Shown: positions 1 through 64,000 of the stretch, one piece after another
Numbering within the stretch: the first letter of the stretch is position 1
Layout of the letters: the number at the start of each line of letters is the position of its first letter
Assembly: GCA_900318995.1 (NCBI GenBank)
Contig: ONMR01000007.1
Coordinates: 32,116-96,115 of the forward strand
Origin: an uncultured Prevotellaceae bacterium
Lineage (GTDB): Bacteria; Bacteroidota; Bacteroidia; Bacteroidales; Bacteroidaceae
DNA: 64,000 nt
Direction: 5' to 3'
Translations under genes and position numbers: made by a program
Notes under the pieces: model-generated
What the model was told of the DNA's origin: nothing
Databases searched by the model: none
What the model saw: the letters and a program-made list of their open reading frames with translations, nothing else

Positions 1-1
1 G

Positions 2-166
2 AGCTTCTATGCCGATGAGAGCCAGGAGCAGAAGATGTTCCGTCTGTTCTGCAACGTGGCCCTGCGTGAGATGAATGAGGGTACATACCGTCCACGTGAC
101 CGTAGGCTTGCCAACAAGTCATTCGGTAAGGATGTGGTCAGAAACATAAAAACCGTGAATTCATGA
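2..166 (+). CDS. C-terminal end of an unidentified protein (partial)
   Basis: The window opens inside this gene. Frame 2 stays open for 54 codons and closes with TGA at 164-166. The visible tail is rich in Arg, Lys and Glu and ends in RNIKTVNS; it has no membrane segment. I do not recognise the family from this fragment. Its stop overlaps the next start as ATGA, the arrangement seen at most junctions up to position 3809, so it is probably an upstream member of the same translationally coupled operon. That it is real coding sequence is inferred from the open frame and the coupling. Confidence 0.6.
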   Translation, partial: SFYADESQEQKMFRLFCNVALREMNEGTYRPRDRRLANKSFGKDVVRNIKTVNS

Positions 167-525
167 AAGTATCACCTGATTATTACGACGAGATATTTGA
201 CTTTAAGGGCGAATGGGATATGCCCTCATCATGCGGCCTGAAGATCCGTGAATCAGAAGGCAGGCAATACGTTATAGTTACAGAACTCTATCAGGACAAT
301 CCCGGCACATCGGTTACATATGCCGGCAAGAATCTGGCTGACCAGATATGTCAGGCCAAAGGTATCAACCCGGCCGATATGGTATATGTGGAGTGCAATC
401 CCAACACCAACTCCAAGCTATCGTTCTACGACGAGGAGTATTTTGAGGTAGACTTTGAAGCCGATCCTCAGCACAAATACCGTCAGCTGACAAGGGAAGA
501 GTTATTCAAACTTCTGGGTAAGTGA
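163..525 (+). CDS. Hypothetical acidic protein, 120 aa
   Basis: A small soluble protein without signal peptide or membrane segment. It is rich in Asp, Glu and Tyr, with an acidic stretch near residues 90-105. I do not recognise a family. The start ATG at 163 overlaps the preceding stop (ATGA) and its own stop TGA at 523-525 overlaps the ATG of the hydrolase that follows, so it is almost certainly translated as part of the 2-4429 operon. Function unknown; the neighbours (hydrolase, adenylate-forming ligase, acyltransferase) suggest an accessory role in acyl metabolism, but that is guilt by association only. Confidence 0.7.
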   Translation: MKVSPDYYDEIFDFKGEWDMPSSCGLKIRESEGRQYVIVTELYQDNPGTSVTYAGKNLADQICQAKGINPADMVYVECNPNTNSKLSFYDEEYFEVDFEADPQHKYRQLTREELFKLLGK

Positions 526-1406
526 TGTTTGCAAGCCTGCTGTTCAGTTTTATGGCCGTCATTATCCCGAGCAGCAAGACCATTGCTCCCTGGGCTGATC
601 TGGAAAGGCATGCCGATGAGGTTATGATTACGCCTTATCTGGCAGATGACAGCCGTAAAGCACCGACGGTGATTGTCTGTCCCGGAGGCAGCTACCACTG
701 GCTGGATGTCAAGGGTGAGGGTATTGAGGTGTCTGAATGGCTCAGGGACAACGGCATAAACGCCATCCTCCTCCAGTACCGTACGGCTGGACTGGGCTCC
801 TACATATGGCATTACCGCTTTCTGTTCCGTGGCCGTAAGCATCCTGATATGATATGTGATGTCCAGCGTACAATCCGTTACGTGCGTGAGAATGCCGACA
901 GCCTGGAAATCGACCCGGATCGTGTGGGAGTGATGGGTTTTTCGGCCGGCGGACATCTGGCCATGTCGTCTGCCTGTTTAAGTGACAGGGACTATACCAA
1001 CCTTCCCGAAGGTCCTTCAGAAGTATCGCTCAGGCCCGATTTCGTGGGCGCCATATATCCCGTGGTCACAATGAACGGTGATTTTGTCCATAAGCGTTCC
1101 AGACGCGGATTGTTGGGTGAGTGGGGCGTATACAGCGGCAGGAAAAGAGACATAATGTCCATCGAGGAGAACATTCCTGAAGACTGTCCTCCTGTCTTTC
1201 TGATAAATTGTAAGGACGATCCTGTTGTAGATTGGCATAATTCAGTAATTTTGGACAAAGCTCTTACCGATGCCGGTGTCAGACATAAATATATCCTTTA
1301 TGAGACGGGTAAGCATGGGTTTGGTGTAAGTGACATTTACGGCTCTCCGGAGTGCCGCAAATGGAAAGATGAGTTTTTGGTTTGGCTAAGTGAGTTGTAT
1401 GAATGA
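525..1406 (+). CDS. Alpha/beta hydrolase, esterase/lipase type
   Basis: Predicted serine esterase of 293 residues. An N-terminal hydrophobic stretch (about residues 2-16) looks like a signal peptide or anchor. The fold signatures are in order: oxyanion-type CPGGSY at 52-57, nucleophile elbow GFSAGG with Ser140, an Asp in NCKDDPVVDW near residue 230 and a His in GKHGFG near residue 264. This resembles the BD-FAE/dienelactone-hydrolase-like esterases common in Bacteroidetes, acting on acyl or acetyl esters; the substrate is not evident. I chose ATG 525, which overlaps the upstream stop (TGATG); a GTG at 522 is the alternative. The 3' end overlaps the next gene by 8 nt. Confidence 0.85.
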   Translation: MFASLLFSFMAVIIPSSKTIAPWADLERHADEVMITPYLADDSRKAPTVIVCPGGSYHWLDVKGEGIEVSEWLRDNGINAILLQYRTAGLGSYIWHYRFLFRGRKHPDMICDVQRTIRYVRENADSLEIDPDRVGVMGFSAGGHLAMSSACLSDRDYTNLPEGPSEVSLRPDFVGAIYPVVTMNGDFVHKRSRRGLLGEWGVYSGRKRDIMSIEENIPEDCPPVFLINCKDDPVVDWHNSVILDKALTDAGVRHKYILYETGKHGFGVSDIYGSPECRKWKDEFLVWLSELYE

Positions 1407-2691
1407 CATAGAGTTTTCATCGCCTGCGGAGATAAAGGCTTTTCAGGAGGACTTGCTGCATAAGCATCTTGTTTATCTCAGGAAGAATTCGCCATATTAC
1501 AGGCGCGTTTTTGACAGTTATGGGATAAACATCAGTAAGATTGTGCATCTGGAGGACCTGACACGTATTCCATTTACCGAAAAGAAAGACCTGCAGCTGT
1601 ACAACGATGATTTCTGCTGCGTTCCCAAGAACAGGATCATAGACTATATCACCACATCGGGCACTCTTGGTGATCCCGTGCTTTTTGGCTGTACCGAAAA
1701 GGACCTGCAGCGTCTGGCGTACAATGAGAAGAAATCTTTTGAGTGTGCTGGATTGACTCCCGACAGCGTTGTCCAGCTCATGACCACTCTCGACAAGCGT
1801 TTCATGGCTGGTATGGCATATTTCCTGGGTTTGAGGGAGATGGGTGCAGGTGTTATCCGCGTAGGTAACGGAATCCCGGAACTGCAGTGGGATACAATAC
1901 GCCGTTTCCATCCCGATGCCATAATGTGCGTACCTTCGTTCATACTCAAGCTGATTGAGTATGCACAGTTACATGGCATCGACTACCGTTCCAGCAGCAT
2001 ACGCCGCATTATCGGCATAGGTGAGGGACTGCGCGGACAGGACTTTGAACTTAACCTGCTGGGGCGCCAGATTCATGATAAATGGCCGGAGGTTCAGTTG
2101 TTTGCCACCTATTCATCGACCGAGATGGGAGCTACTTTCAGTGAGTGCGAGTACGGTATGGGCGGTCACGTGCATCCGGAACTCATAATAGTGGAGATAA
2201 TAGGAGATGACGGAATGCCTGTGGCTGACGGACAGCCGGGTGAGGTGGTAGTGACTACACTTGGGGTTGAGGGAATGCCACTGCTCAGATTCCGTACCGG
2301 CGATATAGCATGCAAGCATGTTGAGCAGTGCCGCTGCGGCCGATGGTCATACAGGCTCTCACCGCTTCTGGGGCGCAAGAACAATATGATCAAGCTGAAG
2401 GGCACCACTCTCTATCCGCCTGCCATCAACGATGTGCTGGACAACACTGATTATGTGGAGAATTATGTGGTGATAGTACGTAACAGCAATGCCGGAACTG
2501 ATGATGTACTGGTCAGGATAGGGCTCAAGAATGATCCCGGCTTTGATGTCATCAAGGAACTTAAGGACAGTTTCCGCTCACGCATCCGTGTGGCACCAGA
2601 GATTGAGATATGTCCCGTTGAGGATATCCGGAAGATCAATTATCCGCCTACGGGCCGCAAACCGGTCAAATTCATAGATGAAAGGAAATGA
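1399..2691 (+). CDS. Phenylacetate-CoA ligase (PaaK)-family adenylate-forming enzyme
   Basis: A 430-residue protein, the usual PaaK length. The AMP-binding P-loop reads TTSGTLGDP at residues 85-93; LFATYSSTEMG in the middle fits the acyl-acceptor/ATP region; LLRFRTGD is the adenylation-domain hinge-side motif; the C-terminal lid ends GRKPVKF. The family activates a carboxylic acid with ATP and transfers it to CoA or another carrier. The substrate cannot be read from sequence: in gut Bacteroidetes PaaK paralogues act on phenylacetate or indoleacetate, but outside such clusters they are often misnamed. Directly downstream lies an acyltransferase overlapping by 4 nt, which suggests an activate-then-transfer pathway. 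ATG 1399 is preferred to GTG 1390. Confidence 0.85.
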   Translation: MNDIEFSSPAEIKAFQEDLLHKHLVYLRKNSPYYRRVFDSYGINISKIVHLEDLTRIPFTEKKDLQLYNDDFCCVPKNRIIDYITTSGTLGDPVLFGCTEKDLQRLAYNEKKSFECAGLTPDSVVQLMTTLDKRFMAGMAYFLGLREMGAGVIRVGNGIPELQWDTIRRFHPDAIMCVPSFILKLIEYAQLHGIDYRSSSIRRIIGIGEGLRGQDFELNLLGRQIHDKWPEVQLFATYSSTEMGATFSECEYGMGGHVHPELIIVEIIGDDGMPVADGQPGEVVVTTLGVEGMPLLRFRTGDIACKHVEQCRCGRWSYRLSPLLGRKNNMIKLKGTTLYPPAINDVLDNTDYVENYVVIVRNSNAGTDDVLVRIGLKNDPGFDVIKELKDSFRSRIRVAPEIEICPVEDIRKINYPPTGRKPVKFIDERK

Positions 2692-3809
2692 CAGACTACC
2701 ACAAATTTGATGATATACGTCCGTACCGTGACGAGGAGATTCCGGCTGCTATGCAGCGCATTGCAGCCAACCGCTCGTTCCCTCTGGTTGCTCAGTTTGT
2801 CTATCCTGAACTGACTGTTGAACAGGCTGCCGAGCAGGTGAGTGGTTACAAGACCATACATGATTTCCAGCTTGGTGCCATGGTTCCAATGAACAAACAG
2901 GTCATAGAGGGTACAATCACAGAATTCACTCTGGGAGGTGCGGAGAAACTGGACCCGTCAAAACGCTATCTGTATGTCAGTAACCACAGGGATATAGTCC
3001 TGGATTCATGTATACTCATGTATGCTCTGCATCTGGAAGGTCATGATACGGGTGAGATTACATTCGGCTCAAACCTCATGCAGGGTGAGCTGGTGGTTGA
3101 CATAGGCAAGAGCAACAAGATGTTCCGTGTGGACCGCGGCCGCAACCCGCGTGAGCTGTACAGCACATCGGTACATCTGTCGGAATACATCCGATACGCA
3201 ATCACGGAGAAGCACCAGTCTGTCTGGATAGCACAGCGCAACGGACGTACCAAGAACGGCATTGACCGCACGGACCAGGGGGTAATCAAGATGTTCGGGA
3301 TGAGCGGCCCCAAGGATCGCGTTGATGCTCTGGATGAACTCAATATCGTTCCGGTATCTGTATCATACGAGTGGGAGTCTTGCGATATACTCAAGGCTCT
3401 TGAACTTTACGAGAGCCGCAACGGCGAGCCTTACATCAAGAAACCGGGTGAGGACCTGAACAGTATCCTTACAGGAATTATGCAGGATAAGGGCAGGGTA
3501 CATTTCCAGATATGCGATCCCATAAGGCGCGATGAACTGGAGGCCTTGCATGATGTGCCCAATGTGCAGTTCCACCGTGAAGTGGCTCAGATAATCGACA
3601 AACGCATCTGTGGCGATTACCGTCTGTTTCCCAATGCATATATAGCTCATGACCTGCGTTACGGCACTACCCGATACTCGGACCGTTACACTAAAGAACA
3701 GTATGACGCTTTTGTGGCCCGCATGACCGAACTTGACAAATACAGCACGGATCCGGCCCTGACGGACATATTCCTGGGTATTTACTCCAACCCTATAATG
3801 CAACCTTAA
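2688..3809 (+). CDS. PlsC-like glycerolipid acyltransferase family protein
   Basis: A 373-residue protein of the LPLAT/PlsC superfamily. Motif I is YVSNHRDIVLDS near residue 100. The canonical signature is HX4D, but here the later Asp is one position further (HX5D), with another Asp two after the His. Motif II is seen as NKMFRVDRG, and a motif III-like segment follows in VWIAQRNGRTKNG. These enzymes transfer acyl chains to lysophospholipid or other hydroxyl acceptors at the inner membrane. ATGA overlap with the ligase upstream implies coupled translation and possibly a shared substrate. Family assignment is good; the exact acceptor is unknown. Confidence 0.75.
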   Translation: MTDYHKFDDIRPYRDEEIPAAMQRIAANRSFPLVAQFVYPELTVEQAAEQVSGYKTIHDFQLGAMVPMNKQVIEGTITEFTLGGAEKLDPSKRYLYVSNHRDIVLDSCILMYALHLEGHDTGEITFGSNLMQGELVVDIGKSNKMFRVDRGRNPRELYSTSVHLSEYIRYAITEKHQSVWIAQRNGRTKNGIDRTDQGVIKMFGMSGPKDRVDALDELNIVPVSVSYEWESCDILKALELYESRNGEPYIKKPGEDLNSILTGIMQDKGRVHFQICDPIRRDELEALHDVPNVQFHREVAQIIDKRICGDYRLFPNAYIAHDLRYGTTRYSDRYTKEQYDAFVARMTELDKYSTDPALTDIFLGIYSNPIMQP

Positions 3810-3820
3810 CTGTTTATCAT

Positions 3821-4429
3821 ATGGAAAAGACAAGCACTGTCATCAAGTCATCAATACTGGCAGGTATCTGCATCGGAATAGCCGGATTCGGGTTTCTGGC
3901 TCTAGGAGGGATTGCCGGAGCCGTACTTTTTGCTTTCGGTCTTATAACCGTGGTGTGCTACAAGCTCAAACTTTACACGGGAACTGCCGGCTTTATTGTA
4001 AAAGGAGAGGCAGGCAAGTTGCTGATAATCCTTTTGGGCAATATTGTAGGATGCCTTATGGTGGCGTTGCTGGCCAGAGTCTCGCCGATGGACCTTCAGG
4101 GCGCAGCGCAGAAGATACTGGCGGGCCGTTTGTCCATCGGTCCGGTACGGGCAGGCCTTCTGGCCATCGGGTGCGGATTCCTGATGACTACCGCCGTTAC
4201 TTTTGCCCGTCGCGGTCAGTGGCTTCCATTGCTCTTTGCTGTACCTATGTTCATACTGTGCGGATTCCCGCACTGCATAGCCGATGCGTTCTACTATCTT
4301 ACAGTACCGTTCTCATTCATCATGGAAAATATCTGGAGCGTTCTGCTGCTTTATGTCTGTCTGGTTATAGGCAACTTTATCGGCTGCAACCTGTACCGGC
4401 TTATCATGTTCGGTGAGGAAAAAGTGTAA
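3821..4429 (+). CDS. Formate/nitrite transporter (FNT) family channel, short form
   Basis: Polytopic membrane protein of 202 residues with about six hydrophobic segments. The segment YKLKLYTGTAGFIV matches the region following the first half-helix of FNT channels (ELFTGN-like in FocA), and the C-terminal NFIGCNLYRL matches the mirrored GN element of the second half. FNT proteins are pentameric channels for formate, nitrite or hydrosulfide. Typical members have 250-290 residues; this one lacks much of the usual loops and termini. It starts 11 nt after the acyltransferase and is the last gene of the operon before a 28-nt gap. Substrate not determinable. Confidence 0.7.
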   Translation: MEKTSTVIKSSILAGICIGIAGFGFLALGGIAGAVLFAFGLITVVCYKLKLYTGTAGFIVKGEAGKLLIILLGNIVGCLMVALLARVSPMDLQGAAQKILAGRLSIGPVRAGLLAIGCGFLMTTAVTFARRGQWLPLLFAVPMFILCGFPHCIADAFYYLTVPFSFIMENIWSVLLLYVCLVIGNFIGCNLYRLIMFGEEKV

Positions 4430-4457
4430 TTGATTAACTAACTAACCTTTTTACTAT

Positions 4458-5873
4458 ATGAAGACCAAATCTTTTGTTGCTATTACTGTTGCGGCATTGT
4501 CTCTGCTTATGGCAGGTTGCAAGGAGCATAAGGCTCCCATCAAAGTGTGTATATTCCCGGGTGATTATCCGGATCCCACCATCCTGCGTGACGGCAGTGA
4601 CTACTACATGACCCATTCCAACTTTACCTATTATCCCGGACTGCTTATCTGGCACTCCACCGATCTGCTTCACTGGGAGCCTATAGCACGTGCGGTGCAG
4701 GGCCATGACTATTCAATCTATGCTCCGGACCTGTGCAAGGTAAACGGCAAGTACTACATCTATTATCCCACCAGCAGCGGCGAGAATTTTGTGGTTACAG
4801 CCGATAAGATGGAGGGCCCGTGGAGCGACCCCATAAAACTGCGCGTAAGCGGCATAGATCCCGGTCATGCAATTGATGACCAGGGTAACCGCTACCTTTA
4901 CACCAACGACGGTCATGTGGCACCGCTGTCGGCCGACGGACTCTCCATCACAGGTCGCAACCAAAAAGTCTATGACCCCTGGCAGTACCCCGAGGAGTGG
5001 GAGACCGAGGGTATGTGGCTTGAATCGCCCAAGATACTCAAGCGCGGTGATTGGTATTATCTGGTAAGCGCCGAAGGCGGTACAGCCGGTCCCGCCACCA
5101 GCCACATGTGCGTAGTGGCACGCAGCAAGTCTGTTACAGGTCCCTGGGAGAACAGCCCATACAACCCGCTGGTACACACCTATACTATTGATGAGGAGTG
5201 GTGGTCAAAAGGTCACGGAACCCTGATTGATGACCCGGAAGGCAACTGGTACATAGTTTATCATGCATATCGCAACGGATTCCACACCCTGGGCCGAAGC
5301 ACAATAATTGAGAGCGTCAACTGGACCAAGGACGGCTGGCCCGTACTGGCCCAGAAAGACGGCGCCAAATGGGAGAACGGCGGCCTGCAGGACTATGACT
5401 ACCTGCGCCACTACGAGAATCCTCTCATGTGGGCCAAGTGGGAGCCCGGCTTTGATAACGGCACTCTGATGACTACCACCGCCGTTGATACCAAGTATGA
5501 GATTACCGCTAAGTTCAATATCAAGGAGGGTGGCCGTGCAGGACTCTATCTGTTCTATGACGAGCAGGCCTATTTAGGCGTTCAGGGCACAGATTCAAAA
5601 ATGGCTATTACAGACATTGCATTGGTGCAGCCCCAAATGAACGTAAAATGTCCGGTGAACGCTGGCTCACAGTTCTATGTTCGCATACGCAATGACCGCA
5701 ACAAAGTAACAGCTTGGCGTAGCACAGACGGCAACAACTGGACAGAAGTCTGCAAGGACATTGACGTATCAACCTACCACCACAACGTCTACAAAGGCTT
5801 CTTTGCCCTCCGTCCCGCCTACTTCCTGGACGGCGCCGCCACCCTTGAATCATTCGATTACAAACCGCTGTAG
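4458..5873 (+). CDS. Glycoside hydrolase family 43 lipoprotein
   Basis: Secreted lipoprotein of 471 residues: the signal ends in LLMAGC (lipobox, Cys21), so it is predicted to be membrane-anchored. The five-bladed propeller of GH43 begins with GDYPDPTILRDG, whose first Asp is the general base; the pKa-modulating Asp is probably in SGIDPGHAIDD and the acid Glu in GMWLESPK. Residues from about 320 form a C-terminal beta-sandwich of the kind common in GH43 enzymes. The family removes arabinose, xylose or galactose from plant polysaccharides. There is no SusC/SusD pair nearby, so the target glycan is unknown. Six nucleotides after the stop lies a 26-bp palindrome. Confidence 0.9.
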   Translation: MKTKSFVAITVAALSLLMAGCKEHKAPIKVCIFPGDYPDPTILRDGSDYYMTHSNFTYYPGLLIWHSTDLLHWEPIARAVQGHDYSIYAPDLCKVNGKYYIYYPTSSGENFVVTADKMEGPWSDPIKLRVSGIDPGHAIDDQGNRYLYTNDGHVAPLSADGLSITGRNQKVYDPWQYPEEWETEGMWLESPKILKRGDWYYLVSAEGGTAGPATSHMCVVARSKSVTGPWENSPYNPLVHTYTIDEEWWSKGHGTLIDDPEGNWYIVYHAYRNGFHTLGRSTIIESVNWTKDGWPVLAQKDGAKWENGGLQDYDYLRHYENPLMWAKWEPGFDNGTLMTTTAVDTKYEITAKFNIKEGGRAGLYLFYDEQAYLGVQGTDSKMAITDIALVQPQMNVKCPVNAGSQFYVRIRNDRNKVTAWRSTDGNNWTEVCKDIDVSTYHHNVYKGFFALRPAYFLDGAATLESFDYKPL

Positions 5874-5878
5874 CACAC

Positions 5879-5935
5879 AGGGGCACAAAGGGGACGGTTC
5901 TTGGCTTGTCCAAGAACCGTCCCCTTTGTGCCCCT
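5879..5935. repeat. GGGGAC-core palindrome, 26-bp perfect stem
   Basis: The arms 5879-5904 and 5910-5935 are exact reverse complements, separated by 5 nt. The core reads CACAAAGGGGACGG and its complement. It begins six nucleotides after the GH43 stop and stands between that gene and the AbiE-type pair. The ACAAA-GGGGAC segment is shared with the elements at 16941, 17053 and 60789. It could act as a strong rho-independent-like hairpin, but no T-run follows, so a REP-like repeat is the better description. Confidence 0.9.
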
Positions 5936-5983
5936 CCAGCTTAAGAAAGTATGAGAATTTTTTATTTTGTTTCCAAAAATCAC

Positions 5984-5991
5984 TATATTTG
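5984..5991 (+). promoter_or_regulatory. Bacteroidetes -7 promoter element for the AbiE pair
   Basis: TATATTTG matches the TAnnTTTG -7 consensus, 27 nt upstream of the ATG at 6019. T-rich sequence lies about 20 nt further upstream where a -33 TTTG would be expected, but spacing is imperfect. The site lies after the palindrome, so the toxin-antitoxin pair has its own promoter. Confidence 0.6.
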
Positions 5992-6018
5992 CAGAGTTTT
6001 AGAAACAAAACGCACATA

Positions 6019-6636
6019 ATGGACTTTCTGACATTCAAGGAGCGGATGTATCCGATGGGGTGTTTCAACATCAATCAGGTGCTGTTATGGGAGAAGGATT
6101 TTGACCGTAACAACCTGACGCGATGGTGTAGTAGAGGGTTGCTGGTTAAGTTGAGGAATCAGCATTATGCTTTTCCCGAGTATCGGAAGGAACCGGATTT
6201 TTCACGCTATGTAGCAAATCGCATTTATGCGCCTTCATATATCAGTTTGCATAGTGCCTTGTCGTTTTATGGAATGATTCCTGAAGAGGTGATTCAACTT
6301 ACTAGTGTGACTACTCTTAAAACCGCCCGGTTTGAGAATGCCTTTGGCACTTTCCACTATCAAAACGTTAAGACACCGCTCTATTTCGGTTATGAAATAA
6401 AGACGATGCAAAATGGGCGTGGCCTGCTATTTGCCACACCCGAAAAGGCTCTACTTGATTTGCTCTACCTGAATCCCTATTATAGAACTGAGCAGGATAT
6501 GGAGGATTTGCGTCTGGATGAGGATTATATGCAGAATGAACTTAATAAAGAACGTTTGATGAGCTTCCTGGCAAGATTTGAGAGCAAGACACTGGAACAG
6601 AAATTAAGACGCTTAATGAAGGTTTACGAACTATGA
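6019..6636 (+). CDS. AbiEi-type antitoxin / transcriptional regulator
   Basis: A 205-residue protein of the type IV antitoxin AbiEi family. The N-terminal third is a winged-helix-like segment (FNINQVLLWEKDFDRNNLTR followed by a LLVKLRNQHYAF wing) and the middle contains the typical YISLHSALSFYGMI and FATPEKALLDLLYL segments. Known members bind the operon promoter and neutralise the nucleotidyltransferase toxin. It overlaps the toxin gene by 4 nt, the standard layout. An upstream in-frame extension to 5761 exists but runs through the palindrome and the GH43 end, so ATG 6019, just downstream of a good -7 element, is the start. By eye the pair looks more AT-rich than its neighbours, which fits horizontal acquisition. 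Confidence 0.85.
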   Translation: MDFLTFKERMYPMGCFNINQVLLWEKDFDRNNLTRWCSRGLLVKLRNQHYAFPEYRKEPDFSRYVANRIYAPSYISLHSALSFYGMIPEEVIQLTSVTTLKTARFENAFGTFHYQNVKTPLYFGYEIKTMQNGRGLLFATPEKALLDLLYLNPYYRTEQDMEDLRLDEDYMQNELNKERLMSFLARFESKTLEQKLRRLMKVYEL

Positions 6637-7418
6637 TAGACATTGAATACATACGCAGTTTTTTTCCGCCTGCAATAGCCCGCGAGAGCCGTTTTGACCG
6701 ATATATGCTCAAGGAGTATTTGCAGCTGATGATACTTGATTATATTGCGACTACGCCTTATATTGGCAAGATATCATTTATAGGAGGAACAAACCTACGG
6801 CTAATACAAGGAATTGACCGTTTTTCGGAGGATCTGGATTTTGATTGCAAGGAAATGAGCGCCGAAGAGTTTGTTGCTATGACAGACGGTGTGGTGAGAT
6901 TTTTGCAGCAGAACAACATTGATGTTGAAACCCGGGATAAGGATAATCCAAGACTGACGGCATTCAGACGCAATCTTTATTTCCCTGAGATGCTGTTTAA
7001 CTTAGGGCTGACGGGTCACAAGGAAGAAAGGTTTTTGGTAAAGATAGAGGCACAGGACCAAGGTGTTCTTTATGAGCCGGAAGTTGCCAACATCAACAGG
7101 ATGGGCTTTTTCTTTGGTGTTCAGGTGCCGCCGATAGATGTGCTTTGTGCCATGAAGTTTGCAGCAATCTTGGCAAGGGCCAAGGGACGCGATTTTTATG
7201 ATGTTATTTTCCTGCTGTCAAAGACTAAACCAAACATGGACTTTCTTTATGCTAAAACCGGCATATCATCCATAGAAGGGCTAAAATCTGCAGTTGCAGA
7301 ACGGCTGCATGATATTGGCCTGAACCAGAAGAAGCGCGACTTCTCTCATTTGGTCTTTAATGAGCAGCATGCAGAGAGAATCTTACAGTTTCCTGCTGTT
7401 GTGGCTGATTTGCTTTGA
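6633..7418 (+). CDS. AbiEii-type nucleotidyltransferase toxin
   Basis: A 261-residue member of the AbiEii/MenA-like nucleotidyltransferase family. The DNA polymerase beta-type site is visible: GGTN at 51-54, Arg63, Ser65, and the acidic DLDFD at 67-71; LVKIEAQ supplies the third strand, and AMKFAAILARAKGRDFYDV carries the conserved Lys and Asp typical of the family. Such toxins transfer nucleotides to an RNA target (tRNA acceptor ends in MenA) and stop growth, often as anti-phage abortive infection. All key residues are present, so it should be active. It ends one base before the convergent M15 peptidase gene, leaving no room for a terminator. Confidence 0.9.
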   Translation: MIDIEYIRSFFPPAIARESRFDRYMLKEYLQLMILDYIATTPYIGKISFIGGTNLRLIQGIDRFSEDLDFDCKEMSAEEFVAMTDGVVRFLQQNNIDVETRDKDNPRLTAFRRNLYFPEMLFNLGLTGHKEERFLVKIEAQDQGVLYEPEVANINRMGFFFGVQVPPIDVLCAMKFAAILARAKGRDFYDVIFLLSKTKPNMDFLYAKTGISSIEGLKSAVAERLHDIGLNQKKRDFSHLVFNEQHAERILQFPAVVADLL

Positions 7419-8174
7419 CTATTCAATCAGCTCAAAGTGCTGGAAGTCTTTGGTTGATTTCCAGTTGCCGCCCCATTCAAATCCGGCTTGGGTAAAGAGG
7501 CGGTAACAGAGGTCGTCGTGGTCTATTTTGTAGGGGAAGGTCTTGGTGCGGTCACAGTACTGTGCTGCTGTGGCGGGTTGAATTAAGCGTGTGCCGTCAG
7601 CGCGATCCTTGTAATAGGGATTATACAGGGGATTGATGTCAATAGCCAGACCGCGGGCGTGCTTTGAGAGTTTGGTGCTGCCTGAAACGGCGCGATAGCA
7701 GAAACACGATGAGTTGTTGTCACGCATCTGAGTCTCGTCATCAGCGTCATAGACATCGGGCAGGAGCATGCGCTGGATAGGGTAGCGGGCATCAAACAGC
7801 TGGTGCAGTATGCTGACCACACGATCAGCAATTATGGCATTGCAAATCATTTCACCCACATGAATCTGCTCATCATAGTCCCAATGCAGTGCGCGTATGT
7901 GGCGCAAGTCACTGCGGCCGATATAAGGGTTATCCTTATAACTCTTGCCTTGCATGCGCTGCCACACGCCATCAGGAATGGGCTCTGCCGCAAAACACTT
8001 GTCAATGCCGCCAAAAGCCTCAACCACATCGGCCGATACAGTCTTTCCCGCCTGCCACTCTTGCAGAACGGTAGTATCAATGCTGTTCTGATTGCTGCGG
8101 GATGCACAATATATAGTTGTGAATGCACCACAGGCCAGCGTGACGGAAAGCACCAGTTTGATACTCTTTTTCAT
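7419..8174 (-). CDS. M15-family D-Ala-D-Ala carboxypeptidase-like peptidase
   Basis: A 251-residue exported zinc peptidase. A signal-like hydrophobic segment occupies residues 6-24. The M15 metal site is complete: His172 and Asp179 in SKHARGLAIDINP and His246 in DFQHFEL. The family (VanY/DdpX, or L-Ala-D-Glu endopeptidases) trims peptidoglycan stem peptides in the periplasm. It lies 8 nt downstream of the oxidoreductase gene on the same strand and is probably co-transcribed with it. No vancomycin-resistance genes accompany it, so housekeeping wall remodelling is more likely than resistance. Confidence 0.85.
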   Translation of the reverse strand: MKKSIKLVLSVTLACGAFTTIYCASRSNQNSIDTTVLQEWQAGKTVSADVVEAFGGIDKCFAAEPIPDGVWQRMQGKSYKDNPYIGRSDLRHIRALHWDYDEQIHVGEMICNAIIADRVVSILHQLFDARYPIQRMLLPDVYDADDETQMRDNNSSCFCYRAVSGSTKLSKHARGLAIDINPLYNPYYKDRADGTRLIQPATAAQYCDRTKTFPYKIDHDDLCYRLFTQAGFEWGGNWKSTKDFQHFELIE

Positions 8175-8182
8175 TTATTCAT

Positions 8183-9151
8183 TCAATCCATGGGATAGAC
8201 CACGCCCCACTGTTTGCGTAGTCTGTCCATTATCTTCATAATGTCAAGGGTTTCCTGATGCGGCATATAGGGCGATTCAAGCCAGCCGTTCTGAAGAGCC
8301 TGCTTACAGGCAAGGACCTGATATTCATAACCTGTGATCTGGTCTGCTGGTTTGTCAAAGTGTGCAACAGGCTTGTAATCGTTGTAGACGGTAATGCTCT
8401 GAGGGCAATTGATGTTATCCACAAGCAAATAACCTTCAGTGCCGCATATCTGGCCTATTCGGCCGCACAGACAGAGTGCGCTGGATTGGATGTTGGCAAT
8501 GCGCCCATCACTGTATGACCAGCTGATTGAGTTGTGCATATCCATTCCGGTGCTGCTCTTGATGCAGTTGGAGGTCTCGTTTATGATATCGGCCCCAAAG
8601 TACATGCGGCAGAAGTTGATGCTATAGACACCCAGGTCCAAAAGTGCGCCGCCGCAAAGGTCTGGCCTGAGAATGCGCTCCTTGAACTCCATCATATAAC
8701 AGAGACTGGCGTTGAGCAGGCGGGGAGTACCGATGGCTCCGCTGTCAAGCAGCTCCTTTACCTTGAGTGACAGAGGCATGTATCGGGTCCAGATAGCCTC
8801 GGTTATGAATATACCTTTCTTGTGAGCCAGGTTGAGCAGGGCATCGGCCTCACGTGCATTGGCGGTGAAAGCCTTCTCGCAAAGCACAGGTTTGCCTGCA
8901 TTTATAGCCAGGCTGGCATGCTCAAAATGGTGAGAGTGGGGGGTGGCCACGTAAACCAGGTCCACATCAGGGTCCTCAACCATCTCCTTGTAGGAGCCGT
9001 AAGCTTTCTCAAATCCCCAGTGGCGTGCAAACTCCTGAGCGCGGCCCAGGTCACGTGCAGCAATTGCATACTTCATCGACGGGTCCAGTCCGGTAAGGGT
9101 CTCACCCATCTTGTCGGCTATCCAGCCGGCTCCGATAATACCTATTTTCAT
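8183..9151 (-). CDS. Gfo/Idh/MocA-family NAD(P)-dependent oxidoreductase
   Basis: A 322-residue cytoplasmic dehydrogenase. The Rossmann motif is GIIGAGWIA at residues 4-12. The substrate-binding EKP-type motif reads CEKAFT with Lys93, followed by TEAIWTRYMP, a segment typical of the dihydrodiol dehydrogenase-like branch of the family. The C-terminal half is the alpha/beta substrate domain. Members oxidise or reduce sugars, inositols or related cyclic alcohols with NAD(P)H; the substrate here is not evident. It is the first gene of a two-gene minus-strand unit with the M15 peptidase. Confidence 0.85.
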   Translation of the reverse strand: MKIGIIGAGWIADKMGETLTGLDPSMKYAIAARDLGRAQEFARHWGFEKAYGSYKEMVEDPDVDLVYVATPHSHHFEHASLAINAGKPVLCEKAFTANAREADALLNLAHKKGIFITEAIWTRYMPLSLKVKELLDSGAIGTPRLLNASLCYMMEFKERILRPDLCGGALLDLGVYSINFCRMYFGADIINETSNCIKSSTGMDMHNSISWSYSDGRIANIQSSALCLCGRIGQICGTEGYLLVDNINCPQSITVYNDYKPVAHFDKPADQITGYEYQVLACKQALQNGWLESPYMPHQETLDIMKIMDRLRKQWGVVYPMD

Positions 9152-9180
9152 ATCCGGTAAGGTTAGTAATTATTGTAGTG

Positions 9181-9188
9181 CGAATATA
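9181..9188 (-). promoter_or_regulatory. -7-like element for the oxidoreductase/M15 unit
   Basis: On the minus strand this reads TATATTCG, a near match to TAnnTTTG, about 30 nt upstream of the oxidoreductase start. The same GCGAATATA string (plus strand) precedes the minus-strand genes at 32933 and 50613, which supports a common promoter variant. A well-spaced -33 element is not obvious. Confidence 0.45.
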
Positions 9189-9260
9189 CAATATAGTACT
9201 CAATTTTACATTCAATCTACTCAATCAGTTCAAAGAGATGAGAAAAAATTAAAGATTTAG

Positions 9261-9291
9261 CTTGCAATTTAAAATATTAGCTATATATTTG
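9261..9291 (+). promoter_or_regulatory. Promoter of the blaI-M56 operon
   Basis: CTTG at 9261-9264 is followed after 19 nt by TATATTTG at 9284-9291, an almost ideal Bacteroidetes sigma-factor promoter. The start codon is 25 nt downstream. BlaI-type repressors usually bind dyads overlapping their own promoter; no clear TACA/TGTA dyad was seen here. Confidence 0.7.
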
Positions 9292-9315
9292 CAGCGTTAA
9301 CTCAACAAAACAGTT

Positions 9316-9702
9316 ATGGCGGAATCAAATAAACGCATCCAGGAGCTTACCAAAGCCGAACTGGAGATAATGCAGGTGATATGGAGTGTGGGGCGTGAAT
9401 TCGTGGTTCGCGATATTCATGAGCTGCTTCCTGATCCCAAACCTGCATATAGTACGGTATCAACAATAGTACGTATTCTTGATACAAAGGGATTCCTCAC
9501 TCACAAGACCTATGGCCATAGCAATGTCTATAAGGCGGCTGTGAGTAAGGAGGATTACACAGACTCGTTCATGCATGGTGTGCTGAACTCCTTCTTTGGA
9601 GGTTCCATCAGCACCCTTGTGAACTATTTCTCATCGCGTAAATCAATCTCCGTACAGGAGACCGATGAGATCCTTAAGATACTTGACGAAGATAAAAAAT
9701 AA
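9316..9702 (+). CDS. BlaI/MecI/CopY-family transcriptional repressor
   Basis: A 128-residue winged-helix repressor. The N-terminal domain shows the family pattern LTKAELEIMQVIW, then the recognition-helix region PAYSTVSTIVRILDTKGFL and the wing HKTYGHSNVYKAAV; the C-terminal half is the dimerisation helix region cleaved in BlaI/MecI when the partner sensor is activated. It is followed after 3 nt by an M56 membrane peptidase, the standard sensor-repressor pair. No beta-lactamase or copper transporter gene is adjacent, so the regulon lies elsewhere. In Bacteroidetes most such pairs have unknown inducers. Confidence 0.92.
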   Translation: MAESNKRIQELTKAELEIMQVIWSVGREFVVRDIHELLPDPKPAYSTVSTIVRILDTKGFLTHKTYGHSNVYKAAVSKEDYTDSFMHGVLNSFFGGSISTLVNYFSSRKSISVQETDEILKILDEDKK

Positions 9703-9705
9703 AAA

Positions 9706-12369
9706 ATGAATGCTATGAGTCCTATCCTTATCTATTATATTGAAACTCTCCTGTGCAGCGGACTATTCCTGTTGCTGTATCATTGGTTTATTGCCCGTAG
9801 GGCAGGTTACGATTTCTGCCGCAGGTACCTGATCATCACAATGGTCCTGGCATCGGCAATTCCTATGCTTAATGTACCGCTCTATCCGGCGGTAAACACC
9901 GACAGTAAGGTGGCTGTGGTAAGTGAGCCGGAAAAGGTTGAAACAGTTGGGACTGTTGCCGAAACTACATCGGCAGTATCGTCAGAGCCTGTATCAGTCC
10001 CTGTTACTGAGGTATCAACCCCGGCGCCGGAGGTATCGGCCTCAGCAGAGATTGCGACGGTGGAGCAGGCTCAGACTACCCCGGTGGCCGAAAGAAGCGT
10101 TCAGCAGGTATCTGATTTTTTGCGCCGAAACGCACTCCTTATTATATATCTCACAGGGGTGGCCGTTTCATTGCTGGCTATTGCCGGTGGAGCGGTGTCG
10201 GTGGCCAGAATCAGGCGTAAATCACATATCACACAGGCACGGTCATATGATTTGGCCGAGAGTGACGGCGTTGAGACTCCGTTCTCATTCTTGCATACCA
10301 TCTATATGGGTTACGGATATGATGAAAAGGATCGCTGCCATATACTGAGCCATGAGGCCAGTCATGTACGTCATCATCACTCCATAGAGAAACTGTTCAT
10401 GTCTTTGATGCGGTCACTGTTCTGGTTCAATCCCCTGATGTGGCTTGCCGAGAAGTGCCTGGAGGATGTACAGGAGTGGCAGGCCGATAAGGATGCCCTG
10501 TCGGACGGCTACAGGCTGGATGAATACAGACAGACTGTAGTGAACCAGCTGTTCGGCTACAACCCGGAGATGGTATCGGGGCTTAAAAGCTCATTTACCA
10601 AACGCAGACTGTTGAAAATGAAACAGACCGAATACAAAGGCGGTATAGGGCTTCAGGTTTGTGCAACCTCACTTGTTGCGACAGTTCTGTTCCTTGCTTT
10701 CGGCTGCGGACGTGCCAAGACGGCAGAGACCCCGGCGGATGCCCCGATAGACTATGAGGACCTCTACAATAATAAAAATTATATCATGACTGCCGATGAG
10801 TTCCTGGGCGATTTTTCAGGCACAAGAACCCGTACCGCAAGTTATGTGTTTGAACGTGATGAACAGGGACGCGTAATCAAGGGTGTGGAGATTTATGAGA
10901 ACAAGGATTATACTATTGCTCCCGTAACAATTGCAGTAAACGGCGTGGAAAGGGCTAAATCACCCAGAGACCGTAAACTCAGATGGATAAACAAGAGTAC
11001 CGTGATAATTATTGGCGGAAAGAAATCCACACGGGCAGACTTCCTTGCACTCAAGGAGGGGGAATATGAAAAGATATACTATTTCCGTCCCAAAGGTGAA
11101 AAGGCGGATGAATGCTCGTTTGTTTATGTCTCCACTGAGCAGCACCAGGTTGCACCAAACGGCTTTCCTGTTATAATTGATAACCCCGGATTTGACGCTC
11201 CCGATATCATAGATCCTGTAGGAATGAGTTTCTATGAAGAGATGTTCTTGTATCAGGCCGTAAATTACAGTGTTGCCACTCCTGATGCCAAATTTGTTCT
11301 TGACGGGAATTTTGTAAGTTATGATGTGTTCCAGGATTACCTGGTTAATCCTGAGAACAAGATATCTAATCTTCTTGTCTATCGTAATGATGCTGCAAGG
11401 AAGTTTTTCGGTGATGATTGCTGGGAGGTGGTTGAATGCAGTAACCGTAAGAACGTGTTTATATGGTTTGACAGGCTGCATGGCGACAAAGTGGTTCCTC
11501 AGTTGGGGCGGAACGGAAAGGAGTCCAGTTATGAGGATATCATAGATGCCATTGCCGCTGCAAAGGAATACAACAAGACAATAGGCGGACCTACGCTGGT
11601 TGACCTGCATGTTCAGAAAGATGTAACAGACAGCCAGGTTAAGGAACTGATAGATAATTGTATTGATGCTGATGATCCGGATGTGTATCTGTATATGCAG
11701 AGGACCAGACATATCGTCTCTGAAGACGGTAACGGAAACAGAACTGTACGCTCAGTCTATGATGATAATACCGATAACCTGATTGAACATGGGTATGTGG
11801 ATCTGGGCCTGTCGGTAAAATGGGCCACATGTAATGTGGGTGCTTCCCAACCGGAGGATTATGGAGGTTACTATGCCTGGGGTGAGACTGCTACAAAGAG
11901 TGATTATGTGTGGAACACATACAGATATCGTAACGGCGTTACCGGTCCATTTACCAAATATAACTCGGAACGGGGCAAGGGGACTGTTGACAAAAAGACT
12001 GTCCTTGAACCCGATGACGATGTGGCTCATGTAAGGTGGGGTGGCGACTGGCGCATTCCCACCAAGGAAGAGCTGGAGGAATTGCTTAATAACTGCACAT
12101 GGACCTGGACCTCTCTGAACGGTGTAAACGGATATCAGGTTACAAGCAACAAATCCGGATATACAGACCGCTCGATATTCCTGCCTGCAGCCGGACGTTA
12201 TCTGTCCGAAATGAAGAATGAAACAGGAACCAGAGTCTGCATAGCTACCAGTACGCAATATGATGAGAATGCCGACGGCGCTTATATGCTCTATTTCAGC
12301 CAGGATGAACGTGAAATAAAGCCTGGCTACAGGGAGTATGGAGTTCCGGTCCGTCCGGTTATGCCCTGA
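9706..12369 (+). CDS. BlaR1-like M56 membrane peptidase with C-terminal FISUMP-like domain
   Basis: An 887-residue predicted sensor protease. Two N-terminal membrane helices (about 6-24 and 39-55) are followed by a Pro/Thr/Ser/Val-rich linker (66-135), a third helix (145-165) and the cytoplasmic zinc site HEASH at 216-220, with the later Glu probably in LEDVQEWQADKDAL. A fourth helix lies near 315-332. The outer part is not a penicillin-binding domain as in BlaR1: it is an uncharacterised region (about 335-690) plus a segment from residue 695 beginning YVDLGLSVKWATCNVGA, the signature of the FISUMP family usually found in surface lipoproteins. The protein probably cleaves the BlaI-type repressor upon an unknown envelope signal. 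ATG 9706 is chosen; ATG 9715 is possible. Confidence 0.85.
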   Translation: MNAMSPILIYYIETLLCSGLFLLLYHWFIARRAGYDFCRRYLIITMVLASAIPMLNVPLYPAVNTDSKVAVVSEPEKVETVGTVAETTSAVSSEPVSVPVTEVSTPAPEVSASAEIATVEQAQTTPVAERSVQQVSDFLRRNALLIIYLTGVAVSLLAIAGGAVSVARIRRKSHITQARSYDLAESDGVETPFSFLHTIYMGYGYDEKDRCHILSHEASHVRHHHSIEKLFMSLMRSLFWFNPLMWLAEKCLEDVQEWQADKDALSDGYRLDEYRQTVVNQLFGYNPEMVSGLKSSFTKRRLLKMKQTEYKGGIGLQVCATSLVATVLFLAFGCGRAKTAETPADAPIDYEDLYNNKNYIMTADEFLGDFSGTRTRTASYVFERDEQGRVIKGVEIYENKDYTIAPVTIAVNGVERAKSPRDRKLRWINKSTVIIIGGKKSTRADFLALKEGEYEKIYYFRPKGEKADECSFVYVSTEQHQVAPNGFPVIIDNPGFDAPDIIDPVGMSFYEEMFLYQAVNYSVATPDAKFVLDGNFVSYDVFQDYLVNPENKISNLLVYRNDAARKFFGDDCWEVVECSNRKNVFIWFDRLHGDKVVPQLGRNGKESSYEDIIDAIAAAKEYNKTIGGPTLVDLHVQKDVTDSQVKELIDNCIDADDPDVYLYMQRTRHIVSEDGNGNRTVRSVYDDNTDNLIEHGYVDLGLSVKWATCNVGASQPEDYGGYYAWGETATKSDYVWNTYRYRNGVTGPFTKYNSERGKGTVDKKTVLEPDDDVAHVRWGGDWRIPTKEELEELLNNCTWTWTSLNGVNGYQVTSNKSGYTDRSIFLPAAGRYLSEMKNETGTRVCIATSTQYDENADGAYMLYFSQDEREIKPGYREYGVPVRPVMP

Positions 12370-12641
12370 CAATAATAGTAAACCGTATAATTATCCGGTA
12401 TAACATTATTTAATAGAGTGATTGTTGAAAACTTATTCATTCTGATGTGCACGTTTAAGGGAAAAGCAGTACCTTTGCGGCATGTTAAGAAAGAGAGGAA
12501 ATATTGACTGTTCACCAAAGCATAAACCCACGGGTGGTGATAGTGTTTTCAGTCATTTCATTTCATAAAGGGGGAATTGTTTAAGACGGTTTCCCCTTTT
12601 TTCTTTTTTAGGGATAGAGACTAAAACAAACATAAAACAAA
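12370..12641 (+). promoter_or_regulatory. carA upstream region and 5' leader
   Basis: This 272-nt gap has no ORF. It carries a -7 element TACCTTTG at 12470-12477, giving a transcript start near 12484 and a leader of about 158 nt before carA. Within the leader, 12513-12517 can pair with 12535-12539 (CACCA with TGGTG), and a terminator-like hairpin follows at 12567-12599. I see no leader peptide and no riboswitch class I recognise. Confidence 0.5.
12567..12609 (+). terminator. Terminator-like hairpin in the carA leader (possible attenuator)
   Basis: AAAGGGGGAA (12567-12576) pairs with TTTCCCCTTT (12590-12599) with one G-U, 13-nt loop, followed by TTTC and six T. It lies 32 nt upstream of carA and about 85 nt after the predicted transcript start. 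It can end transcription before carAB, or terminate a small independent RNA. The preceding gene stops 200 nt earlier, too far for a simple 3' terminator. Confidence 0.6.
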
Positions 12642-13703
12642 ATGACAGTATCACTAGTTTTGGCCGACGGCACCTCATTCAAGGGTGAGTCATTCGGATA
12701 CAATCAGCCCGTAAGCGGCGAGCTTGTATTCAATACCGCAATGGCCGGTTATCCTGAGATCCTGACTGAGCCCGCATCTCGCGGACAGCTCATTGTTATG
12801 ACCTATCCGGTGATAGGTAACTACGGCATCCAGCCCATGAGTGCCGATGAGAACGGGCTTCCTACCAACGCGGAGAGCGAGCATGCACAGGCGCGCGCCC
12901 TGATAGTAAGTGACAAGAGTGATTTCTACAGCCATTGGAACGCTGCCGAATCACTTGAGGAGTGGATGAAGCGTGAAAAGGTGGTAGGCATAGAGGGAGT
13001 TGATACCCGTGAGCTTACCAAGCATATCCGCAACCACGGCAGCATGACCGCCAAGATACTGTTTGACGGAAAGCAGAAACCCGCTGAGTATGCATACACC
13101 AATATGCTGCCCGAGGTATCGGTCAAAGAGCCTGTTACATACAACGAGGGTGGCGCAAAGACTGTGGTTCTGGTGGACTGCGGCGTCAAGGCTGGCGTGG
13201 TACGCTGCCTCATCAATGAGGACCTCAAGGTGGTTCGCGTTCCCTGGAACTATAATTACTCAAAGATCAAGATGGACGGCCTGGTGATATCGGACGGTCC
13301 GGGTAACCCCAGTTACTGCAGTGAGGTGGTTACAGCCCTGCAGAAGTTCATGGCTAAGAATGACACCCCGATACTGGGTATAGGTATGGGATGCCTGCTG
13401 CTTGGTCTGGCCGGCGGTATGGATACATACAAGCTCAAGTTCGGTCATCACACCCAGAACCAGCCGGTTCAGCTGGTGGGCACCGACCGCTGTTACATAA
13501 CCACCCAGAACCACAATTACGCTATCCGTGAGGATTCTGTAGTTGGTCAGTGGAAGGTGTATCTCAAGAACCTGAACGACGGATCGGTAGAGGGAATCTA
13601 CAATACACGCAAGCCCTGGGTGGGCGTGATGTTCCACTCGGAGAGCGATCAGGTAAGCACTGATGCTGAGTTTATATATGATGATTTTGTTTCAAAACTC
13701 TAA
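12642..13703 (+). CDS. carA: Carbamoyl phosphate synthase small subunit lacking the catalytic cysteine
   Basis: A 353-residue CarA homologue. The N-terminal CPSase small-chain domain is typical (LVLADGTSFKGESFG, FNTAMAGYPEILTEP, GVDTRELTKHIR) and a class I glutaminase domain follows (ISDGPGNP). The nucleophile elbow, GICLGHQ in E. coli, reads GIGMGCL at residues 246-252: the catalytic Cys is Gly248 and the following His and Gln are Cys251 and Leu252. The His and Glu of the triad survive in FHSES near the C-terminus, while the glutamine-binding NHGF is NHNY. The enzyme therefore should not hydrolyse glutamine; the subunit may be structural or regulatory as in vertebrate CPS1. It lies 12 nt before carB. 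Confidence 0.9.
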   Translation: MTVSLVLADGTSFKGESFGYNQPVSGELVFNTAMAGYPEILTEPASRGQLIVMTYPVIGNYGIQPMSADENGLPTNAESEHAQARALIVSDKSDFYSHWNAAESLEEWMKREKVVGIEGVDTRELTKHIRNHGSMTAKILFDGKQKPAEYAYTNMLPEVSVKEPVTYNEGGAKTVVLVDCGVKAGVVRCLINEDLKVVRVPWNYNYSKIKMDGLVISDGPGNPSYCSEVVTALQKFMAKNDTPILGIGMGCLLLGLAGGMDTYKLKFGHHTQNQPVQLVGTDRCYITTQNHNYAIREDSVVGQWKVYLKNLNDGSVEGIYNTRKPWVGVMFHSESDQVSTDAEFIYDDFVSKL

Positions 13704-13715
13704 CACCCTAAGGAT

Positions 13716-16700
13716 ATGGCATTGAAGAAGTATAAGAAAGTGCTGCTGCTTGGATCGGGCGCACTCAAGATAGGTGAGGCAGGCGAGTTTGATTACTCCG
13801 GTTCGCAGGCTCTTAAGGCCCTGAAGGAGGAGGGCATAGAGACCATCCTTATCAACCCCAATATTGCTACGGTTCAGACCAGTGAGGGTGTTGCCGACAG
13901 AGTTTATTTCTACCCTGTAACCCCGTTCTTTGTTGAGAAGGTTATTGCCAAGGAGCGTCCCGATGCAATCCTGCTGGCATTCGGTGGTCAGACCGCACTT
14001 AACTGCGGTGTGGCACTGGAGCAGAGCGGTGTTCTGGCCAAGTATAAGGTAAAGGTGCTGGGTACCCAGGTTAAGGCCATTATGGATACCGAGGACCGTG
14101 ACCTCTTTATAAAGCGCCTTGATGAGATAGGCGTACAGACCATCAAGAGTCACGCAGTTGAGACCATGGACGATGCACGCGCAGCTGCACGTGAACTGGG
14201 CTACCCGGTTATCATCCGTTCTGCATACGCTTTGGGCGGTCTGGGCTCTGGTTTCTGCGACAATGAGGAGGAACTGAACAAACTTGCCGAGAAGTCATTC
14301 TCGTTCTCACCCCAGATTCTTGTTGAGAAGAGCCTCAAGGGCTGGAAGGAGATTGAGTTTGAGTGTGTGAACGACAAGAGCGGCAACTCTATCATAGTCT
14401 GCTCAATGGAGAACTTTGACCCGCTGGGCATACATACCGGCGAGAGTATAGTAGTTGCTCCTACACAGACACTTACTCACCACGAGGTGCAGAAGCTGGA
14501 GGAACTGACCATCCGCATAGCCCGCCACGTGGGTATAGTAGGTGAGTGCAATATCCAGTTTGCATTCGATCCCCAGAGCGAGGATTACCGCGTTATTGAG
14601 GTTAACGCCCGCCTGAGCCGCTCATCGGCCCTGGCATCAAAGGCTACCGGTTATCCTCTGGCTTTCGTTGCCTGCAAGCTGGGTCTGGGCTATAACCTGT
14701 ATGAGCTTAAGAACTCCATAACCAAGGATACTACCGATTTCTTTGAGCCGTCGGTTGACTATGTAGTCTGCAAGATTCCGCGCTGGGATCTTAGCAAGTT
14801 CCACGGCGTGGATCGCGAGATAGGCTCATCTATGAAGTCCGTAGGTGAGGTTATGTCTATCGGTCGCAGCTTTGAGGAGGTTATCCAGAAGGGTATCCGT
14901 ATGATTGGTCAGGGCATGCACGGATTCGTTGAGAACAAGAGCATCAAGTTTGCCGATCTGGACAAGGCACTCAAGGAGCCTACCGATAAGCGCCTGTTCG
15001 CTATAAGTCAGGCATTCAGCGAGGGCTACAGCATTGACCGTATCTATGAACTTACCAAAATCGATAAGTGGTTCTTGAACCGCCTGAAGGGTATTGTTGA
15101 CCTGTCCAAACAGCTGCATAAGGTTAAGGGCATTGATGCTCTGGGCGAAGACCTGCTGCGCAAGGCCAAGAAGATGGGATTCAGCGATTTCCAGATTGCA
15201 CGCGCCATAGGTGAGGAGAAGAAACTGGGCACACAGGCTGGTCTTCTGGCTGTACGTAACAAGCGTAAGAGCTTAGGCATTGTTCCTTATGTTAAGCAGA
15301 TAGATACACTGGGCGGTGAGTATCAGGCCAAGGAGAACTACCTGTATATGACATACAACGGCTGCGCTCACGATATACCGTTCTTTGATGACAAGAAGTC
15401 TATCATCGTAATAGGCTCTGGTGCATATCGCATCGGTTCTTCGGTAGAGTTTGACTGGTGCGGCGTTCAGGCTTTGAATACCGTACGTAAGGAGGGCTAC
15501 CGCAACATCGTGATCAACTGCAACCCTGAGACCGTAAGTACTGACTACGATGTTACAGACCGTCTGTTCTTTGACGAGCTTACGTTTGAGCGCGTTATGG
15601 ATATAATAGAACTGGAGAATCCCTACGGCGTGATTGTATCAACCGGCGGACAGATTCCCAACAACCTGGCTATGAAGCTTGACGCCATGAACGTGCCTAT
15701 CCTGGGTACAAGCGCCAAGGACATCGATAATGCCGAAGACCGCGAGAAATTCTCGGCCATGCTTGACCGCATCGGCGTTGACCAGCCGGAATGGAGCGAG
15801 CTTACCTCTATGAAGGAGATTGGCAAGTTCATCGACAAGGTTGGATTCCCTGTACTGGTACGTCCATCATACGTGCTCTCGGGTGCTGCCATGAACGTTT
15901 GCAGCAACCAGGAGGAGCTGGAGAGATTCCTGCAGCTGGCCGCCGAGGTATCAAAGGAGCATCCGGTTGTAGTAAGCCGCTTCATCGAGAACGCCAAGGA
16001 GGTTGAGATGGATGCCGTTGCCAAGGACGGTGAGATAATTGCCTACGCCATCAGCGAGCACATCGAGTTTGCCGGTGTACACTCAGGTGACGCTACCATC
16101 CAGTTCCCGCCGCAGAAACTTTACGTTGAGACAGTAAAGCGTATCAAGCGCATCAGTCGTCAGATTGCCAAAGAGCTGCATATAAGCGGACCGTTCAACA
16201 TCCAGTATCTGGCCCGTGAGAACGACATCAAGGTAATAGAGTGTAACCTGCGCGCTTCACGTTCATTCCCGTTCGTAAGCAAGGTGCTCAAGATCAACCT
16301 TATCGAGATAGCAACCAAGATCATGCTTGGAATTCCTGTAGAGGCACCCGAGAAGAGCCTGTTCGACATAGATTATGTTGGTATCAAGGCTTCACAATTC
16401 TCGTTCAACCGTCTGCAGAAGGCCGATCCCGTGCTGGGCGTAGATATGGCATCGACCGGTGAGGTAGGCTGCCTGGGTGATGACCAGCGCTACGCCATCC
16501 TGGAGTCAATGCTCTCGGTTGGTTACCGCATTCCCAAGAAGAACATACTGCTTTCTACCGGTACTGCTAAGCAGAAGGCTAGTATGCTTGATGCTGCCAA
16601 GATGTTGAGCAGCAACGGATTCAATATCTATGCTACAGGAGGAACCTCCAAGTACCTTGAGGAGAACGGTGTGCCGAATACACGCGTATATTGGCCCAGC

Positions 16701-16943
16701 GAGGAGGGACAGCAGCCGCAGGCTCTTGATATGCTGCACAACAAGCAGATTGACATGGTAGTGAACATACCTAAGGATCTGACTCAGCATGAGCTCACCA
16801 ACGGTTACAAGATCCGTCGTGCAGCCATTGACCTGAACATCCCGCTGATTACCAACGCCCGTTTGGCCAGCTCGTTCATCAATGCGTTCTGCACCGTTAA
16901 CATAGATGATATACCAATCAAGAGTTGGGACAGCTTCAAATGA
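13716..16943 (+). CDS. carB: Carbamoyl phosphate synthase large subunit
   Basis: A full-length 1075-residue CarB. Two homologous ATP-grasp halves are visible: the first starts LLLGSGALKIGEAGEFDYSG, with IRSAYALGGLGSG and VGECNIQFA; the second starts around residue 565 with VIGSGAYRIGSSVEFDWCG and VRPSYVLSGAAM. The C-terminal MGS-like regulatory domain contains YATGGTSKYLEENGV. It makes carbamoyl phosphate from bicarbonate, two ATP and ammonia for pyrimidines and arginine. Segments such as GEAGEFDYSG, VNARLSRSSALASKATGYPLAF and KIPRWDL look closer to eukaryotic CPS than to E. coli CarB. The stop codon is the first triplet of an inverted repeat. Confidence 0.95.
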   Translation: MALKKYKKVLLLGSGALKIGEAGEFDYSGSQALKALKEEGIETILINPNIATVQTSEGVADRVYFYPVTPFFVEKVIAKERPDAILLAFGGQTALNCGVALEQSGVLAKYKVKVLGTQVKAIMDTEDRDLFIKRLDEIGVQTIKSHAVETMDDARAAARELGYPVIIRSAYALGGLGSGFCDNEEELNKLAEKSFSFSPQILVEKSLKGWKEIEFECVNDKSGNSIIVCSMENFDPLGIHTGESIVVAPTQTLTHHEVQKLEELTIRIARHVGIVGECNIQFAFDPQSEDYRVIEVNARLSRSSALASKATGYPLAFVACKLGLGYNLYELKNSITKDTTDFFEPSVDYVVCKIPRWDLSKFHGVDREIGSSMKSVGEVMSIGRSFEEVIQKGIRMIGQGMHGFVENKSIKFADLDKALKEPTDKRLFAISQAFSEGYSIDRIYELTKIDKWFLNRLKGIVDLSKQLHKVKGIDALGEDLLRKAKKMGFSDFQIARAIGEEKKLGTQAGLLAVRNKRKSLGIVPYVKQIDTLGGEYQAKENYLYMTYNGCAHDIPFFDDKKSIIVIGSGAYRIGSSVEFDWCGVQALNTVRKEGYRNIVINCNPETVSTDYDVTDRLFFDELTFERVMDIIELENPYGVIVSTGGQIPNNLAMKLDAMNVPILGTSAKDIDNAEDREKFSAMLDRIGVDQPEWSELTSMKEIGKFIDKVGFPVLVRPSYVLSGAAMNVCSNQEELERFLQLAAEVSKEHPVVVSRFIENAKEVEMDAVAKDGEIIAYAISEHIEFAGVHSGDATIQFPPQKLYVETVKRIKRISRQIAKELHISGPFNIQYLARENDIKVIECNLRASRSFPFVSKVLKINLIEIATKIMLGIPVEAPEKSLFDIDYVGIKASQFSFNRLQKADPVLGVDMASTGEVGCLGDDQRYAILESMLSVGYRIPKKNILLSTGTAKQKASMLDAAKMLSSNGFNIYATGGTSKYLEENGVPNTRVYWPSEEGQQPQALDMLHNKQIDMVVNIPKDLTQHELTNGYKIRRAAIDLNIPLITNARLASSFINAFCTVNIDDIPIKSWDSFK

Positions 16944-16970
16944 TACAATTGGGGACAGACCCCTTTTGTA
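16941..16970 (+). repeat. GGGGAC palindromic element, left arm of a 30-bp inverted repeat
   Basis: The 30 bases are the exact reverse complement of 17053-17082. Positions 16944-16970 are themselves nearly palindromic (TACAA, GGGG ... CCCC, TTGTA) and match the element at 60796-60822 at 24 of 27 positions. The first triplet is the carB stop TGA. Confidence 0.92.
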
Positions 16971-16981
16971 TTATTTTGTAA

Positions 16982-17015
16982 AAATAGCCTCTAGACTATA
17001 CTCTGGAGGCTATTT
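16982..17015. terminator. Bidirectional terminator between carB and the GH13 gene
   Basis: AAATAGCCTC (16982-16991) pairs exactly with GAGGCTATTT (17006-17015) over a 14-nt loop. A-rich sequence lies to the left and T-rich sequence (ACATTTTTG) to the right, so it can terminate both convergent transcripts. It is framed by the two arms of the 30-bp inverted repeat. Confidence 0.75.
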
Positions 17016-17052
17016 ACATTTTTGAACTGACTTTGATTTTGGTGGAAAATAG

Positions 17053-17082
17053 TACAAAAGGGGTCTGTCCCCAATTGTATCA
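17053..17082 (-). repeat. GGGGAC palindromic element, right arm of the inverted repeat
   Basis: Inverted copy of 16941-16970 without mismatch. Its last triplet (TCA on the plus strand) is the stop codon of the minus-strand GH13 gene, mirroring the carB side, so each copy begins at the stop codon of the gene it follows. Confidence 0.92.
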
Positions 17083-18753
17083 TTTGTGCCACTTGAGGAT
17101 GACGCCGGATTGGGCAGGGACGGTCACTCGGATGGGAGTGTCAGGATGGATGTTGGCCTTGAAGGTTTGGCCGGATAGGAGTTCCTTGACTGTGACTCCG
17201 TCCTTTTCCTTAAGCTCCATGTAGTCAAATGCGTGCTGCGGGATATTGACGGCAGTGTAGAGCGGCTGGTCTGTGAAGTTTGTCACAACCAGTATTACGT
17301 CCTTGCCGTCGGAGCGCAGGAATGCGTACTGTCGGTGCGGGTTGAAATCCGATGACTGCGGATTAACGTACATCAGGTCAAAGAACTTGCCGTTACGTAT
17401 TGCATTCTCCTTATTGCAGATACCCAGCAGAGTGGAGTAGAAGTGCCTTAACTCACGCTCATCGGCTGTCAGACGTTCATCATTCCATTTCCCGTCATTG
17501 TACAGGCGGGTCAGGGTATCTGGAGCCCAGTAGTCAAATATTGTGGTGCGTCCGTCCAGCCCGCTGAATCCCTCATGGTCCATACCTGGCTCGGCAACCT
17601 CCTGACCTGCATAAACCATTACGGGACAACTGTCCATAAGTGCCGAAACAATCATGGCCGGACGTCCTTTTGGGCCGTTTCCACCGAAGAATCGGGATGC
17701 CAGTCGCTGCTCATCATGGTTTTCCATGAAGTGCAGCATATGTGGACCGTTCTGGCCGTTCTGCTGCCAGCAACGGGTAATGGCTGTAGCCGATTCGCGT
17801 GACTCTGTAATGGCACGTAGAGTGTCATAAAGTCCTACCTTATCATATATATAGTCGAATCCGCCCCAATCTACATATGAATCGTATGATCCGGGGTTAT
17901 AAATCTCGGCTATGAACTGAATTGCAGGATACGACTGCTTAACCTGTCTTATAGCCCAATGCCAGAAATCCACAGGTACCATCTCGGCCATATCGCAACG
18001 GAATGCATCCACACCTTTCGATGCCCAATACAGAAGGATGTGCAGCATCTTGTGCCAAGTGTCCGGCACAGGTTCAAAGCAGTGGCGGCCTCCACCCGTG
18101 TAATCAACTCCGTAATTGAGTTTTACGGTCTCGTACCAATCTGAATATGAAGGCGTTGCGGTGAATTGGTCATTACCTGTGGCACGTGCCGGGAACTCCT
18201 TGTAATCACCCCAGTCAACTTCTCCGCCAAGTGCCTGTCCGGGCATGTAATAGAAGTTGTTTTGCGGCGAGAAATGCATGCTCACATCATCATCCTGCCC
18301 CAGGTCTTTCACTCCTCTGGGCTTTTTGACTGAATGATACTGGCGGGCCACATGGTTGGGTACGAAATCCATGATGAATTTCATACCGGCGGCATGGACG
18401 CGATCCACCAGAGCCTGGAACTCTGTCATTCGGTCCGGAACAGACACTGCCAGGTCCGGATCTATGTCATAATAGTCACGGATAGCGTAGGGCGAACCTG
18501 CACAACCTTTTACGGTCTTGGGGTGTGATTCCGGAATCCTGAACTTCCTGTAGCTGGTGCAGGATGCGTGGGCTATCAGTCCGGTGAACCAGATATGAGT
18601 AACTCCCATCGCCTTGATGTTATCAAGTACGGTGGGAGTGAAACTGTTCAGTTTGCCTGAGCCGTTGGTGCTGATGTCACCGCCAGTTACGTTCTTGCCG
18701 CCGCTGTTGCAGCAGACTCTGGTGAAAACCTGGTAGATGACGGCTTTTTCCAT
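17080..18753 (-). CDS. Alpha-amylase family (GH13) glycosidase, cytoplasmic
   Basis: A 557-residue GH13 enzyme without signal peptide. The four conserved regions are present: MDFVPNHV (Asp129, His134), VDAFRCDMAE (Arg252, nucleophile Asp254), FIAEIYN (acid/base Glu283) and FMENHDEQ (His346, Asp347). A C-terminal beta domain ends in the last hundred residues (VILVVTNF, QSGVILKW). It probably acts on alpha-glucans or maltodextrins inside the cell, for example intracellular glycogen. Its start codon directly abuts the fabD stop codon, so it is co-transcribed behind fabD. I cannot assign a subfamily. Confidence 0.9.
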   Translation of the reverse strand: MEKAVIYQVFTRVCCNSGGKNVTGGDISTNGSGKLNSFTPTVLDNIKAMGVTHIWFTGLIAHASCTSYRKFRIPESHPKTVKGCAGSPYAIRDYYDIDPDLAVSVPDRMTEFQALVDRVHAAGMKFIMDFVPNHVARQYHSVKKPRGVKDLGQDDDVSMHFSPQNNFYYMPGQALGGEVDWGDYKEFPARATGNDQFTATPSYSDWYETVKLNYGVDYTGGGRHCFEPVPDTWHKMLHILLYWASKGVDAFRCDMAEMVPVDFWHWAIRQVKQSYPAIQFIAEIYNPGSYDSYVDWGGFDYIYDKVGLYDTLRAITESRESATAITRCWQQNGQNGPHMLHFMENHDEQRLASRFFGGNGPKGRPAMIVSALMDSCPVMVYAGQEVAEPGMDHEGFSGLDGRTTIFDYWAPDTLTRLYNDGKWNDERLTADERELRHFYSTLLGICNKENAIRNGKFFDLMYVNPQSSDFNPHRQYAFLRSDGKDVILVVTNFTDQPLYTAVNIPQHAFDYMELKEKDGVTVKELLSGQTFKANIHPDTPIRVTVPAQSGVILKWHK

Positions 18754-19617
18754 TTAGCCTCTGATTCTTTTGATGAGACCAGTCAGAACGGCACCTGGAC
18801 CACACTCTGTGAACTCCTCGGCTCCATCGGCAATCATGTTGAGAACGCTCTGAGTCCAGCGTACCGGTGAGTTGAGCTGGGTTACCAGATTTGCCTTGAT
18901 TTCATCGGGGTTTACGTGCGGCCTGGCATCGACGTTCTGGTAGATGGGGCAGACGGGTGTATTGAACTGTGTCTCGCTTATGGCCTGTGCAAGCTCCTCC
19001 TTGGCGGGAGTCATGAGGGGTGAGTGGAAAGCACCGCCTACTACGAGCGGCAGGGCACGCTTTGCGCCGGCCTCTGTCATGAGCGGGCAGGCGGCGGCGA
19101 TAGCCTCCTTGGAGCCTGAGATGACAACCTGTCCGGGGCTGTTGTAGTTGGCGGGAACAACCACCATGCCTTTGGCATTCAGGTCGGCGCAGATGGCTTC
19201 AATCTTATCATCGGCCAGACCAATGATTGCGGCCATCGTGCCGGGAACCTTCTCACAGCACTTTTGCATGGCACCGGCACGTTTGGCAACCAGTTTGAGG
19301 CCGCTCTCAAATGATAGGGCGCCACATGCTACCAGGGCCGAAAACTCACCCAGGGAGTGCCCTGCCACCATATCGGGCTTGAAATCAGCACCGTGCGACT
19401 TGGCTACTGCCACTGAATGGATGAATACTGCAGGCTGTGTAATATCTGTACGGCGCAGGTCTTCATCACTGCCGCTGAACATTATGTCTGAAATCTTGAA
19501 TCCAAGGATGGAATCGGCCTCTGCAAACAACTCTTTTGCCCAGTCAAACTGGTCATACAGGTCTTTACCCATGCCCGAAAACTGGGCACCCTGTCCGGGA
19601 AATACGTATGCTTTCAT
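18754..19617 (-). CDS. fabD: Malonyl-CoA:ACP transacylase
   Basis: A 287-residue FabD. It starts MKAYVFPGQGAQFSGMG, carries the nucleophile in AGHSLGEFSAL (Ser88) and the catalytic His in GGAFHSPLM; QPAVF and the C-terminal GPGAVLTGLI also fit. It loads malonyl groups from CoA onto acyl carrier protein for fatty-acid synthesis. The frame is open 42 codons further upstream, but the family start and the promoter position point to ATG 19617. It is followed with no gap by the GH13 gene, an unusual partner; other fab genes are not in the window. Confidence 0.95.
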   Translation of the reverse strand: MKAYVFPGQGAQFSGMGKDLYDQFDWAKELFAEADSILGFKISDIMFSGSDEDLRRTDITQPAVFIHSVAVAKSHGADFKPDMVAGHSLGEFSALVACGALSFESGLKLVAKRAGAMQKCCEKVPGTMAAIIGLADDKIEAICADLNAKGMVVVPANYNSPGQVVISGSKEAIAAACPLMTEAGAKRALPLVVGGAFHSPLMTPAKEELAQAISETQFNTPVCPIYQNVDARPHVNPDEIKANLVTQLNSPVRWTQSVLNMIADGAEEFTECGPGAVLTGLIKRIRG

Positions 19618-19706
19618 ATCTGAAATATTTAGTATGTTCTGTATAATTTGGTTATCTTTGCTGGCCCTTCGGATATTGAAGGATGCGCACTTTTTAATAA
19701 CTTGTG

Positions 19707-19714
19707 CAAAAGTA
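19707..19714 (-). promoter_or_regulatory. -7 promoter element for fabD
   Basis: The minus strand reads TACTTTTG, matching TAnnTTTG, 90 nt upstream of the fabD start. A TTG lies 16 nt further upstream, slightly closer than the usual 19. The location upstream of codon 1 but inside the longer open frame argues for the shorter FabD. Confidence 0.5.
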
Positions 19715-19813
19715 GTCATCATACTCAATGCAACAGGAAGCATGACTTACTTTTTTTTTTATCTCTACACAATTATTGTTTTTTGTGCGCGTTATTATAA
19801 TAAAATAGGCCGT

Positions 19814-20464
19814 ATGCTTAAATATAACATACAAAACTACACTCAGAACAGGTATATGGAACACTCTGATGCGATGGGAAGTTTCCAGCTTTCATTAAAA
19901 AGACTGTTTGATATAGTGTTTTCCCTGATAGGTCTGGTAGTTTGCTCACCGTTGATGTTGCTTTTCTCAATAATCCTGCTGTTCAGTAACGGACCAGTCA
20001 TATTCAAGCAGGAAAGAGTTGGATACAAAGGCGTTCCGTTTATTATATACAAGTTCCGTACCATGCGTACCGATGCCGAGGAAAACGGAATTCCCCGTCT
20101 TGAAAATGAAAGGAACAAATATCTGACAACATTCGGCAGTTTCCTGCGTTCACATCATCTGGATGAGTTGCCACAGCTTTGGAACGTACTCAAGGGCGAT
20201 ATGTCGTTTGTGGGCCCCCGTCCTGAACGTCAGTATTTCATAGATCAGATTAACCGTGAGACCGATGACTATCGATACATCTATATGATGCGTCCCGGTA
20301 TCACATCTTACGCTACAATCCATAACGGCTATACGGATACGATGGAAAAAATGCTCAAGCGTCTTGAGTACGACCTGGATTATCTGGATAACCGTAATGT
20401 CTTTACAGACCTGGGAATCATCATAAAGACGTTCTTCTCAGTGTGCAGTGGAAAGAAGTTCTGA
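19814..20464 (+). CDS. Initiating sugar-1-phosphate transferase (bacterial sugar transferase family)
   Basis: A 216-residue polyprenyl-phosphate glycosyl-1-phosphate transferase of the WbaP/PglC catalytic-domain type. It has one hydrophobic re-entrant helix (LFDIVFSLIGLVVCSPLMLLFSII), then the family motifs FKQERVGYKGVPFIIYKFRTM, LDELPQLWNVLKGDMSFVGPRP and RPGITS. It transfers a sugar phosphate to undecaprenyl phosphate and so starts repeat-unit assembly on the cytoplasmic face. This is the first gene of the surface polysaccharide locus. ATG 19814 is my choice; ATG 19856 is nearer the conserved domain and ATG 19742 would add a hydrophobic stretch. Confidence 0.9.
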   Translation: MLKYNIQNYTQNRYMEHSDAMGSFQLSLKRLFDIVFSLIGLVVCSPLMLLFSIILLFSNGPVIFKQERVGYKGVPFIIYKFRTMRTDAEENGIPRLENERNKYLTTFGSFLRSHHLDELPQLWNVLKGDMSFVGPRPERQYFIDQINRETDDYRYIYMMRPGITSYATIHNGYTDTMEKMLKRLEYDLDYLDNRNVFTDLGIIIKTFFSVCSGKKF

Positions 20465-20560
20465 TACCCTTTTCAGAACATTCGGCTTTCAGAGATCTGA
20501 TTTACAACATATCATTAGCTAACCGGTTATTTTTATAAAGCATATCAAAAACTAAAACTG

Positions 20561-23086
20561 ATGAGACGCAGATTCGTTATCATTGTGTGCCTTAATCTCT
20601 TATCTGCCATGGTATGGGCACAGTCAAGCATGACAGATAACCAGATAATGGATTATGTCATTGAACAGAACGCGAAAGGTGTATCACGCCAACAGATAGT
20701 GACCCAACTCATGCAGCGTGGTGTTACAATTGATCAGCTACAGCGTATCCGTGACAAATACCAGAAACAGATGAATAACGGCATGTTAGGCGCACAGGAT
20801 ATAACAGCCGGTTCACAGGCCGTCAAGAACCGCTTAAGGGAGTCGAACGGTGAAATACGTGAACAGCAGGTTGCGCGTGACCGTGCCAGTGCCTCCCAGT
20901 TCAGGGTAAAGGATACAAAACCTGCCAATCAGATTCAACGTCATACATATGACTATGATGACCCTGAATACATGAAGATGGATGAGGCTATAGATTTCAT
21001 GATGCCGGATTCGCTCAAATACTTTTTTTATGAAGTGGAGAAAAAGTCCAAGATATTCGGTCATGACCTGTTCAATAACAAGAACCTTACCTTTGAGAGT
21101 TCCATGAACCTGGCTACTCCGCAGAATTATGTGCTTGGTGCGGGCGATGCCGTTAATATTGATATCTGGGGTGCATCCCAGGATAGTTTTACCGAGACAA
21201 TATCTCCGGATGGAACTATTACCATTGACGGTATCGGTGTTCTGCAGTTAGGTGGCCTTTCTGTTTCTCAGGCCAAGGAAAAGGTTATACGCATCCTGGG
21301 ATCACGTTATCAGGAGTCCGAGATTGACCTGACGCTGGGCCAGACCCGTTCCATAACAATCAGCATCATAGGTGAGGTCAATGTTCCCGGTACTTATACG
21401 ATGTCGGCCTTTGCTACTGTATACAACGCCCTTTACATGGCTGGCGGTCCAAATGATATAGGTACATTGCGTAATGTAAGGTTATACAGGGACGGAAAAC
21501 TGCAGTCAACTGTTGATGTCTATGAGTTCCTTCTCAACGGAAAGTTGTCGGGCGATGTCCGTCTGCAGGATAATGACGTGATTTCAGTAGGGCCTTATGA
21601 TGCGTTGGTTAACATCACAGGTAAGGTAAAACGTCCTATGTTCTATGAGATGAAGACCGATGAGGGCCTTGATGCGCTTCTGGATTATGCCGGCGGTTTC
21701 AGCGGTGATGCATACACCAAAACTGTACGTATCAACCGTAAGTCGGGAGAATTTTATTCAGTGTTTAATGTTGCAGAGGCTGATTTCAGCTCATTCCATA
21801 TGATGGATCAGGATTCGGTAAGCATAGATTCCACACTGAACCGTTACCAAAATATGGTTGAACTGAAGGGTGCAGTATTCCGTCCGGGCATGTATCAGGT
21901 CGGAGACGGTATCAATACCGTAAAGGACCTGATTGTGGCTGCCGACGGCCTTACAGAGGGGGCTATAGCTCAGCATGCGGTGATGCACAGGATGAAGGTC
22001 GACCGCACCCTAGAGATGATTAGCGTTGATGTTCGCGGTATTCTGGAGGGAACAGTTCCCGATATCGAACTGCGCAATGAGGATGTTTTGTATGTGGCGG
22101 ACCAGAAAAGGCGTGATGATCAGAAAACTGTCAGCATACATGGTGAGGTTATATATCCGGGTGTTTATGTGTACGCTGAGAATGAGACCGTAGAGGATCT
22201 TATTATGCAGGCAGGAGGTTTAACCGAGGCAGCATCTCTGGCCAAGGTGGATGTTGCACGCCGTATTATAGATCCCAGTGCAACAGAGTCTTCGGACAAT
22301 ATCGCACAGACATACAGTTTCAGTATCGATCCTGAATTCAAGATAAGTGACCAGCCGGACTTTACGCTGAATCCCTATGATGAGGTTTATGTACGTCGTA
22401 GCCCCAATTATGTTGAGCAGCAGAATGTGAAGATTGAAGGTGAGGTCCATTTTGCCGGTATCTATACCTTGTCAAGCAAGGGCCAGCATCTGAGTGATAT
22501 CATATCACAGGCGGGCGGACTGACCGAACGTGCATATGCCAAGGGAACCAAACTGCTGCGTCAGATGACACAGGATGAGCGTGATATGCTTGAGATTATG
22601 TTGCGTACTGCACAACGTAACTCCGGCAATGACTCAATTGATGTACGTAAACTGATGACCAATACAAGCTATCCTGTCGGTATTGAGTTAGACAAGGCCT
22701 TAAAGAATCCCGGCGGTGACGATGACCCGATACTGCGTGAAGGAGACCGTATCGTGGTGCCCCATTTTGACGGATCGGTAAAGATAAACGGTGAGGTCCT
22801 TTATCCCAACACCGTTTATTATAAGGAGGGTAAGAAAACCAAGTATTACATCAATCAGGCTGGTGGAGTCACATCAACAGGAAAGAAATCAAAGGCCATT
22901 ATCATCTATATGAACGGTATGGTAGCCAAGGCAGACCGTAAGCATAAGCCTATGCCTGGCTGTCAGATTGTAGTTCCTACAAAGTCACGCCATGGCTCCC
23001 TGTCGGTTCCTGAGATTCTTAGTATCGGTTCAAGCACCGCTTCAATTGCGGCAATGATTGCAACAATAGTCAATTTGTCCAAATAA
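20561..23086 (+). CDS. Wza-like polysaccharide export protein with six SLBB repeats
   Basis: An 841-residue exported protein. The signal peptide ends near WAQS (about residue 22). After an N-terminal helical region comes the polysaccharide export domain (NYVLGAGDAVNIDIWG, about 190-270) and then six SLBB-type repeats, each with a GEV/GKV..PG.Y pattern followed by A/G-GG-(L/V)T, ending near residue 790. A hydrophobic stretch (SIAAMIATIVN) closes the protein. E. coli Wza is about 380 residues; long multi-SLBB forms are usual in Bacteroidetes. It should form the outer-membrane/periplasmic conduit for the polymer made by this locus, working with the Wzz protein next door. Confidence 0.9.
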   Translation: MRRRFVIIVCLNLLSAMVWAQSSMTDNQIMDYVIEQNAKGVSRQQIVTQLMQRGVTIDQLQRIRDKYQKQMNNGMLGAQDITAGSQAVKNRLRESNGEIREQQVARDRASASQFRVKDTKPANQIQRHTYDYDDPEYMKMDEAIDFMMPDSLKYFFYEVEKKSKIFGHDLFNNKNLTFESSMNLATPQNYVLGAGDAVNIDIWGASQDSFTETISPDGTITIDGIGVLQLGGLSVSQAKEKVIRILGSRYQESEIDLTLGQTRSITISIIGEVNVPGTYTMSAFATVYNALYMAGGPNDIGTLRNVRLYRDGKLQSTVDVYEFLLNGKLSGDVRLQDNDVISVGPYDALVNITGKVKRPMFYEMKTDEGLDALLDYAGGFSGDAYTKTVRINRKSGEFYSVFNVAEADFSSFHMMDQDSVSIDSTLNRYQNMVELKGAVFRPGMYQVGDGINTVKDLIVAADGLTEGAIAQHAVMHRMKVDRTLEMISVDVRGILEGTVPDIELRNEDVLYVADQKRRDDQKTVSIHGEVIYPGVYVYAENETVEDLIMQAGGLTEAASLAKVDVARRIIDPSATESSDNIAQTYSFSIDPEFKISDQPDFTLNPYDEVYVRRSPNYVEQQNVKIEGEVHFAGIYTLSSKGQHLSDIISQAGGLTERAYAKGTKLLRQMTQDERDMLEIMLRTAQRNSGNDSIDVRKLMTNTSYPVGIELDKALKNPGGDDDPILREGDRIVVPHFDGSVKINGEVLYPNTVYYKEGKKTKYYINQAGGVTSTGKKSKAIIIYMNGMVAKADRKHKPMPGCQIVVPTKSRHGSLSVPEILSIGSSTASIAAMIATIVNLSK

Positions 23087-23089
23087 GTG

Positions 23090-24172
23090 ATGATTATGGA
23101 AACGAAAGCGTCACATAAGATAAGCGTAGATATAGTCAGATTTTTCCGGATTGCCGTTTCAGACATCCGGAAAATGATACTTTATTGCTTTATTGGCGGA
23201 GTGATCAGCATTATTGTGGCATTCAGTATTCCCAGAATATACAAGTCAAGGACTGTTCTTGCGCCGGAGGAGTCTTCATCGGGCTTTTCGGGAAACATAT
23301 CATCATTGGCAAGTATGGTAGGCATGAATCTGAAAATAGGTACCAGCGGTGATGCAATTTATCCCGAAATCTATCCGGATGCAATAGAATCTACAGAATT
23401 CCTGGTCGGTCTTTTTGGGGTTAAGGTGACATCCAAAGACAGCACCATCGTGGATATGCCGTACAGTGATTACCTTAAGGATCACCAGAAGATAGCATGG
23501 TGGGATTATCCTATGCATCTGCTAAGCAAGCAACTAAACAAGATCAAGAGCAGGAAGGAAGGTAATAGCGGAAACACTCAGGAGATTAATCCTTTCTGTC
23601 TGACAAGGTCTCAATATGAACTGACAAAGGCTATCAGCAGAAACATTGAGTGTAAAGTTGACAAGAAAACCAGTGTAATCGAGATAGAGTTTACCGCCCA
23701 GGATCCTTATGTCGCCTGGACTATGGCCAATGCAGTCACTACACAGCTTCAGGCTTTCATAACCAGTTACCGCACCAATAAAGCCAAGAACGATGAGGCT
23801 TACATGCAGAAACTTTTTAAGGAAGCTGAGGATGAATACACAGAAGCAAGGCTTAAATATGCCTCTTTTTGTGAATCCAACACGAACGTTGTGTTAAAGT
23901 CGGTTGAGTCAAAGATGAAGGAGCTTGAGAATGATATGGACCTTAAACTCAACATCTATACACAGATGGCCGAACAGCTTCAGCTGGCCAGGTCCAAGGT
24001 TCAGGAACGGACGCCGGCATTCACTGCCCTTCAGAAAGCCTCCGCTCCTGTCAAACATGCCAATACTCCCAAACTCTATATACTGATTCTCTTTGTTTTC
24101 CTGTCTGTCCTTACCAGACTTACGGTACTTTTCTGCAAGAATTACAAGGAAATCATTATATTCAATGAGTAG
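23090..24172 (+). CDS. Wzz/chain-length determinant protein
   Basis: A 360-residue inner-membrane polysaccharide co-polymerase. One helix near residues 25-45 (ILYCFIGGVISIIVAFSI) and one at the C-terminus (YILILFVFLSVLTRLTVLF) flank a periplasmic region with coiled-coil character (about 230-310). No tyrosine-kinase domain is attached. Wzz proteins set polymer length by acting on the Wzy polymerase. The start is ambiguous between GTG 23087, ATG 23090 and ATG 23096, all just after the upstream stop. It overlaps the next gene by 8 nt, so both are translated together. Confidence 0.85.
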   Translation: MIMETKASHKISVDIVRFFRIAVSDIRKMILYCFIGGVISIIVAFSIPRIYKSRTVLAPEESSSGFSGNISSLASMVGMNLKIGTSGDAIYPEIYPDAIESTEFLVGLFGVKVTSKDSTIVDMPYSDYLKDHQKIAWWDYPMHLLSKQLNKIKSRKEGNSGNTQEINPFCLTRSQYELTKAISRNIECKVDKKTSVIEIEFTAQDPYVAWTMANAVTTQLQAFITSYRTNKAKNDEAYMQKLFKEAEDEYTEARLKYASFCESNTNVVLKSVESKMKELENDMDLKLNIYTQMAEQLQLARSKVQERTPAFTALQKASAPVKHANTPKLYILILFVFLSVLTRLTVLFCKNYKEIIIFNE

Positions 24173-26210
24173 AATCCGGAATAAGCATTTTTTGATATAC
24201 GCCGCCGTGATGGTTGCTTCGGCTCTGTCAGGATGGCTGATATCATACGCTTTCCCCGACGAATATGCTGCTCAGGTCAAGATATCTGATGAATACAAGA
24301 CCACAGACCTGGCCATAGGTCTCAATACACTAAACGTCATGATGCGTGACCTGAACGTTGATGCAGGAAATCAGGGCACGGATGACATAGAGATCTACTC
24401 AAAAATAATTGACTCCCATGACTTTCTGGAACAGATTGGGAGAATCTCATTACCAGATAGCTGCCAGACCTATTCTGAATACCTTGAAACCAACTACAGA
24501 CATCGGAAAGACATAATAAAGCTGATAGATAAGAATATAAATTACAATATCAGCGCATATGACCATACACTTGAACTGCAGGTTAAAGACAAGAATCCTG
24601 AGATATCAGCATATATCCTTGACAGGACCTTGTCATTACTCAAACAGGTAATAGAAAGCAAGCGCATCAATCGTGCCCTGGCAGCAAAGGAGAACGCTGT
24701 AAACAAGTGTAATGATGCGTATATGAGTTATCTGGAATCAAAGGAAAAATGGTACAGTTATGCTGATTCACATTCCAGCCCTTCATCCAATTACACCGTT
24801 AACAGGCTTAATGAACTGGAACAGGATTATAAGGTCAAATACGATATCTATGAAAAAGCCAGGGAAGATTCCGTTAGGGCAGACTATCTGGTTGAAAAGG
24901 AGAATACCTCATTCGCCGTTGTCAAGGTATTCAATATATCTCATAAGAGAATAGCGCCATTCCGTTTGGCATATGCTTTTGCGGCATTACTTCTCTCATT
25001 CGGTTTCTGCTTCTGGCATTCCGGTATCAGGCGCCGAAAAGAGATGGGTTTGTCCGTACGGTTCGGTTTCGGGGACTGGTTCTCTCCATGGACAATAACC
25101 GTCGTTATCTGGGCGGTGATACTGGGATTATACTATATACTTGATACCAATCTGTATCCTATCACAGGACAGTTCTATTATTGCCTCATAATATGGCTGC
25201 CCATATTTGTATTGAGTTCATTATTCACGTATAATTCCTTGACAGTAAAGGATCCGGGAAGCACTGAAACGTTTTCATTCCATTTTAACAGGAAAGTATT
25301 CAATGCGTTTTTTGTCCTTTCACTGATAATAACCCCTCTATATGTCAAGAGCGTACTCGATGTGGTTCTGATGTTCGGTACTGACGACATAATGAACAAT
25401 GTCCGTACACTGGCCGTTTATGGAGACGGACAAGGAATTCTGAACTATTCAATAGTGATAAACCAGACTTTGCTGGTAGTGGCACTTTGGGCTCATCCAA
25501 GAATTCCGATGTGGAAGGTAATAACACTTGTCATTGCCTGTCTGATGAATTCTCTTGCAATCATGGAGAAGGGAACAATGTTCTTTGTTTTTGTCAGTAT
25601 TGTTTTTGTCCTTTTTGAAAAGAGGGTGATTCACCTCAGGTCCATATTGATATTCAGTGTCATACTGATAGTTTTATTCTATCTGTTCAATCTGGGCAGA
25701 GCCGAGAAGGGCAGTCAGTATAAGGAGGAGGAGACTCTTCTGGACTTCATCGTTATGTACGCTCTCTCGCCGCCTGTAGCTTTCTGTCAGTTGGTTCAGG
25801 ATGTAACTCCCCAATTCGGACCAAACACTTTCAATAATATTTATATATTCATATCCCGTTTCGGAATAAGTGATATAGTTGTGAAACAGAAACTTCAGGC
25901 ATTCGCCTGGGTTCCTATCCCCACTAACGTATATACGGTATTCCAACCTTTTTTTGTTGATTTCGGGTATCGGGGCGTGGCTTTCTTTGCCTGGCTCTAT
26001 GGCTGTGCCAGCGGATTGCTTTACCGGCTTTACCGGAACAGGAACTCCATAGGGTGCGCACTTTATACGTATATGGTCTATGCTTTGGTATTGCAGTTCT
26101 ATCAGGATAACCTGTTATACAGTCTTGTGTTTGTGATACAGTTTATATTTTTTATTGTTCTGTTTACCCAGAACAAGGTCAAACTCTCTTTCAATTTACC
26201 TGTGCGATGA
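24165..26210 (+). CDS. Wzz-like domain fused to a Wzy-type polymerase
   Basis: A 681-residue membrane protein with two parts. Residues 1-280 repeat the Wzz plan: a first helix (HFLIYAAVMVASALSGWLI), a periplasmic helical segment and a second helix near 265-285 (RLAYAFAALLLSFGFCF) preceded by the region RIAPF. From about residue 300 to the end there are roughly ten hydrophobic helices with a large loop (KEEETLLDFIVMYALSPPVAFCQLVQDVTPQFGPN), as in oligosaccharide repeat-unit polymerases. This suggests polymerase and chain-length regulator in one chain. The ATG at 24165 overlaps the upstream stop region; longer in-frame extensions are unlikely. Polymerase assignment rests on topology and position, not on motifs. 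Confidence 0.7.
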   Translation: MSRIRNKHFLIYAAVMVASALSGWLISYAFPDEYAAQVKISDEYKTTDLAIGLNTLNVMMRDLNVDAGNQGTDDIEIYSKIIDSHDFLEQIGRISLPDSCQTYSEYLETNYRHRKDIIKLIDKNINYNISAYDHTLELQVKDKNPEISAYILDRTLSLLKQVIESKRINRALAAKENAVNKCNDAYMSYLESKEKWYSYADSHSSPSSNYTVNRLNELEQDYKVKYDIYEKAREDSVRADYLVEKENTSFAVVKVFNISHKRIAPFRLAYAFAALLLSFGFCFWHSGIRRRKEMGLSVRFGFGDWFSPWTITVVIWAVILGLYYILDTNLYPITGQFYYCLIIWLPIFVLSSLFTYNSLTVKDPGSTETFSFHFNRKVFNAFFVLSLIITPLYVKSVLDVVLMFGTDDIMNNVRTLAVYGDGQGILNYSIVINQTLLVVALWAHPRIPMWKVITLVIACLMNSLAIMEKGTMFFVFVSIVFVLFEKRVIHLRSILIFSVILIVLFYLFNLGRAEKGSQYKEEETLLDFIVMYALSPPVAFCQLVQDVTPQFGPNTFNNIYIFISRFGISDIVVKQKLQAFAWVPIPTNVYTVFQPFFVDFGYRGVAFFAWLYGCASGLLYRLYRNRNSIGCALYTYMVYALVLQFYQDNLLYSLVFVIQFIFFIVLFTQNKVKLSFNLPVR

Positions 26211-26278
26211 CTGATGAATGTGGCACAGACAACAGTCATTCAGTTCAGAACCACAAAAGACCGGTGTATTAAGATGGC

Positions 26279-27622
26279 ATGATAAAGATGGATTCAACAG
26301 ACGGCAAAAGGAGATCTTCACTGTTACAGAAGAATATTCTGGCATCATTCCTGATCAAGGGATGGTCTGCCGTTATTGTATTTCTTCTGACGCCGGTCAC
26401 CCTTAAGTGCCTTGGCGATTACACCAACGGGGTGTGGCTTACCATAAGCAGTGTCATGCTATGGATAGATAACCTGGATATAGGTCTTGGCAACGGCCTG
26501 CGTAACAGACTGGCCATTTATATGGCTCATGACGACAGGGAGCATGCCCGATCGCTCATATCATCGACATTTGCCATGCTCACCTATATCATTATACCGG
26601 CCATGCTCATATTGATAGCATTGGTCTGGATATGCAACACCTACAGTCTGTTCAATGTGGACAGTGATATTATCAATAACCTTGACACAGTTTTAACCGT
26701 AACTGTTATCATGGTTTGCAGTACATTCATATTCAAGCTGACAGGTAATTTCTATATGGGTATGCAGTTGCCGGCAGTAAGCAATATGCTTGTAGCTGCC
26801 GGACAGACGCTGGCCTACATCGGCACCTTGATACTGTATCGGAGCGGCAGCCATTCACTGATGCATATAGCCCTGGTCAACACCGTTGCGCCGTTGATAA
26901 CCTATCTTATTGCGTATCCTGTGACATTCTGTTTCAAGTATCCCGAACTAAGGCCGTCAGTTAAGCTGGTGAACATAAAAGAGGCGAAAGAGGTCATGTC
27001 TGTGGGAGTGCAGTTTTTTGCCATACAGATATCAAGCGTTGTGCTTTTCATGACATCGAATCTGCTTATATCTAAGTTGTTCGATCCTTCTATGGTAACC
27101 CCGTACGGGATAGCGTACCGATATTTCAGTATTCTGCTGGTGGCTTTCACCGTAATATGTATGCCGTTCTGGAATGCAACCACCGATGCCTATGAACGTA
27201 ACGACATGGAGTGGATACGCCGTGCCACAAGGAAACTTCGTATACTGACTATAGCTATTTTCATAGGTATGATTGTCATGATTGCGGTATCCCCGTTTGT
27301 CTATTCAATATGGATCGGTCCGGATGTGAATGTTGACATACGTTTGAGCATAGGTATGGCTGTATATATCTTTATACTTATTTACAGTATGCGCTACAGT
27401 TATTTCATCAACGGCATAGGCAAGCTCAGGATTCAGCTTGTTTTTACCGTTTCGGCCGCAGTGGTGTTCATACCGGCGGCCTATGCGGCAGTAAGGTGGT
27501 CACATGACCTGATCTGGTTCATAGCTGTGATGTGCCTGGTCAACCTGCCGGGTATGATAGCCAACAGGATTCAGTTTTACAGACTCATTAACGGAAAGGC
27601 TAAGGGTATATGGAACAAATAG
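26279..27622 (+). CDS. Wzx-type polysaccharide flippase
   Basis: A 447-residue protein with about 12 membrane helices, opening with SLLQKNILASFLIKGWSAVIVFLLTPVTLKCLGDYTNGVWLT, the typical beginning of the MOP-superfamily polysaccharide transporters (LGxxxxGxW). It should flip undecaprenyl-linked repeat units to the periplasmic face for the polymerase encoded upstream. A 68-nt non-coding gap precedes it. ATG 26279 and ATG 26288 are both possible starts. Confidence 0.88.
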   Translation: MIKMDSTDGKRRSSLLQKNILASFLIKGWSAVIVFLLTPVTLKCLGDYTNGVWLTISSVMLWIDNLDIGLGNGLRNRLAIYMAHDDREHARSLISSTFAMLTYIIIPAMLILIALVWICNTYSLFNVDSDIINNLDTVLTVTVIMVCSTFIFKLTGNFYMGMQLPAVSNMLVAAGQTLAYIGTLILYRSGSHSLMHIALVNTVAPLITYLIAYPVTFCFKYPELRPSVKLVNIKEAKEVMSVGVQFFAIQISSVVLFMTSNLLISKLFDPSMVTPYGIAYRYFSILLVAFTVICMPFWNATTDAYERNDMEWIRRATRKLRILTIAIFIGMIVMIAVSPFVYSIWIGPDVNVDIRLSIGMAVYIFILIYSMRYSYFINGIGKLRIQLVFTVSAAVVFIPAAYAAVRWSHDLIWFIAVMCLVNLPGMIANRIQFYRLINGKAKGIWNK

Positions 27623-27670
27623 TTATGGCATACCCGTCACTCATTGGCAAGTTTCAATAACAAAAGACAG

Positions 27671-28567
27671 ATGGACGTATCCGTAATCATAGTAAACTAC
27701 AATACACTACATGTCTTGCTTCCGTGTCTGGACAGCATCATGGAACATACCGGCGGCATCTCATTTGAGATTATCGTTGTTGACAACGGCTCAACCGACG
27801 GGTCGGCAGAGACTTTGTCAAAAGATGAAAGGATACGCTTTGTTCAGGCCGGCTCGAACCTGGGATTCGGAAAGGCAAATAACCTGGGACTGACGTTGGC
27901 CCGGGGAGAGTATATATTCTTTCTGAATTCGGATACACTGCTCGGAAATAATGCCATAGGGATTATGCTTGGTTTTGCCCGTCAGTATAAGGGAAGGCTG
28001 GGCGCGTTGGGATGTATTCTGCAGGACCGGCAGGGGGAAAGGATACACTCATACGGAAAATTCCCGCGCATGAGAGATGACTTCAGGAAATATATTCTGA
28101 CACCTATACAGAAAGGACTTCATATGTATCACCAGCCCGCAACCGCTTATCCTGACAAATGGATGAAAGTGGACTATGTTACAGGGGCTGACCTGTTTGT
28201 GAGCCGTAAGGTGTTGGATGAGTGCGGAGCTTTCAATCCTGCATTCTTTATGTATTATGAGGAGTCAGAGATGGAACTCAGATTCTGCCGCAAGGGTTAT
28301 GACAATGTACTTATGGATGGTCCTGCAATCATTCATCTTGAGGGTGAGGGAGGCAAGGACGGTTGTTCTTCAAGATTCCTGAGAGACAATATCAGGCAAC
28401 AGAAGAGTGAATATATCTACTATAAGCTTACGGAACCGCGGATAAAGTATTATATTTATCGGATAATACACCCGATATTGAGACAGACGGTATGGTTCAA
28501 TCCCAACATCTCAATGGGTGACAAGTGGAAGTTGGTAAAACAACTGTTTGTATCAATCAAACTATAA
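27671..28567 (+). CDS. Glycosyltransferase family 2, rhamnosyltransferase-like
   Basis: A 298-residue GT-A enzyme. MDVSVIIVNYNT opens the nucleotide-binding domain, EIIVVDNGSTDGS carries the first acidic motif and FFLNSDT the metal-binding DxD-type motif. The middle GADLFVSRKVLDECGAFNPAFFMYYEESEMELRFC is characteristic of WbbL-like rhamnosyltransferases. It adds one sugar of the repeat unit on the cytoplasmic face. The first ATG in frame is 27671; upstream only a TTG extension exists. No membrane segment is needed or seen. Confidence 0.88.
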   Translation: MDVSVIIVNYNTLHVLLPCLDSIMEHTGGISFEIIVVDNGSTDGSAETLSKDERIRFVQAGSNLGFGKANNLGLTLARGEYIFFLNSDTLLGNNAIGIMLGFARQYKGRLGALGCILQDRQGERIHSYGKFPRMRDDFRKYILTPIQKGLHMYHQPATAYPDKWMKVDYVTGADLFVSRKVLDECGAFNPAFFMYYEESEMELRFCRKGYDNVLMDGPAIIHLEGEGGKDGCSSRFLRDNIRQQKSEYIYYKLTEPRIKYYIYRIIHPILRQTVWFNPNISMGDKWKLVKQLFVSIKL

Positions 28568-28572
28568 ATGGT

Positions 28573-30777
28573 ATGAATATCCTTGCGGACGGTCGGATCT
28601 GGTCACTTTACTCAGCCGGTGTCGGTACTTTCTTTACGAGTGCCATATTGGAGTGGGCTCATCAAAGTGCTGATGACACCTTCTACATAATTGTTCCGAA
28701 AGGCATTGATGACAGATACGAGCTCTCTGACATGCCTCCAAACATAAAACTGTTGGATTATACCGGCCGTTTTCCCGCCTTCCTTCCGAATATCATCACT
28801 CTGCAACTGATTGTGCCGAGACTTTGCCGCAAGTTGCGCATAGACATGTACTATTCGCCGGTTCCGAATCTGCCGCTCATGATTCCTTCAAGGGTTAAGA
28901 CTCTTGTTACGGTTCACGATGTGGTCAATATCGAGATGCCTCATACCATGTCATGGACCAACAGGCTGGCAACTGCTTTTTCATTCGGACGGTCAGTGCG
29001 CAGAGCCTCCTACCTATGGACCAATTCCGAGTATACCCGTTCAAAGGTTGAGGAGTACTTTCCAAAACGCAGGGCCGGGAATATAATTGTGGGTGATGCC
29101 TTGGACCGTAAGGTCTTCTATCCCAGGGCCATTACTGATGATGCTGTCAGGAATTTGAAAAAAAGATATGGTATTACGGGAAAATTCATCCTGTTCGTCG
29201 GATCACTGGAGCCCCGCAAGAACCTTCAGTTCCTGCTCAGTATCATAGGGGACTTATACCGTGAAAATGGGATACAACTGGTGGTTGTAGGTGCCAAGAG
29301 ATGGAAAGAGTCAAATCTTAGAGCTGTCATTGAGGATCCCGGCTTTCCAAGGGAGAGTACTGTTTTATGCGGGTATCTAAGTAATGAAGAGCTGGCTACT
29401 CTCTACAGTATGGCGGACTGTTATGTTTCGGCATCTTTTATGGAAGGATTCGGAATGCCGCAGCTGGAGGCTTTGATGTGTGGCTGTCCGGTTGTTACTG
29501 CTGACAATACAGCCATGACCGAGGTGGCAATGTCAAAGGATGCAGCTTTCCTGGTTGACGGATATGATCCCGAGATATGGAAACATACAATATTGCAGGT
29601 CGTAAATAACAAGCCAAAAGTCAGTCCCGGCCAACTGGACCAATATGACTGGAGTCTTATAATAAGCAGATTGCGAGCTCACATATGTGACACGAATAGT
29701 ATGTTATATATCAACGGAAGGTTTCTTACCCAGCCCATGACTGGAGTGGAACGTTTTGCATACAGCATTTGTGTTGCGATGGCTGAATCGGGAAAGTCAT
29801 TTGCTGTGATATGTCCGAAAGGTCCAATCCGTAAAGAGTATGATGTAAGCAGACTGAACATAATTCATTACGGATTTGGAGGGTCGCATTTCTGGGAACA
29901 GTGTGTCCTGCCTTGGTTTTTTGCAGGCAAGAAGGATTATATGCTCCTGAGCCTTACAGGTTTGGGCACGATACTGATGAGAAATAAGATCATGACCATA
30001 CATGATCTGTCATTCCTGAGGTCCCCGTCATGGTTCTCCCGTAAATACTACTGGTACTATAGGTTTATGACTCCGCTGGCCGTCCGTACATCCAGTCATA
30101 TCCTTACTGTCAGTGAATTCTCAAAGTCTGAGATACTGCATTTCTATCCGTTCCTCAGTGATGATAAGGTGAGTGTGATCTATAGCGCAATAAACAGCAA
30201 CCTCTTTAGGAGAGATAACTCTGTCCCTGCTGCCAAAGAGCGTTTTGTACTGACAGTATCATCAATAGACCCGCGTAAGAATTTTGCACGTCTGCTTGAG
30301 GCTTATAATGGTATAAAAGGCACAAAGCTCTATATAGTAGGTAATTACAATCAGATATTCCAGAAACAGGATGATTTGTTTCAGGACAGAAATGATGTAA
30401 AGTTCCTTGGCCGGGCATCGGACAGGGAGTTGCTGGAACTCTATAATCAGGCAGTCTGTTTTGTCCTGCCTTCCCTTTATGAGGGTTTCGGACTTCCTCC
30501 GCTTGAGGCTATGGCATGCGGATGTCCTGTGTTGGTATCAGACATACCGGTAGAGAGGGAGATCTGTGCCGATGCCGCCCGTTATTTCAATCCTTATAGT
30601 GTTGAGGATATCAGGAGGAGTATACGTGAACAGCTTGAGTGTGATGATTCAACCAGGAATGAGCAGATAGAGAGAGGTTTTTCAAATATCACCCGTTTCT
30701 CATGGCGGCGGTCTGCAGGTATAATAATTGAGATAGTTGAAAAATTGCATTGCAGGCAGGAAAAACGCAACAAATAA
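28573..30777 (+). CDS. Tandem GT4-GT4 bifunctional glycosyltransferase
   Basis: A 734-residue protein made of two complete family 4 modules. Module 1 (about 1-365) has VGSLEPRKNLQFLL and the EX7E motif in FMEGFGMPQLEALMCGCPV. Module 2 (about 375-734) has VSSIDPRKNFARLLEAY and LYEGFGLPPLEAMACGCPV. Each resembles the mannosyl/rhamnosyl branch of GT4 (GT-B fold, retaining). The chain probably adds two successive sugars to the lipid-linked repeat unit. ATG 28573 starts 5 nt after the upstream stop. Single-module GT4 enzymes are normally about 370 residues, and no stop or frameshift separates the modules. Confidence 0.88.
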   Translation: MNILADGRIWSLYSAGVGTFFTSAILEWAHQSADDTFYIIVPKGIDDRYELSDMPPNIKLLDYTGRFPAFLPNIITLQLIVPRLCRKLRIDMYYSPVPNLPLMIPSRVKTLVTVHDVVNIEMPHTMSWTNRLATAFSFGRSVRRASYLWTNSEYTRSKVEEYFPKRRAGNIIVGDALDRKVFYPRAITDDAVRNLKKRYGITGKFILFVGSLEPRKNLQFLLSIIGDLYRENGIQLVVVGAKRWKESNLRAVIEDPGFPRESTVLCGYLSNEELATLYSMADCYVSASFMEGFGMPQLEALMCGCPVVTADNTAMTEVAMSKDAAFLVDGYDPEIWKHTILQVVNNKPKVSPGQLDQYDWSLIISRLRAHICDTNSMLYINGRFLTQPMTGVERFAYSICVAMAESGKSFAVICPKGPIRKEYDVSRLNIIHYGFGGSHFWEQCVLPWFFAGKKDYMLLSLTGLGTILMRNKIMTIHDLSFLRSPSWFSRKYYWYYRFMTPLAVRTSSHILTVSEFSKSEILHFYPFLSDDKVSVIYSAINSNLFRRDNSVPAAKERFVLTVSSIDPRKNFARLLEAYNGIKGTKLYIVGNYNQIFQKQDDLFQDRNDVKFLGRASDRELLELYNQAVCFVLPSLYEGFGLPPLEAMACGCPVLVSDIPVEREICADAARYFNPYSVEDIRRSIREQLECDDSTRNEQIERGFSNITRFSWRRSAGIIIEIVEKLHCRQEKRNK

Positions 30778-30810
30778 AGTCAGGACACGTTATAAAGAAA
30801 ACGGATACGG

Positions 30811-31941
30811 ATGAAAAAGACTCTGCTTCATATAACCAAATACTACTATCCGGTAGAGGGTGGTATAGAGACAGTTACCAAGTATCTGGTTGACGGAATG
30901 GAGTCTTTTGAAAGCTCTGTGGTCTGTTTCGGTCAGGAAGGCAAGACGGTTACAGATACCATTGACGGAGTAAAAGTATACCGTATCGCCCCGTTTATCA
31001 GAATATCCAGCCAGGATATTGCCTTCTCATACAGGAGACGTCTTAAGATGATTCTTGATGAGATAAAGCCCGACATCATTGTTCTGCATTGTCCAAATCC
31101 TTTTCTATACCCAATAACTGCGTCTCTTAAGCCCAAGAACGCCAAACTGGTTCTTCTTTGGCATTCCGACATACTTGGAAAGGGGTTGTTGTACCGTCTG
31201 GTTGCCGGCGCTGAGAAGCGTATCCTGAAGGCATCGGACCTGATAATTGCCACAAGTCCCAACTATATAGATCCCGGCAGTCCCATATACAGGTTCAGGG
31301 ACAAGACAGAGGTGGCTCCAAATGGTATCAAAGACAGGGATTTTGAACTCTGCCCGACAGATAATGAGAGGATAGAGGAGATACGGCGTATGTATGGCGG
31401 CAGGAAGATAATATTCTTTGTGGGCCGTCATGTGAAATACAAGGGTATCAATTATCTGATAGAGGCCGAAAAATACATCAAGTCCGACTGTGTGATACTG
31501 ATAGGCGGACGCGGACCGGAAACGGAAAGGCTCAAAAAGCTGAGCAAGTCAGAACGTATTCATTTCATAGGGAAAGTGCCGCCGTCGGATTTGAAATGTT
31601 ATTATTACGCATCGGATATTTTCGGATTTACATCATGCAGCAAGCAGGAGGCGTTCGGTGTCGCTTTGGCCGAGGCCATGTACTGTGGTTGTGTTCCGGT
31701 TACATTTACTATAGATGGTTCTGGGGTGAATTGGGTCTCATTAAAGGGAGAGACAGGTGAGGAGGTCGCTTTAGGCGATACCCGCGCATACGCGGAAGCA
31801 GTTGACAGGCTGCTGGATAATCCTGAACTATACGATCGGTATTCCCGGGCAGGAAGGGATAGAATATCCCGGTATTTTACATGCGGTCGGGCTGTTGAAG
31901 TGACTGAAGCCCTTTTACAGCGCCTTCTTGAAACTGAGTGA
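30811..31941 (+). CDS. Glycosyltransferase family 4
   Basis: A 376-residue GT-B enzyme. The N-terminal donor-independent domain begins LLHITKYYYPVEGGIETVTKYL; the C-terminal domain shows FFVGRHVKYKGINYLIEA and the EX7E motif in KQEAFGVALAEAMYCGCVPV. It should transfer a hexose to the growing repeat unit. It is the last plus-strand glycosyltransferase of the cluster and ends 5 nt before the convergent epimerase gene. Confidence 0.88.
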   Translation: MKKTLLHITKYYYPVEGGIETVTKYLVDGMESFESSVVCFGQEGKTVTDTIDGVKVYRIAPFIRISSQDIAFSYRRRLKMILDEIKPDIIVLHCPNPFLYPITASLKPKNAKLVLLWHSDILGKGLLYRLVAGAEKRILKASDLIIATSPNYIDPGSPIYRFRDKTEVAPNGIKDRDFELCPTDNERIEEIRRMYGGRKIIFFVGRHVKYKGINYLIEAEKYIKSDCVILIGGRGPETERLKKLSKSERIHFIGKVPPSDLKCYYYASDIFGFTSCSKQEAFGVALAEAMYCGCVPVTFTIDGSGVNWVSLKGETGEEVALGDTRAYAEAVDRLLDNPELYDRYSRAGRDRISRYFTCGRAVEVTEALLQRLLETE

Positions 31942-31946
31942 CGTTT

Positions 31947-32933
31947 TTATTCTGACTCAAAGGAGATGTCATCCGTCCTGGGATGGATAAACTCAAACTC
32001 CATGGTTCTTGTCAGACCCTCTGACAATGTGTATGGCGGTACAAAGCCTGTGTTGTGGGCTTTTGTCGAGTCATATTGGGTAGTGGAACAGTATTTTTTA
32101 ATCCGGACGGAACTGATGGTCGGTTTGATCCTGAAGATGAATGCAATGGCATCAAAAAAATATCCTCCGGCCATTCCTATCCAGTAGGGAAGTCTTACTG
32201 AAGGCAGTCTTTTTCCAAGCGTCCTGCATACCAACTCCGTGAGATGGTTCATGTCAAGGTCGGGCTTGTCTACGTAGTTGAATACGTTATAACCATCGGT
32301 TATATTGTCAATCATATACTTGACGAAAGCAACCACATTGCCTACGTAGGCCATTGATTTGACATTTGTACCCTTGCCAACATTGATGAAATAGCCTTTA
32401 GCCAGGTTGTTCAGAAGATTGTAGACATTACCCCTGTTGCGCTCTCCGAATATCACGGTGGGACGTATTACATCAATATTCCAGTCATTGTGTGTCTTGT
32501 ACCACTCCTGAACTAAAGTCTCAGCCTGCCACTTGGACTTGCCGTAATGGTTGAACGGATCGGCGGTGAAAGATTCATCGGGATTGTCCTTGTTGAGCCC
32601 GTAGATTGCTACAGACGAAAAGAACAGAAGACGTTTCACTCCGTTTCTTTCCATGGCATTCAGAACATTCCTCATACCGTTCACGTTGGTCTGGTAATAT
32701 AAAGAAGTGGGTGTGACGTCATCCCTGTGTTTGGCTGCCAGAAGCACTACCATGTCGGTACCGGACAGGAGAGAATCCATCTGCTGGGGGTCACGAACAT
32801 CACCGTAGACTGTCAGTTCCGGAAAAAAATGGCTGGCTTCCAGGTCGATGTTCCTTAGCTCATGCTCATTTCTCAAAAGGTCAATAAGCCTTGTTCCTAC
32901 AAATCCTGATGCACCTATCAGAGTTATTCTCAT
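31947..32933 (-). CDS. NAD-dependent epimerase/dehydratase (extended SDR)
   Basis: A 328-residue extended short-chain dehydrogenase. The nucleotide-binding motif is GASGFVG at residues 8-14, the catalytic Ser/Thr region is LFFSSVAIYG, and the catalytic pair is in NHYGKSKWQAE (Tyr-X3-Lys). Family members epimerise or dehydrate nucleotide sugars; this one may supply a nucleotide-sugar donor for the polysaccharide. It is transcribed against the surrounding glycosyltransferases from its own promoter near 32954. A C-terminal hydrophobic stretch (YWIGMAGGYFFDAIAFIFRI) is unusual and may dock to the membrane. Confidence 0.85.
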   Translation of the reverse strand: MRITLIGASGFVGTRLIDLLRNEHELRNIDLEASHFFPELTVYGDVRDPQQMDSLLSGTDMVVLLAAKHRDDVTPTSLYYQTNVNGMRNVLNAMERNGVKRLLFFSSVAIYGLNKDNPDESFTADPFNHYGKSKWQAETLVQEWYKTHNDWNIDVIRPTVIFGERNRGNVYNLLNNLAKGYFINVGKGTNVKSMAYVGNVVAFVKYMIDNITDGYNVFNYVDKPDLDMNHLTELVCRTLGKRLPSVRLPYWIGMAGGYFFDAIAFIFRIKPTISSVRIKKYCSTTQYDSTKAHNTGFVPPYTLSEGLTRTMEFEFIHPRTDDISFESE

Positions 32934-32953
32934 CTCATCTCTCTTTTGGCATG

Positions 32954-32961
32954 CGAATATA
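32954..32961 (-). promoter_or_regulatory. -7-like element for the epimerase gene
   Basis: The minus strand reads TATATTCG about 20 nt before the epimerase start, the same TAnnTTcG variant seen at 9181 and 50644. The divergent promoter of the esterase gene lies 45 nt away. Confidence 0.45.
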
Positions 32962-33005
32962 GTGCTTTTTTTTTAACCTTACTTTAACATGTGCATCAAT
33001 AGCTC

Positions 33006-33013
33006 TATATTTG
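33006..33013 (+). promoter_or_regulatory. -7 promoter element for the CE1-like esterase
   Basis: TATATTTG, an exact TAnnTTTG match, lies 38 nt upstream of the ATG at 33052. A clear -33 TTG is not visible at the expected spacing. Confidence 0.6.
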
Positions 33014-33021
33014 TATTGTGA

Positions 33022-33957
<936 letters not shown>

Positions 33958-33979
33958 TTGACATAGAGGGAGATAATAC

Positions 33980-34032
33980 AATAGAGACGGCTCTTTCTGT
34001 ACACTCATGATACAGAAAGAACCGTCTCTATT
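33980..34032. repeat. Diverged GGGGAC-class palindrome, 22-bp stem
   Basis: Arms 33980-34001 and 34011-34032 pair at 21 of 22 positions around a 9-nt loop; the single C-A mismatch becomes a U-G pair in the minus-strand RNA. The core AGAGACGGCTCTT/AAGAACCGTCTCT resembles the GGGGACGGTTCTT core of the element at 5879. It lies 22 nt after the esterase stop and directly before the wzi promoter. Confidence 0.8.
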
Positions 34033-34033
34033 A

Positions 34034-34064
34034 TTGTGTTATTTCTTTTTTATGCCTATTTTTG
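34034..34064 (+). promoter_or_regulatory. Promoter of the wzi-like gene
   Basis: TTG at 34034-34036 and TATTTTTG at 34057-34064 are separated by 20 nt. The ATG at 34094 follows 29 nt later. The promoter overlaps the longer open frame, which is why the start at 34094 is preferred over 34007 or 34052. Confidence 0.6.
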
Positions 34065-34093
34065 AGAATCGTATTAGATCAACTGCTTCAGGG

Positions 34094-35662
34094 ATGCAAA
34101 ACGGTTTATTAAGAATCGTATGTTCAATGGTAATCCTTATAACCATACCATTGCATATGTCATCTCAAGACGATAACCGGTCATCGGGAAAACTAACCGA
34201 TGAGAACATGGTTTTCGGCTTTGAGTCGGCTGGCCTTTTGGGAAAAGGAGCTCATGCTCCCTTCTGGCATACATCCAACCGCCAGGGCTTGTCATCAATT
34301 GAGAAAGAGAGTGGGCTGATGCATTTTGCCGTATTAGGCAATATGTCATTGCTTAACGGAATGGAAGTGGATTATGGGCTGGATTTCGGGGCTGAGGCAA
34401 GCAGTAAGTCAAATATGTTTTTGCATCAGTTGTATGTGGATTTGAGATATAAACGGATTGGCTTGGATGTCGGAATGCAGGAACGTTGGGGGGAATTAAA
34501 GAATAGAGCATTGAGTACAGGCGGTCTTACCTGGTCCGGTAACAGCAAGCCCATTCCACAATTACGCATAGGTTTAACGGATTTTACCGGCATTCCATTC
34601 CTGGGAGGATGGTTCTCATTTAAAGGCCATGTAAGTTATGGCCGTTTGACAGATGACAAATGGAGAAAGAGTCAGGCTGAATGGGCAAACAACGGTGACA
34701 GATATACTGATGGTCTTCTTTTCCATAGTAAGGACTTTTTTTTAAGGTTTGGCGATGCATCCCGCTTTCCTTTAGAGGCTACAATAGGGCTTGAAATGTA
34801 TTCGGTTTTTGGAGGAACACTCCATAACCGGGAACTCAATAAGGATGATATAATTGATGAGTACAGGCTCCCTTCGGGTCCCGATGCATATCTGACTGCT
34901 CTACTCCCGTTCAATGATGTCGGGAATCAGGGTAAGGAGAATGGCAATATCCTGGGCAGTTGGCATCTGTCATTTGATTATCATGGGCAGGAATGGGGTG
35001 CCAGGGCATATTATGAGCATTTCTATGAAGACCATTCCAGTCTGCTGGGTATAGAATACAAGAGTGACCTTGAGGGTAACAATGATTTTATTTTCTACGG
35101 TTTCAGACGCAACTGGTTTGACGGTCTTTGGGGAATTGAAGTTAACCTGAAGGAGAGTTGGCCCGTCAGGAATGTGGTTCTTGAAGTCCTGAATACACGG
35201 GGTCAGTGCGGCCCTATATGTAAGGATTCGTTTTATCCCGTCCAAGAGGGGGTAGATGGCCGTGACGGCATGTACAATCATGAATTATATGATTCATACA
35301 GTATGTCCGGATATAATATAGGCAGTCCTATACTTATATCTCCGGTATATAATAAAGACTATAACCAACGTCTGCGCAGTAACCGCGTGCTTATGTATCA
35401 TTTGGGCATTGACGGCAGTTGGGCCGACAAATGGGAATATAGGGCGTTGTTTACAAATACCACTCATTGGGGTACATATGACGATCCGTTAAATGAGATT
35501 CAGAGGGTTACCAGCTGCCTGCTTGAAGGTTCCTATCGTATAGGCGATGAATACGGATGGAAAATCGGACTCTCGGTCGGGTTTGATTTTAACGACGGAG
35601 ACCTGCTTGGTAATAACACCGGTGTTATGGTAACACTTTCAAAATTGTGGAAAATACTATGA
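34094..35662 (+). CDS. Wzi-family capsule assembly outer-membrane protein
   Basis: A 522-residue predicted outer-membrane beta-barrel. MQNGLLRIVCSMVILITIPLHMSSQ is a signal peptide. The Wzi-family pattern follows: FGFESAGLLGKGAHAPFWHTSNRQG, the amphipathic strands around MEVDYGLDFGAEAS, and AGxxxxRWGELKN-like QERWGELKNRALSTGGLTWSGNSKPIPQ. Wzi proteins hold capsule or exopolysaccharide at the cell surface. This supports reading the whole 19814-36096 region as one capsule/exopolysaccharide locus. The chosen start fits the promoter at 34034-34064. It overlaps the following lipoprotein gene by 4 nt (ATGA). Confidence 0.88.
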   Translation: MQNGLLRIVCSMVILITIPLHMSSQDDNRSSGKLTDENMVFGFESAGLLGKGAHAPFWHTSNRQGLSSIEKESGLMHFAVLGNMSLLNGMEVDYGLDFGAEASSKSNMFLHQLYVDLRYKRIGLDVGMQERWGELKNRALSTGGLTWSGNSKPIPQLRIGLTDFTGIPFLGGWFSFKGHVSYGRLTDDKWRKSQAEWANNGDRYTDGLLFHSKDFFLRFGDASRFPLEATIGLEMYSVFGGTLHNRELNKDDIIDEYRLPSGPDAYLTALLPFNDVGNQGKENGNILGSWHLSFDYHGQEWGARAYYEHFYEDHSSLLGIEYKSDLEGNNDFIFYGFRRNWFDGLWGIEVNLKESWPVRNVVLEVLNTRGQCGPICKDSFYPVQEGVDGRDGMYNHELYDSYSMSGYNIGSPILISPVYNKDYNQRLRSNRVLMYHLGIDGSWADKWEYRALFTNTTHWGTYDDPLNEIQRVTSCLLEGSYRIGDEYGWKIGLSVGFDFNDGDLLGNNTGVMVTLSKLWKIL

Positions 35663-36096
35663 AGAAGACAGGAATAAAGGTTATCATATTGATTCTCATG
35701 GCGCTGTTGCAATCCTGTGAGAATGTTTTCCATAATGATAAACTGGATTATATGTGGAAACTGGACAGTCTTGAGTATCCTGATGGTGTTGACCTTTTTG
35801 GCAATACATGCTCTAAACAGTCCATTGATGGCGCCTGGTTCAGTTTTGCAAGGGATCTGGTAAAAGTGGAAGATAAGAGAAGCGGGCTATGCATAATTGG
35901 TATTCTGACGGATCATGGCGATCAGTTGACCTTTGATTTTTCAATGTATAATGATGACAACTGGCAGCCGATAGACAATGACCTTAAGATGATAGGAATA
36001 AAAGATAAGGTAACGAATTTCAATGTAATAGAGCTGAAAAGAGATAAGTTGGTACTTGAAAACAGCAAGGCTATTTTCAGGTTTACCAAATGGTAA
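35659..36096 (+). CDS. Small hypothetical lipoprotein
   Basis: A 145-residue lipoprotein: a short hydrophobic signal ends in LLQSC (Cys21). The mature part is acidic with alternating hydrophobic residues and looks beta-rich (GAWFSFARDLVKVED, QLTFDFSMY, KLVLENSKAIFRFTKW), similar in plan to the small lipocalin-like lipoproteins of Bacteroidetes, but I cannot assign a family. It is translationally coupled to the Wzi-like gene, so it may assist the outer-membrane step of capsule attachment. Confidence 0.75.
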   Translation: MKKTGIKVIILILMALLQSCENVFHNDKLDYMWKLDSLEYPDGVDLFGNTCSKQSIDGAWFSFARDLVKVEDKRSGLCIIGILTDHGDQLTFDFSMYNDDNWQPIDNDLKMIGIKDKVTNFNVIELKRDKLVLENSKAIFRFTKW

Positions 36097-36105
36097 AGTG
36101 AATTT

Positions 36106-38148
36106 CTACATGCGAAGCATCTTAAGGAAGTCACGTTCCGTACGGAGCGTGACTTCTTCTTTTCCCTTGACATTCTGGGTCTCGGGGAACAGCAGCATGG
36201 TCGAGAAGTCATTTTCCGGCATATGGATGCGCTCGTAAAGGTGGCGGAATGAACGTCCGGCATGAGTCTCGCTGTCACGCGGGCCTACTATCATGAGCAG
36301 ATGATCCTCCTTGAGGCCGCTAATGACCCAGTGCATATCGGCAGTCTCACTGACTTCGTTGTATGTTACCCTGCCGCTTGAGAAATTCAGACCTGTACCT
36401 TGGACAGCCGACATAGGTTGGTCTTTTCCATAGAATTCGGTTCCGCATCCGATAGCCATGGTGATGCGGTAGATGCTATCCATGCACTTCTCAAAGGCTT
36501 CGTCCTGTATTACTGGACCGGGAACCAGAACCACTATACGGCGGATGGTATTCATGGGCGCGACAAATCGCTGCAGGACTATCTGACCGTGGAATCCGTC
36601 ATTCAGGGGGCTGATTATGTTGTCCAGATAAGGCAGGTCGATACTGTGCCTGAGCGGCAACCCCATCAGCATGCGGTCGGCCGAGAACTCATTGGAGGCG
36701 TGAAGTATGCTGTCAATGATATTGTTGCCAATGCGGTTGTGAGTTATGAAAGGTATATCGGCCGATGCCGCTATCCTGGACGCCTCCTCCAGACGTCCCT
36801 TGCCGTCCTGCAGATATTTGGGCGCATGTTCTCCGCTGATTGTCACATACAGTCCGACCAACTCAGGACCGTTCTTGTCATAGAGAGTTATTGCCGTGTC
36901 CATGAGAGCCTGGAGGGTGTTGGAGCCTGTAAGGATTGCCATAAGGCGTGACTCCGGCGCCGTAATATCGGAGATCTGGTCCTGATGCAGTGAGTCAGCA
37001 GCATTTTCTGTGATTATATTGCTCAGGATACATGAGAACAGGACTATCAGAATTGTGGCGCTGAGTGTGGTGTTGTCCATCAGACCGCCTTCATAAGCGC
37101 CCATTGCTATAGCCAGGGCTCCTGCTGCGTGTGATGCGCTAAGTCCGAATATCACACGACGGTCATTACGCATGAAACCGTTTGCTTTTTGGACAACCAG
37201 GGCTGCAAGCCATTTGCCGAATGTCCCGACAGTGAAAAGTATTGCAAATGCGGTCAGAAACAGCCAGTTGCCGGTCATACCCTTAAGGTCAATCATCAGG
37301 CCGGTGCCCAACAGGAACAGCGGAACAAACAGCGTGTTACCCACAAAATCAAGACGGTTCATCAGAGGTGATGACTTTGGTATGTAACGGTTCAGTACAA
37401 TACCTGCCAGGAATGCACCGACAATTGAATCCAGCCCTATCAACTGCGCAAGACCGCAACTGAGTGCCAGCAGGATCATCACGAACAGGAAATGTGAGAA
37501 ACTGTTTGTAATCCTATGAAAGAAAAGGCGGGCCATGCGGGGATAGACAATTATCACGGCAGTTATGTAAACGGCAATCTTCAGTATGAACCAGAGCGGG
37601 TTGAAATCAGCTTCACCATTGGTTGACATCATCACGGCGTATACCACCAATGCAAGCAGGATGGCCACCAGGGCGCCAGCTACGGAAACCGTCACGCTCT
37701 TGCGTCGGCTAAGTCCGTATCGGCTTATGATAGGGTATGAAATAAGGGTGTGTGAACCCATGATACAAGCCAATATGGCCGATGTCCGGGAGGGGAGTTT
37801 CAACGTCCATACGCAAGACAGGTAACAAAGTACCCATGGAACAGCAAATGTCATGATGCCGAACAGGATACCCCATACCTTGTTGCGTTTCATCTCCTCC
37901 AGGTCTATTCCAAGTCCGGCAAAGAACATGATGAATAGCAGTCCCATGCGGCTGAAGAACTGGATTTCGGGAGTGATATGAAGCATATCAAGGAGCCCCG
38001 GACCGATGAGCACGCCGGTAACGATGAGTCCTGCTATCTGCGGAAACCTTAAGCGTTTGCAGAGTATAGGTACAAACAAAACCAGCGTCAGGATCGTGAA
38101 ACAGATCCAGATGCTGTCGGTTAGCGGGAACAGTTGTTGAAAACTCAT
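36106..38148 (-). CDS. CPA2-type cation:proton antiporter with C-terminal USP-like domain
   Basis: A 680-residue transporter. About 12 helices fill residues 10-400, beginning IWICFTILTLVLFVPILCKRLRFPQIAGLIVTGVLIGPG, typical of Kef/NapA-like Na+(K+)/H+ exchangers; GLDSIVGAFLAGIVLNR carries the core-helix Asp. The remaining 270 residues are cytoplasmic and look like universal-stress-protein folds (LMAILTGSNTLQALMDTAITL, IRRIVVLVPG), a known regulatory arrangement in Bacteroidetes. It exports Na+ or K+ in exchange for protons. It converges with the capsule locus, 9 nt apart. Confidence 0.88.
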   Translation of the reverse strand: MSFQQLFPLTDSIWICFTILTLVLFVPILCKRLRFPQIAGLIVTGVLIGPGLLDMLHITPEIQFFSRMGLLFIMFFAGLGIDLEEMKRNKVWGILFGIMTFAVPWVLCYLSCVWTLKLPSRTSAILACIMGSHTLISYPIISRYGLSRRKSVTVSVAGALVAILLALVVYAVMMSTNGEADFNPLWFILKIAVYITAVIIVYPRMARLFFHRITNSFSHFLFVMILLALSCGLAQLIGLDSIVGAFLAGIVLNRYIPKSSPLMNRLDFVGNTLFVPLFLLGTGLMIDLKGMTGNWLFLTAFAILFTVGTFGKWLAALVVQKANGFMRNDRRVIFGLSASHAAGALAIAMGAYEGGLMDNTTLSATILIVLFSCILSNIITENAADSLHQDQISDITAPESRLMAILTGSNTLQALMDTAITLYDKNGPELVGLYVTISGEHAPKYLQDGKGRLEEASRIAASADIPFITHNRIGNNIIDSILHASNEFSADRMLMGLPLRHSIDLPYLDNIISPLNDGFHGQIVLQRFVAPMNTIRRIVVLVPGPVIQDEAFEKCMDSIYRITMAIGCGTEFYGKDQPMSAVQGTGLNFSSGRVTYNEVSETADMHWVISGLKEDHLLMIVGPRDSETHAGRSFRHLYERIHMPENDFSTMLLFPETQNVKGKEEVTLRTERDFLKMLRM

Positions 38149-38220
38149 TTTCTCTTAATGCGGTACGAAGATAATTATAATTCCCTGATTTTGTAAATTC
38201 GCATTCACAAAAGATTGACT

Positions 38221-40494
38221 ATGATTGATTACCAAAAGGAACTTAATCCAAGCCAGTGTGACGCGGTACTGTATACCGAAGGTGACAGTATGGTAATTGC
38301 CGGTGCCGGTTCCGGAAAAACACGTGTGCTCACGTATAAGATTGCCCATCTGCTGGAGGAGGGAGTAGATCCCTGGTCCATATTGGCGCTGACCTTTACC
38401 AACAAGGCGGCAGGAGAGATGAAACAGCGCATTGCAGCGCGAGTGGGAGAGAACCGTGCCCGGTATCTCTGGATGGGTACGTTCCATAGTATTTTCAGCC
38501 GTATCCTTCGCTCGGAGTCAGATAAGATAGGCTACTCTTCAAACTTCACCATCTATGACCAGCAGGATAGCCAGAACCTGATCAAGTCCATTGTCAAGGA
38601 TATGCAGCTGGATGACAAGACCTACAAGGCCAGTGTGGTCCAGAACCGCATATCGAATGCCAAGAACCGTCTGATAACGGCGTCGGGGTATGTACAGAAT
38701 GCCGATATCTACAAGCATGACCAGTTTAAACGCATACCTATGGCAGGCAAGATATACGAGCGCTACGAGCAGCGCTGCCGTCAGAGTGACGCCATGGATT
38801 TTGATGACCTGCTGCTCAATACGTTCATACTTTTCCAAGACCATCCGGATGTACTGGAGCACTACGGTACAACATTCAAGTACATTCTGGTAGACGAGTA
38901 TCAGGATACCAACTACGCCCAGCATTGCATAGTATGGCAGCTTACGCGTAACGGCGCCAGGGTGTGTGTGGTAGGTGACGATGCCCAGAGCATCTACTCG
39001 TTCCGCGGAGCCAATCTGGACAATATGCTCAAGTTCTCAAAACTGTACCCTGATTCAAAACTGTTCAAGCTGGAGCAGAACTACCGCTCCACACAGACCA
39101 TCGTTGAGGCTGCCGGCAGTCTGATTTGCAAGAACCATGCCCAGATACCCAAGAAAGTGTTCTCGGAGAATGAGCAGGGTGACAAGATAAAGGTGCTGTG
39201 TGCACACTCTGACCTTGAGGAGAGCGAGATGGTGGCAAACCGCATGCTTGACCTGCATACCTTCAAGGATGTGCCTTGGAGCCAGATGGCCATACTTTAC
39301 CGCACCAACGCCCAGTCCCGTCCGCTTGAGGAGGCTATGCGTAAGCGCGGATTACCATATAAGATATACGGAGGCCTGTCATTCTATCAGCGAAAGGAGA
39401 TAAAGGATGTGATAGCCTATTTCCGCATGAGCGTGAACCCCAATGATGAGGAGGCGTTCAAGCGCATCATCAACTATCCGGCACGCGGGATAGGGCAGAC
39501 CACTGTAGGCAAGATTCTTTCTGTCGCCATAGAGAACGGAGTGAGTCTCTGGACAGTGCTCTGCAATCCTTCGGAGTACAGCCTGGATGTCAATTCCGGT
39601 ACCGCATCAAAGCTATCGGCATTCAGAACAATGCTGGAGAGTTTCATGGCCGATGCTCAGACTGTTGACGCACAGCAGTTGGCGGAGCGGATAGTCAATG
39701 AAACCGGCATCATGCGTGAACTCCTGGCCGATACCACCGTCGAGGGCATGAGCCGTAAGGATAATGTAGAGGAGCTGCTTGCCAACATAGCCCAGTTCTG
39801 TCTGGACCGCAAAGAGGAGGGCAATGAACGTTGTTTCATGACCGATTATCTGAGCGAGGTGTCACTCATGACAGATCAGGATAATGAGACAGAGGAGGAT
39901 CTGGAAAAGGTCACTCTAATGACCGTACACGCTGCAAAGGGCCTGGAGTTTGATGCCGTATTCATTGTGGGGCTAGAGGAGAATCTTTTTCCCAGTGACA
40001 TGAGCGGTGACAGCGAGCGTGAGATAGAGGAGGAACGCCGTCTGATGTATGTTGCCATGACCCGCGCCCGCAAGTATCTTACGTTGCTTTTCGCAACAAC
40101 CCGTTTCAAGTATGGCAATGTGGATTTCTGTACTCCCAGCAGGTTTTTGAAGGATATTGATTCCCGGTATCTCAGCATGGCAGGTGGAGGATCCCTGGGG
40201 ACAGACTCCGGCCCGCGATTTGAGCGGAAGACAGTATTCGAGCCCAAGCCTGAACGCAAGCCGTGGCAACAGGGTAAGTTTCAGGTGGTGACCGAGTCCA
40301 TGCTCAAGAATACAGCTCCGGCACAGTCATCGGACCTTAGGGTAGGTAATGTGATAGAGCACGAGCGTTTCGGGATAGGGAGCGTGCTTGAAGTAGAGGG
40401 CTCGGGCGACAACACCAAAGCCCGTATAAAGTTCATCAATGTAGGAGAGAAAACCCTTCTCCTCAAATTCGCCCGCTACAAACTACTCAAATAA
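38221..40494 (+). CDS. UvrD/PcrA-type ATP-dependent DNA helicase
   Basis: A 757-residue superfamily 1A helicase with all motifs: Walker A AGAGSGKT (27-34), LTFTNKAAGEMKQR, Walker B LVDEYQDTN, QSIYSFRGA, LEQNYRST, MTVHAAKGLEFDAVF and YVAMTRARKYL. The C-terminal tail (NVIEHERFGIGSVLEVEGS...FINVGEKTLLLKFARYKLLK) is the PcrA-type Tudor-like domain that contacts RNA polymerase. It unwinds DNA 3'-5' in repair and clears replication-transcription conflicts. ATG 38221 follows an in-frame TTG at 38215. It converges with the DUF4249 gene, 4 nt apart. Confidence 0.93.
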   Translation: MIDYQKELNPSQCDAVLYTEGDSMVIAGAGSGKTRVLTYKIAHLLEEGVDPWSILALTFTNKAAGEMKQRIAARVGENRARYLWMGTFHSIFSRILRSESDKIGYSSNFTIYDQQDSQNLIKSIVKDMQLDDKTYKASVVQNRISNAKNRLITASGYVQNADIYKHDQFKRIPMAGKIYERYEQRCRQSDAMDFDDLLLNTFILFQDHPDVLEHYGTTFKYILVDEYQDTNYAQHCIVWQLTRNGARVCVVGDDAQSIYSFRGANLDNMLKFSKLYPDSKLFKLEQNYRSTQTIVEAAGSLICKNHAQIPKKVFSENEQGDKIKVLCAHSDLEESEMVANRMLDLHTFKDVPWSQMAILYRTNAQSRPLEEAMRKRGLPYKIYGGLSFYQRKEIKDVIAYFRMSVNPNDEEAFKRIINYPARGIGQTTVGKILSVAIENGVSLWTVLCNPSEYSLDVNSGTASKLSAFRTMLESFMADAQTVDAQQLAERIVNETGIMRELLADTTVEGMSRKDNVEELLANIAQFCLDRKEEGNERCFMTDYLSEVSLMTDQDNETEEDLEKVTLMTVHAAKGLEFDAVFIVGLEENLFPSDMSGDSEREIEEERRLMYVAMTRARKYLTLLFATTRFKYGNVDFCTPSRFLKDIDSRYLSMAGGGSLGTDSGPRFERKTVFEPKPERKPWQQGKFQVVTESMLKNTAPAQSSDLRVGNVIEHERFGIGSVLEVEGSGDNTKARIKFINVGEKTLLLKFARYKLLK

Positions 40495-40498
40495 AGCT

Positions 40499-41590
40499 TT
40501 ACTTGAACTTGTAGTTCCTCTCCCAATGGAATGACCTGCCGGTGTATGTGGCCAGTATGCCAGCTCCGCCTTTCATGTTGTGCAGAATGGTAACCGGTTC
40601 GGACAAGAATGATATTTCTTCGGCGTCATTGTAGTCTTTTACAGACTTGTGATAGTAGTAATATGCACCGGACAGTACATACAACCTGACATCCAACGAA
40701 TATATAACCTCGTCCTTTATCTTGTCGGCAATGGAGTGGGGGGAACTGCCGCTCTCCATGGTCTTATCATCAAAGGTGTATATCCACCCCAGGGTGTCAG
40801 GTTTCTCCATAACGAATTCAAAACTGAGCTTGTTGCCGTCCCTGATGTACAGGTCGTCAAATATGTAACTCTGCTTTCTGTATTCAAACTGGCTGTCGGC
40901 CTCGGTATCTTCAAGAATGGCTGTCGTGGCGTCTGTCTGTCCAAGGAACACTTTGGTCTCGGCAGGAATCCTGTAATGGATGTCCTTTACCAGGGTGTCA
41001 TAACTATCTTCATATTCATTGTACATAAACCATGTCATCCGGGGCTCTATGGTAATCATGTAATAATCGGTTCCGTCACTGTTTCCCAGTATATCAAGGT
41101 CTGTTACCCAGACAGAATCCACTGATTCCTGGTCAAGGTCATAAATGAAATCATCAAACAGTTCGCTCATGGTCTTGGCCGGAACGAATTCCCTGGTGCG
41201 TTCCGTGAAGGTTATATCCTGCGCATACGGAACGGTGTCCGATGCCGTAACGGTGCCGTAATCGGGATGGGATGCATAGACCGATATGATATCACCTTCT
41301 GTGATGGCTCTCCCGTCAGTAAAACCATACAGACTGTCAGAATACGTTGCGGATCGTTTCTCTCCATTGATGTCAAGGTTTACCGTTACTCCGCTTTTTA
41401 TAGAATTGCCGCGGTAATATGAATCCAGAAAGAAAGCACTGTGACTGACTTTAAGAACCGGTATGTCGCCGGACTCGGTTATGCTGTTCACTATAAGCAT
41501 ACGTTCGCTGTCAGGGCCTTTGTACTCTATGTCCTTAGTACATGCGGTTGTCAGAACGGCAGCCATTATGATTATACTGTACTTTTTCAT
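40499..41590 (-). CDS. DUF4249-family lipoprotein, partner of the TonB receptor
   Basis: A 363-residue lipoprotein; the signal ends in TTAC at Cys17. The mature chain is beta-rich and matches the DUF4249 pattern (MLIVNSITESGDIPVLKVSHS near the N-terminus, followed by the conserved YADSLYGF-like segment). Proteins of this family are usually encoded directly after a TonB-dependent receptor and are thought to be surface-exposed partners, analogous to SusD but unrelated in sequence. Here it starts 3 nt after the receptor stop. The ligand is unknown. Confidence 0.85.
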   Translation of the reverse strand: MKKYSIIIMAAVLTTACTKDIEYKGPDSERMLIVNSITESGDIPVLKVSHSAFFLDSYYRGNSIKSGVTVNLDINGEKRSATYSDSLYGFTDGRAITEGDIISVYASHPDYGTVTASDTVPYAQDITFTERTREFVPAKTMSELFDDFIYDLDQESVDSVWVTDLDILGNSDGTDYYMITIEPRMTWFMYNEYEDSYDTLVKDIHYRIPAETKVFLGQTDATTAILEDTEADSQFEYRKQSYIFDDLYIRDGNKLSFEFVMEKPDTLGWIYTFDDKTMESGSSPHSIADKIKDEVIYSLDVRLYVLSGAYYYYHKSVKDYNDAEEISFLSEPVTILHNMKGGAGILATYTGRSFHWERNYKFK

Positions 41591-41593
41591 AAC

Positions 41594-44026
41594 TTAAAAT
41601 GATATTGAGTAACTGAGGGTGGGGAGTATGGGGAACAGGGTAAGCTGGCGCAATGTGCGCTCCTCGACCCACTCATCACCTCTGTAATAACTGTCGGTGT
41701 AAACGTATACCAGGAACGGGTTACGGTTGTTGTATGCGTTATAAATACTCAGGTTCAGAGTCCTGTTGACCCTCTCACTTAACTTGCGGTGCCAGTTGAA
41801 ACTCAGGTCCAGACGGTGAGTAGGGTTGAGACGGAAATTATTGCGGTTCTCATAATAACCCAGTGTCGTGGTGTATCTGTATTGCTCATCTTTCTCATCT
41901 GCAAGTATTTCGGAGTCATAATACTGGGTATATATGGTGCCGCAGTTACCTGTCTCGAAGAGCCAAGTGGCCGACATGTCAAACCTGTCACTGAACTTGT
42001 AGTTGCAGGTTATGTCCAGTTTGTGACGGCGGTCATACTTGGCATCGAACGTACGTCCGCCGTTTATGACCATACCGGGACGGTCAAACTTGCGTTGTGA
42101 CTTGTTCCAGGTGTAGGCAATCCAGCCATTGAGCCTTCCTACAGAACGCTGTGCCATGAGTTCCAAACCGTAGCTCCAGCCTTTGCCCATGGCCACCTTG
42201 TTCTGCCAGTCGGTATCGCCCGACATGTAGGTCGAGCCCTCTTTGTACTCCAGCAGGTTGTCCATCTGCTTGTAGTAACCCTCAAGCGTGAAATCGGCAA
42301 GGCCATCTACGCTATAGGCGGCTCCCAAAGCCCACTGGTGAGAGTGCTCAGGCTCAACCTTGTCTGTAACCGGAACCCAAAGGTCTGTGGGCAGGTTGAT
42401 GACATTGTTTGACAGCAGATGCACATACTGGGTCATATAGGCATATCCGGTCTTGACCGACAGTTCGTCGGTTACCAGGAAACGGGCACTAAGCCTGGGC
42501 TCCAATGAGTTGTAATAGCGGTTGTTGACACTGAATCCGGCATATCCGGCTCCTATGTTGAACTTTATCACATCGGTAAGCTCAATGTCATCCTCGGCAT
42601 ACAACTGATATTCATGAGCCAGAATATGCCTTGAACCGAACGTCTGGTTGAAATCATTGGTCTGGACCGAATCGTTGTCCATTGTCTCGCTGCTGTTCAT
42701 GGAGAGTTCCATTACATCGGGTGTGAATTTGTGATGCGTATAGCTACCACCGAACCTGATATCCTGTCCTGATGACGGAGACCAATGGAAATCACTTCTG
42801 AAAGAGGCGTCATATATACCGGACTTCATGTTTATTCCCATGCTGCCCTTATAATTGTTTTTTTTGTCATCCTCCTTGATGTGGATACCCATCTTGTGGC
42901 GGTACTGGGTGTAGTTGGCGCTAACGTCCATAAAGAGTTTGGGTCCAAGAACATGGTTCCAGCGAATGGCTGCCACAGTGTTGCCCCAACGCCAGTTCAG
43001 TCTGGTTTTCTCCTTATATGCTCCGCCCGAACTCCTGTAATTGAAGTAGATGTCATCATCACCGCTGTACCAGCTCACGTAGAGACGGTCATTGTCATTG
43101 AATTTGTGGTTCAGTTTTAGATTCAGGTCATAGAAGTAATAACCCATGCTAAGGTCATCAGTGTTGGCAAAATCAAACTGTTTGTTAAGCCAGATGGCCG
43201 AGTTGAGCAATAGGTCGGAGTAGGTACGGCGGGCTGAGATATTGAATGATGTCTTACCTTTTATAATAGGGCCTTCAAGATTGATCTTGGATGAGACAAG
43301 TCCGACAGACGCGTTTCCGTGGTATTGGTTCAGGTCACCATCCTTCATGCGGATATCCACCACTGATGACAATCTGCCGTAGTAGTGGGCAGGGAAGCTG
43401 CCCTTGTAGAGTGTCACGTTCTTGATGGCATCGGGGTTGAACACCGAGAACATTCCGAACATGTGGTTAACGTTGTAAACAGGGACACCGTCCAGTAGCA
43501 ACAGGTTCTCATCGGGATTGCCTCCACGTACATACAGACCTGCGGTAGCTTCAGCGCCGGCCTGGACGCCTGGCAGTAGCTGAAGTGCTTTTAGCACATC
43601 GGTCTCACCGAACATGGCGGGTACTGCCTTGATCTGCTCGATGGGGATATCTATGGCGCTCATCTGTGACCCGCGTACTCCCAGGATTTCACGGTTTCCG
43701 TATATGGTTACCTCGTTAAGCTCATCAATGGTGGGGACGTCAATATTTATTATGGTGTCATGGTGAAGCGTGAATGATATCACTACCGGTTTGTAACCTA
43801 CATATCCGGTTCGGACCTCAACCGGGCCGTCGGTTAGGGTGAGTGAGTAGAAACCGTATTCGTTGGTTATGGCTCCGTGACCGCTTTTAAGGTCAAGGAT
43901 TGTGGCACCGATGAGCGTCTCCTTGCTTGAAATGTCAGTGATATAGCCGCTGACTGTGTGCTTGGTCTGAGCCTGCAGACAGAAAGCCGAAAGGATAAAT
44001 ATTAAAAAAGATGTTGTCCGTTTCAT
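41594..44026 (-). CDS. TonB-dependent receptor with carboxypeptidase-regulatory-like domain
   Basis: An 810-residue outer-membrane receptor. The signal peptide (to about CLQAQ, residue 20) is followed by a CarboxypepD_reg-like domain (HTVSGYITDISSKETLIGATI), the plug (VLKALQLLPGVQAGAEATAGLYVRGGNPDENLLLLDGVPVYN) and a 22-strand barrel ending in aromatic-rich ISF at the C-terminus. It imports an unknown ligand with energy from TonB-ExbBD. It lacks a SusD partner and is paired with DUF4249. Its start lies only about 18 nt after a tRNA-operon terminator. Confidence 0.9.
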   Translation of the reverse strand: MKRTTSFLIFILSAFCLQAQTKHTVSGYITDISSKETLIGATILDLKSGHGAITNEYGFYSLTLTDGPVEVRTGYVGYKPVVISFTLHHDTIINIDVPTIDELNEVTIYGNREILGVRGSQMSAIDIPIEQIKAVPAMFGETDVLKALQLLPGVQAGAEATAGLYVRGGNPDENLLLLDGVPVYNVNHMFGMFSVFNPDAIKNVTLYKGSFPAHYYGRLSSVVDIRMKDGDLNQYHGNASVGLVSSKINLEGPIIKGKTSFNISARRTYSDLLLNSAIWLNKQFDFANTDDLSMGYYFYDLNLKLNHKFNDNDRLYVSWYSGDDDIYFNYRSSGGAYKEKTRLNWRWGNTVAAIRWNHVLGPKLFMDVSANYTQYRHKMGIHIKEDDKKNNYKGSMGINMKSGIYDASFRSDFHWSPSSGQDIRFGGSYTHHKFTPDVMELSMNSSETMDNDSVQTNDFNQTFGSRHILAHEYQLYAEDDIELTDVIKFNIGAGYAGFSVNNRYYNSLEPRLSARFLVTDELSVKTGYAYMTQYVHLLSNNVINLPTDLWVPVTDKVEPEHSHQWALGAAYSVDGLADFTLEGYYKQMDNLLEYKEGSTYMSGDTDWQNKVAMGKGWSYGLELMAQRSVGRLNGWIAYTWNKSQRKFDRPGMVINGGRTFDAKYDRRHKLDITCNYKFSDRFDMSATWLFETGNCGTIYTQYYDSEILADEKDEQYRYTTTLGYYENRNNFRLNPTHRLDLSFNWHRKLSERVNRTLNLSIYNAYNNRNPFLVYVYTDSYYRGDEWVEERTLRQLTLFPILPTLSYSISF

Positions 44027-44043
44027 TCATTTACAAACAAAAA

Positions 44044-44075
44044 AAGCAGCTTTGTTGTTTAATGACAAGCTGCTT
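44044..44075 (-). terminator. Terminator of the tRNA operon, just upstream of the TonB receptor
   Basis: On the minus strand AAGCAGCTT (plus 44067-44075) pairs with AAGCTGCTT (plus 44044-44052), 14-nt loop, followed by a run of seven T. It lies 14 nt after the last tRNA and 18 nt before the receptor ATG, so the receptor gene depends on read-through or on a promoter not visible in this short gap. Confidence 0.75.
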
Positions 44076-44089
44076 AGTAATTCTATTGG

Positions 44090-44157
<68 letters not shown>

Positions 44158-44162
<5 letters not shown>

Positions 44163-44267
44163 AGGTAAATTTTCAAGAAAATTTACCTGCGGCGGTTTTG
44201 GGCTTCGCCTCGGCATAGTGAAAACAAGTTTTCCCTCTGCTCTCGGCTCGCACCAAAACTGCCGCAG
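44158..44267 (-). ncRNA. Structured element in the 5' flank of tRNA-Gly copy 1
   Basis: Three stems are visible. Stem I: 44158-44173 with 44178-44193 (16 bp, loop 4), including the first five bases of the tRNA. Stem II: 44220-44225 with 44228-44233 (GAAAAC/GTTTTC). Stem III: 44187-44201 with 44253-44267 (14 of 15 pairs); it shares bases with stem I, so the two are alternatives. The same plan with different bases occurs next to copy 2. Function unknown. Confidence 0.6.
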
Positions 44268-44335
44268 AGCTCTCAGGGAAACATTTTCAGTTATTCCACT
44301 CAGATAAATTTTCCAGAATTATCAATGAACTTTGG

Positions 44336-44419
44336 TGAAGAGAATGAGACTCGAACTCACACGACATAATTGTCACTACCCCCTCAAAGTAGCGCGTCTA
44401 CCAATTCCGCCATCTCTCC
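44336..44419 (-). tRNA. tRNA-Leu (GAG)
   Basis: An 84-nt class II tRNA. Acceptor GGAGAGA/TCTCTTC (one G-U), D-arm with GGAATTGGTAGACGCG typical of tRNA-Leu, anticodon stem CTACT/GGTAG, loop TTGAGGG with anticodon GAG, a long variable arm (GACAATTATGTC hairpin), and T-arm GTTCGAGTC. No encoded CCA. Confidence 0.92.
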
Positions 44420-44426
44420 AGAGAAG

Positions 44427-44508
44427 TGCCCAGAACAGGACTCGAACCTGCACACCTCGCGGCACACGCACCTGAAACGTGCGCGTCTACCAATTCCGCC
44501 ACCTGGGC
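44427..44508 (-). tRNA. tRNA-Leu (CAG)
   Basis: An 82-nt class II tRNA. Acceptor GCCCAGG/TCTGGGC, tRNA-Leu D-arm, anticodon stem CACGT/GCGTG with loop TTCAGGT giving anticodon CAG, long variable arm (GTGCCGCGAGGTGT region) and T-arm GTTCGAGTC. It is 7 nt from the GAG tRNA, so they are processed from one transcript. No encoded CCA. Confidence 0.92.
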
Positions 44509-44538
44509 ATTTCCAAATAAATCAAAGATCTACTTTTG

Positions 44539-44606
<68 letters not shown>

Positions 44607-44611
<5 letters not shown>

Positions 44612-44714
44612 AGATAATTTTTTTCCGAAAAAATTATCTGCGGCGATTTTTTGCTGCGCCTCGGCATAGTGAAAGTAAACTTTCCCTCTGCTCTCGGCTT
44701 GCAAAAAAATTGCC
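44607..44714 (-). ncRNA. Structured element in the 5' flank of tRNA-Gly copy 2
   Basis: Stem I: 44607-44623 with 44628-44644 (17 bp, loop TCCG), including tRNA bases 1-5. Stem II: 44671-44676 with 44679-44684 (GAAAGT/ACTTTC). Stem III: about 44643-44655 with 44701-44714 (A/T-rich, one bulge). Compared with copy 1 the paired bases differ but pairing is kept. The spacer CCTCGGCATAGT and the segment CCTCTGCTCTCGGC are shared unchanged. Confidence 0.6.
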
Positions 44715-44731
44715 TTCCCGTGCGTTTGGTA

Positions 44732-44791
44732 ACCTTATCAGGTATTCACATAAGTATGAAGACCTTATCAGATATTCACACAAGTAAGATA
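44732..44791. repeat. Two tandem 30-bp imperfect repeats
   Basis: Copy A 44732-44761 and copy B 44762-44791 both begin ACCTTATCAGRTATTCACA and agree except at two positions until the last few bases. They lie in the 294-nt non-coding stretch 44612-44905, between the tRNA cluster and the broken amidohydrolase. The following AGATAAATTTTCCAGAATT also occurs at 44302-44320 near the other tRNA-Gly unit. Confidence 0.7.
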
Positions 44792-44905
44792 AATTTTCCA
44801 GAATTGTTCAAAGAACGTACTTTCTTGTGAAAGCGGTGCAAAGGTAGTGGTTTTAGGGATACTTGCAAAAACAATTGCGACTTTTTTTAATCTCTCCGGT
44901 ACTTT

Positions 44906-46185
44906 TTATTTGTTTAGCAGGGAGTCTATGTGCTTTTGGGCGGTTGCGCAAACCTCTTGTGGGTTCATTGAAAGGCATTTGCGGTTTTCCACAACAATGT
45001 TGCCATTTACTATGACAGTATCCACATCCGATGCATGCGTGCTGTATACAAGTTCTGAAACCAGATTTGTATGAGGATACAAATGCGGTTTTTCAATATT
45101 GATCAGCAGGATATCGGCAAATGCACCAGGGGCGATTACGCCCAGTTGTCCTTCCCGGCCTATTGCCCTGGCACCGTTCACCGTAGCCATTTGAAGGGCG
45201 GTGTATGCAGGTATGACACATGGATCAAGAGTGCTGACTTTCTGCAGCAGTGATGCGGTACGCATCTCGTCCCACATATCCAGGTCATTGTTTGAAGACG
45301 CACCGTCGGTTCCTATCGATACGTTTATTCCGGCTTCAAGCATTTTTTTGACCGGTGCTATACCGGATGCAAGTTTCATGTTGCTCTGAGGGTTGTGAGC
45401 TACTGATACCCCGTGTCTTGCCAGAATCTCAATGTCATGATCGGACATGACTACACAATGGGCGGCAAGTGTGGGTGTAGAGAACAATCCCTGACTTTCA
45501 AGATACTCAGTGGGGCTCATGCCGTGTTCTTTCATGCAGTTGTCAAGTTCCGTCTGAGTTTCGGCCAGATGCACATGGCTGCCAACACCAAGTTCTTTTG
45601 AGAGACTGATGGAACGTTGAAGATTATCGGGTGATAATGTGTATATGGCATGTGGTCCCATCCACATGGTGACCAATCTGCTGTCCTTGAACCTTTTTTG
45701 TACCTGGCGCCAGTCCGTCTCAAAATGTTTCATTCTGAAATCCATAGGGCAGGGACTTACAACTGCTCTTATACCGGCGCTTTCGGCAGCCTGTGCAACA
45801 GCTTCCTCGTAGGGATACATATCTACAAAGGTGGTGGTTCCGCCCATCAGCATCTCCAGGATACCCAGCCTGGCTCCGTCATAAACCTCCTGATACCCCA
45901 TTTTTCCTTCTATTCCATTAGAGGCATATCATCAGAGATGCCGCGCAGCAATGCCATTGCAACGTGAGTATGAGTGTTGATCAGTCCGGGCATCACTATT
46001 TTACCGGTGGCGTCAATTCGTCTGACATCAGCATGACTGGCCAGAAAACCGTTGACCTTGCTGTCGTCAGTATCTATGAAAGCAATATGGTCATGCTCTA
46101 TTCCAACTATACCTCTAAAGTATGGCTTTTCGGCGTTTGTGGCATTCATGGGCAGAATAATGCCGTTTTCTATCAGAATGTTCAT
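44906..46185 (-). pseudogene. Frameshifted amidohydrolase of the MtaD/SsnA family
   Basis: Two fragments in different frames form one gene. The N-terminal part (46185-45910, 91 aa) has the metal-binding GLINTHTHVAMALLRG and ends in DDMPLME followed by TAG. The C-terminal part (from 45901, 331 aa) resumes with MGYQEVYDGARLGILEMLMGGTTTF and keeps HVHLAET, AAHCV and IGTDGASSNNDLDM. Family members have about twelve residues (WLEEKIWPxEAK-like) between these segments; only 11 nt remain instead of about 36, so roughly 25 nt are missing and the frame shifts. Intact enzymes deaminate S-adenosylhomocysteine or methylthioadenosine. The rest looks well conserved, so the damage is recent or a sequencing artefact. 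Confidence 0.85.
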
Positions 46186-46472
46186 ATTGAGTATTTTTGT
46201 GTTACATTATGTAAATTGATGTTCAAAAATGTACTGATTCGGGTTTGAAAATGTTCGTTTATGTACTAATTCCAACATATGTCAGTCATATAAATAGGCT
46301 CTACAGATACCTGCGAGGCCTTTTTTACGTCTTGACGATTGGCTTGATCGGGGAAAAAGCCCCAAAAGATGAATAATTTTAATCAAATTATGCGAGTTCA
46401 CCCATTTTCAAACACGGTTTATTTAAATAGCAGTTTATATTTGACACCGTAAAAATACAAAATAATAACAAA
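46186..46472. other. Intergenic region with hairpin and fimbrillin promoter
   Basis: No ORF. A plus-strand hairpin pairs AGGCTC (46296-46301) with GAGGCCT (46315-46321, one bulge) followed by six T, and TCGGGG...CCCC forms a second small stem near 46345-46365. The motif ATGTACTRATTC occurs twice (about 46230 and 46261). TATATTTG at 46436-46443 is the -7 element for the fimbrillin-like gene at 46473. No plus-strand gene precedes the first hairpin. Confidence 0.5.
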
Positions 46473-47579
46473 ATGAAAAAAAGGACGTGCTTTGCTTCTG
46501 CTTTTGTATTTACGGCAGCTATGATAATTTCATCATGCTCCGGGGGAAACACGTTCTCCTCCATCTATACAGGACAGGAAACGCATACAGTATTCAATAT
46601 ATCGGTAGCCAAGAATACCAAGACTAAGACCCATTCCAAAAGTCTTGCTGCAACAAAGGCGTTGATCGACTCCAGAACATCATATGAATATGAGAGTACT
46701 GAGGCCTATATTTCTCCCGACGTCGCATTTGGTCTTGTCGGTATCAATGACGGCCATGTCATTATAGACAACCTGCCCGTTTTTGAAAGCAACGGTTTGA
46801 GAACTGCTGATATTGTGACGTTCCTTGAATCGGAGAACAGGGTAGGCGTAAGCGCATTCTATCCATATGTTAAGGATGTGACTTATGATTCTGACGGGTC
46901 GTATGCCATATCTTTCACGCCCGATGATATTAAAAAAGGACCTCTGGCATCAAATAACGTTGATTTCAGATGTGACCAGAGCTTTGAGACCGTCAATCTG
47001 AGGTTCATTCATCTGGCCAACAGAATCGGATTCAAGCTCTGTGACATCACCGAAGATGAACAGCTGAAGGGCCTGATGCACATACGTAAGATCATACTCC
47101 ACGGCATGCCGACGGAGGGATCCTATGTGATGGTCGATGATGAAGGAGAGAATGGTCACTGGGTACCGAATGCCAAGCGCACCGAAATTGTCTGCTTTGA
47201 GGGAGATGACTCTGTCGGGATAGGCGAGGAGAATGCGTTGTACGTGACTAAAACCGGATTGTCCGGAGAGAAGGCTGAATGCAGCCGTTTCTATGTCGTA
47301 CCCGAGGAGTTTAAGGCTGAAAAGCACTATGTAGAGTTGCAGTTTGATGTGGATGAATTTGATTATGATGGTACGCATTACCGTGCAACCACCGGAAGAT
47401 CGGAAAAAATCCCTCTAGCAGGGGTAATTCCCGATGATTTTATGGAACTTGGAGTTCAGTACACATTCGTGCTCGGCATGAACCTGGGTTCCATCTACAG
47501 GCCGATTGAATTTACTGCCAATGTTGATAACTGGGAGGATCATTACAACGGCCGGATCGTTGACTATGATGATGATTGA
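46473..47579 (+). CDS. Fimbrillin-family (Mfa/FimA-like) lipoprotein
   Basis: A 368-residue lipoprotein with signal ending in ISSC (Cys22). The body matches the fimbrillin-like/Mfa-like-1 plan: a Thr/Ser/Lys-rich N-terminal segment, FLESENRVGVSAFYPYV, VNLRFIHLANRIGFKLCD in the middle (the conserved H-x(n)-F beta strands) and the C-terminal YTFVLGMNLGSI with FTANVDNWEDH. Such proteins are type V pilus subunits or related surface adhesins; one strand is exchanged after lipid-end processing. No FimB-E or Mfa2 homologue is adjacent, so whether it polymerises is unknown. Confidence 0.8.
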   Translation: MKKRTCFASAFVFTAAMIISSCSGGNTFSSIYTGQETHTVFNISVAKNTKTKTHSKSLAATKALIDSRTSYEYESTEAYISPDVAFGLVGINDGHVIIDNLPVFESNGLRTADIVTFLESENRVGVSAFYPYVKDVTYDSDGSYAISFTPDDIKKGPLASNNVDFRCDQSFETVNLRFIHLANRIGFKLCDITEDEQLKGLMHIRKIILHGMPTEGSYVMVDDEGENGHWVPNAKRTEIVCFEGDDSVGIGEENALYVTKTGLSGEKAECSRFYVVPEEFKAEKHYVELQFDVDEFDYDGTHYRATTGRSEKIPLAGVIPDDFMELGVQYTFVLGMNLGSIYRPIEFTANVDNWEDHYNGRIVDYDDD

Positions 47580-47606
47580 TAACTGAAGAAACACGTACTA
47601 TATATT

Positions 47607-48050
47607 ATGAGGAAGATTTGGAATTATGTACAGGAACTCAGGTTCATGTACTGGAAGCGTAGGATTGAAGGAAACTGGTATTTTTCGGATGTGGTGTATT
47701 ACCGTGATTCCAAACGTATCCAGAAGAACACGACTGTGAATAAACGTAAATGGAATCTTATTCTGAGCCCAAGTTCATATGTCATGTATGGAGACGCACC
47801 GTTGACAGTTGCAAATATGGTTACAATGGAGGGCCATTACTCACTGAATCCGGACGGAAGCCTGACATTCTGCGAGGAAAAAGACGGAGGTGAGACTATA
47901 ACCAAGAAGGCGCATATCTGTAAGCTCAATGACAAGGAACTGGTATATTGCTATGACAAGGATCAGTTCCAGAATCTGAACTACATGTATGACCAGAAAC
48001 AGACTGCAGCTGCAGACAAGGTGTATTATTCATTCTTCAGGTTATCCTGA
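47607..48050 (+). CDS. Hypothetical protein, 147 aa
   Basis: A basic protein without signal peptide or membrane helix. RIEGNWYFSDVVYYRDSKRI and GHYSLNPDGSLTFCEEKDGG suggest a small beta-barrel of lipocalin-like shape, but I do not recognise the family. It follows the fimbrillin-like gene by 27 nt and ends 20 nt before a strong terminator, so it is the last gene of that unit. Missing export signal is odd for a partner of a surface lipoprotein. Confidence 0.65.
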   Translation: MRKIWNYVQELRFMYWKRRIEGNWYFSDVVYYRDSKRIQKNTTVNKRKWNLILSPSSYVMYGDAPLTVANMVTMEGHYSLNPDGSLTFCEEKDGGETITKKAHICKLNDKELVYCYDKDQFQNLNYMYDQKQTAAADKVYYSFFRLS

Positions 48051-48070
48051 CTTATTAAATTGAATATAAT

Positions 48071-48108
48071 AATAAACGCGCTTCCGATTTGCCGGAAGCG
48101 CGTTTATT
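48071..48108. terminator. Bidirectional terminator, 16-bp perfect stem
   Basis: 48071-48086 pairs exactly with 48093-48108 over a 6-nt loop; the stem is GC-rich in its centre (CGCGCTTCCG) and ends in AATAAA/TTTATT with T-rich sequence after it. It serves the plus-strand unit ending at 48050 and the minus-strand hydrolase gene ending at 48130. Confidence 0.85.
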
Positions 48109-48129
48109 TTGATTTAGAAGGCGAGATGA

Positions 48130-49236
48130 TTACTTGATGTTCTTGCGCTCATACATCCATCCCTCCATCTTGCTTACGCCCGGCTCAGCGCCTGTAAACA
48201 TTGTGCCGGCCTCCTTGTCGCCCTTGAGCCACCACTTGAGCCATGCTGTAGCAACCTTTGCGTAGTCACCGCCGTGAGGCTGCATGTAAGTACCTCCATG
48301 GCCGATACCGTCCAGACTGCACAGGAATGCGGGCATAGTGCCTGACATCTGCTTAAAGTCATCGTTACCATTCTCCCAAGCGATATCGGTAGAACCGCCC
48401 AGAATCCAGATAACTGATTTCTGTTTCATCTTGGCAAGGCTGGCCTTGTCGTCGCCACCATTGAAGAAACCGCTGTTCATGACCATGATGGTCTTGATAC
48501 GGGCGTCATCACTCATGTGGAGAGCCTGCAGACCGCCGCATGACATACCGGCAGCTGCGATATTGTCGATATCCAGTTTCTGGTAATAGGGACTGTTCTT
48601 GTCGGCATTCTGAGCGATTGCCCACTCAAGAGCCTGCTTCAGACCTTCGGGGTCACCCATGGACATGCCGCCGCCACCCATCTGGGGCATACCGCCGCCC
48701 ATACCGCCGGGCATTCCACCGCCCATACGTGGCATACCGCCACCTTGAGGACCGCCCTGGCCCTGAGGACGCTGACCTTGAGGAGCACCCTGTGGAGCAC
48801 CCTGAGGACGCTGACCACCCATGCCGCCGGGCATACCGCCACCAGGCATTCCACCGCCGGGGAATCCGCCTCCACCCATACGGGGTACATCACCGGTCTG
48901 ACCGGGACGCGGAGCCTCCTGCTGCTGGTAGTTGCTGGGACCGATAGCAACAATCAGGAATCCCTGTGATGCCACCTCATTAAGGAAATTGATATGTCCG
49001 CTTGGTGAGTTGGCGCAGCCGCCGTTACCCCAAACCAAGACGGGCAGAAGGTTGCCCTTGCCGAATTTGCTGATGTCCTGAGGACGGAAGATTGTGTGGG
49101 TTGTCAGAGAGGACTCTTCCATCATGATGGCTTTGTAAGGTCCTGTGCCGCCATCCTCTACTATTCGAGAGTTCTGTGCGGATGCCGGAGCAATTGTCAA
49201 TGCGGCAACTGCAGCGATAATCAAACTTTTTCTCAT
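48130..49236 (-). CDS. Secreted alpha/beta hydrolase with a Gly/Met/Pro/Gln-rich insertion
   Basis: A 368-residue exported protein (signal to ASAQ, residue 21). The fold begins LLPVLVWGNGGCANSPSG (oxyanion region), the nucleophile elbow is AAGMSCGGLQ with Ser232, and the acid and base lie in the last third (GGSTDIAWENGND, GIGHGGTYM). Between strand and elbow, residues 118-194 are low-complexity: runs of GGGMPGG, RPQGAPQG and MGGG. Related hydrolases lack such a segment of this size; it is in frame and bounded by ordinary sequence. The substrate is unknown. It has its own promoter and a terminator after it. Confidence 0.8.
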   Translation of the reverse strand: MRKSLIIAAVAALTIAPASAQNSRIVEDGGTGPYKAIMMEESSLTTHTIFRPQDISKFGKGNLLPVLVWGNGGCANSPSGHINFLNEVASQGFLIVAIGPSNYQQQEAPRPGQTGDVPRMGGGGFPGGGMPGGGMPGGMGGQRPQGAPQGAPQGQRPQGQGGPQGGGMPRMGGGMPGGMGGGMPQMGGGGMSMGDPEGLKQALEWAIAQNADKNSPYYQKLDIDNIAAAGMSCGGLQALHMSDDARIKTIMVMNSGFFNGGDDKASLAKMKQKSVIWILGGSTDIAWENGNDDFKQMSGTMPAFLCSLDGIGHGGTYMQPHGGDYAKVATAWLKWWLKGDKEAGTMFTGAEPGVSKMEGWMYERKNIK

Positions 49237-49269
49237 AATTATTGTTGGTATAAATAGGTTATTTGAATG

Positions 49270-49298
49270 TAAAAGTAGTGTTTTTTTTAATGATGCAA
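49270..49298 (-). promoter_or_regulatory. Promoter of the low-complexity hydrolase gene
   Basis: The minus strand carries TTG (plus 49296-49298), 18 nt, then TACTTTTA (plus 49270-49277), one mismatch from TAnnTTTG, 33 nt before the start codon. An A-run lies between the elements. Confidence 0.5.
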
Positions 49299-49332
49299 TA
49301 CTTGACCAATAGGTAAATCACAAATGGGGGAA

Positions 49333-50613
49333 TTATTCCAGCATGAAACTGACAAACCAGTCCAGATCGGTTTTGCTGATGGAACACCCGTCAAAGGTGG
49401 AATTCAGGTATATGTAAGCCTGTTTCTGAAGACGTCTGTCCGTATCAGGTTCATCCACCTGGATTGTGGTGAAACCTCGACCGTAAAAACCGTAGCCGCC
49501 AGTGAGCACGTTTTTGGCACTGCGTGTCTGGCCTGTGCCTTCGGAAGAGAGTGATGTAAGCTCATAGTCCAAGGCGATGTCACCGGCCCGAACTCCCAGC
49601 AAGGCCTCGATTATCATTGCTACAGCACCGGTACGGTCTGCTCCTGAACGGCAATGGAATGCAACATGACGTCCCTTCTTGAGTTCCTGAATAATCCAAT
49701 CTACATCCTTTACTACAGCAGGGTCATCAAACGGATTGTGAAGTGCTATATCGGTCATCACCTGACAATAGTCAGCTCCAGGAATCTTGGTAATCCCCAA
49801 TGAGCGGGTATGAGTCATACACTGGTTGCCCCAGAGACCTTCGCCTGTAATGCCGCGAAGGTCAAGGTCAGCGTCTATTCCGATGAATTCGAGGGCATCG
49901 ACAGATTCTTTATGAAGGGTGTATCGTGCAGGATCGCCGATCTGGCTTTGGGCAGACTCGTGAATCGGGTTGCGGCAGCGTGCTCCCGGGCAGTTGTCAC
50001 TGCAGTCTCCGTTGTATTCACCATCTATGCTGCCTGTACGGAACAGTAATCCGTATCGGACCGTCTTACCGTCAAAAGTGCTCCATCCGCCTAAATCACG
50101 TGCATTGACACAGTCTCTTATTTCCAGCATACGTATCTGTCCTTCGGTCCTGATTTTTCCACTCAGAACTTTTCTGGAGCCTTTCTTGACAGTGTATGTA
50201 TAATACCTCTGCGGAATCAGGTTGGTCATCCTGAAACTGTTGCCGTTAACCGTCTCAGACAGGACTGTATTGCCCTTTTTCCTGCGGTTGCGGCTCTCTC
50301 TGAGAGTTACGGTATAAGTGTCATCGGCATTTCCTGCCCAACTGATTTCAAAGGATTCAGGCTTGTCAAAGGCAAATCTTGAAGGAAACTCCTCATTGTC
50401 TTCAAAGTAACTGTTCTCAGTGCCGAACCCGCTGTATGGACCGTGAGACATGAATTTGCGCACAACCTGATTCTCCAGATTCACCACCTGGATCTTTTGT
50501 GCCGATGATATGTCCGCCATGCTCCAGAGCAGGACCGGCAGAATGAAAAGACGTTTTACCAGACGTCTGGATATCTGGTTTATAACCGTAATTAATGCTG
50601 AAACCTTTTTCAT
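49333..50613 (-). CDS. Secreted tyrosine-protein phosphatase (Y_phosphatase3 family)
   Basis: A 426-residue protein with an N-terminal signal/anchor (LFILPVLLWSMADISSAQ), an Ig-like beta domain (about 45-155) and a dual-specificity-type phosphatase domain. NARDLGGWSTFDG opens the catalytic domain and HCRSGADRTG holds the CX5R loop with nucleophile Cys and Arg. Family members dephosphorylate phosphotyrosine or phosphoinositides; in Bacteroidetes exported versions are frequent and their targets are unknown. The start could be the later Met at MADIS, but the longer form gives a better signal peptide. Confidence 0.85.
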   Translation of the reverse strand: MKKVSALITVINQISRRLVKRLFILPVLLWSMADISSAQKIQVVNLENQVVRKFMSHGPYSGFGTENSYFEDNEEFPSRFAFDKPESFEISWAGNADDTYTVTLRESRNRRKKGNTVLSETVNGNSFRMTNLIPQRYYTYTVKKGSRKVLSGKIRTEGQIRMLEIRDCVNARDLGGWSTFDGKTVRYGLLFRTGSIDGEYNGDCSDNCPGARCRNPIHESAQSQIGDPARYTLHKESVDALEFIGIDADLDLRGITGEGLWGNQCMTHTRSLGITKIPGADYCQVMTDIALHNPFDDPAVVKDVDWIIQELKKGRHVAFHCRSGADRTGAVAMIIEALLGVRAGDIALDYELTSLSSEGTGQTRSAKNVLTGGYGFYGRGFTTIQVDEPDTDRRLQKQAYIYLNSTFDGCSISKTDLDWFVSFMLE

Positions 50614-50643
50614 TGATATGGAATTGTCCTTGCCAATAATATG

Positions 50644-50651
50644 CGAATATA
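50644..50651 (-). promoter_or_regulatory. -7-like element for the phosphatase gene
   Basis: The minus strand reads TATATTCG about 30 nt upstream of the phosphatase start; third occurrence of this variant in the window (also 9181 and 32954). Confidence 0.45.
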
Positions 50652-50694
50652 GAAATTTATGAAGTATGAGGATGTCTTACAGATGGATAATTAT

Positions 50695-50702
50695 TACATT
50701 TG
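50695..50702 (+). promoter_or_regulatory. -7 promoter element for the OPT transporter gene
   Basis: TACATTTG matches TAnnTTTG. It overlaps the in-frame TTG at 50700, so transcription begins after that codon and translation should start at ATG 50742. Confidence 0.6.
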
Positions 50703-50741
50703 CCGAATAAACAAAAAACAATAAAATCAGATAATAAGGAT

Positions 50742-52739
50742 ATGGAAGAAGAAAAAAAACCGGTTGAACTGCCGGAAAACGCATACCGGGAACTAAAGGA
50801 GGGTGAAGTATACGAGCCTGTAATGAAACCGGGCAAGGTCTATCCCGAGGCTAACTTGTGGTCTGTAGGCTGGGGCCTGCTTATGGCTGTGCTCTTTTCG
50901 GCTGCTGCAGCCTATCTGGGGCTTAAGGTGGGCCAGGTGTTTGAGGCCGCCATACCGATAGCTATCATTGCGGTTGGCGTTTCATCGGTTGCCAAGCGCA
51001 AGGGAGCACTGGGTGAGAACGTGATCATTCAGTCCATAGGCGCTTGCTCGGGCGTGATTGTGGCCGGTGCCATATTCACACTGCCGGCACTTTATATCCT
51101 GCAGGCCAAGTACCCTGACATGACGGTAAACTTCATGCAGGTGTTCATCAGTTCATTGCTGGGCGGTGTACTGGGCATCCTGTTCCTGATTCCCTTCCGT
51201 AAGTATTTTGTGAAGGATATGCACGGCAAGTACCCTTTCCCCGAGGCAACTGCTACTACTCAGGTGCTTATATCCGGTGAGAAAGGCGCAGGTCAGGCCA
51301 AGCCGCTGGTGATATCAGGTATAATAGGTGGTATCTATGATTTCATAGTCTCTACTTTCGGACTTTGGACCGAGACCTTTACAACACGGGTATGCGCGTG
51401 GGGATCGGCCTTGGCCACAAAAGCCAAGTTGCTGTTCAGCATAAACACCGGTGCGGCAGTGCTGGGATTAGGTTATATCGTGGGTCTTAAATACGCCTGC
51501 ATAATAGCGGCCGGTTCGGCTGTGGTATGGTTTGTGATAGTTCCGGTATTACCGCTTTTGGGCGATGCTTTCCTGCAGTCCCTTAATCCTGCCGTGACGG
51601 ATGCTGTCGCACAGATGGAACCTGAACAGATTTTCTCAAGCTACGCACGTCATATAGGTATCGGCGGTATTGCCATGGCCGGAATTCTTGGTATCATCAA
51701 GTCCTGGCCGGTAATAAAGGGTGCTGTCAGTCTGGCCGGACGTGAACTGAAGGGTGGTAAGACCGGAGCCGATGTAAAGGTTGAACGTACTCAGCGTGAC
51801 CTGCCTATGAAGATTGTCATCATAGGAATTATAGTGGCTCTTGTAGCTGTCTTCGCATTCTTCTATTTTGGCGTGATGGATTTCAACCTGATGCATGCAG
51901 TAGTAGGTATCCTGGTTGTCGGAATCATTGCCTTCCTGTTCACTACGGTTGCAGCCAATGCTATCGCAATCGTCGGTACCAATCCTGTTTCCGGAATGAC
52001 CCTGATGACTCTTATCCTGGCCTCTGTGATTATGGTTGCGGTAGGTCTGAAAGGCACTCCCGGTATAGTGTCGGCCCTGATTATGGGTGGTGTGGTTTGT
52101 ACCGCGCTCTCTATGGCCGGCGGTTTCATTACCGACCTCAAGATAGGTTATTGGCTGGGTTCTACTCCGGCAGTCCAGCAGGGTTGGAAGTTCCTGGGTA
52201 CTCTGGTATCGGCCCTGACCGTGGGTGGTGTACTTATCATATTGAACAAGACCTACGGTTTTGTGGGTGAGAATGCCCTGGTTGCCCCACAGGCCAACGC
52301 TATGGCTGCTGTAATTGATCCTTTGATGTCCGGTACAGGTGCTCCATGGTGGCTCTATGCAACCGGTGCTGTTATAGCCCTGATACTCAATTTTTGCAAA
52401 ATACCGGCCCTGGCTTTTGCACTGGGTATGTTCATCCCGTTCCAACTCAACATACCGCTGGTAGTAGGCGGATTCATAAACTGGTACGTTGGGACCCGTT
52501 CTATCGATCCGGCTGTCAATACAGCCCGTGTAGAGCATGGAACACTGCTTGCTTCCGGTTTCATTGCCGGTGGTGCACTGATGGGCGTGGTAAGCGCTGC
52601 ACTCAGATTTGCCGGTCTGGATCTGTTCATGGCTGATTCCTGGACAGGATCTCATATGGCCGAGTGGCTGTCACTGATCATGTACGCAGCTCTGATATGG
52701 TACTTTGTACGCAGTGTTATGAAGCGCAAGAACGATTAG
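50742..52739 (+). CDS. OPT-family oligopeptide transporter
   Basis: A 665-residue membrane protein with about 15 hydrophobic segments. Typical OPT features are LWSVGWGLLMAVLFSAAAAYLGLKVGQVFEAAIPIAI near the start, KYPFPEATATTQVL (the conserved YPFP-type motif) and TNPVSGMTLMTL. OPT proteins import oligopeptides or metal chelates with protons. The bacterial type is encoded alone, as here. It converges with the exchanger gene with a 4-nt overlap of the 3' ends. Confidence 0.92.
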   Translation: MEEEKKPVELPENAYRELKEGEVYEPVMKPGKVYPEANLWSVGWGLLMAVLFSAAAAYLGLKVGQVFEAAIPIAIIAVGVSSVAKRKGALGENVIIQSIGACSGVIVAGAIFTLPALYILQAKYPDMTVNFMQVFISSLLGGVLGILFLIPFRKYFVKDMHGKYPFPEATATTQVLISGEKGAGQAKPLVISGIIGGIYDFIVSTFGLWTETFTTRVCAWGSALATKAKLLFSINTGAAVLGLGYIVGLKYACIIAAGSAVVWFVIVPVLPLLGDAFLQSLNPAVTDAVAQMEPEQIFSSYARHIGIGGIAMAGILGIIKSWPVIKGAVSLAGRELKGGKTGADVKVERTQRDLPMKIVIIGIIVALVAVFAFFYFGVMDFNLMHAVVGILVVGIIAFLFTTVAANAIAIVGTNPVSGMTLMTLILASVIMVAVGLKGTPGIVSALIMGGVVCTALSMAGGFITDLKIGYWLGSTPAVQQGWKFLGTLVSALTVGGVLIILNKTYGFVGENALVAPQANAMAAVIDPLMSGTGAPWWLYATGAVIALILNFCKIPALAFALGMFIPFQLNIPLVVGGFINWYVGTRSIDPAVNTARVEHGTLLASGFIAGGALMGVVSAALRFAGLDLFMADSWTGSHMAEWLSLIMYAALIWYFVRSVMKRKND

Positions 52740-53695
52740 AATAGAGAGACTGCGTAGGCAATGTAGGCCATGAACAGGGTCGCACCTGCCAGGCGACCAA
52801 GACGCCCCTGAGGCTTCCAGGGTTGTGTATATAGCACAAGTGCGACCGCAAAGGCCAGCATAATGATAAAATCAGCACTGTATTGTGCGTACTCGAATGG
52901 AATGGGACTGATTGAACCCGAGACACCGAGTACGCACAATATGTTGAATATGTTGGAGCCAATTATATTGCCTATCGATATATCCATCTCTTTCTTGATG
53001 GCGGCGGCAACCGATGCAGCAAGTTCGGGCAAGCTTGTTCCTAGAGCCACGATTGTAAGGCCAATAACTTTGTCGCTGACTCCCATTGATTTAGCCAGAA
53101 CAGTTGCTCCGTCCACCATGAAATCCGCTCCGAAAGCCAGCATGGCGCAGGAGAGTATTACAAGCAGTATGGCAACTGGCACTGACATACTTTTGGCCTG
53201 AATCTCAACATCGGAATCATTGTCAGACCTGGCAGTACGTCCTTTCCATATGGAGAGGGTGGTAAACAGGATTATGCCTGCAAACAATATCAGACCTTCA
53301 ATTCTGGATATGCCGCAGTTGAGAGAGAATAGCAGCAGAAGTACCGATGAGCATATCATAATGAGGCCGTTCTTGAGGACCTTGCGGTTATCAGTCGGGA
53401 TGGGACAGAGAATTGCCGTCAATCCCAATATAAGTCCGATGTTGGCAATATTGGAACCGAGCACGTTTCCCATTGCTATACCTGAGCTCCCTTTGATAGC
53501 CGAAATCATACTGACAAGCAACTCTGGGGCCGATGTGCCGAAAGCCACTATAGTCATGCCTATTACAAGTGGTGATATGCGGTATTTGCGCGCCAGAGCA
53601 ACTCCGCCGTCAACAAGCCAGTCTCCGCCAAAGAAAAGCATTGCAAATCCTGCAAGCAATTTGATAACCGCCCAAAGAGTATCTGATAAAATCAT
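52736..53695 (-). CDS. Calcium/sodium exchanger (CaCA family, YrbG-like)
   Basis: A 319-residue membrane protein made of two inverted repeats of five helices. Each carries the ion-binding alpha-repeat: GMTIVAFGTSAPELLVS with GNVLGSNIANIG in the first half, and GLTIVALGTSLPELAAS with GNIIGSNIFNIL in the second. All key Ser/Thr, Pro and Glu residues are intact. It exchanges Ca2+ for Na+ or H+ across the inner membrane. The 3' end overlaps that of the OPT gene, and the ATP synthase operon starts divergently 118 nt upstream. Confidence 0.9.
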   Translation of the reverse strand: MILSDTLWAVIKLLAGFAMLFFGGDWLVDGGVALARKYRISPLVIGMTIVAFGTSAPELLVSMISAIKGSSGIAMGNVLGSNIANIGLILGLTAILCPIPTDNRKVLKNGLIMICSSVLLLLFSLNCGISRIEGLILFAGIILFTTLSIWKGRTARSDNDSDVEIQAKSMSVPVAILLVILSCAMLAFGADFMVDGATVLAKSMGVSDKVIGLTIVALGTSLPELAASVAAAIKKEMDISIGNIIGSNIFNILCVLGVSGSISPIPFEYAQYSADFIIMLAFAVALVLYTQPWKPQGRLGRLAGATLFMAYIAYAVSLF

Positions 53696-53768
53696 GCCGC
53701 AAAATTAGTATAAATAAGTGTGAAATATAATCCGTTTGGATACAAAAGGTCACTTTAATGGATAATAA

Positions 53769-55325
<1,557 letters not shown>

Positions 55326-55327
55326 TC

Positions 55328-55567
55328 ATGCTCAAGCTTAGGATTATAGCACCGGACAGACTGGTATTTGAGGGCGATGTGGAAAGCGTCACCCTGCCGG
55401 GTACAGTAGGCAGTTTCACTGTTCTGGACCGCCATGCCCCTATAATCTCCTCACTTGAGAATGGTAAGATAACATACCGCGATGCGAACGGACAGACTGA
55501 AGTTACTGTAAGGTCGGGGTTCGCCGAGGTCAGGAGCAACATCCTCTCAATATGTGTCGAAATATGA
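55328..55567 (+). CDS. atpC: ATP synthase F1 subunit epsilon, short form
   Basis: A 79-residue protein corresponding to the N-terminal beta-sandwich of epsilon (LRIIAPDRLVFEGDVESVTLPGTVGSFTVLDRHAPIIS). The C-terminal helical hairpin, which in E. coli (about 139 residues) inhibits ATP hydrolysis, is absent. This short form is usual in Bacteroidetes, so ATP hydrolysis must be controlled otherwise. It starts 2 nt after atpD and overlaps the next gene by 4 nt. Confidence 0.95.
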   Translation: MLKLRIIAPDRLVFEGDVESVTLPGTVGSFTVLDRHAPIISSLENGKITYRDANGQTEVTVRSGFAEVRSNILSICVEI

Positions 55568-55932
55568 AAAAGCTGATTCTGACATATCTGATAGTGCTTT
55601 CGGTACTGACCGTAGCCATAGTGCTGTCATTGCGTATGGCTTGGCCGGAGCAGTATCCGTCCCTGCTGTTCATTATACCGCTGTTCTATGCGGTAATGCT
55701 GGGCGTAATGGTATGGCTTAAGCGCTCAAACGAGAGAAAGGGTAAAGACCGCAGCATATTCTTCCTTACCTACAGGGTGGTCAAGATTCTGCTTGCCCTG
55801 GTTCTGCTTTTGGCATATTTCACTGCGGTGCGTACTCAGTTGCTGCCGTTTGCAGTGGTATTCATGATATATTACCTGTGCCTGTCGGCTGTTGAGACGG
55901 TACTGTTTATGAAAGGAGAGAAAAAGAGTTGA
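55564..55932 (+). CDS. Small membrane protein in the ATP synthase operon (AtpI-like position)
   Basis: A 122-residue protein with four hydrophobic helices and a basic cytosolic loop (KRSNERKGKDR). It stands where other operons have atpI or an assembly factor, directly before subunit a, and overlaps both neighbours by 4 nt (ATGA and TTGA). Sequence similarity to AtpI is not obvious by eye. A role in c-ring or a-subunit assembly is plausible from position alone. An ATG at 55552 is possible, but ATG 55564 gives the usual overlap. Confidence 0.7.
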   Translation: MKKLILTYLIVLSVLTVAIVLSLRMAWPEQYPSLLFIIPLFYAVMLGVMVWLKRSNERKGKDRSIFFLTYRVVKILLALVLLLAYFTAVRTQLLPFAVVFMIYYLCLSAVETVLFMKGEKKS

Positions 55933-56981
55933 AAAAGATAATTGCCATATTGTCATTGATGTTTCTGATTGCGGTTCCGGCCATGGCGCAGGAGTCTGCT
56001 CAGGATGAGACTGTCGATGTAAAAGGAGTAATATTCGGTCATCTGAAGGACTCTTATCACTGGCATATTATTACAATTGGTCAAAAGGAGGTAAGCCTGC
56101 ACCTGCCGGTAATACTTTACAGCAAGGTATCAGGTTGGCATTTCTTCTCTTCACGGGAACTTGAGCATACAGGCAGTTATGAGGGTTTCCATATAACGGG
56201 TGACGGTGCCCATGCAGGTAAACTTGTTGAGACGTTGCCCGATGGCACTGAACTCAAGCCGCTTGACCTGTCACTTACCAAGATAGCGCTGGCTGTGATA
56301 ATAAACAGCCTGCTGCTCTGCGTGATAGTGATGTGCACGGCCCGCTGGTACAGGCGCCACAGCGCTACCGATCCTGCTCCGGGCGGTTTTGTGGGCCTTA
56401 TGGAGTATGTAATTGCCATGATTGTGGATGATGTAATCAAGCCTTCGGTAGGCAAGGAGTACAAACGGTATACGCCGTTGCTGCTCACCATATTCTTCTT
56501 TATACTGTTGAGCAACATAATGGGTCTTATTCCCATATTCCCGGCTGGAGCCAATGTAACGGGCAATATCGCCATTACGCTCACTCTGGCGCTGGTAACA
56601 TTCTTTACGGTCAATGTGCTTGGTAACCGCGAGTATTGGAAAGAGATACTCTGGCCCGATGTCCCCATATTCCTTAAGGCTCCGGTGCCGCTGCTTCCGT
56701 TCATTGAGATTGTGGGTATATTCACCAAGCCGTTTGCTCTTACGGTTCGTCTGTTTGCCAATATCACTGCAGGTCATGCCATCATACTGTCGCTTACCTG
56801 TGTGATATTCATAACAGCAAAGATGGGACCGTTGATAGGTGCCCCGATGACAGTTCTGTCTGTATTCTTCATGATATTCATGAACATGTTGGAATTGCTT
56901 GTGGCATATATCCAGGCTTATGTGTTCACCATGCTTAGTGCTGTGTTCATCGGCCTGTCACGCCCTGAGGAACATAAATAA
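55929..56981 (+). CDS. atpB: ATP synthase F0 subunit a
   Basis: A 350-residue subunit a with an unusual N-terminus: a signal-like segment (KKIIAILSLMFLIAVPAMAQ) and a periplasmic extension of about 100 residues (SYHWHIITIGQKEVSLHL) before the membrane part, as in other Bacteroidetes. The essential Arg is in ALTVRLFANITAGH; the half-channel region is LLSNIMGLIPIFPAGANVTGN. The start is TTG at 55929, overlapping the previous stop (TTGA); the next Met lies inside the signal peptide, so TTG is the likely initiator. Confidence 0.92.
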   Translation: MKKIIAILSLMFLIAVPAMAQESAQDETVDVKGVIFGHLKDSYHWHIITIGQKEVSLHLPVILYSKVSGWHFFSSRELEHTGSYEGFHITGDGAHAGKLVETLPDGTELKPLDLSLTKIALAVIINSLLLCVIVMCTARWYRRHSATDPAPGGFVGLMEYVIAMIVDDVIKPSVGKEYKRYTPLLLTIFFFILLSNIMGLIPIFPAGANVTGNIAITLTLALVTFFTVNVLGNREYWKEILWPDVPIFLKAPVPLLPFIEIVGIFTKPFALTVRLFANITAGHAIILSLTCVIFITAKMGPLIGAPMTVLSVFFMIFMNMLELLVAYIQAYVFTMLSAVFIGLSRPEEHK

Positions 56982-57026
56982 TTGAGAATTGAGAATTTAT
57001 GATTAACAACTTAAAATAACAACATT

Positions 57027-57284
57027 ATGATGTTAGCAACAATGTTACAGGCTGCCGCAGGTGCAGCATTAGGAAATGGCGTAATAGCACTTGGTGCCGC
57101 TATCGCAGTTGTAGGTGCCGCCCTCGGTCTGGGTCGTATCGGTCAGTCTGCAATGGAGTCAATCGCACGTCAACCCCAGGCCGCCGGTGATATCCGCAGC
57201 TCAATGATTCTTATCGGCGCCTTCATGGAGGGTGTATCACTTCTGGCTGTAATCGTTTGTCTGTTGGCACTTTACGCTAAGTAA
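57027..57284 (+). CDS. atpE: ATP synthase F0 subunit c
   Basis: An 85-residue hairpin of two membrane helices with the conserved loop ARQPQAAGD. The ion-binding carboxylate is Glu in AFMEGVSLL of helix 2. Compared with Na+ types (Gln in helix 1, Ser/Thr after the Glu, Tyr further on), helix 1 has Leu at the Gln position and the Glu is followed by Gly-Val, so this is a proton-binding c ring. ATG 57027 and 57030 are adjacent alternatives. It overlaps atpF by one base. Confidence 0.95.
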   Translation: MMLATMLQAAAGAALGNGVIALGAAIAVVGAALGLGRIGQSAMESIARQPQAAGDIRSSMILIGAFMEGVSLLAVIVCLLALYAK

Positions 57285-57781
57285 TGGACCTTCTGATTCC
57301 CGAAGTCGGTACAATCATCTGGATGCTCATTGCAGCCGGAATTGTCTTCTTTATACTGGTTAAGTGGGGATTCCCCATCATAACCCGTATGGTTGATGAG
57401 CGCAATGAGTATATTGACAAGTCGCTCCTGGCGGCCAAAGAGGCCAACGAGCGTCTTGCCGGTATCCAGAATGAGTGTGATGAACTGCTCAAGGAGACCC
57501 GTGCCGAGAAGGCGCGTATCCTTAAGGAGGCTGCCGACCGGCGTGATGAAATCATTGCAGAGGCCGAAAACCGTGCCAAGGAGAGCGGTGAGAAACTCAT
57601 CGCCGATGCACGCGAACAGATTCGTCTTGAGAAGGAGGAGGCACTGCGCAGCATGCGCCGTCAGGTAGCCGAATTGTCGGTCCAGGTGGCCGAGAGGGTT
57701 GTGCTTAAGGAACTCTCAACCGATGAGGACCAGCTCCTTCTGATAGACCGTATGATAGATGACGTCAAAACAGAAAAGTAA
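57284..57781 (+). CDS. atpF: ATP synthase F0 subunit b
   Basis: A 165-residue peripheral-stalk protein: one N-terminal membrane helix (TIIWMLIAAGIVFFILV) and a long charged coiled coil (residues 35-150, rich in Ala, Glu and Arg) ending in a short delta-binding tail. It dimerises to connect subunit a with F1. The ATG overlaps the atpE stop codon (TAATG), so translation is coupled. Confidence 0.95.
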   Translation: MDLLIPEVGTIIWMLIAAGIVFFILVKWGFPIITRMVDERNEYIDKSLLAAKEANERLAGIQNECDELLKETRAEKARILKEAADRRDEIIAEAENRAKESGEKLIADAREQIRLEKEEALRSMRRQVAELSVQVAERVVLKELSTDEDQLLLIDRMIDDVKTEK

Positions 57782-57784
57782 GGT

Positions 57785-58348
57785 ATGAATACAGGAACCG
57801 TTTCCGTGCGTTACGCCAAGGCTCTGCTGCAGTATGCGGTGGAGCAGGGTGATGCTGTGCAGGTTTATGCCGAGATGCAGACGCTTGCCTCACGGATGCG
57901 GGCTGTTCGTGCCATACATGACCGTCTGGTTGACCCCACGGTAAGCGTGGGCGATAAATGCAGCCTGCTTGAGACTGCTGTCACGGACGGAAAGAAACCG
58001 CTGAGTGGCTCTGCACAGGCTTTCTTCAAGCTCGCCGTAGGTGCCGGACGCGGTGACTGCCTGCTGTTTATGGCCGTAAGCTATCAGGACCTGTACCGCC
58101 TCAAAAATGGTATCGTGCCGGTTGAGCTTATAACAGCCACCCCTGTGGGCGATGAACGCAGGGCGCGGCTCAAACAGTTGGTAGAGAACGTAGAGCACGG
58201 CAGTGTGGAATGGACCCACACTGTTGACCCGTCACTTGACGGCGGATTCGTGCTTCTGGTTGACGGATTCCGCCTTGACGCCAGCGTGGCGGGCAAGCTG
58301 CAGAGAATCCGCAAGGAACTTATAGAAAAGAATAACCGTATCATATAA
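57785..58348 (+). CDS. atpH: ATP synthase F1 subunit delta
   Basis: A 187-residue subunit with the helical N-terminal domain ([26 protein letters not shown], typical RYAxAL pattern) and the C-terminal stalk-binding part with [21 protein letters not shown] and [25 protein letters not shown]. It joins the b dimer to the top of F1. It begins 3 nt after atpF and overlaps atpA by one base. Confidence 0.93.
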
Positions 58349-59934
58349 TGGCAAACGGAATAAAGGCAAGTGAGGTATCGGAGGTACTTCTGGAACAGCT
58401 TAAGGGTATTGACACCAGCGCCCGATTCCAGGAGGTTGGAACCGTGCTCCAGGTGAGTGACGGCGTGGTCCGCATTTACGGACTCAAGAATGCCGAGGCC
58501 GATGAGCTGATAGAGTTTGACAATGGCATCCAGGCCATAGTGATGAATCTGGAGGAGGATAACGTAGGTGCCATCCTGCTGGGTCCTACCGATCAGATTA
58601 AGGAGGACATGACCGTGCACCGCACGGGCCGCATTGCCTCCATCAACGTAAGTGAGAACATGCTGGGCCGCGTGGTCAACCCGCTGGGTAAGCCACTTGA
58701 CGGTCTTAAGGATATAGAGGGTCCCTTCTTTGAGATGCCCCTGGAGCGTAAGGCTCCCGGTGTTGTATTCCGTGAGCCGGTGCATCAGCCGCTGCAGACA
58801 GGTCTGCGTGCCATAGATGCCATGATCCCGATTGGTCGCGGTCAGCGTGAGCTTATAATCGGTGACCGTCAGACAGGTAAGACCGCCATTGCCATTGATA
58901 CCATCATCAATCAGCGTAAGAACTATGAGGCAGGTGACCCTGTCTATTGCATATATGTGGCTGTGGGCCAGAAGGGTTCTACCGTTGCAACCATCGTGAA
59001 CACTCTGCGTCAGCACGGTGCTCTGGATTACACCATTGTGGTGGCCGCAACCGCTGCCGATCCTGCAGCCCTGCAGTACTATGCACCGCTGGCAGGTGCC
59101 GCCATAGGTGAGTATTTCCGTGATACCGGCCGTCATGCCCTGGTGGTTTATGATGACCTCTCCAAGCAGGCCGTAGCCTATCGTGAGGTGTCACTTATTT
59201 TGAAACGTCCTTCGGGCCGTGAGGCATATCCGGGTGATATATTCTATCTGCACTCACGTCTGCTTGAGCGTGCAGCCAAGATAATCAGCCAGCAGGAGGT
59301 TGCCGAGAAGATGAATGACCTTCCACAGTCGCTTGTGGGTCACGTCAAGGGTGGCGGCTCTCTGACTGCTCTGCCTATCATCGAGACACAGGCCGGTGAC
59401 GTATCGGCCTATATCCCCACCAACGTGATCTCAATTACCGACGGTCAGATATATCTGGAGTCAAGTCTCTTCAACCAGGGATTCCGTCCCGCCATCAACG
59501 TGGGTATATCGGTATCACGTGTGGGCGGTAACGCTCAGATCAAGTCCATGAAGAAGGTGGCCGGTACACTTAAGATTGACCAGGCTCAGTACCGCGAGCT
59601 GGAGGCGTTCAGCAAGTTCAGCAGCGATATGGACCCCGTTACCGCCATGGTGCTTGACAAGGGCCGCAAGAACAACCGCCTGCTTATTCAGCCCCAGTAT
59701 TCACCTATGCCGGTAGGCGAGCAGATTGCAGTGCTTTACTGCGGTATCCACGGCCTTCTGAGCGAGGTCCCGCTGGACCGTGTCATCGATTTTGAGGACC
59801 GTTTTGTGGAGATTGTACGCGGCAAGTACAAGGAGAGCATACTTGATGTGCTGTCCAAGGGCGTGATGAATGATGAGGTAGGCAAACTCATTGAGGAGGC
59901 CGCCGACAAGACAATCCAGGAATTAGGAATCTGA
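58348..59934 (+). CDS. atpA: ATP synthase F1 subunit alpha
   Basis: A 528-residue non-catalytic nucleotide-binding subunit. Walker A is GDRQTGKT, followed by [32 protein letters not shown] and the arginine finger region in [17 protein letters not shown] are intact. It alternates with beta in the F1 hexamer. The start overlaps the atpH stop (TAATG). It lies downstream of beta in the operon, reversed from the E. coli order. Confidence 0.97.
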
Positions 59935-59940
59935 TAAGTA

Positions 59941-60795
59941 ATGTCACTCAAGGAGATAAAGACCCGTATCCAGTCGGTCAGCAATACACGCAAGACCACA
60001 TCGGCCATGAAGATGGTGTCGAGCGTGAAACTTCGCAAGGCTCAGCAGAACATTCAGTTTGCCGTGCCTTACGTGAATCAGCTGGATGGTATCCTTAAAC
60101 GCCTGTCGTCCGATCCCGAGGCCCGCAAGGTGTCGCCGCTGGTTGTGGAGCGTGAAGTCAAGGAGGTGGCTATGGTCTGCTTCTCGTCCGATTCCAGCCT
60201 GTGCGGCGGTTTTAACGGCAACATCATACGTCACAGCCGCGCACTTTATAATGAACTCTACAAGATTGACCAGACGCCTCTGGTCTATACCGTAGGCCAG
60301 AAGATAACTGATGCATTCCGTAAGGAGGGGCTGACCGTAAACACTGGTTATGCCGGCATGATGCAGAGCCGCAGTTATGAGCAGGCGGCATCACTGGCCG
60401 ATGACCTTATGGATATGTATCTGAACGGCCATCTGGACAAGGTGGTGCTTACCTATACACACTTCAAAAGCGCCGGATCACAGCAGATCGTGGATGAGGT
60501 GCTGCTGCCGGTTACTGTTCCTGCCGGCCAGTCGGATCAGGAGAGTGACTACATTCTGGAGCCATCGGCCGCAGAGCTTATGAAAGTGTTGCTGCCCAAG
60601 GTTATACGCATGAAAGTATATTGCGCCATGCTGGACTCTTATGCCAGCGAGCAGGCCGCCCGCGTGATTGCCATGCAGGCCGCCACCGAGAATGCGGATA
60701 ATCTGATTGGGGAGCTAACCCTCCAGTACAACAAACTGCGCCAGCAAGCCATAACCAATGAGATACTGGATCTTGCTGCCGGCGCCCAAAAATAG
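59941..60795 (+). CDS. atpG: ATP synthase F1 subunit gamma
   Basis: A 284-residue central-stalk protein. The N-terminal helix SLKEIKTRIQSVSNTRKTTSAMKMVSS and the C-terminal helix AMLDSYASEQAARVIAMQAATENADNLI...NKLRQQAITNEILDLAAGA form the rotating coiled coil; SDSSLCGGFNGNI is the conserved foot region. It is the last gene of the operon. Its final codons and TAG stop lie inside the palindrome at 60789-60829. Confidence 0.95.
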   Translation: MSLKEIKTRIQSVSNTRKTTSAMKMVSSVKLRKAQQNIQFAVPYVNQLDGILKRLSSDPEARKVSPLVVEREVKEVAMVCFSSDSSLCGGFNGNIIRHSRALYNELYKIDQTPLVYTVGQKITDAFRKEGLTVNTGYAGMMQSRSYEQAASLADDLMDMYLNGHLDKVVLTYTHFKSAGSQQIVDEVLLPVTVPAGQSDQESDYILEPSAAELMKVLLPKVIRMKVYCAMLDSYASEQAARVIAMQAATENADNLIGELTLQYNKLRQQAITNEILDLAAGAQK

Positions 60796-60829
60796 TACAA
60801 AAGGGGACAGTCCCCTTTTGTACTATTTT
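60789..60829. repeat. GGGGAC palindrome at the atpG stop codon
   Basis: Positions 60789-60808 and 60810-60829 are perfect reverse complements around a single central base. The core TACAAAAGGGGACAG is nearly identical to the arms at 16944-16970 and 17053-17079. The TAG stop of atpG (60793-60795) lies in the left arm. It can also form the terminator of the operon, since TTTT and TATTTTG follow the GC-rich core. Confidence 0.92.
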
Positions 60830-60845
60830 GTACCGAAAACGAATT

Positions 60846-61871
60846 ATGTCAGAAATGAGGATAGAGAGCCTGGCGCTGCACTATGTGGGCAATCAGGCTA
60901 ATGAGGAGCCGTTTGTATGCTCCAAAAAACTGTTTACGCTGAGCGAGGATATGAACACCCTGCTCACCGAGTACTTTGTGGGCTCGTTCAAGAGTGAGGA
61001 GCGTTTTGTGTTCCATGATGACATGGGGCTTGAGAACAACCGTGTCTATAGGCTGGTATCGGACATATTCGACAACCCGGGCATGCTCTATGATTTCTCG
61101 GTCGATCTGGCCACACACCTGTATGAGAACTGCCAGCATCCCAAGATTAAGGGCGGCGATTTTATAGTGGCTCATATTACAGGCCTGGGGATAGGGCGTG
61201 ACATAAACGAGGCTATCGGCCTGTTCAAGATAGAGAACAAGGAGACCTTCCTTACCTTTGAGCATGATGAGGATGGTTTTGACATATCGCCCGTGGACGG
61301 CGTGAACCTGCGCCGTCTTGACAAGGGTGCGCTCATAATGAATTACGAGCGTGAGAAAGGCTACATGGTGGCAGTGGTCGATAAGACCAACACCCAGGGT
61401 GCCAGCTACTGGATCGATGACTATCTGCACCTGATGCGCCGTCAGGACTCATATTTCCAGACCCAGAACGTGATGGAACTGACCCGCAATTTTGTGGCGC
61501 AGGAGCTGCCCAAGCAGTTCAACGTGAACCGTGCCGACCAGGCCGACCTGCTGAGCCGCACCATGGGATTCTTCAAGAACAATCCCAAGTTCGATATGCC
61601 GTCATTTGAGCAGCAGGTAATATCCCAGCCCGAAGTGGTGGGTATGTTCGATGATTACCGCAACCGTTACGAGCAGGAGCGTCAGATACAGCTCCAGGAC
61701 CAGTTTGACGTAAGCGAGGGAGCCGTAAAGAAACAGAACCGCCTCTACAAGAGCGTCATCAAACTGGACAAGAACTTCCACATATACGTGCACGGCAGCC
61801 GCCAGCTGATAGAGCAGGGTGAGGACGAGCACGGCAAGTTCTACAAACTCTACTTCAACGAAGAGAGTTGA
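60846..61871 (+). CDS. Nucleoid-associated protein, NdpA/YejK family
   Basis: A 341-residue soluble protein of the 37-kDa nucleoid-associated family. Typical segments are SLALHYVGNQANEEPFVCSKKLF at the start, GGDFIVAHITGLGIG and LALKI-like GLFKIENKETFL in the middle, and the C-terminal LPKQFNVNRADQADLLSRTMGFFKNN. The E. coli homologue binds the chromosome; its exact role is unclear. ATG 60846 is preferred over TTG 60828, which lies within the palindrome. It has no evident promoter of its own between 60796 and 60845, so it may be read through from the ATP synthase operon. Confidence 0.85.
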   Translation: MSEMRIESLALHYVGNQANEEPFVCSKKLFTLSEDMNTLLTEYFVGSFKSEERFVFHDDMGLENNRVYRLVSDIFDNPGMLYDFSVDLATHLYENCQHPKIKGGDFIVAHITGLGIGRDINEAIGLFKIENKETFLTFEHDEDGFDISPVDGVNLRRLDKGALIMNYEREKGYMVAVVDKTNTQGASYWIDDYLHLMRRQDSYFQTQNVMELTRNFVAQELPKQFNVNRADQADLLSRTMGFFKNNPKFDMPSFEQQVISQPEVVGMFDDYRNRYEQERQIQLQDQFDVSEGAVKKQNRLYKSVIKLDKNFHIYVHGSRQLIEQGEDEHGKFYKLYFNEES

Positions 61872-61891
61872 TAGGCCTTCCAGGCCGGTCA

Positions 61892-61929
61892 AAAAAAACA
61901 GGTGCCCCGATTGGGACACCTGTTTTTTT
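61892..61929. terminator. Bidirectional terminator between ndpA-like and GH2 genes
   Basis: AAAAAAACAGGTG (61892-61904) pairs with CACCTGTTTTTTT (61917-61929); inside, CCC/GGG extends the stem after one mismatch, loop GATT. Long A and T runs on the two sides allow termination in both directions. Confidence 0.9.
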
Positions 61930-61946
61930 GCTGCGGGATGGAAACC

Positions 61947-64000
61947 TTAGCGCAGCGGTTTGATGGTGATGGTGCGCTGGTATGGTTGGGGCAGTACGCG
62001 GTACTGGTTGAAGATGCCGCGGGCTGTGCAGCCTACACCTGATGTTGCGTAGTCAAGGTTCAGGGTGATATCTCCTCCGCGCTGCAACTGATACTGATAG
62101 ATGGCCTTGGTCAGGTTATCGGTAGTGCAGTCATATGCGTTGAAGTTGAAGTACTGATCCATGCTGAACTCCAGACCCTTGCCTGAGTTGTCGGTCAGGC
62201 GAACCCAGCGGTTATCGGTCCTCAAGCCGTAATCCTGCGGGATGAGGTAGGGCTCATACATATCATTTACGGTGGTGTTGTATATGCCTATGCGGTATCC
62301 GGTCTTGCGGTCGGGATATGATGCCTGAGGTCCGCGCCCGTACCATTCAACCTTGCTCAGTGACTTGTCTAAACTCATGGTCACACCGATACGGGGCAGC
62401 CACTGCGGCATCTTGCCCATGGGGCTTACCTTATGATGTACGGTGACGGTTCCGTCAGAATTTACAACCCAGTGCCAGTCATTCTCGAAGCGGTTATCGG
62501 TAGCATTGGTGGAGAGTGAATTCTCTTTCACGTCAATCACTACGACATCAGCACCCTTGAAGGCCTTGACCGATACGGGAACAAGGTTTCTCTTGTCTAA
62601 TGAGGCTGCATAGTAATGGCTGGCCAGAACGGTATTGGCTCCGATGTTTCCGTAGCCCTGGATAGACGGCTGGCCGGCACCGCTGCCGTTCCATCCGTCA
62701 ATCTCATTGGCCACGGGAGCACGCCATACATTCAGTGTAACGGGAGACTTGAGCATTTCCTTGCCGTCAACGTTCATTGATTCAAGAGCACCGCTCACGG
62801 CGTTGAAGCGGTAGGTGAATCCCTGTCCGCTTACAACTATGCCGTTACTGCCCTGAGTAAGTGTTATATTGCGTTTTATTGCAGGACCGGCAAGGGCAGG
62901 TTTGTTCCAGGACTTGAGCTCAAACTGATCCCATGCCACCTCATGACCTGCCTTGGCCCAGACCTCATCCTTCTTAAGTGATGAACTTATCTCCAGGCGG
63001 TACTCTTTGCCGGGCTCAATCTTAGCTGGCTTGTGGAACGGTATTCTAACCATCTTTCTGGTCAGCGGCTCCACGTCCAGATTCAGTGTGCCTGATTCTA
63101 TTACCTTGTCATCGGCCATAAGTGACCATTTGGTATTGTAGATTGAGGCGTTGGTAAAGTGGTTGCGGTTCCATACCTCAACGTTACCGAATACAAGGTC
63201 AACCAGCGTGAATGAGAGCGGTTGTACGGTTTTCTTCATCTGCCACATCTCGGGCTGGGGTACACGGTTGGGCCAGATTGAGCCATAGGTGCGGGCTCCC
63301 TGTCCGTATGTGTAGAATGTGCCCTGGTTCTGCTCCTCCTCAAAGTCAAGCCACAGGGCTGCCTTGGCGGGATCAAAGCTGCCGGGAAGCACTGCATCGG
63401 CAAACACGCCAACGTTGTCTATCATGGCGTCGCAGATGTAGGGGTTGGCATCCTGACCGCATGACTGCTCGTCACGACCTATGCAGAGTGACAGGGGCAG
63501 ATTGCGGATATTGCCCGATGCAGCCTGTGATGCAACCTGTGTGCCGTCAATGAAGAGCTTCATCTCACTGCCGTCATAGACAGCTGTCACGTTGTGCCAT
63601 TTGTTCTCCCAATCCTCGGGCAGGGGTGCCGACAGGGTCTGCTTGCGGCCGTTGTCGATATAGAAGTCAAGTCTTTCTGCTCCCTGCTGCTTAAGACCGT
63701 ACTGGTTGCTGCCCTTGCAGATCAGGTAACCGCCGCTGCGGTTGAACAGGCGCGGATAGATATCCAGGGTGAGGGTAAGCTTATTGCCGCTTATCTCCAC
63801 ATTATCGGCCCTATATACCTGAACCCACTGCTCCTGCTTGTGCAGGTCAAGTGCCTTACCTGTAGGTCCTTGCTCAAGAGTAGCACGACCCATGATATGG
63901 GCGGGAGTCTTGTAAGGAGACTGATCCTTGAGCAGTCTTACTGGCTCCTCCAGACCGGGACTAACAAAATCCCAGATGGCACCGCCCATCAGTTTGGGAT
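61947..64000 (-). CDS. GH2 beta-galactosidase-like enzyme, C-terminal part (runs off the window)
   Basis: About 684 residues of a larger secreted glycosidase are visible; the start lies beyond position 64000. The fragment opens with PKLMGGAIWDFVSPGL, the last conserved segment of the GH2 catalytic barrel (GGFIWDW-type). Then come a LamG-like concanavalin domain (about residues 40-220: DLHKQEQWVQV, WHNVTAVYDGSEMKLFIDGTQV, NPYICDAMIDNVGVF), a DUF4981-like Ig domain and the beta-galactosidase small chain (YRFNAVSGALESMNVDG, WYGRGPQASYPDRKTG). The LamG insertion between barrel and small chain is a known Bacteroidetes variant. It should release beta-linked galactose or related sugars from glycans. 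Confidence 0.88.
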   Translation of the reverse strand, partial: PKLMGGAIWDFVSPGLEEPVRLLKDQSPYKTPAHIMGRATLEQGPTGKALDLHKQEQWVQVYRADNVEISGNKLTLTLDIYPRLFNRSGGYLICKGSNQYGLKQQGAERLDFYIDNGRKQTLSAPLPEDWENKWHNVTAVYDGSEMKLFIDGTQVASQAASGNIRNLPLSLCIGRDEQSCGQDANPYICDAMIDNVGVFADAVLPGSFDPAKAALWLDFEEEQNQGTFYTYGQGARTYGSIWPNRVPQPEMWQMKKTVQPLSFTLVDLVFGNVEVWNRNHFTNASIYNTKWSLMADDKVIESGTLNLDVEPLTRKMVRIPFHKPAKIEPGKEYRLEISSSLKKDEVWAKAGHEVAWDQFELKSWNKPALAGPAIKRNITLTQGSNGIVVSGQGFTYRFNAVSGALESMNVDGKEMLKSPVTLNVWRAPVANEIDGWNGSGAGQPSIQGYGNIGANTVLASHYYAASLDKRNLVPVSVKAFKGADVVVIDVKENSLSTNATDNRFENDWHWVVNSDGTVTVHHKVSPMGKMPQWLPRIGVTMSLDKSLSKVEWYGRGPQASYPDRKTGYRIGIYNTTVNDMYEPYLIPQDYGLRTDNRWVRLTDNSGKGLEFSMDQYFNFNAYDCTTDNLTKAIYQYQLQRGGDITLNLDYATSGVGCTARGIFNQYRVLPQPYQRTITIKPLR

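Follow-up and report, generated by a model that had tools for sequence, protein, structure and literature searches.

A bacterial carbamoyl phosphate synthase small subunit without its glutaminase nucleophile, and its predicted dependence on free ammonia

Carbamoyl phosphate synthases (CPS) that work with ammonia only are already known from vertebrates. Vertebrate CPS1 is described as unable to use glutamine, its catalytic Cys being replaced by Ser; the same paper suggests an alternative entry of ammonia into CPS1, and reports normal activity on external ammonia for E. coli variants in which the tunnel is blocked or perforated (PMC4655335). For the bacterial enzyme, CarAB (CPS II), a second source treats C269 and H353 of the small subunit as essential to glutamine hydrolysis, and puts the ammonia need of the E. 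coli enzyme at a very high, likely irrelevant level (PMC6245113). A review names glutamine as the preferred and physiologically relevant nitrogen donor. Among amidating enzymes, a class of mostly glutamine users, the ammonia-type NAD synthetase (NadE) is a bacterial enzyme that takes ammonia, and Table 1 of the paper that describes it lists, among 600 genomes, none with a CarAB devoid of glutaminase and, among 800, none with a domain-less PyrG (PMC3376133). That survey counts domains and subunits, and the loss of a residue would escape it.

Here we describe a carAB pair in a 64,000-nucleotide stretch of DNA (the window; its features are collected in Table 1), which we read from its sequence as encoding a CPS that cannot hydrolyse glutamine and would use free ammonia instead. 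We put the probability of this reading at roughly 0.85; both the activity and the use in vivo are inferred. Aligned with full-length wild-type E. coli CarA, the window protein has Gly for C269, Cys for H272, Leu for Q273 (Leu252 of the window protein) and Asn for G313, together with Ser for P354, Val for G359 in the tunnel wall and Ala for S47, while N311, H353 and E355 are unchanged. We take the pocket positions beyond C269 and H353 to be glutamine-binding, and G359 presumably forms part of the wall of the ammonia tunnel. An E. coli C269G mutant was reportedly once made and retained its ammonia activity. The CarA/CarB pair exceeds the NCBIfam cut-offs for TIGR01368 and TIGR01369, models that still label such proteins glutamine-hydrolyzing; this automatic name is probably wrong for the window protein, since it lacks the nucleophile as well as the tunnel-wall Gly and two residues of the glutamine pocket.

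Table 1. Features of the carAB locus and its leader, with positions counted from the first letter of the window
Feature	Position	Strand	Remarks
TAccTTTG, resembling the Bacteroidota -7 promoter box	12470..12477	+	sequence likeness
28-codon leader ORF, directly after the promoter-like box	12482..12568	+	close congeners have a similar stretch ahead of carA
Terminator-like hairpin and T-run between leader ORF and carA	12567..12609	+	z = -3.04 (155-nt leader)
carA, CPS small subunit, glutaminase nucleophile lost	12642..13703	+	353 aa, ATG start
CPSase small-chain N-terminal domain	12654..13058	+	residues 5-139, Pfam PF00988 (CPSase_sm_chain)
Class I glutamine amidotransferase domain, dead by sequence	13167..13691	+	residues 176-350, Pfam PF00117 (GATase)
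Nucleophile elbow GIGMGCL (E. coli GICLGHQ)	13377..13397	+	residues 246-252
Gly248, at the position of E. coli Cys269	13383-13385	+	alignment to E. coli CarA
Glutamine-pocket motif NHNY (E. coli NHGF)	13509..13520	+	residues 290-293
FHSE, triad His and Glu kept, Pro354 replaced by Ser	13632..13643	+	residues 331-334
Val338, at the position of E. coli CarA Gly359	13653..13655	+	alignment
carB, CPS large subunit	13716..16943	+	key ATP-site and ammonia-tunnel residues kept

With CarAB the locus shares the order carA-carB, the domain make-up and the key CarB residues, and it differs in lacking the nucleophile, the two pocket residues and the tunnel-wall Gly. NadE has no glutaminase domain at all, whereas the window CarA retains the domain and has lost no more than its catalysis. 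The closest parallel is human CPS1, where the glutaminase domain is likewise kept but dead, with Ser in place of Cys (the earlier note had rightly pointed to the loss of this Cys in vertebrate CPS1), with Leu for Gln273 in both proteins and with the triad His and Glu retained as in the window CarA. An AlphaFold2 model of the window CarA built from 28 sequences (mean pLDDT 90.6) has human CPS1 chains as all of its best 10 PDB matches (TM 0.95, 41% identity), followed by E. coli CarA (TM 0.91, 32% identity), and human CPS1 was again the top match in a sequence search. The PDB matches listed for the window CarA include 1m6v, which we take to be the G359F mutant structure. The differences are that vertebrate CPS1 is a single polypeptide and the window enzyme is a bacterial one with separate carA and carB, and that CPS1 has Gly where the window CarA has Val (G359) and Asn (G313).

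To determine the spread of the loss, 37 genomes of the genus, the window's own included, were searched with the PF00988 profile; all are drafts, and absences of genes in them rest on incomplete assemblies. That the genus is kin to the Bacteroidaceae is an inference from its closest named relatives, which are Phocaeicola, Prevotella and Bacteroidales MAGs. The Cys is absent from all 33 readable window-type CarA orthologs, being replaced by Gly in 29, by Asp in two (G003 and G272) and by Glu in two (G001 and G126), and this agreement rules out a sequencing error at the elbow, which the earlier note had named as a possible refutation. Its other readings of the small subunit were borne out by the same alignment: the window's elbow reads GIGMGCL and its pocket motif NHNY instead of NHGF; in 33 of 33 orthologs Leu stands for Q273 and Asn for G313, and His353 and Glu355 persist in every one. 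Val or Ile occupies the G359 position in 33/33, as against Gly in all 58 rows with an intact Cys (family and second copy). The replacement of the elbow His by Cys is real too (H272), but it carries less weight than had been given to it, since Asn is the usual residue there in relatives whose Cys is intact. As for the four other genomes, the CarA of G013 ends before the elbow, G004 (62% complete) gave no match, and in G015 and G019 an intact-type CarA was the only one found. In G012 (contig C27, 46028-47084) the window-type carA is split over two frames, through a frameshift or an assembly error.

In a second genus of the family, 15 of 19 genomes gave a match, and none of the 13 window-type CarAs has the Cys. 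Eight of these genomes have an unfused CarA in which His353 is also lost (Ala), with Arg at the G359 position in 8/8; in the other five CarA is fused to CarB and both Cys and His are lost (Asn at the His position in four, Cys in one), with Gly at G359 in 5/5. The genomes with this fused, dead-glutaminase CarA-CarB (loci L244, L257, L260, L262 and L266) each have an intact unfused CarA as well. Outside these two genera the picture changes: the 36 CarAs fetched from the family's other genera all have Cys, His and Glu (40 stretches were fetched, four of them of the second genus, and some genomes with a match were left out). The earlier note had asked whether the change is clade-wide in Bacteroidales; the loss holds through the genus, but a loss throughout the order is rejected by these 36 intact rows. 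Across 223 distinct CarA rows, a sample enriched in the window's relatives from which rows of 250 aa or less had been dropped, 175 have the Cys and 48 do not. Two further defective cases lie beyond these groups. A Bacteroidales MAG (L054) has Gly and Tyr at the Cys and His positions in the sole carA found in its genome, and a goat-rectum MAG (G297; L084/L273 and L272) has two CarAs, both with broken glutaminase residues, one with Gly/Asn/Glu and the other with Cys/Gln/Asp, where Cys is kept and Gln and Asp replace His and Glu.

We required of the partner CarB two ATP-grasp halves and conserved ATP-site residues, and it has both. At the functional sites listed, all 23 CarBs of the locus keep R129, R169, E215, E299, N301, R303, R675, R715, E761, E841, N843 and R845, and also the tunnel residues E217, C232, R306, A309, E604 and R848. 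Differences from E. coli fall at E208, V284, H754, L756, I352, G575, N992 and several effector-site positions, the first four being the only ones among 27 listed ATP-site positions; most are common to family CarBs whose CarA is intact, V352 being an exception. In G019 a carB lies without an adjoining carA (L195:5682-8912).

The earlier note had advised searching for a second, intact carA, and the window's genome does contain one (elbow GICLGNQ), with a carB, on contig C40. It follows that the cell as a whole need not rely on ammonia for carbamoyl phosphate, and the presence of this glutamine-type pair counts against the ammonia reading of the window enzyme. The second carA is surrounded by dapL, dapF, gltD, gltB, a type III glutamine synthetase (GSIII), asnB, amtB, glnK, pyrG, purF and glmS, and similar neighbours adjoin it in other carrier genomes. 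This nitrogen-assimilation island (L324 and L325; G000 contig C40, 1-40000) was detected in some species of two genera and went undetected in others. An intact carA was found in 20 of the 37 genus genomes, 18 of which also have the Cys-less type, and in 16 of the 37 the Cys-less carA is the sole one detected. Four of these 16 absences are doubtful, namely in G018 and G010, which hold pieces of the island, and in G274 and G279, which are nested among carriers. No sign of the island was seen in the remaining 12 (G001, G003, G014, G017, G023, G024, G108, G126, G271, G272, G275 and G276). These 12 congeners, so far as drafts and sequence can tell, seem to lack the second carAB and to have the Cys-less enzyme as their only detected CPS, and congeners without the intact copy would depend on ammonia for carbamoyl phosphate.

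That dependence could be illusory if the missing intact carAB were an artefact of assembly or binning and no species in fact relied on the Cys-less enzyme, an objection to the physiology rather than to the enzyme and one we hold to be unlikely. It draws on the draft state of every genome and on known cases: G018 (100% completeness) had been taken as a true lack of carA2, and this was withdrawn as a probable assembly gap, for its contig bearing glnN and the end of pyrG breaks off at the point where gltB and carA2 would be expected; a carB fragment of G010 has a second-type score; and G274 and G279 sit among carriers. Against it are the 12 further congeners, four of them 90-98% complete, and a GC content of the 20-kb island part (0.44-0.53) like that of the window (0.45-0.53). 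A missing contig would also leave unexplained the Cys-less pyrG that G001, G126, G091, G110 and G287 possess.

This second amidotransferase, CTP synthase (PyrG, PF06418), was sought in 30 genomes, of which 17 gave a match and 16 are readable at the elbow (G296 is incomplete there). All 11 readable PyrGs from island genomes, the partial island of G018 included, keep Cys, His and Glu, while the Cys is lost in 5/5 genomes with a readable PyrG and no intact CarA found: Gln replaces it in G001 and G126, with His and Glu kept (L322 and L319), and Gly replaces it in G091, G110 and G287, where His and Glu have become Tyr and Gln (L316, L317 and L315). G287 also has an incomplete CarA piece of undetermined type. 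The split gives p = 0.0002 with kinship ignored, and represents only two independent changes; all three residues are kept in ten control PyrGs from family or related loci. No PyrG match was obtained in 13 genomes, none of which has an intact CarA that we could find (G108, 98% complete, and G271, G023, G024, G017, G014, G275, G276, G272, G003, G285, G291 and G297).

Other amidotransferases do not all follow. The PF13522 profile (AsnB, GlmS, classical PurF), run on 21 genomes, exceeded its cut-off in five island genomes but gave no such match in the 12 island-less congeners or in G091, G110, G285 and G291; its sub-threshold matches in G003, G091, G110 and G285 are a PurF-like gene beside carA. 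Since the profile misses or underscores this gene, its silence speaks only to the AsnB and GlmS types. With PF00117 in six genomes, a putative HisH, so labelled from motif and size, keeps its Cys in 6/6, and the PurF-like protein, among the matches listed, keeps a Cys near its N-terminus; loss of the Cys therefore does not extend to every amidotransferase. GuaA was confirmed in G018, is likely in G000 (a 571-aa frame), and was not among the PF00117 matches listed for G001, G108, G126 and G271. G126 has a GdhA 58% identical to that of E. coli, as well as a GlnRS; AsnA, NagB and GuaA were not found in about 507 kb of its approximately 2.1 Mb, which is no proof of absence. In favour of the ammonia-dependent reading, at least two genes of the carbamoyltransferase family occur in 36 of the 37 genus genomes; going by score class, we interpret them as PyrB plus an ArgF relative. 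Taken together, the losses in PyrG and CarA suggest a broader move away from glutamine towards free ammonia, a suggestion drawn from residues in draft genomes with no activity data behind it.

In mechanistic terms, the enzyme would combine free ammonia with bicarbonate, at the cost of two ATP, to give carbamoyl phosphate. CarB would perform all of the chemistry, with ammonia reacting with carboxyphosphate inside it after reaching that site either directly or via a remnant of the passage, and the dead small subunit would be retained as a structural or conformational partner, an inferred role in assembly and signalling. Replacement of the tunnel-wall Gly by Val or Ile in the genus and by Arg in the unfused second group fits, at the level of residues, a passage no longer needed, but the fused group and CPS1 keep their Gly. 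The ammonia prediction of the earlier note is thus supported as the best reading of the sequence, with CPS1 as the nearest solved relative, and three observations besides the intact second pair count against it. The first is the ammonia need of the E. coli enzyme; no lower Km has been demonstrated here. The second is that His353 and Glu355 are kept in 33/33 orthologs, since an idle site would apparently not need them, and such strict conservation of the pocket within the genus could reflect a new ligand rather than a mere scaffold. The third is the set of listed CarB positions that depart from E. coli, V352 among them without a parallel in family CarBs of intact CarA.

The same conserved pocket, and the co-occurrence of both carA types in 18 of 37 genus genomes, would suit a Cys-less CarA that is a regulatory or scaffold subunit, its CarB being fed by another glutaminase (the intact CarA2 or an unknown partner). 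We find this improbable: the 12 congeners with neither a second carA nor a sign of the island offer no CarA2 for pairing, carA and carB are neighbours at this locus, and the tunnel wall of this CarA is altered. Still harder to sustain is a relocated nucleophile, by which Cys251, three residues downstream, would allow glutamine to be hydrolysed as before. Cys251 is indeed invariant in 33/33 genus orthologs, with His and Glu kept, but the model places it in the helix that follows the elbow (H249-257), a Cys at the 251 position accompanies the nucleophile in an intact relative (L030), 5/13 CarAs of the second Cys-less genus carry Asn or Ser instead, and Gln273 and Gly313 are lost.

For window-type carA the median dN/dS is 0.095 and the maximum 0.155 (197 pairs from 28 sequences, limited to dS 0.15-1.5), with 0.079 for the GATase half vs 0.109 for the N-terminal half; the intact second type gives 0.049 (169 pairs). 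Window-type carA is under purifying selection, though less constrained overall than the intact type, and these low values indicate that the dead domain is kept and not decaying, which disfavours a pseudogene. That carA1 might be a decaying duplicate, a chance survivor after the intact copy arrived, has the long CarA branch (0.93 vs 0.14 for CarB) and the split frame of G012 on its side, but with the GATase half constrained like the rest, and as the only detected carA in 16 genus genomes, 12 of them without any island sign, the gene leaves next to no room for that view.

As to descent, the CarBs of both Cys-less groups form one clade (SH-aLRT 99) inside the family in a tree of 43 rows made by a quick method; its neighbours are family CarBs whose CarA is intact, and the CarBs of the intact second copies group separately, as a clade outside the family. 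From this placement the Cys-less pair is the vertically inherited one, and the intact second pair looks acquired. The far longer branch to the genus in the CarA tree than in the CarB tree implies a small subunit that changed fast after losing its glutaminase work and later came to rest. In CarA trees the Cys-less rows fall outside the family, near the midpoint root and on long branches; we set the CarA tree alone aside as a guide to descent and attribute this placement to long branches, given that the corresponding CarBs nest in the family and that an upstream PurF-like gene is shared. This gene (~628 aa) immediately precedes carA in 29 of 38 family stretches and, where congener stretches reach far enough upstream, in 13 of 27; its product (L168, L181, L239) scores far below the NCBIfam purF cut-off. 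The window's stretch is among the 14 without it, having instead two other ORFs (9316-9702 and 9706-12369) that we take to be a BlaI/M56 pair. In the leader, the promoter-like box was judged against what we assume to be the Bacteroidota -7 consensus, the hairpin is a possible attenuator, and Rfam gave nothing above cut-off (top match 23.4 bits vs a cut-off of 58.7).

We recognised no report of a bacterial CarA naturally without the Cys, or of a paired PyrG loss, in a literature whose coverage was partial, with subscription papers mostly outside it. A conserved Cys-less bacterial CPS would be a counterexample to the review's view of glutamine as the preferred donor, with intact sister genera for comparison, and would have arisen independently of the vertebrate urea-cycle enzyme. 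Whether a Bacteroidales clade now runs the nitrogen chemistry of its pyrimidines, and probably of more than these, on free ammonia instead of glutamine, with glutamine types found only in species that carry the island, is to us an evenly balanced question, the affirmative resting on a vertically inherited CPS and readable PyrGs without nucleophiles and on AsnB and GlmS types that went undetected; the parallel loss in CTP synthase would make it a testable case of a lineage abandoning glutamine as amide donor. By inference, the Cys-less enzyme most likely draws on free ammonia for the synthesis of arginine and pyrimidines, in the manner of the urea-cycle enzyme of liver, and, if so, species with both pairs would have two CPS isoenzymes, for high and for low ammonia, much as GDH stands beside GS/GOGAT.
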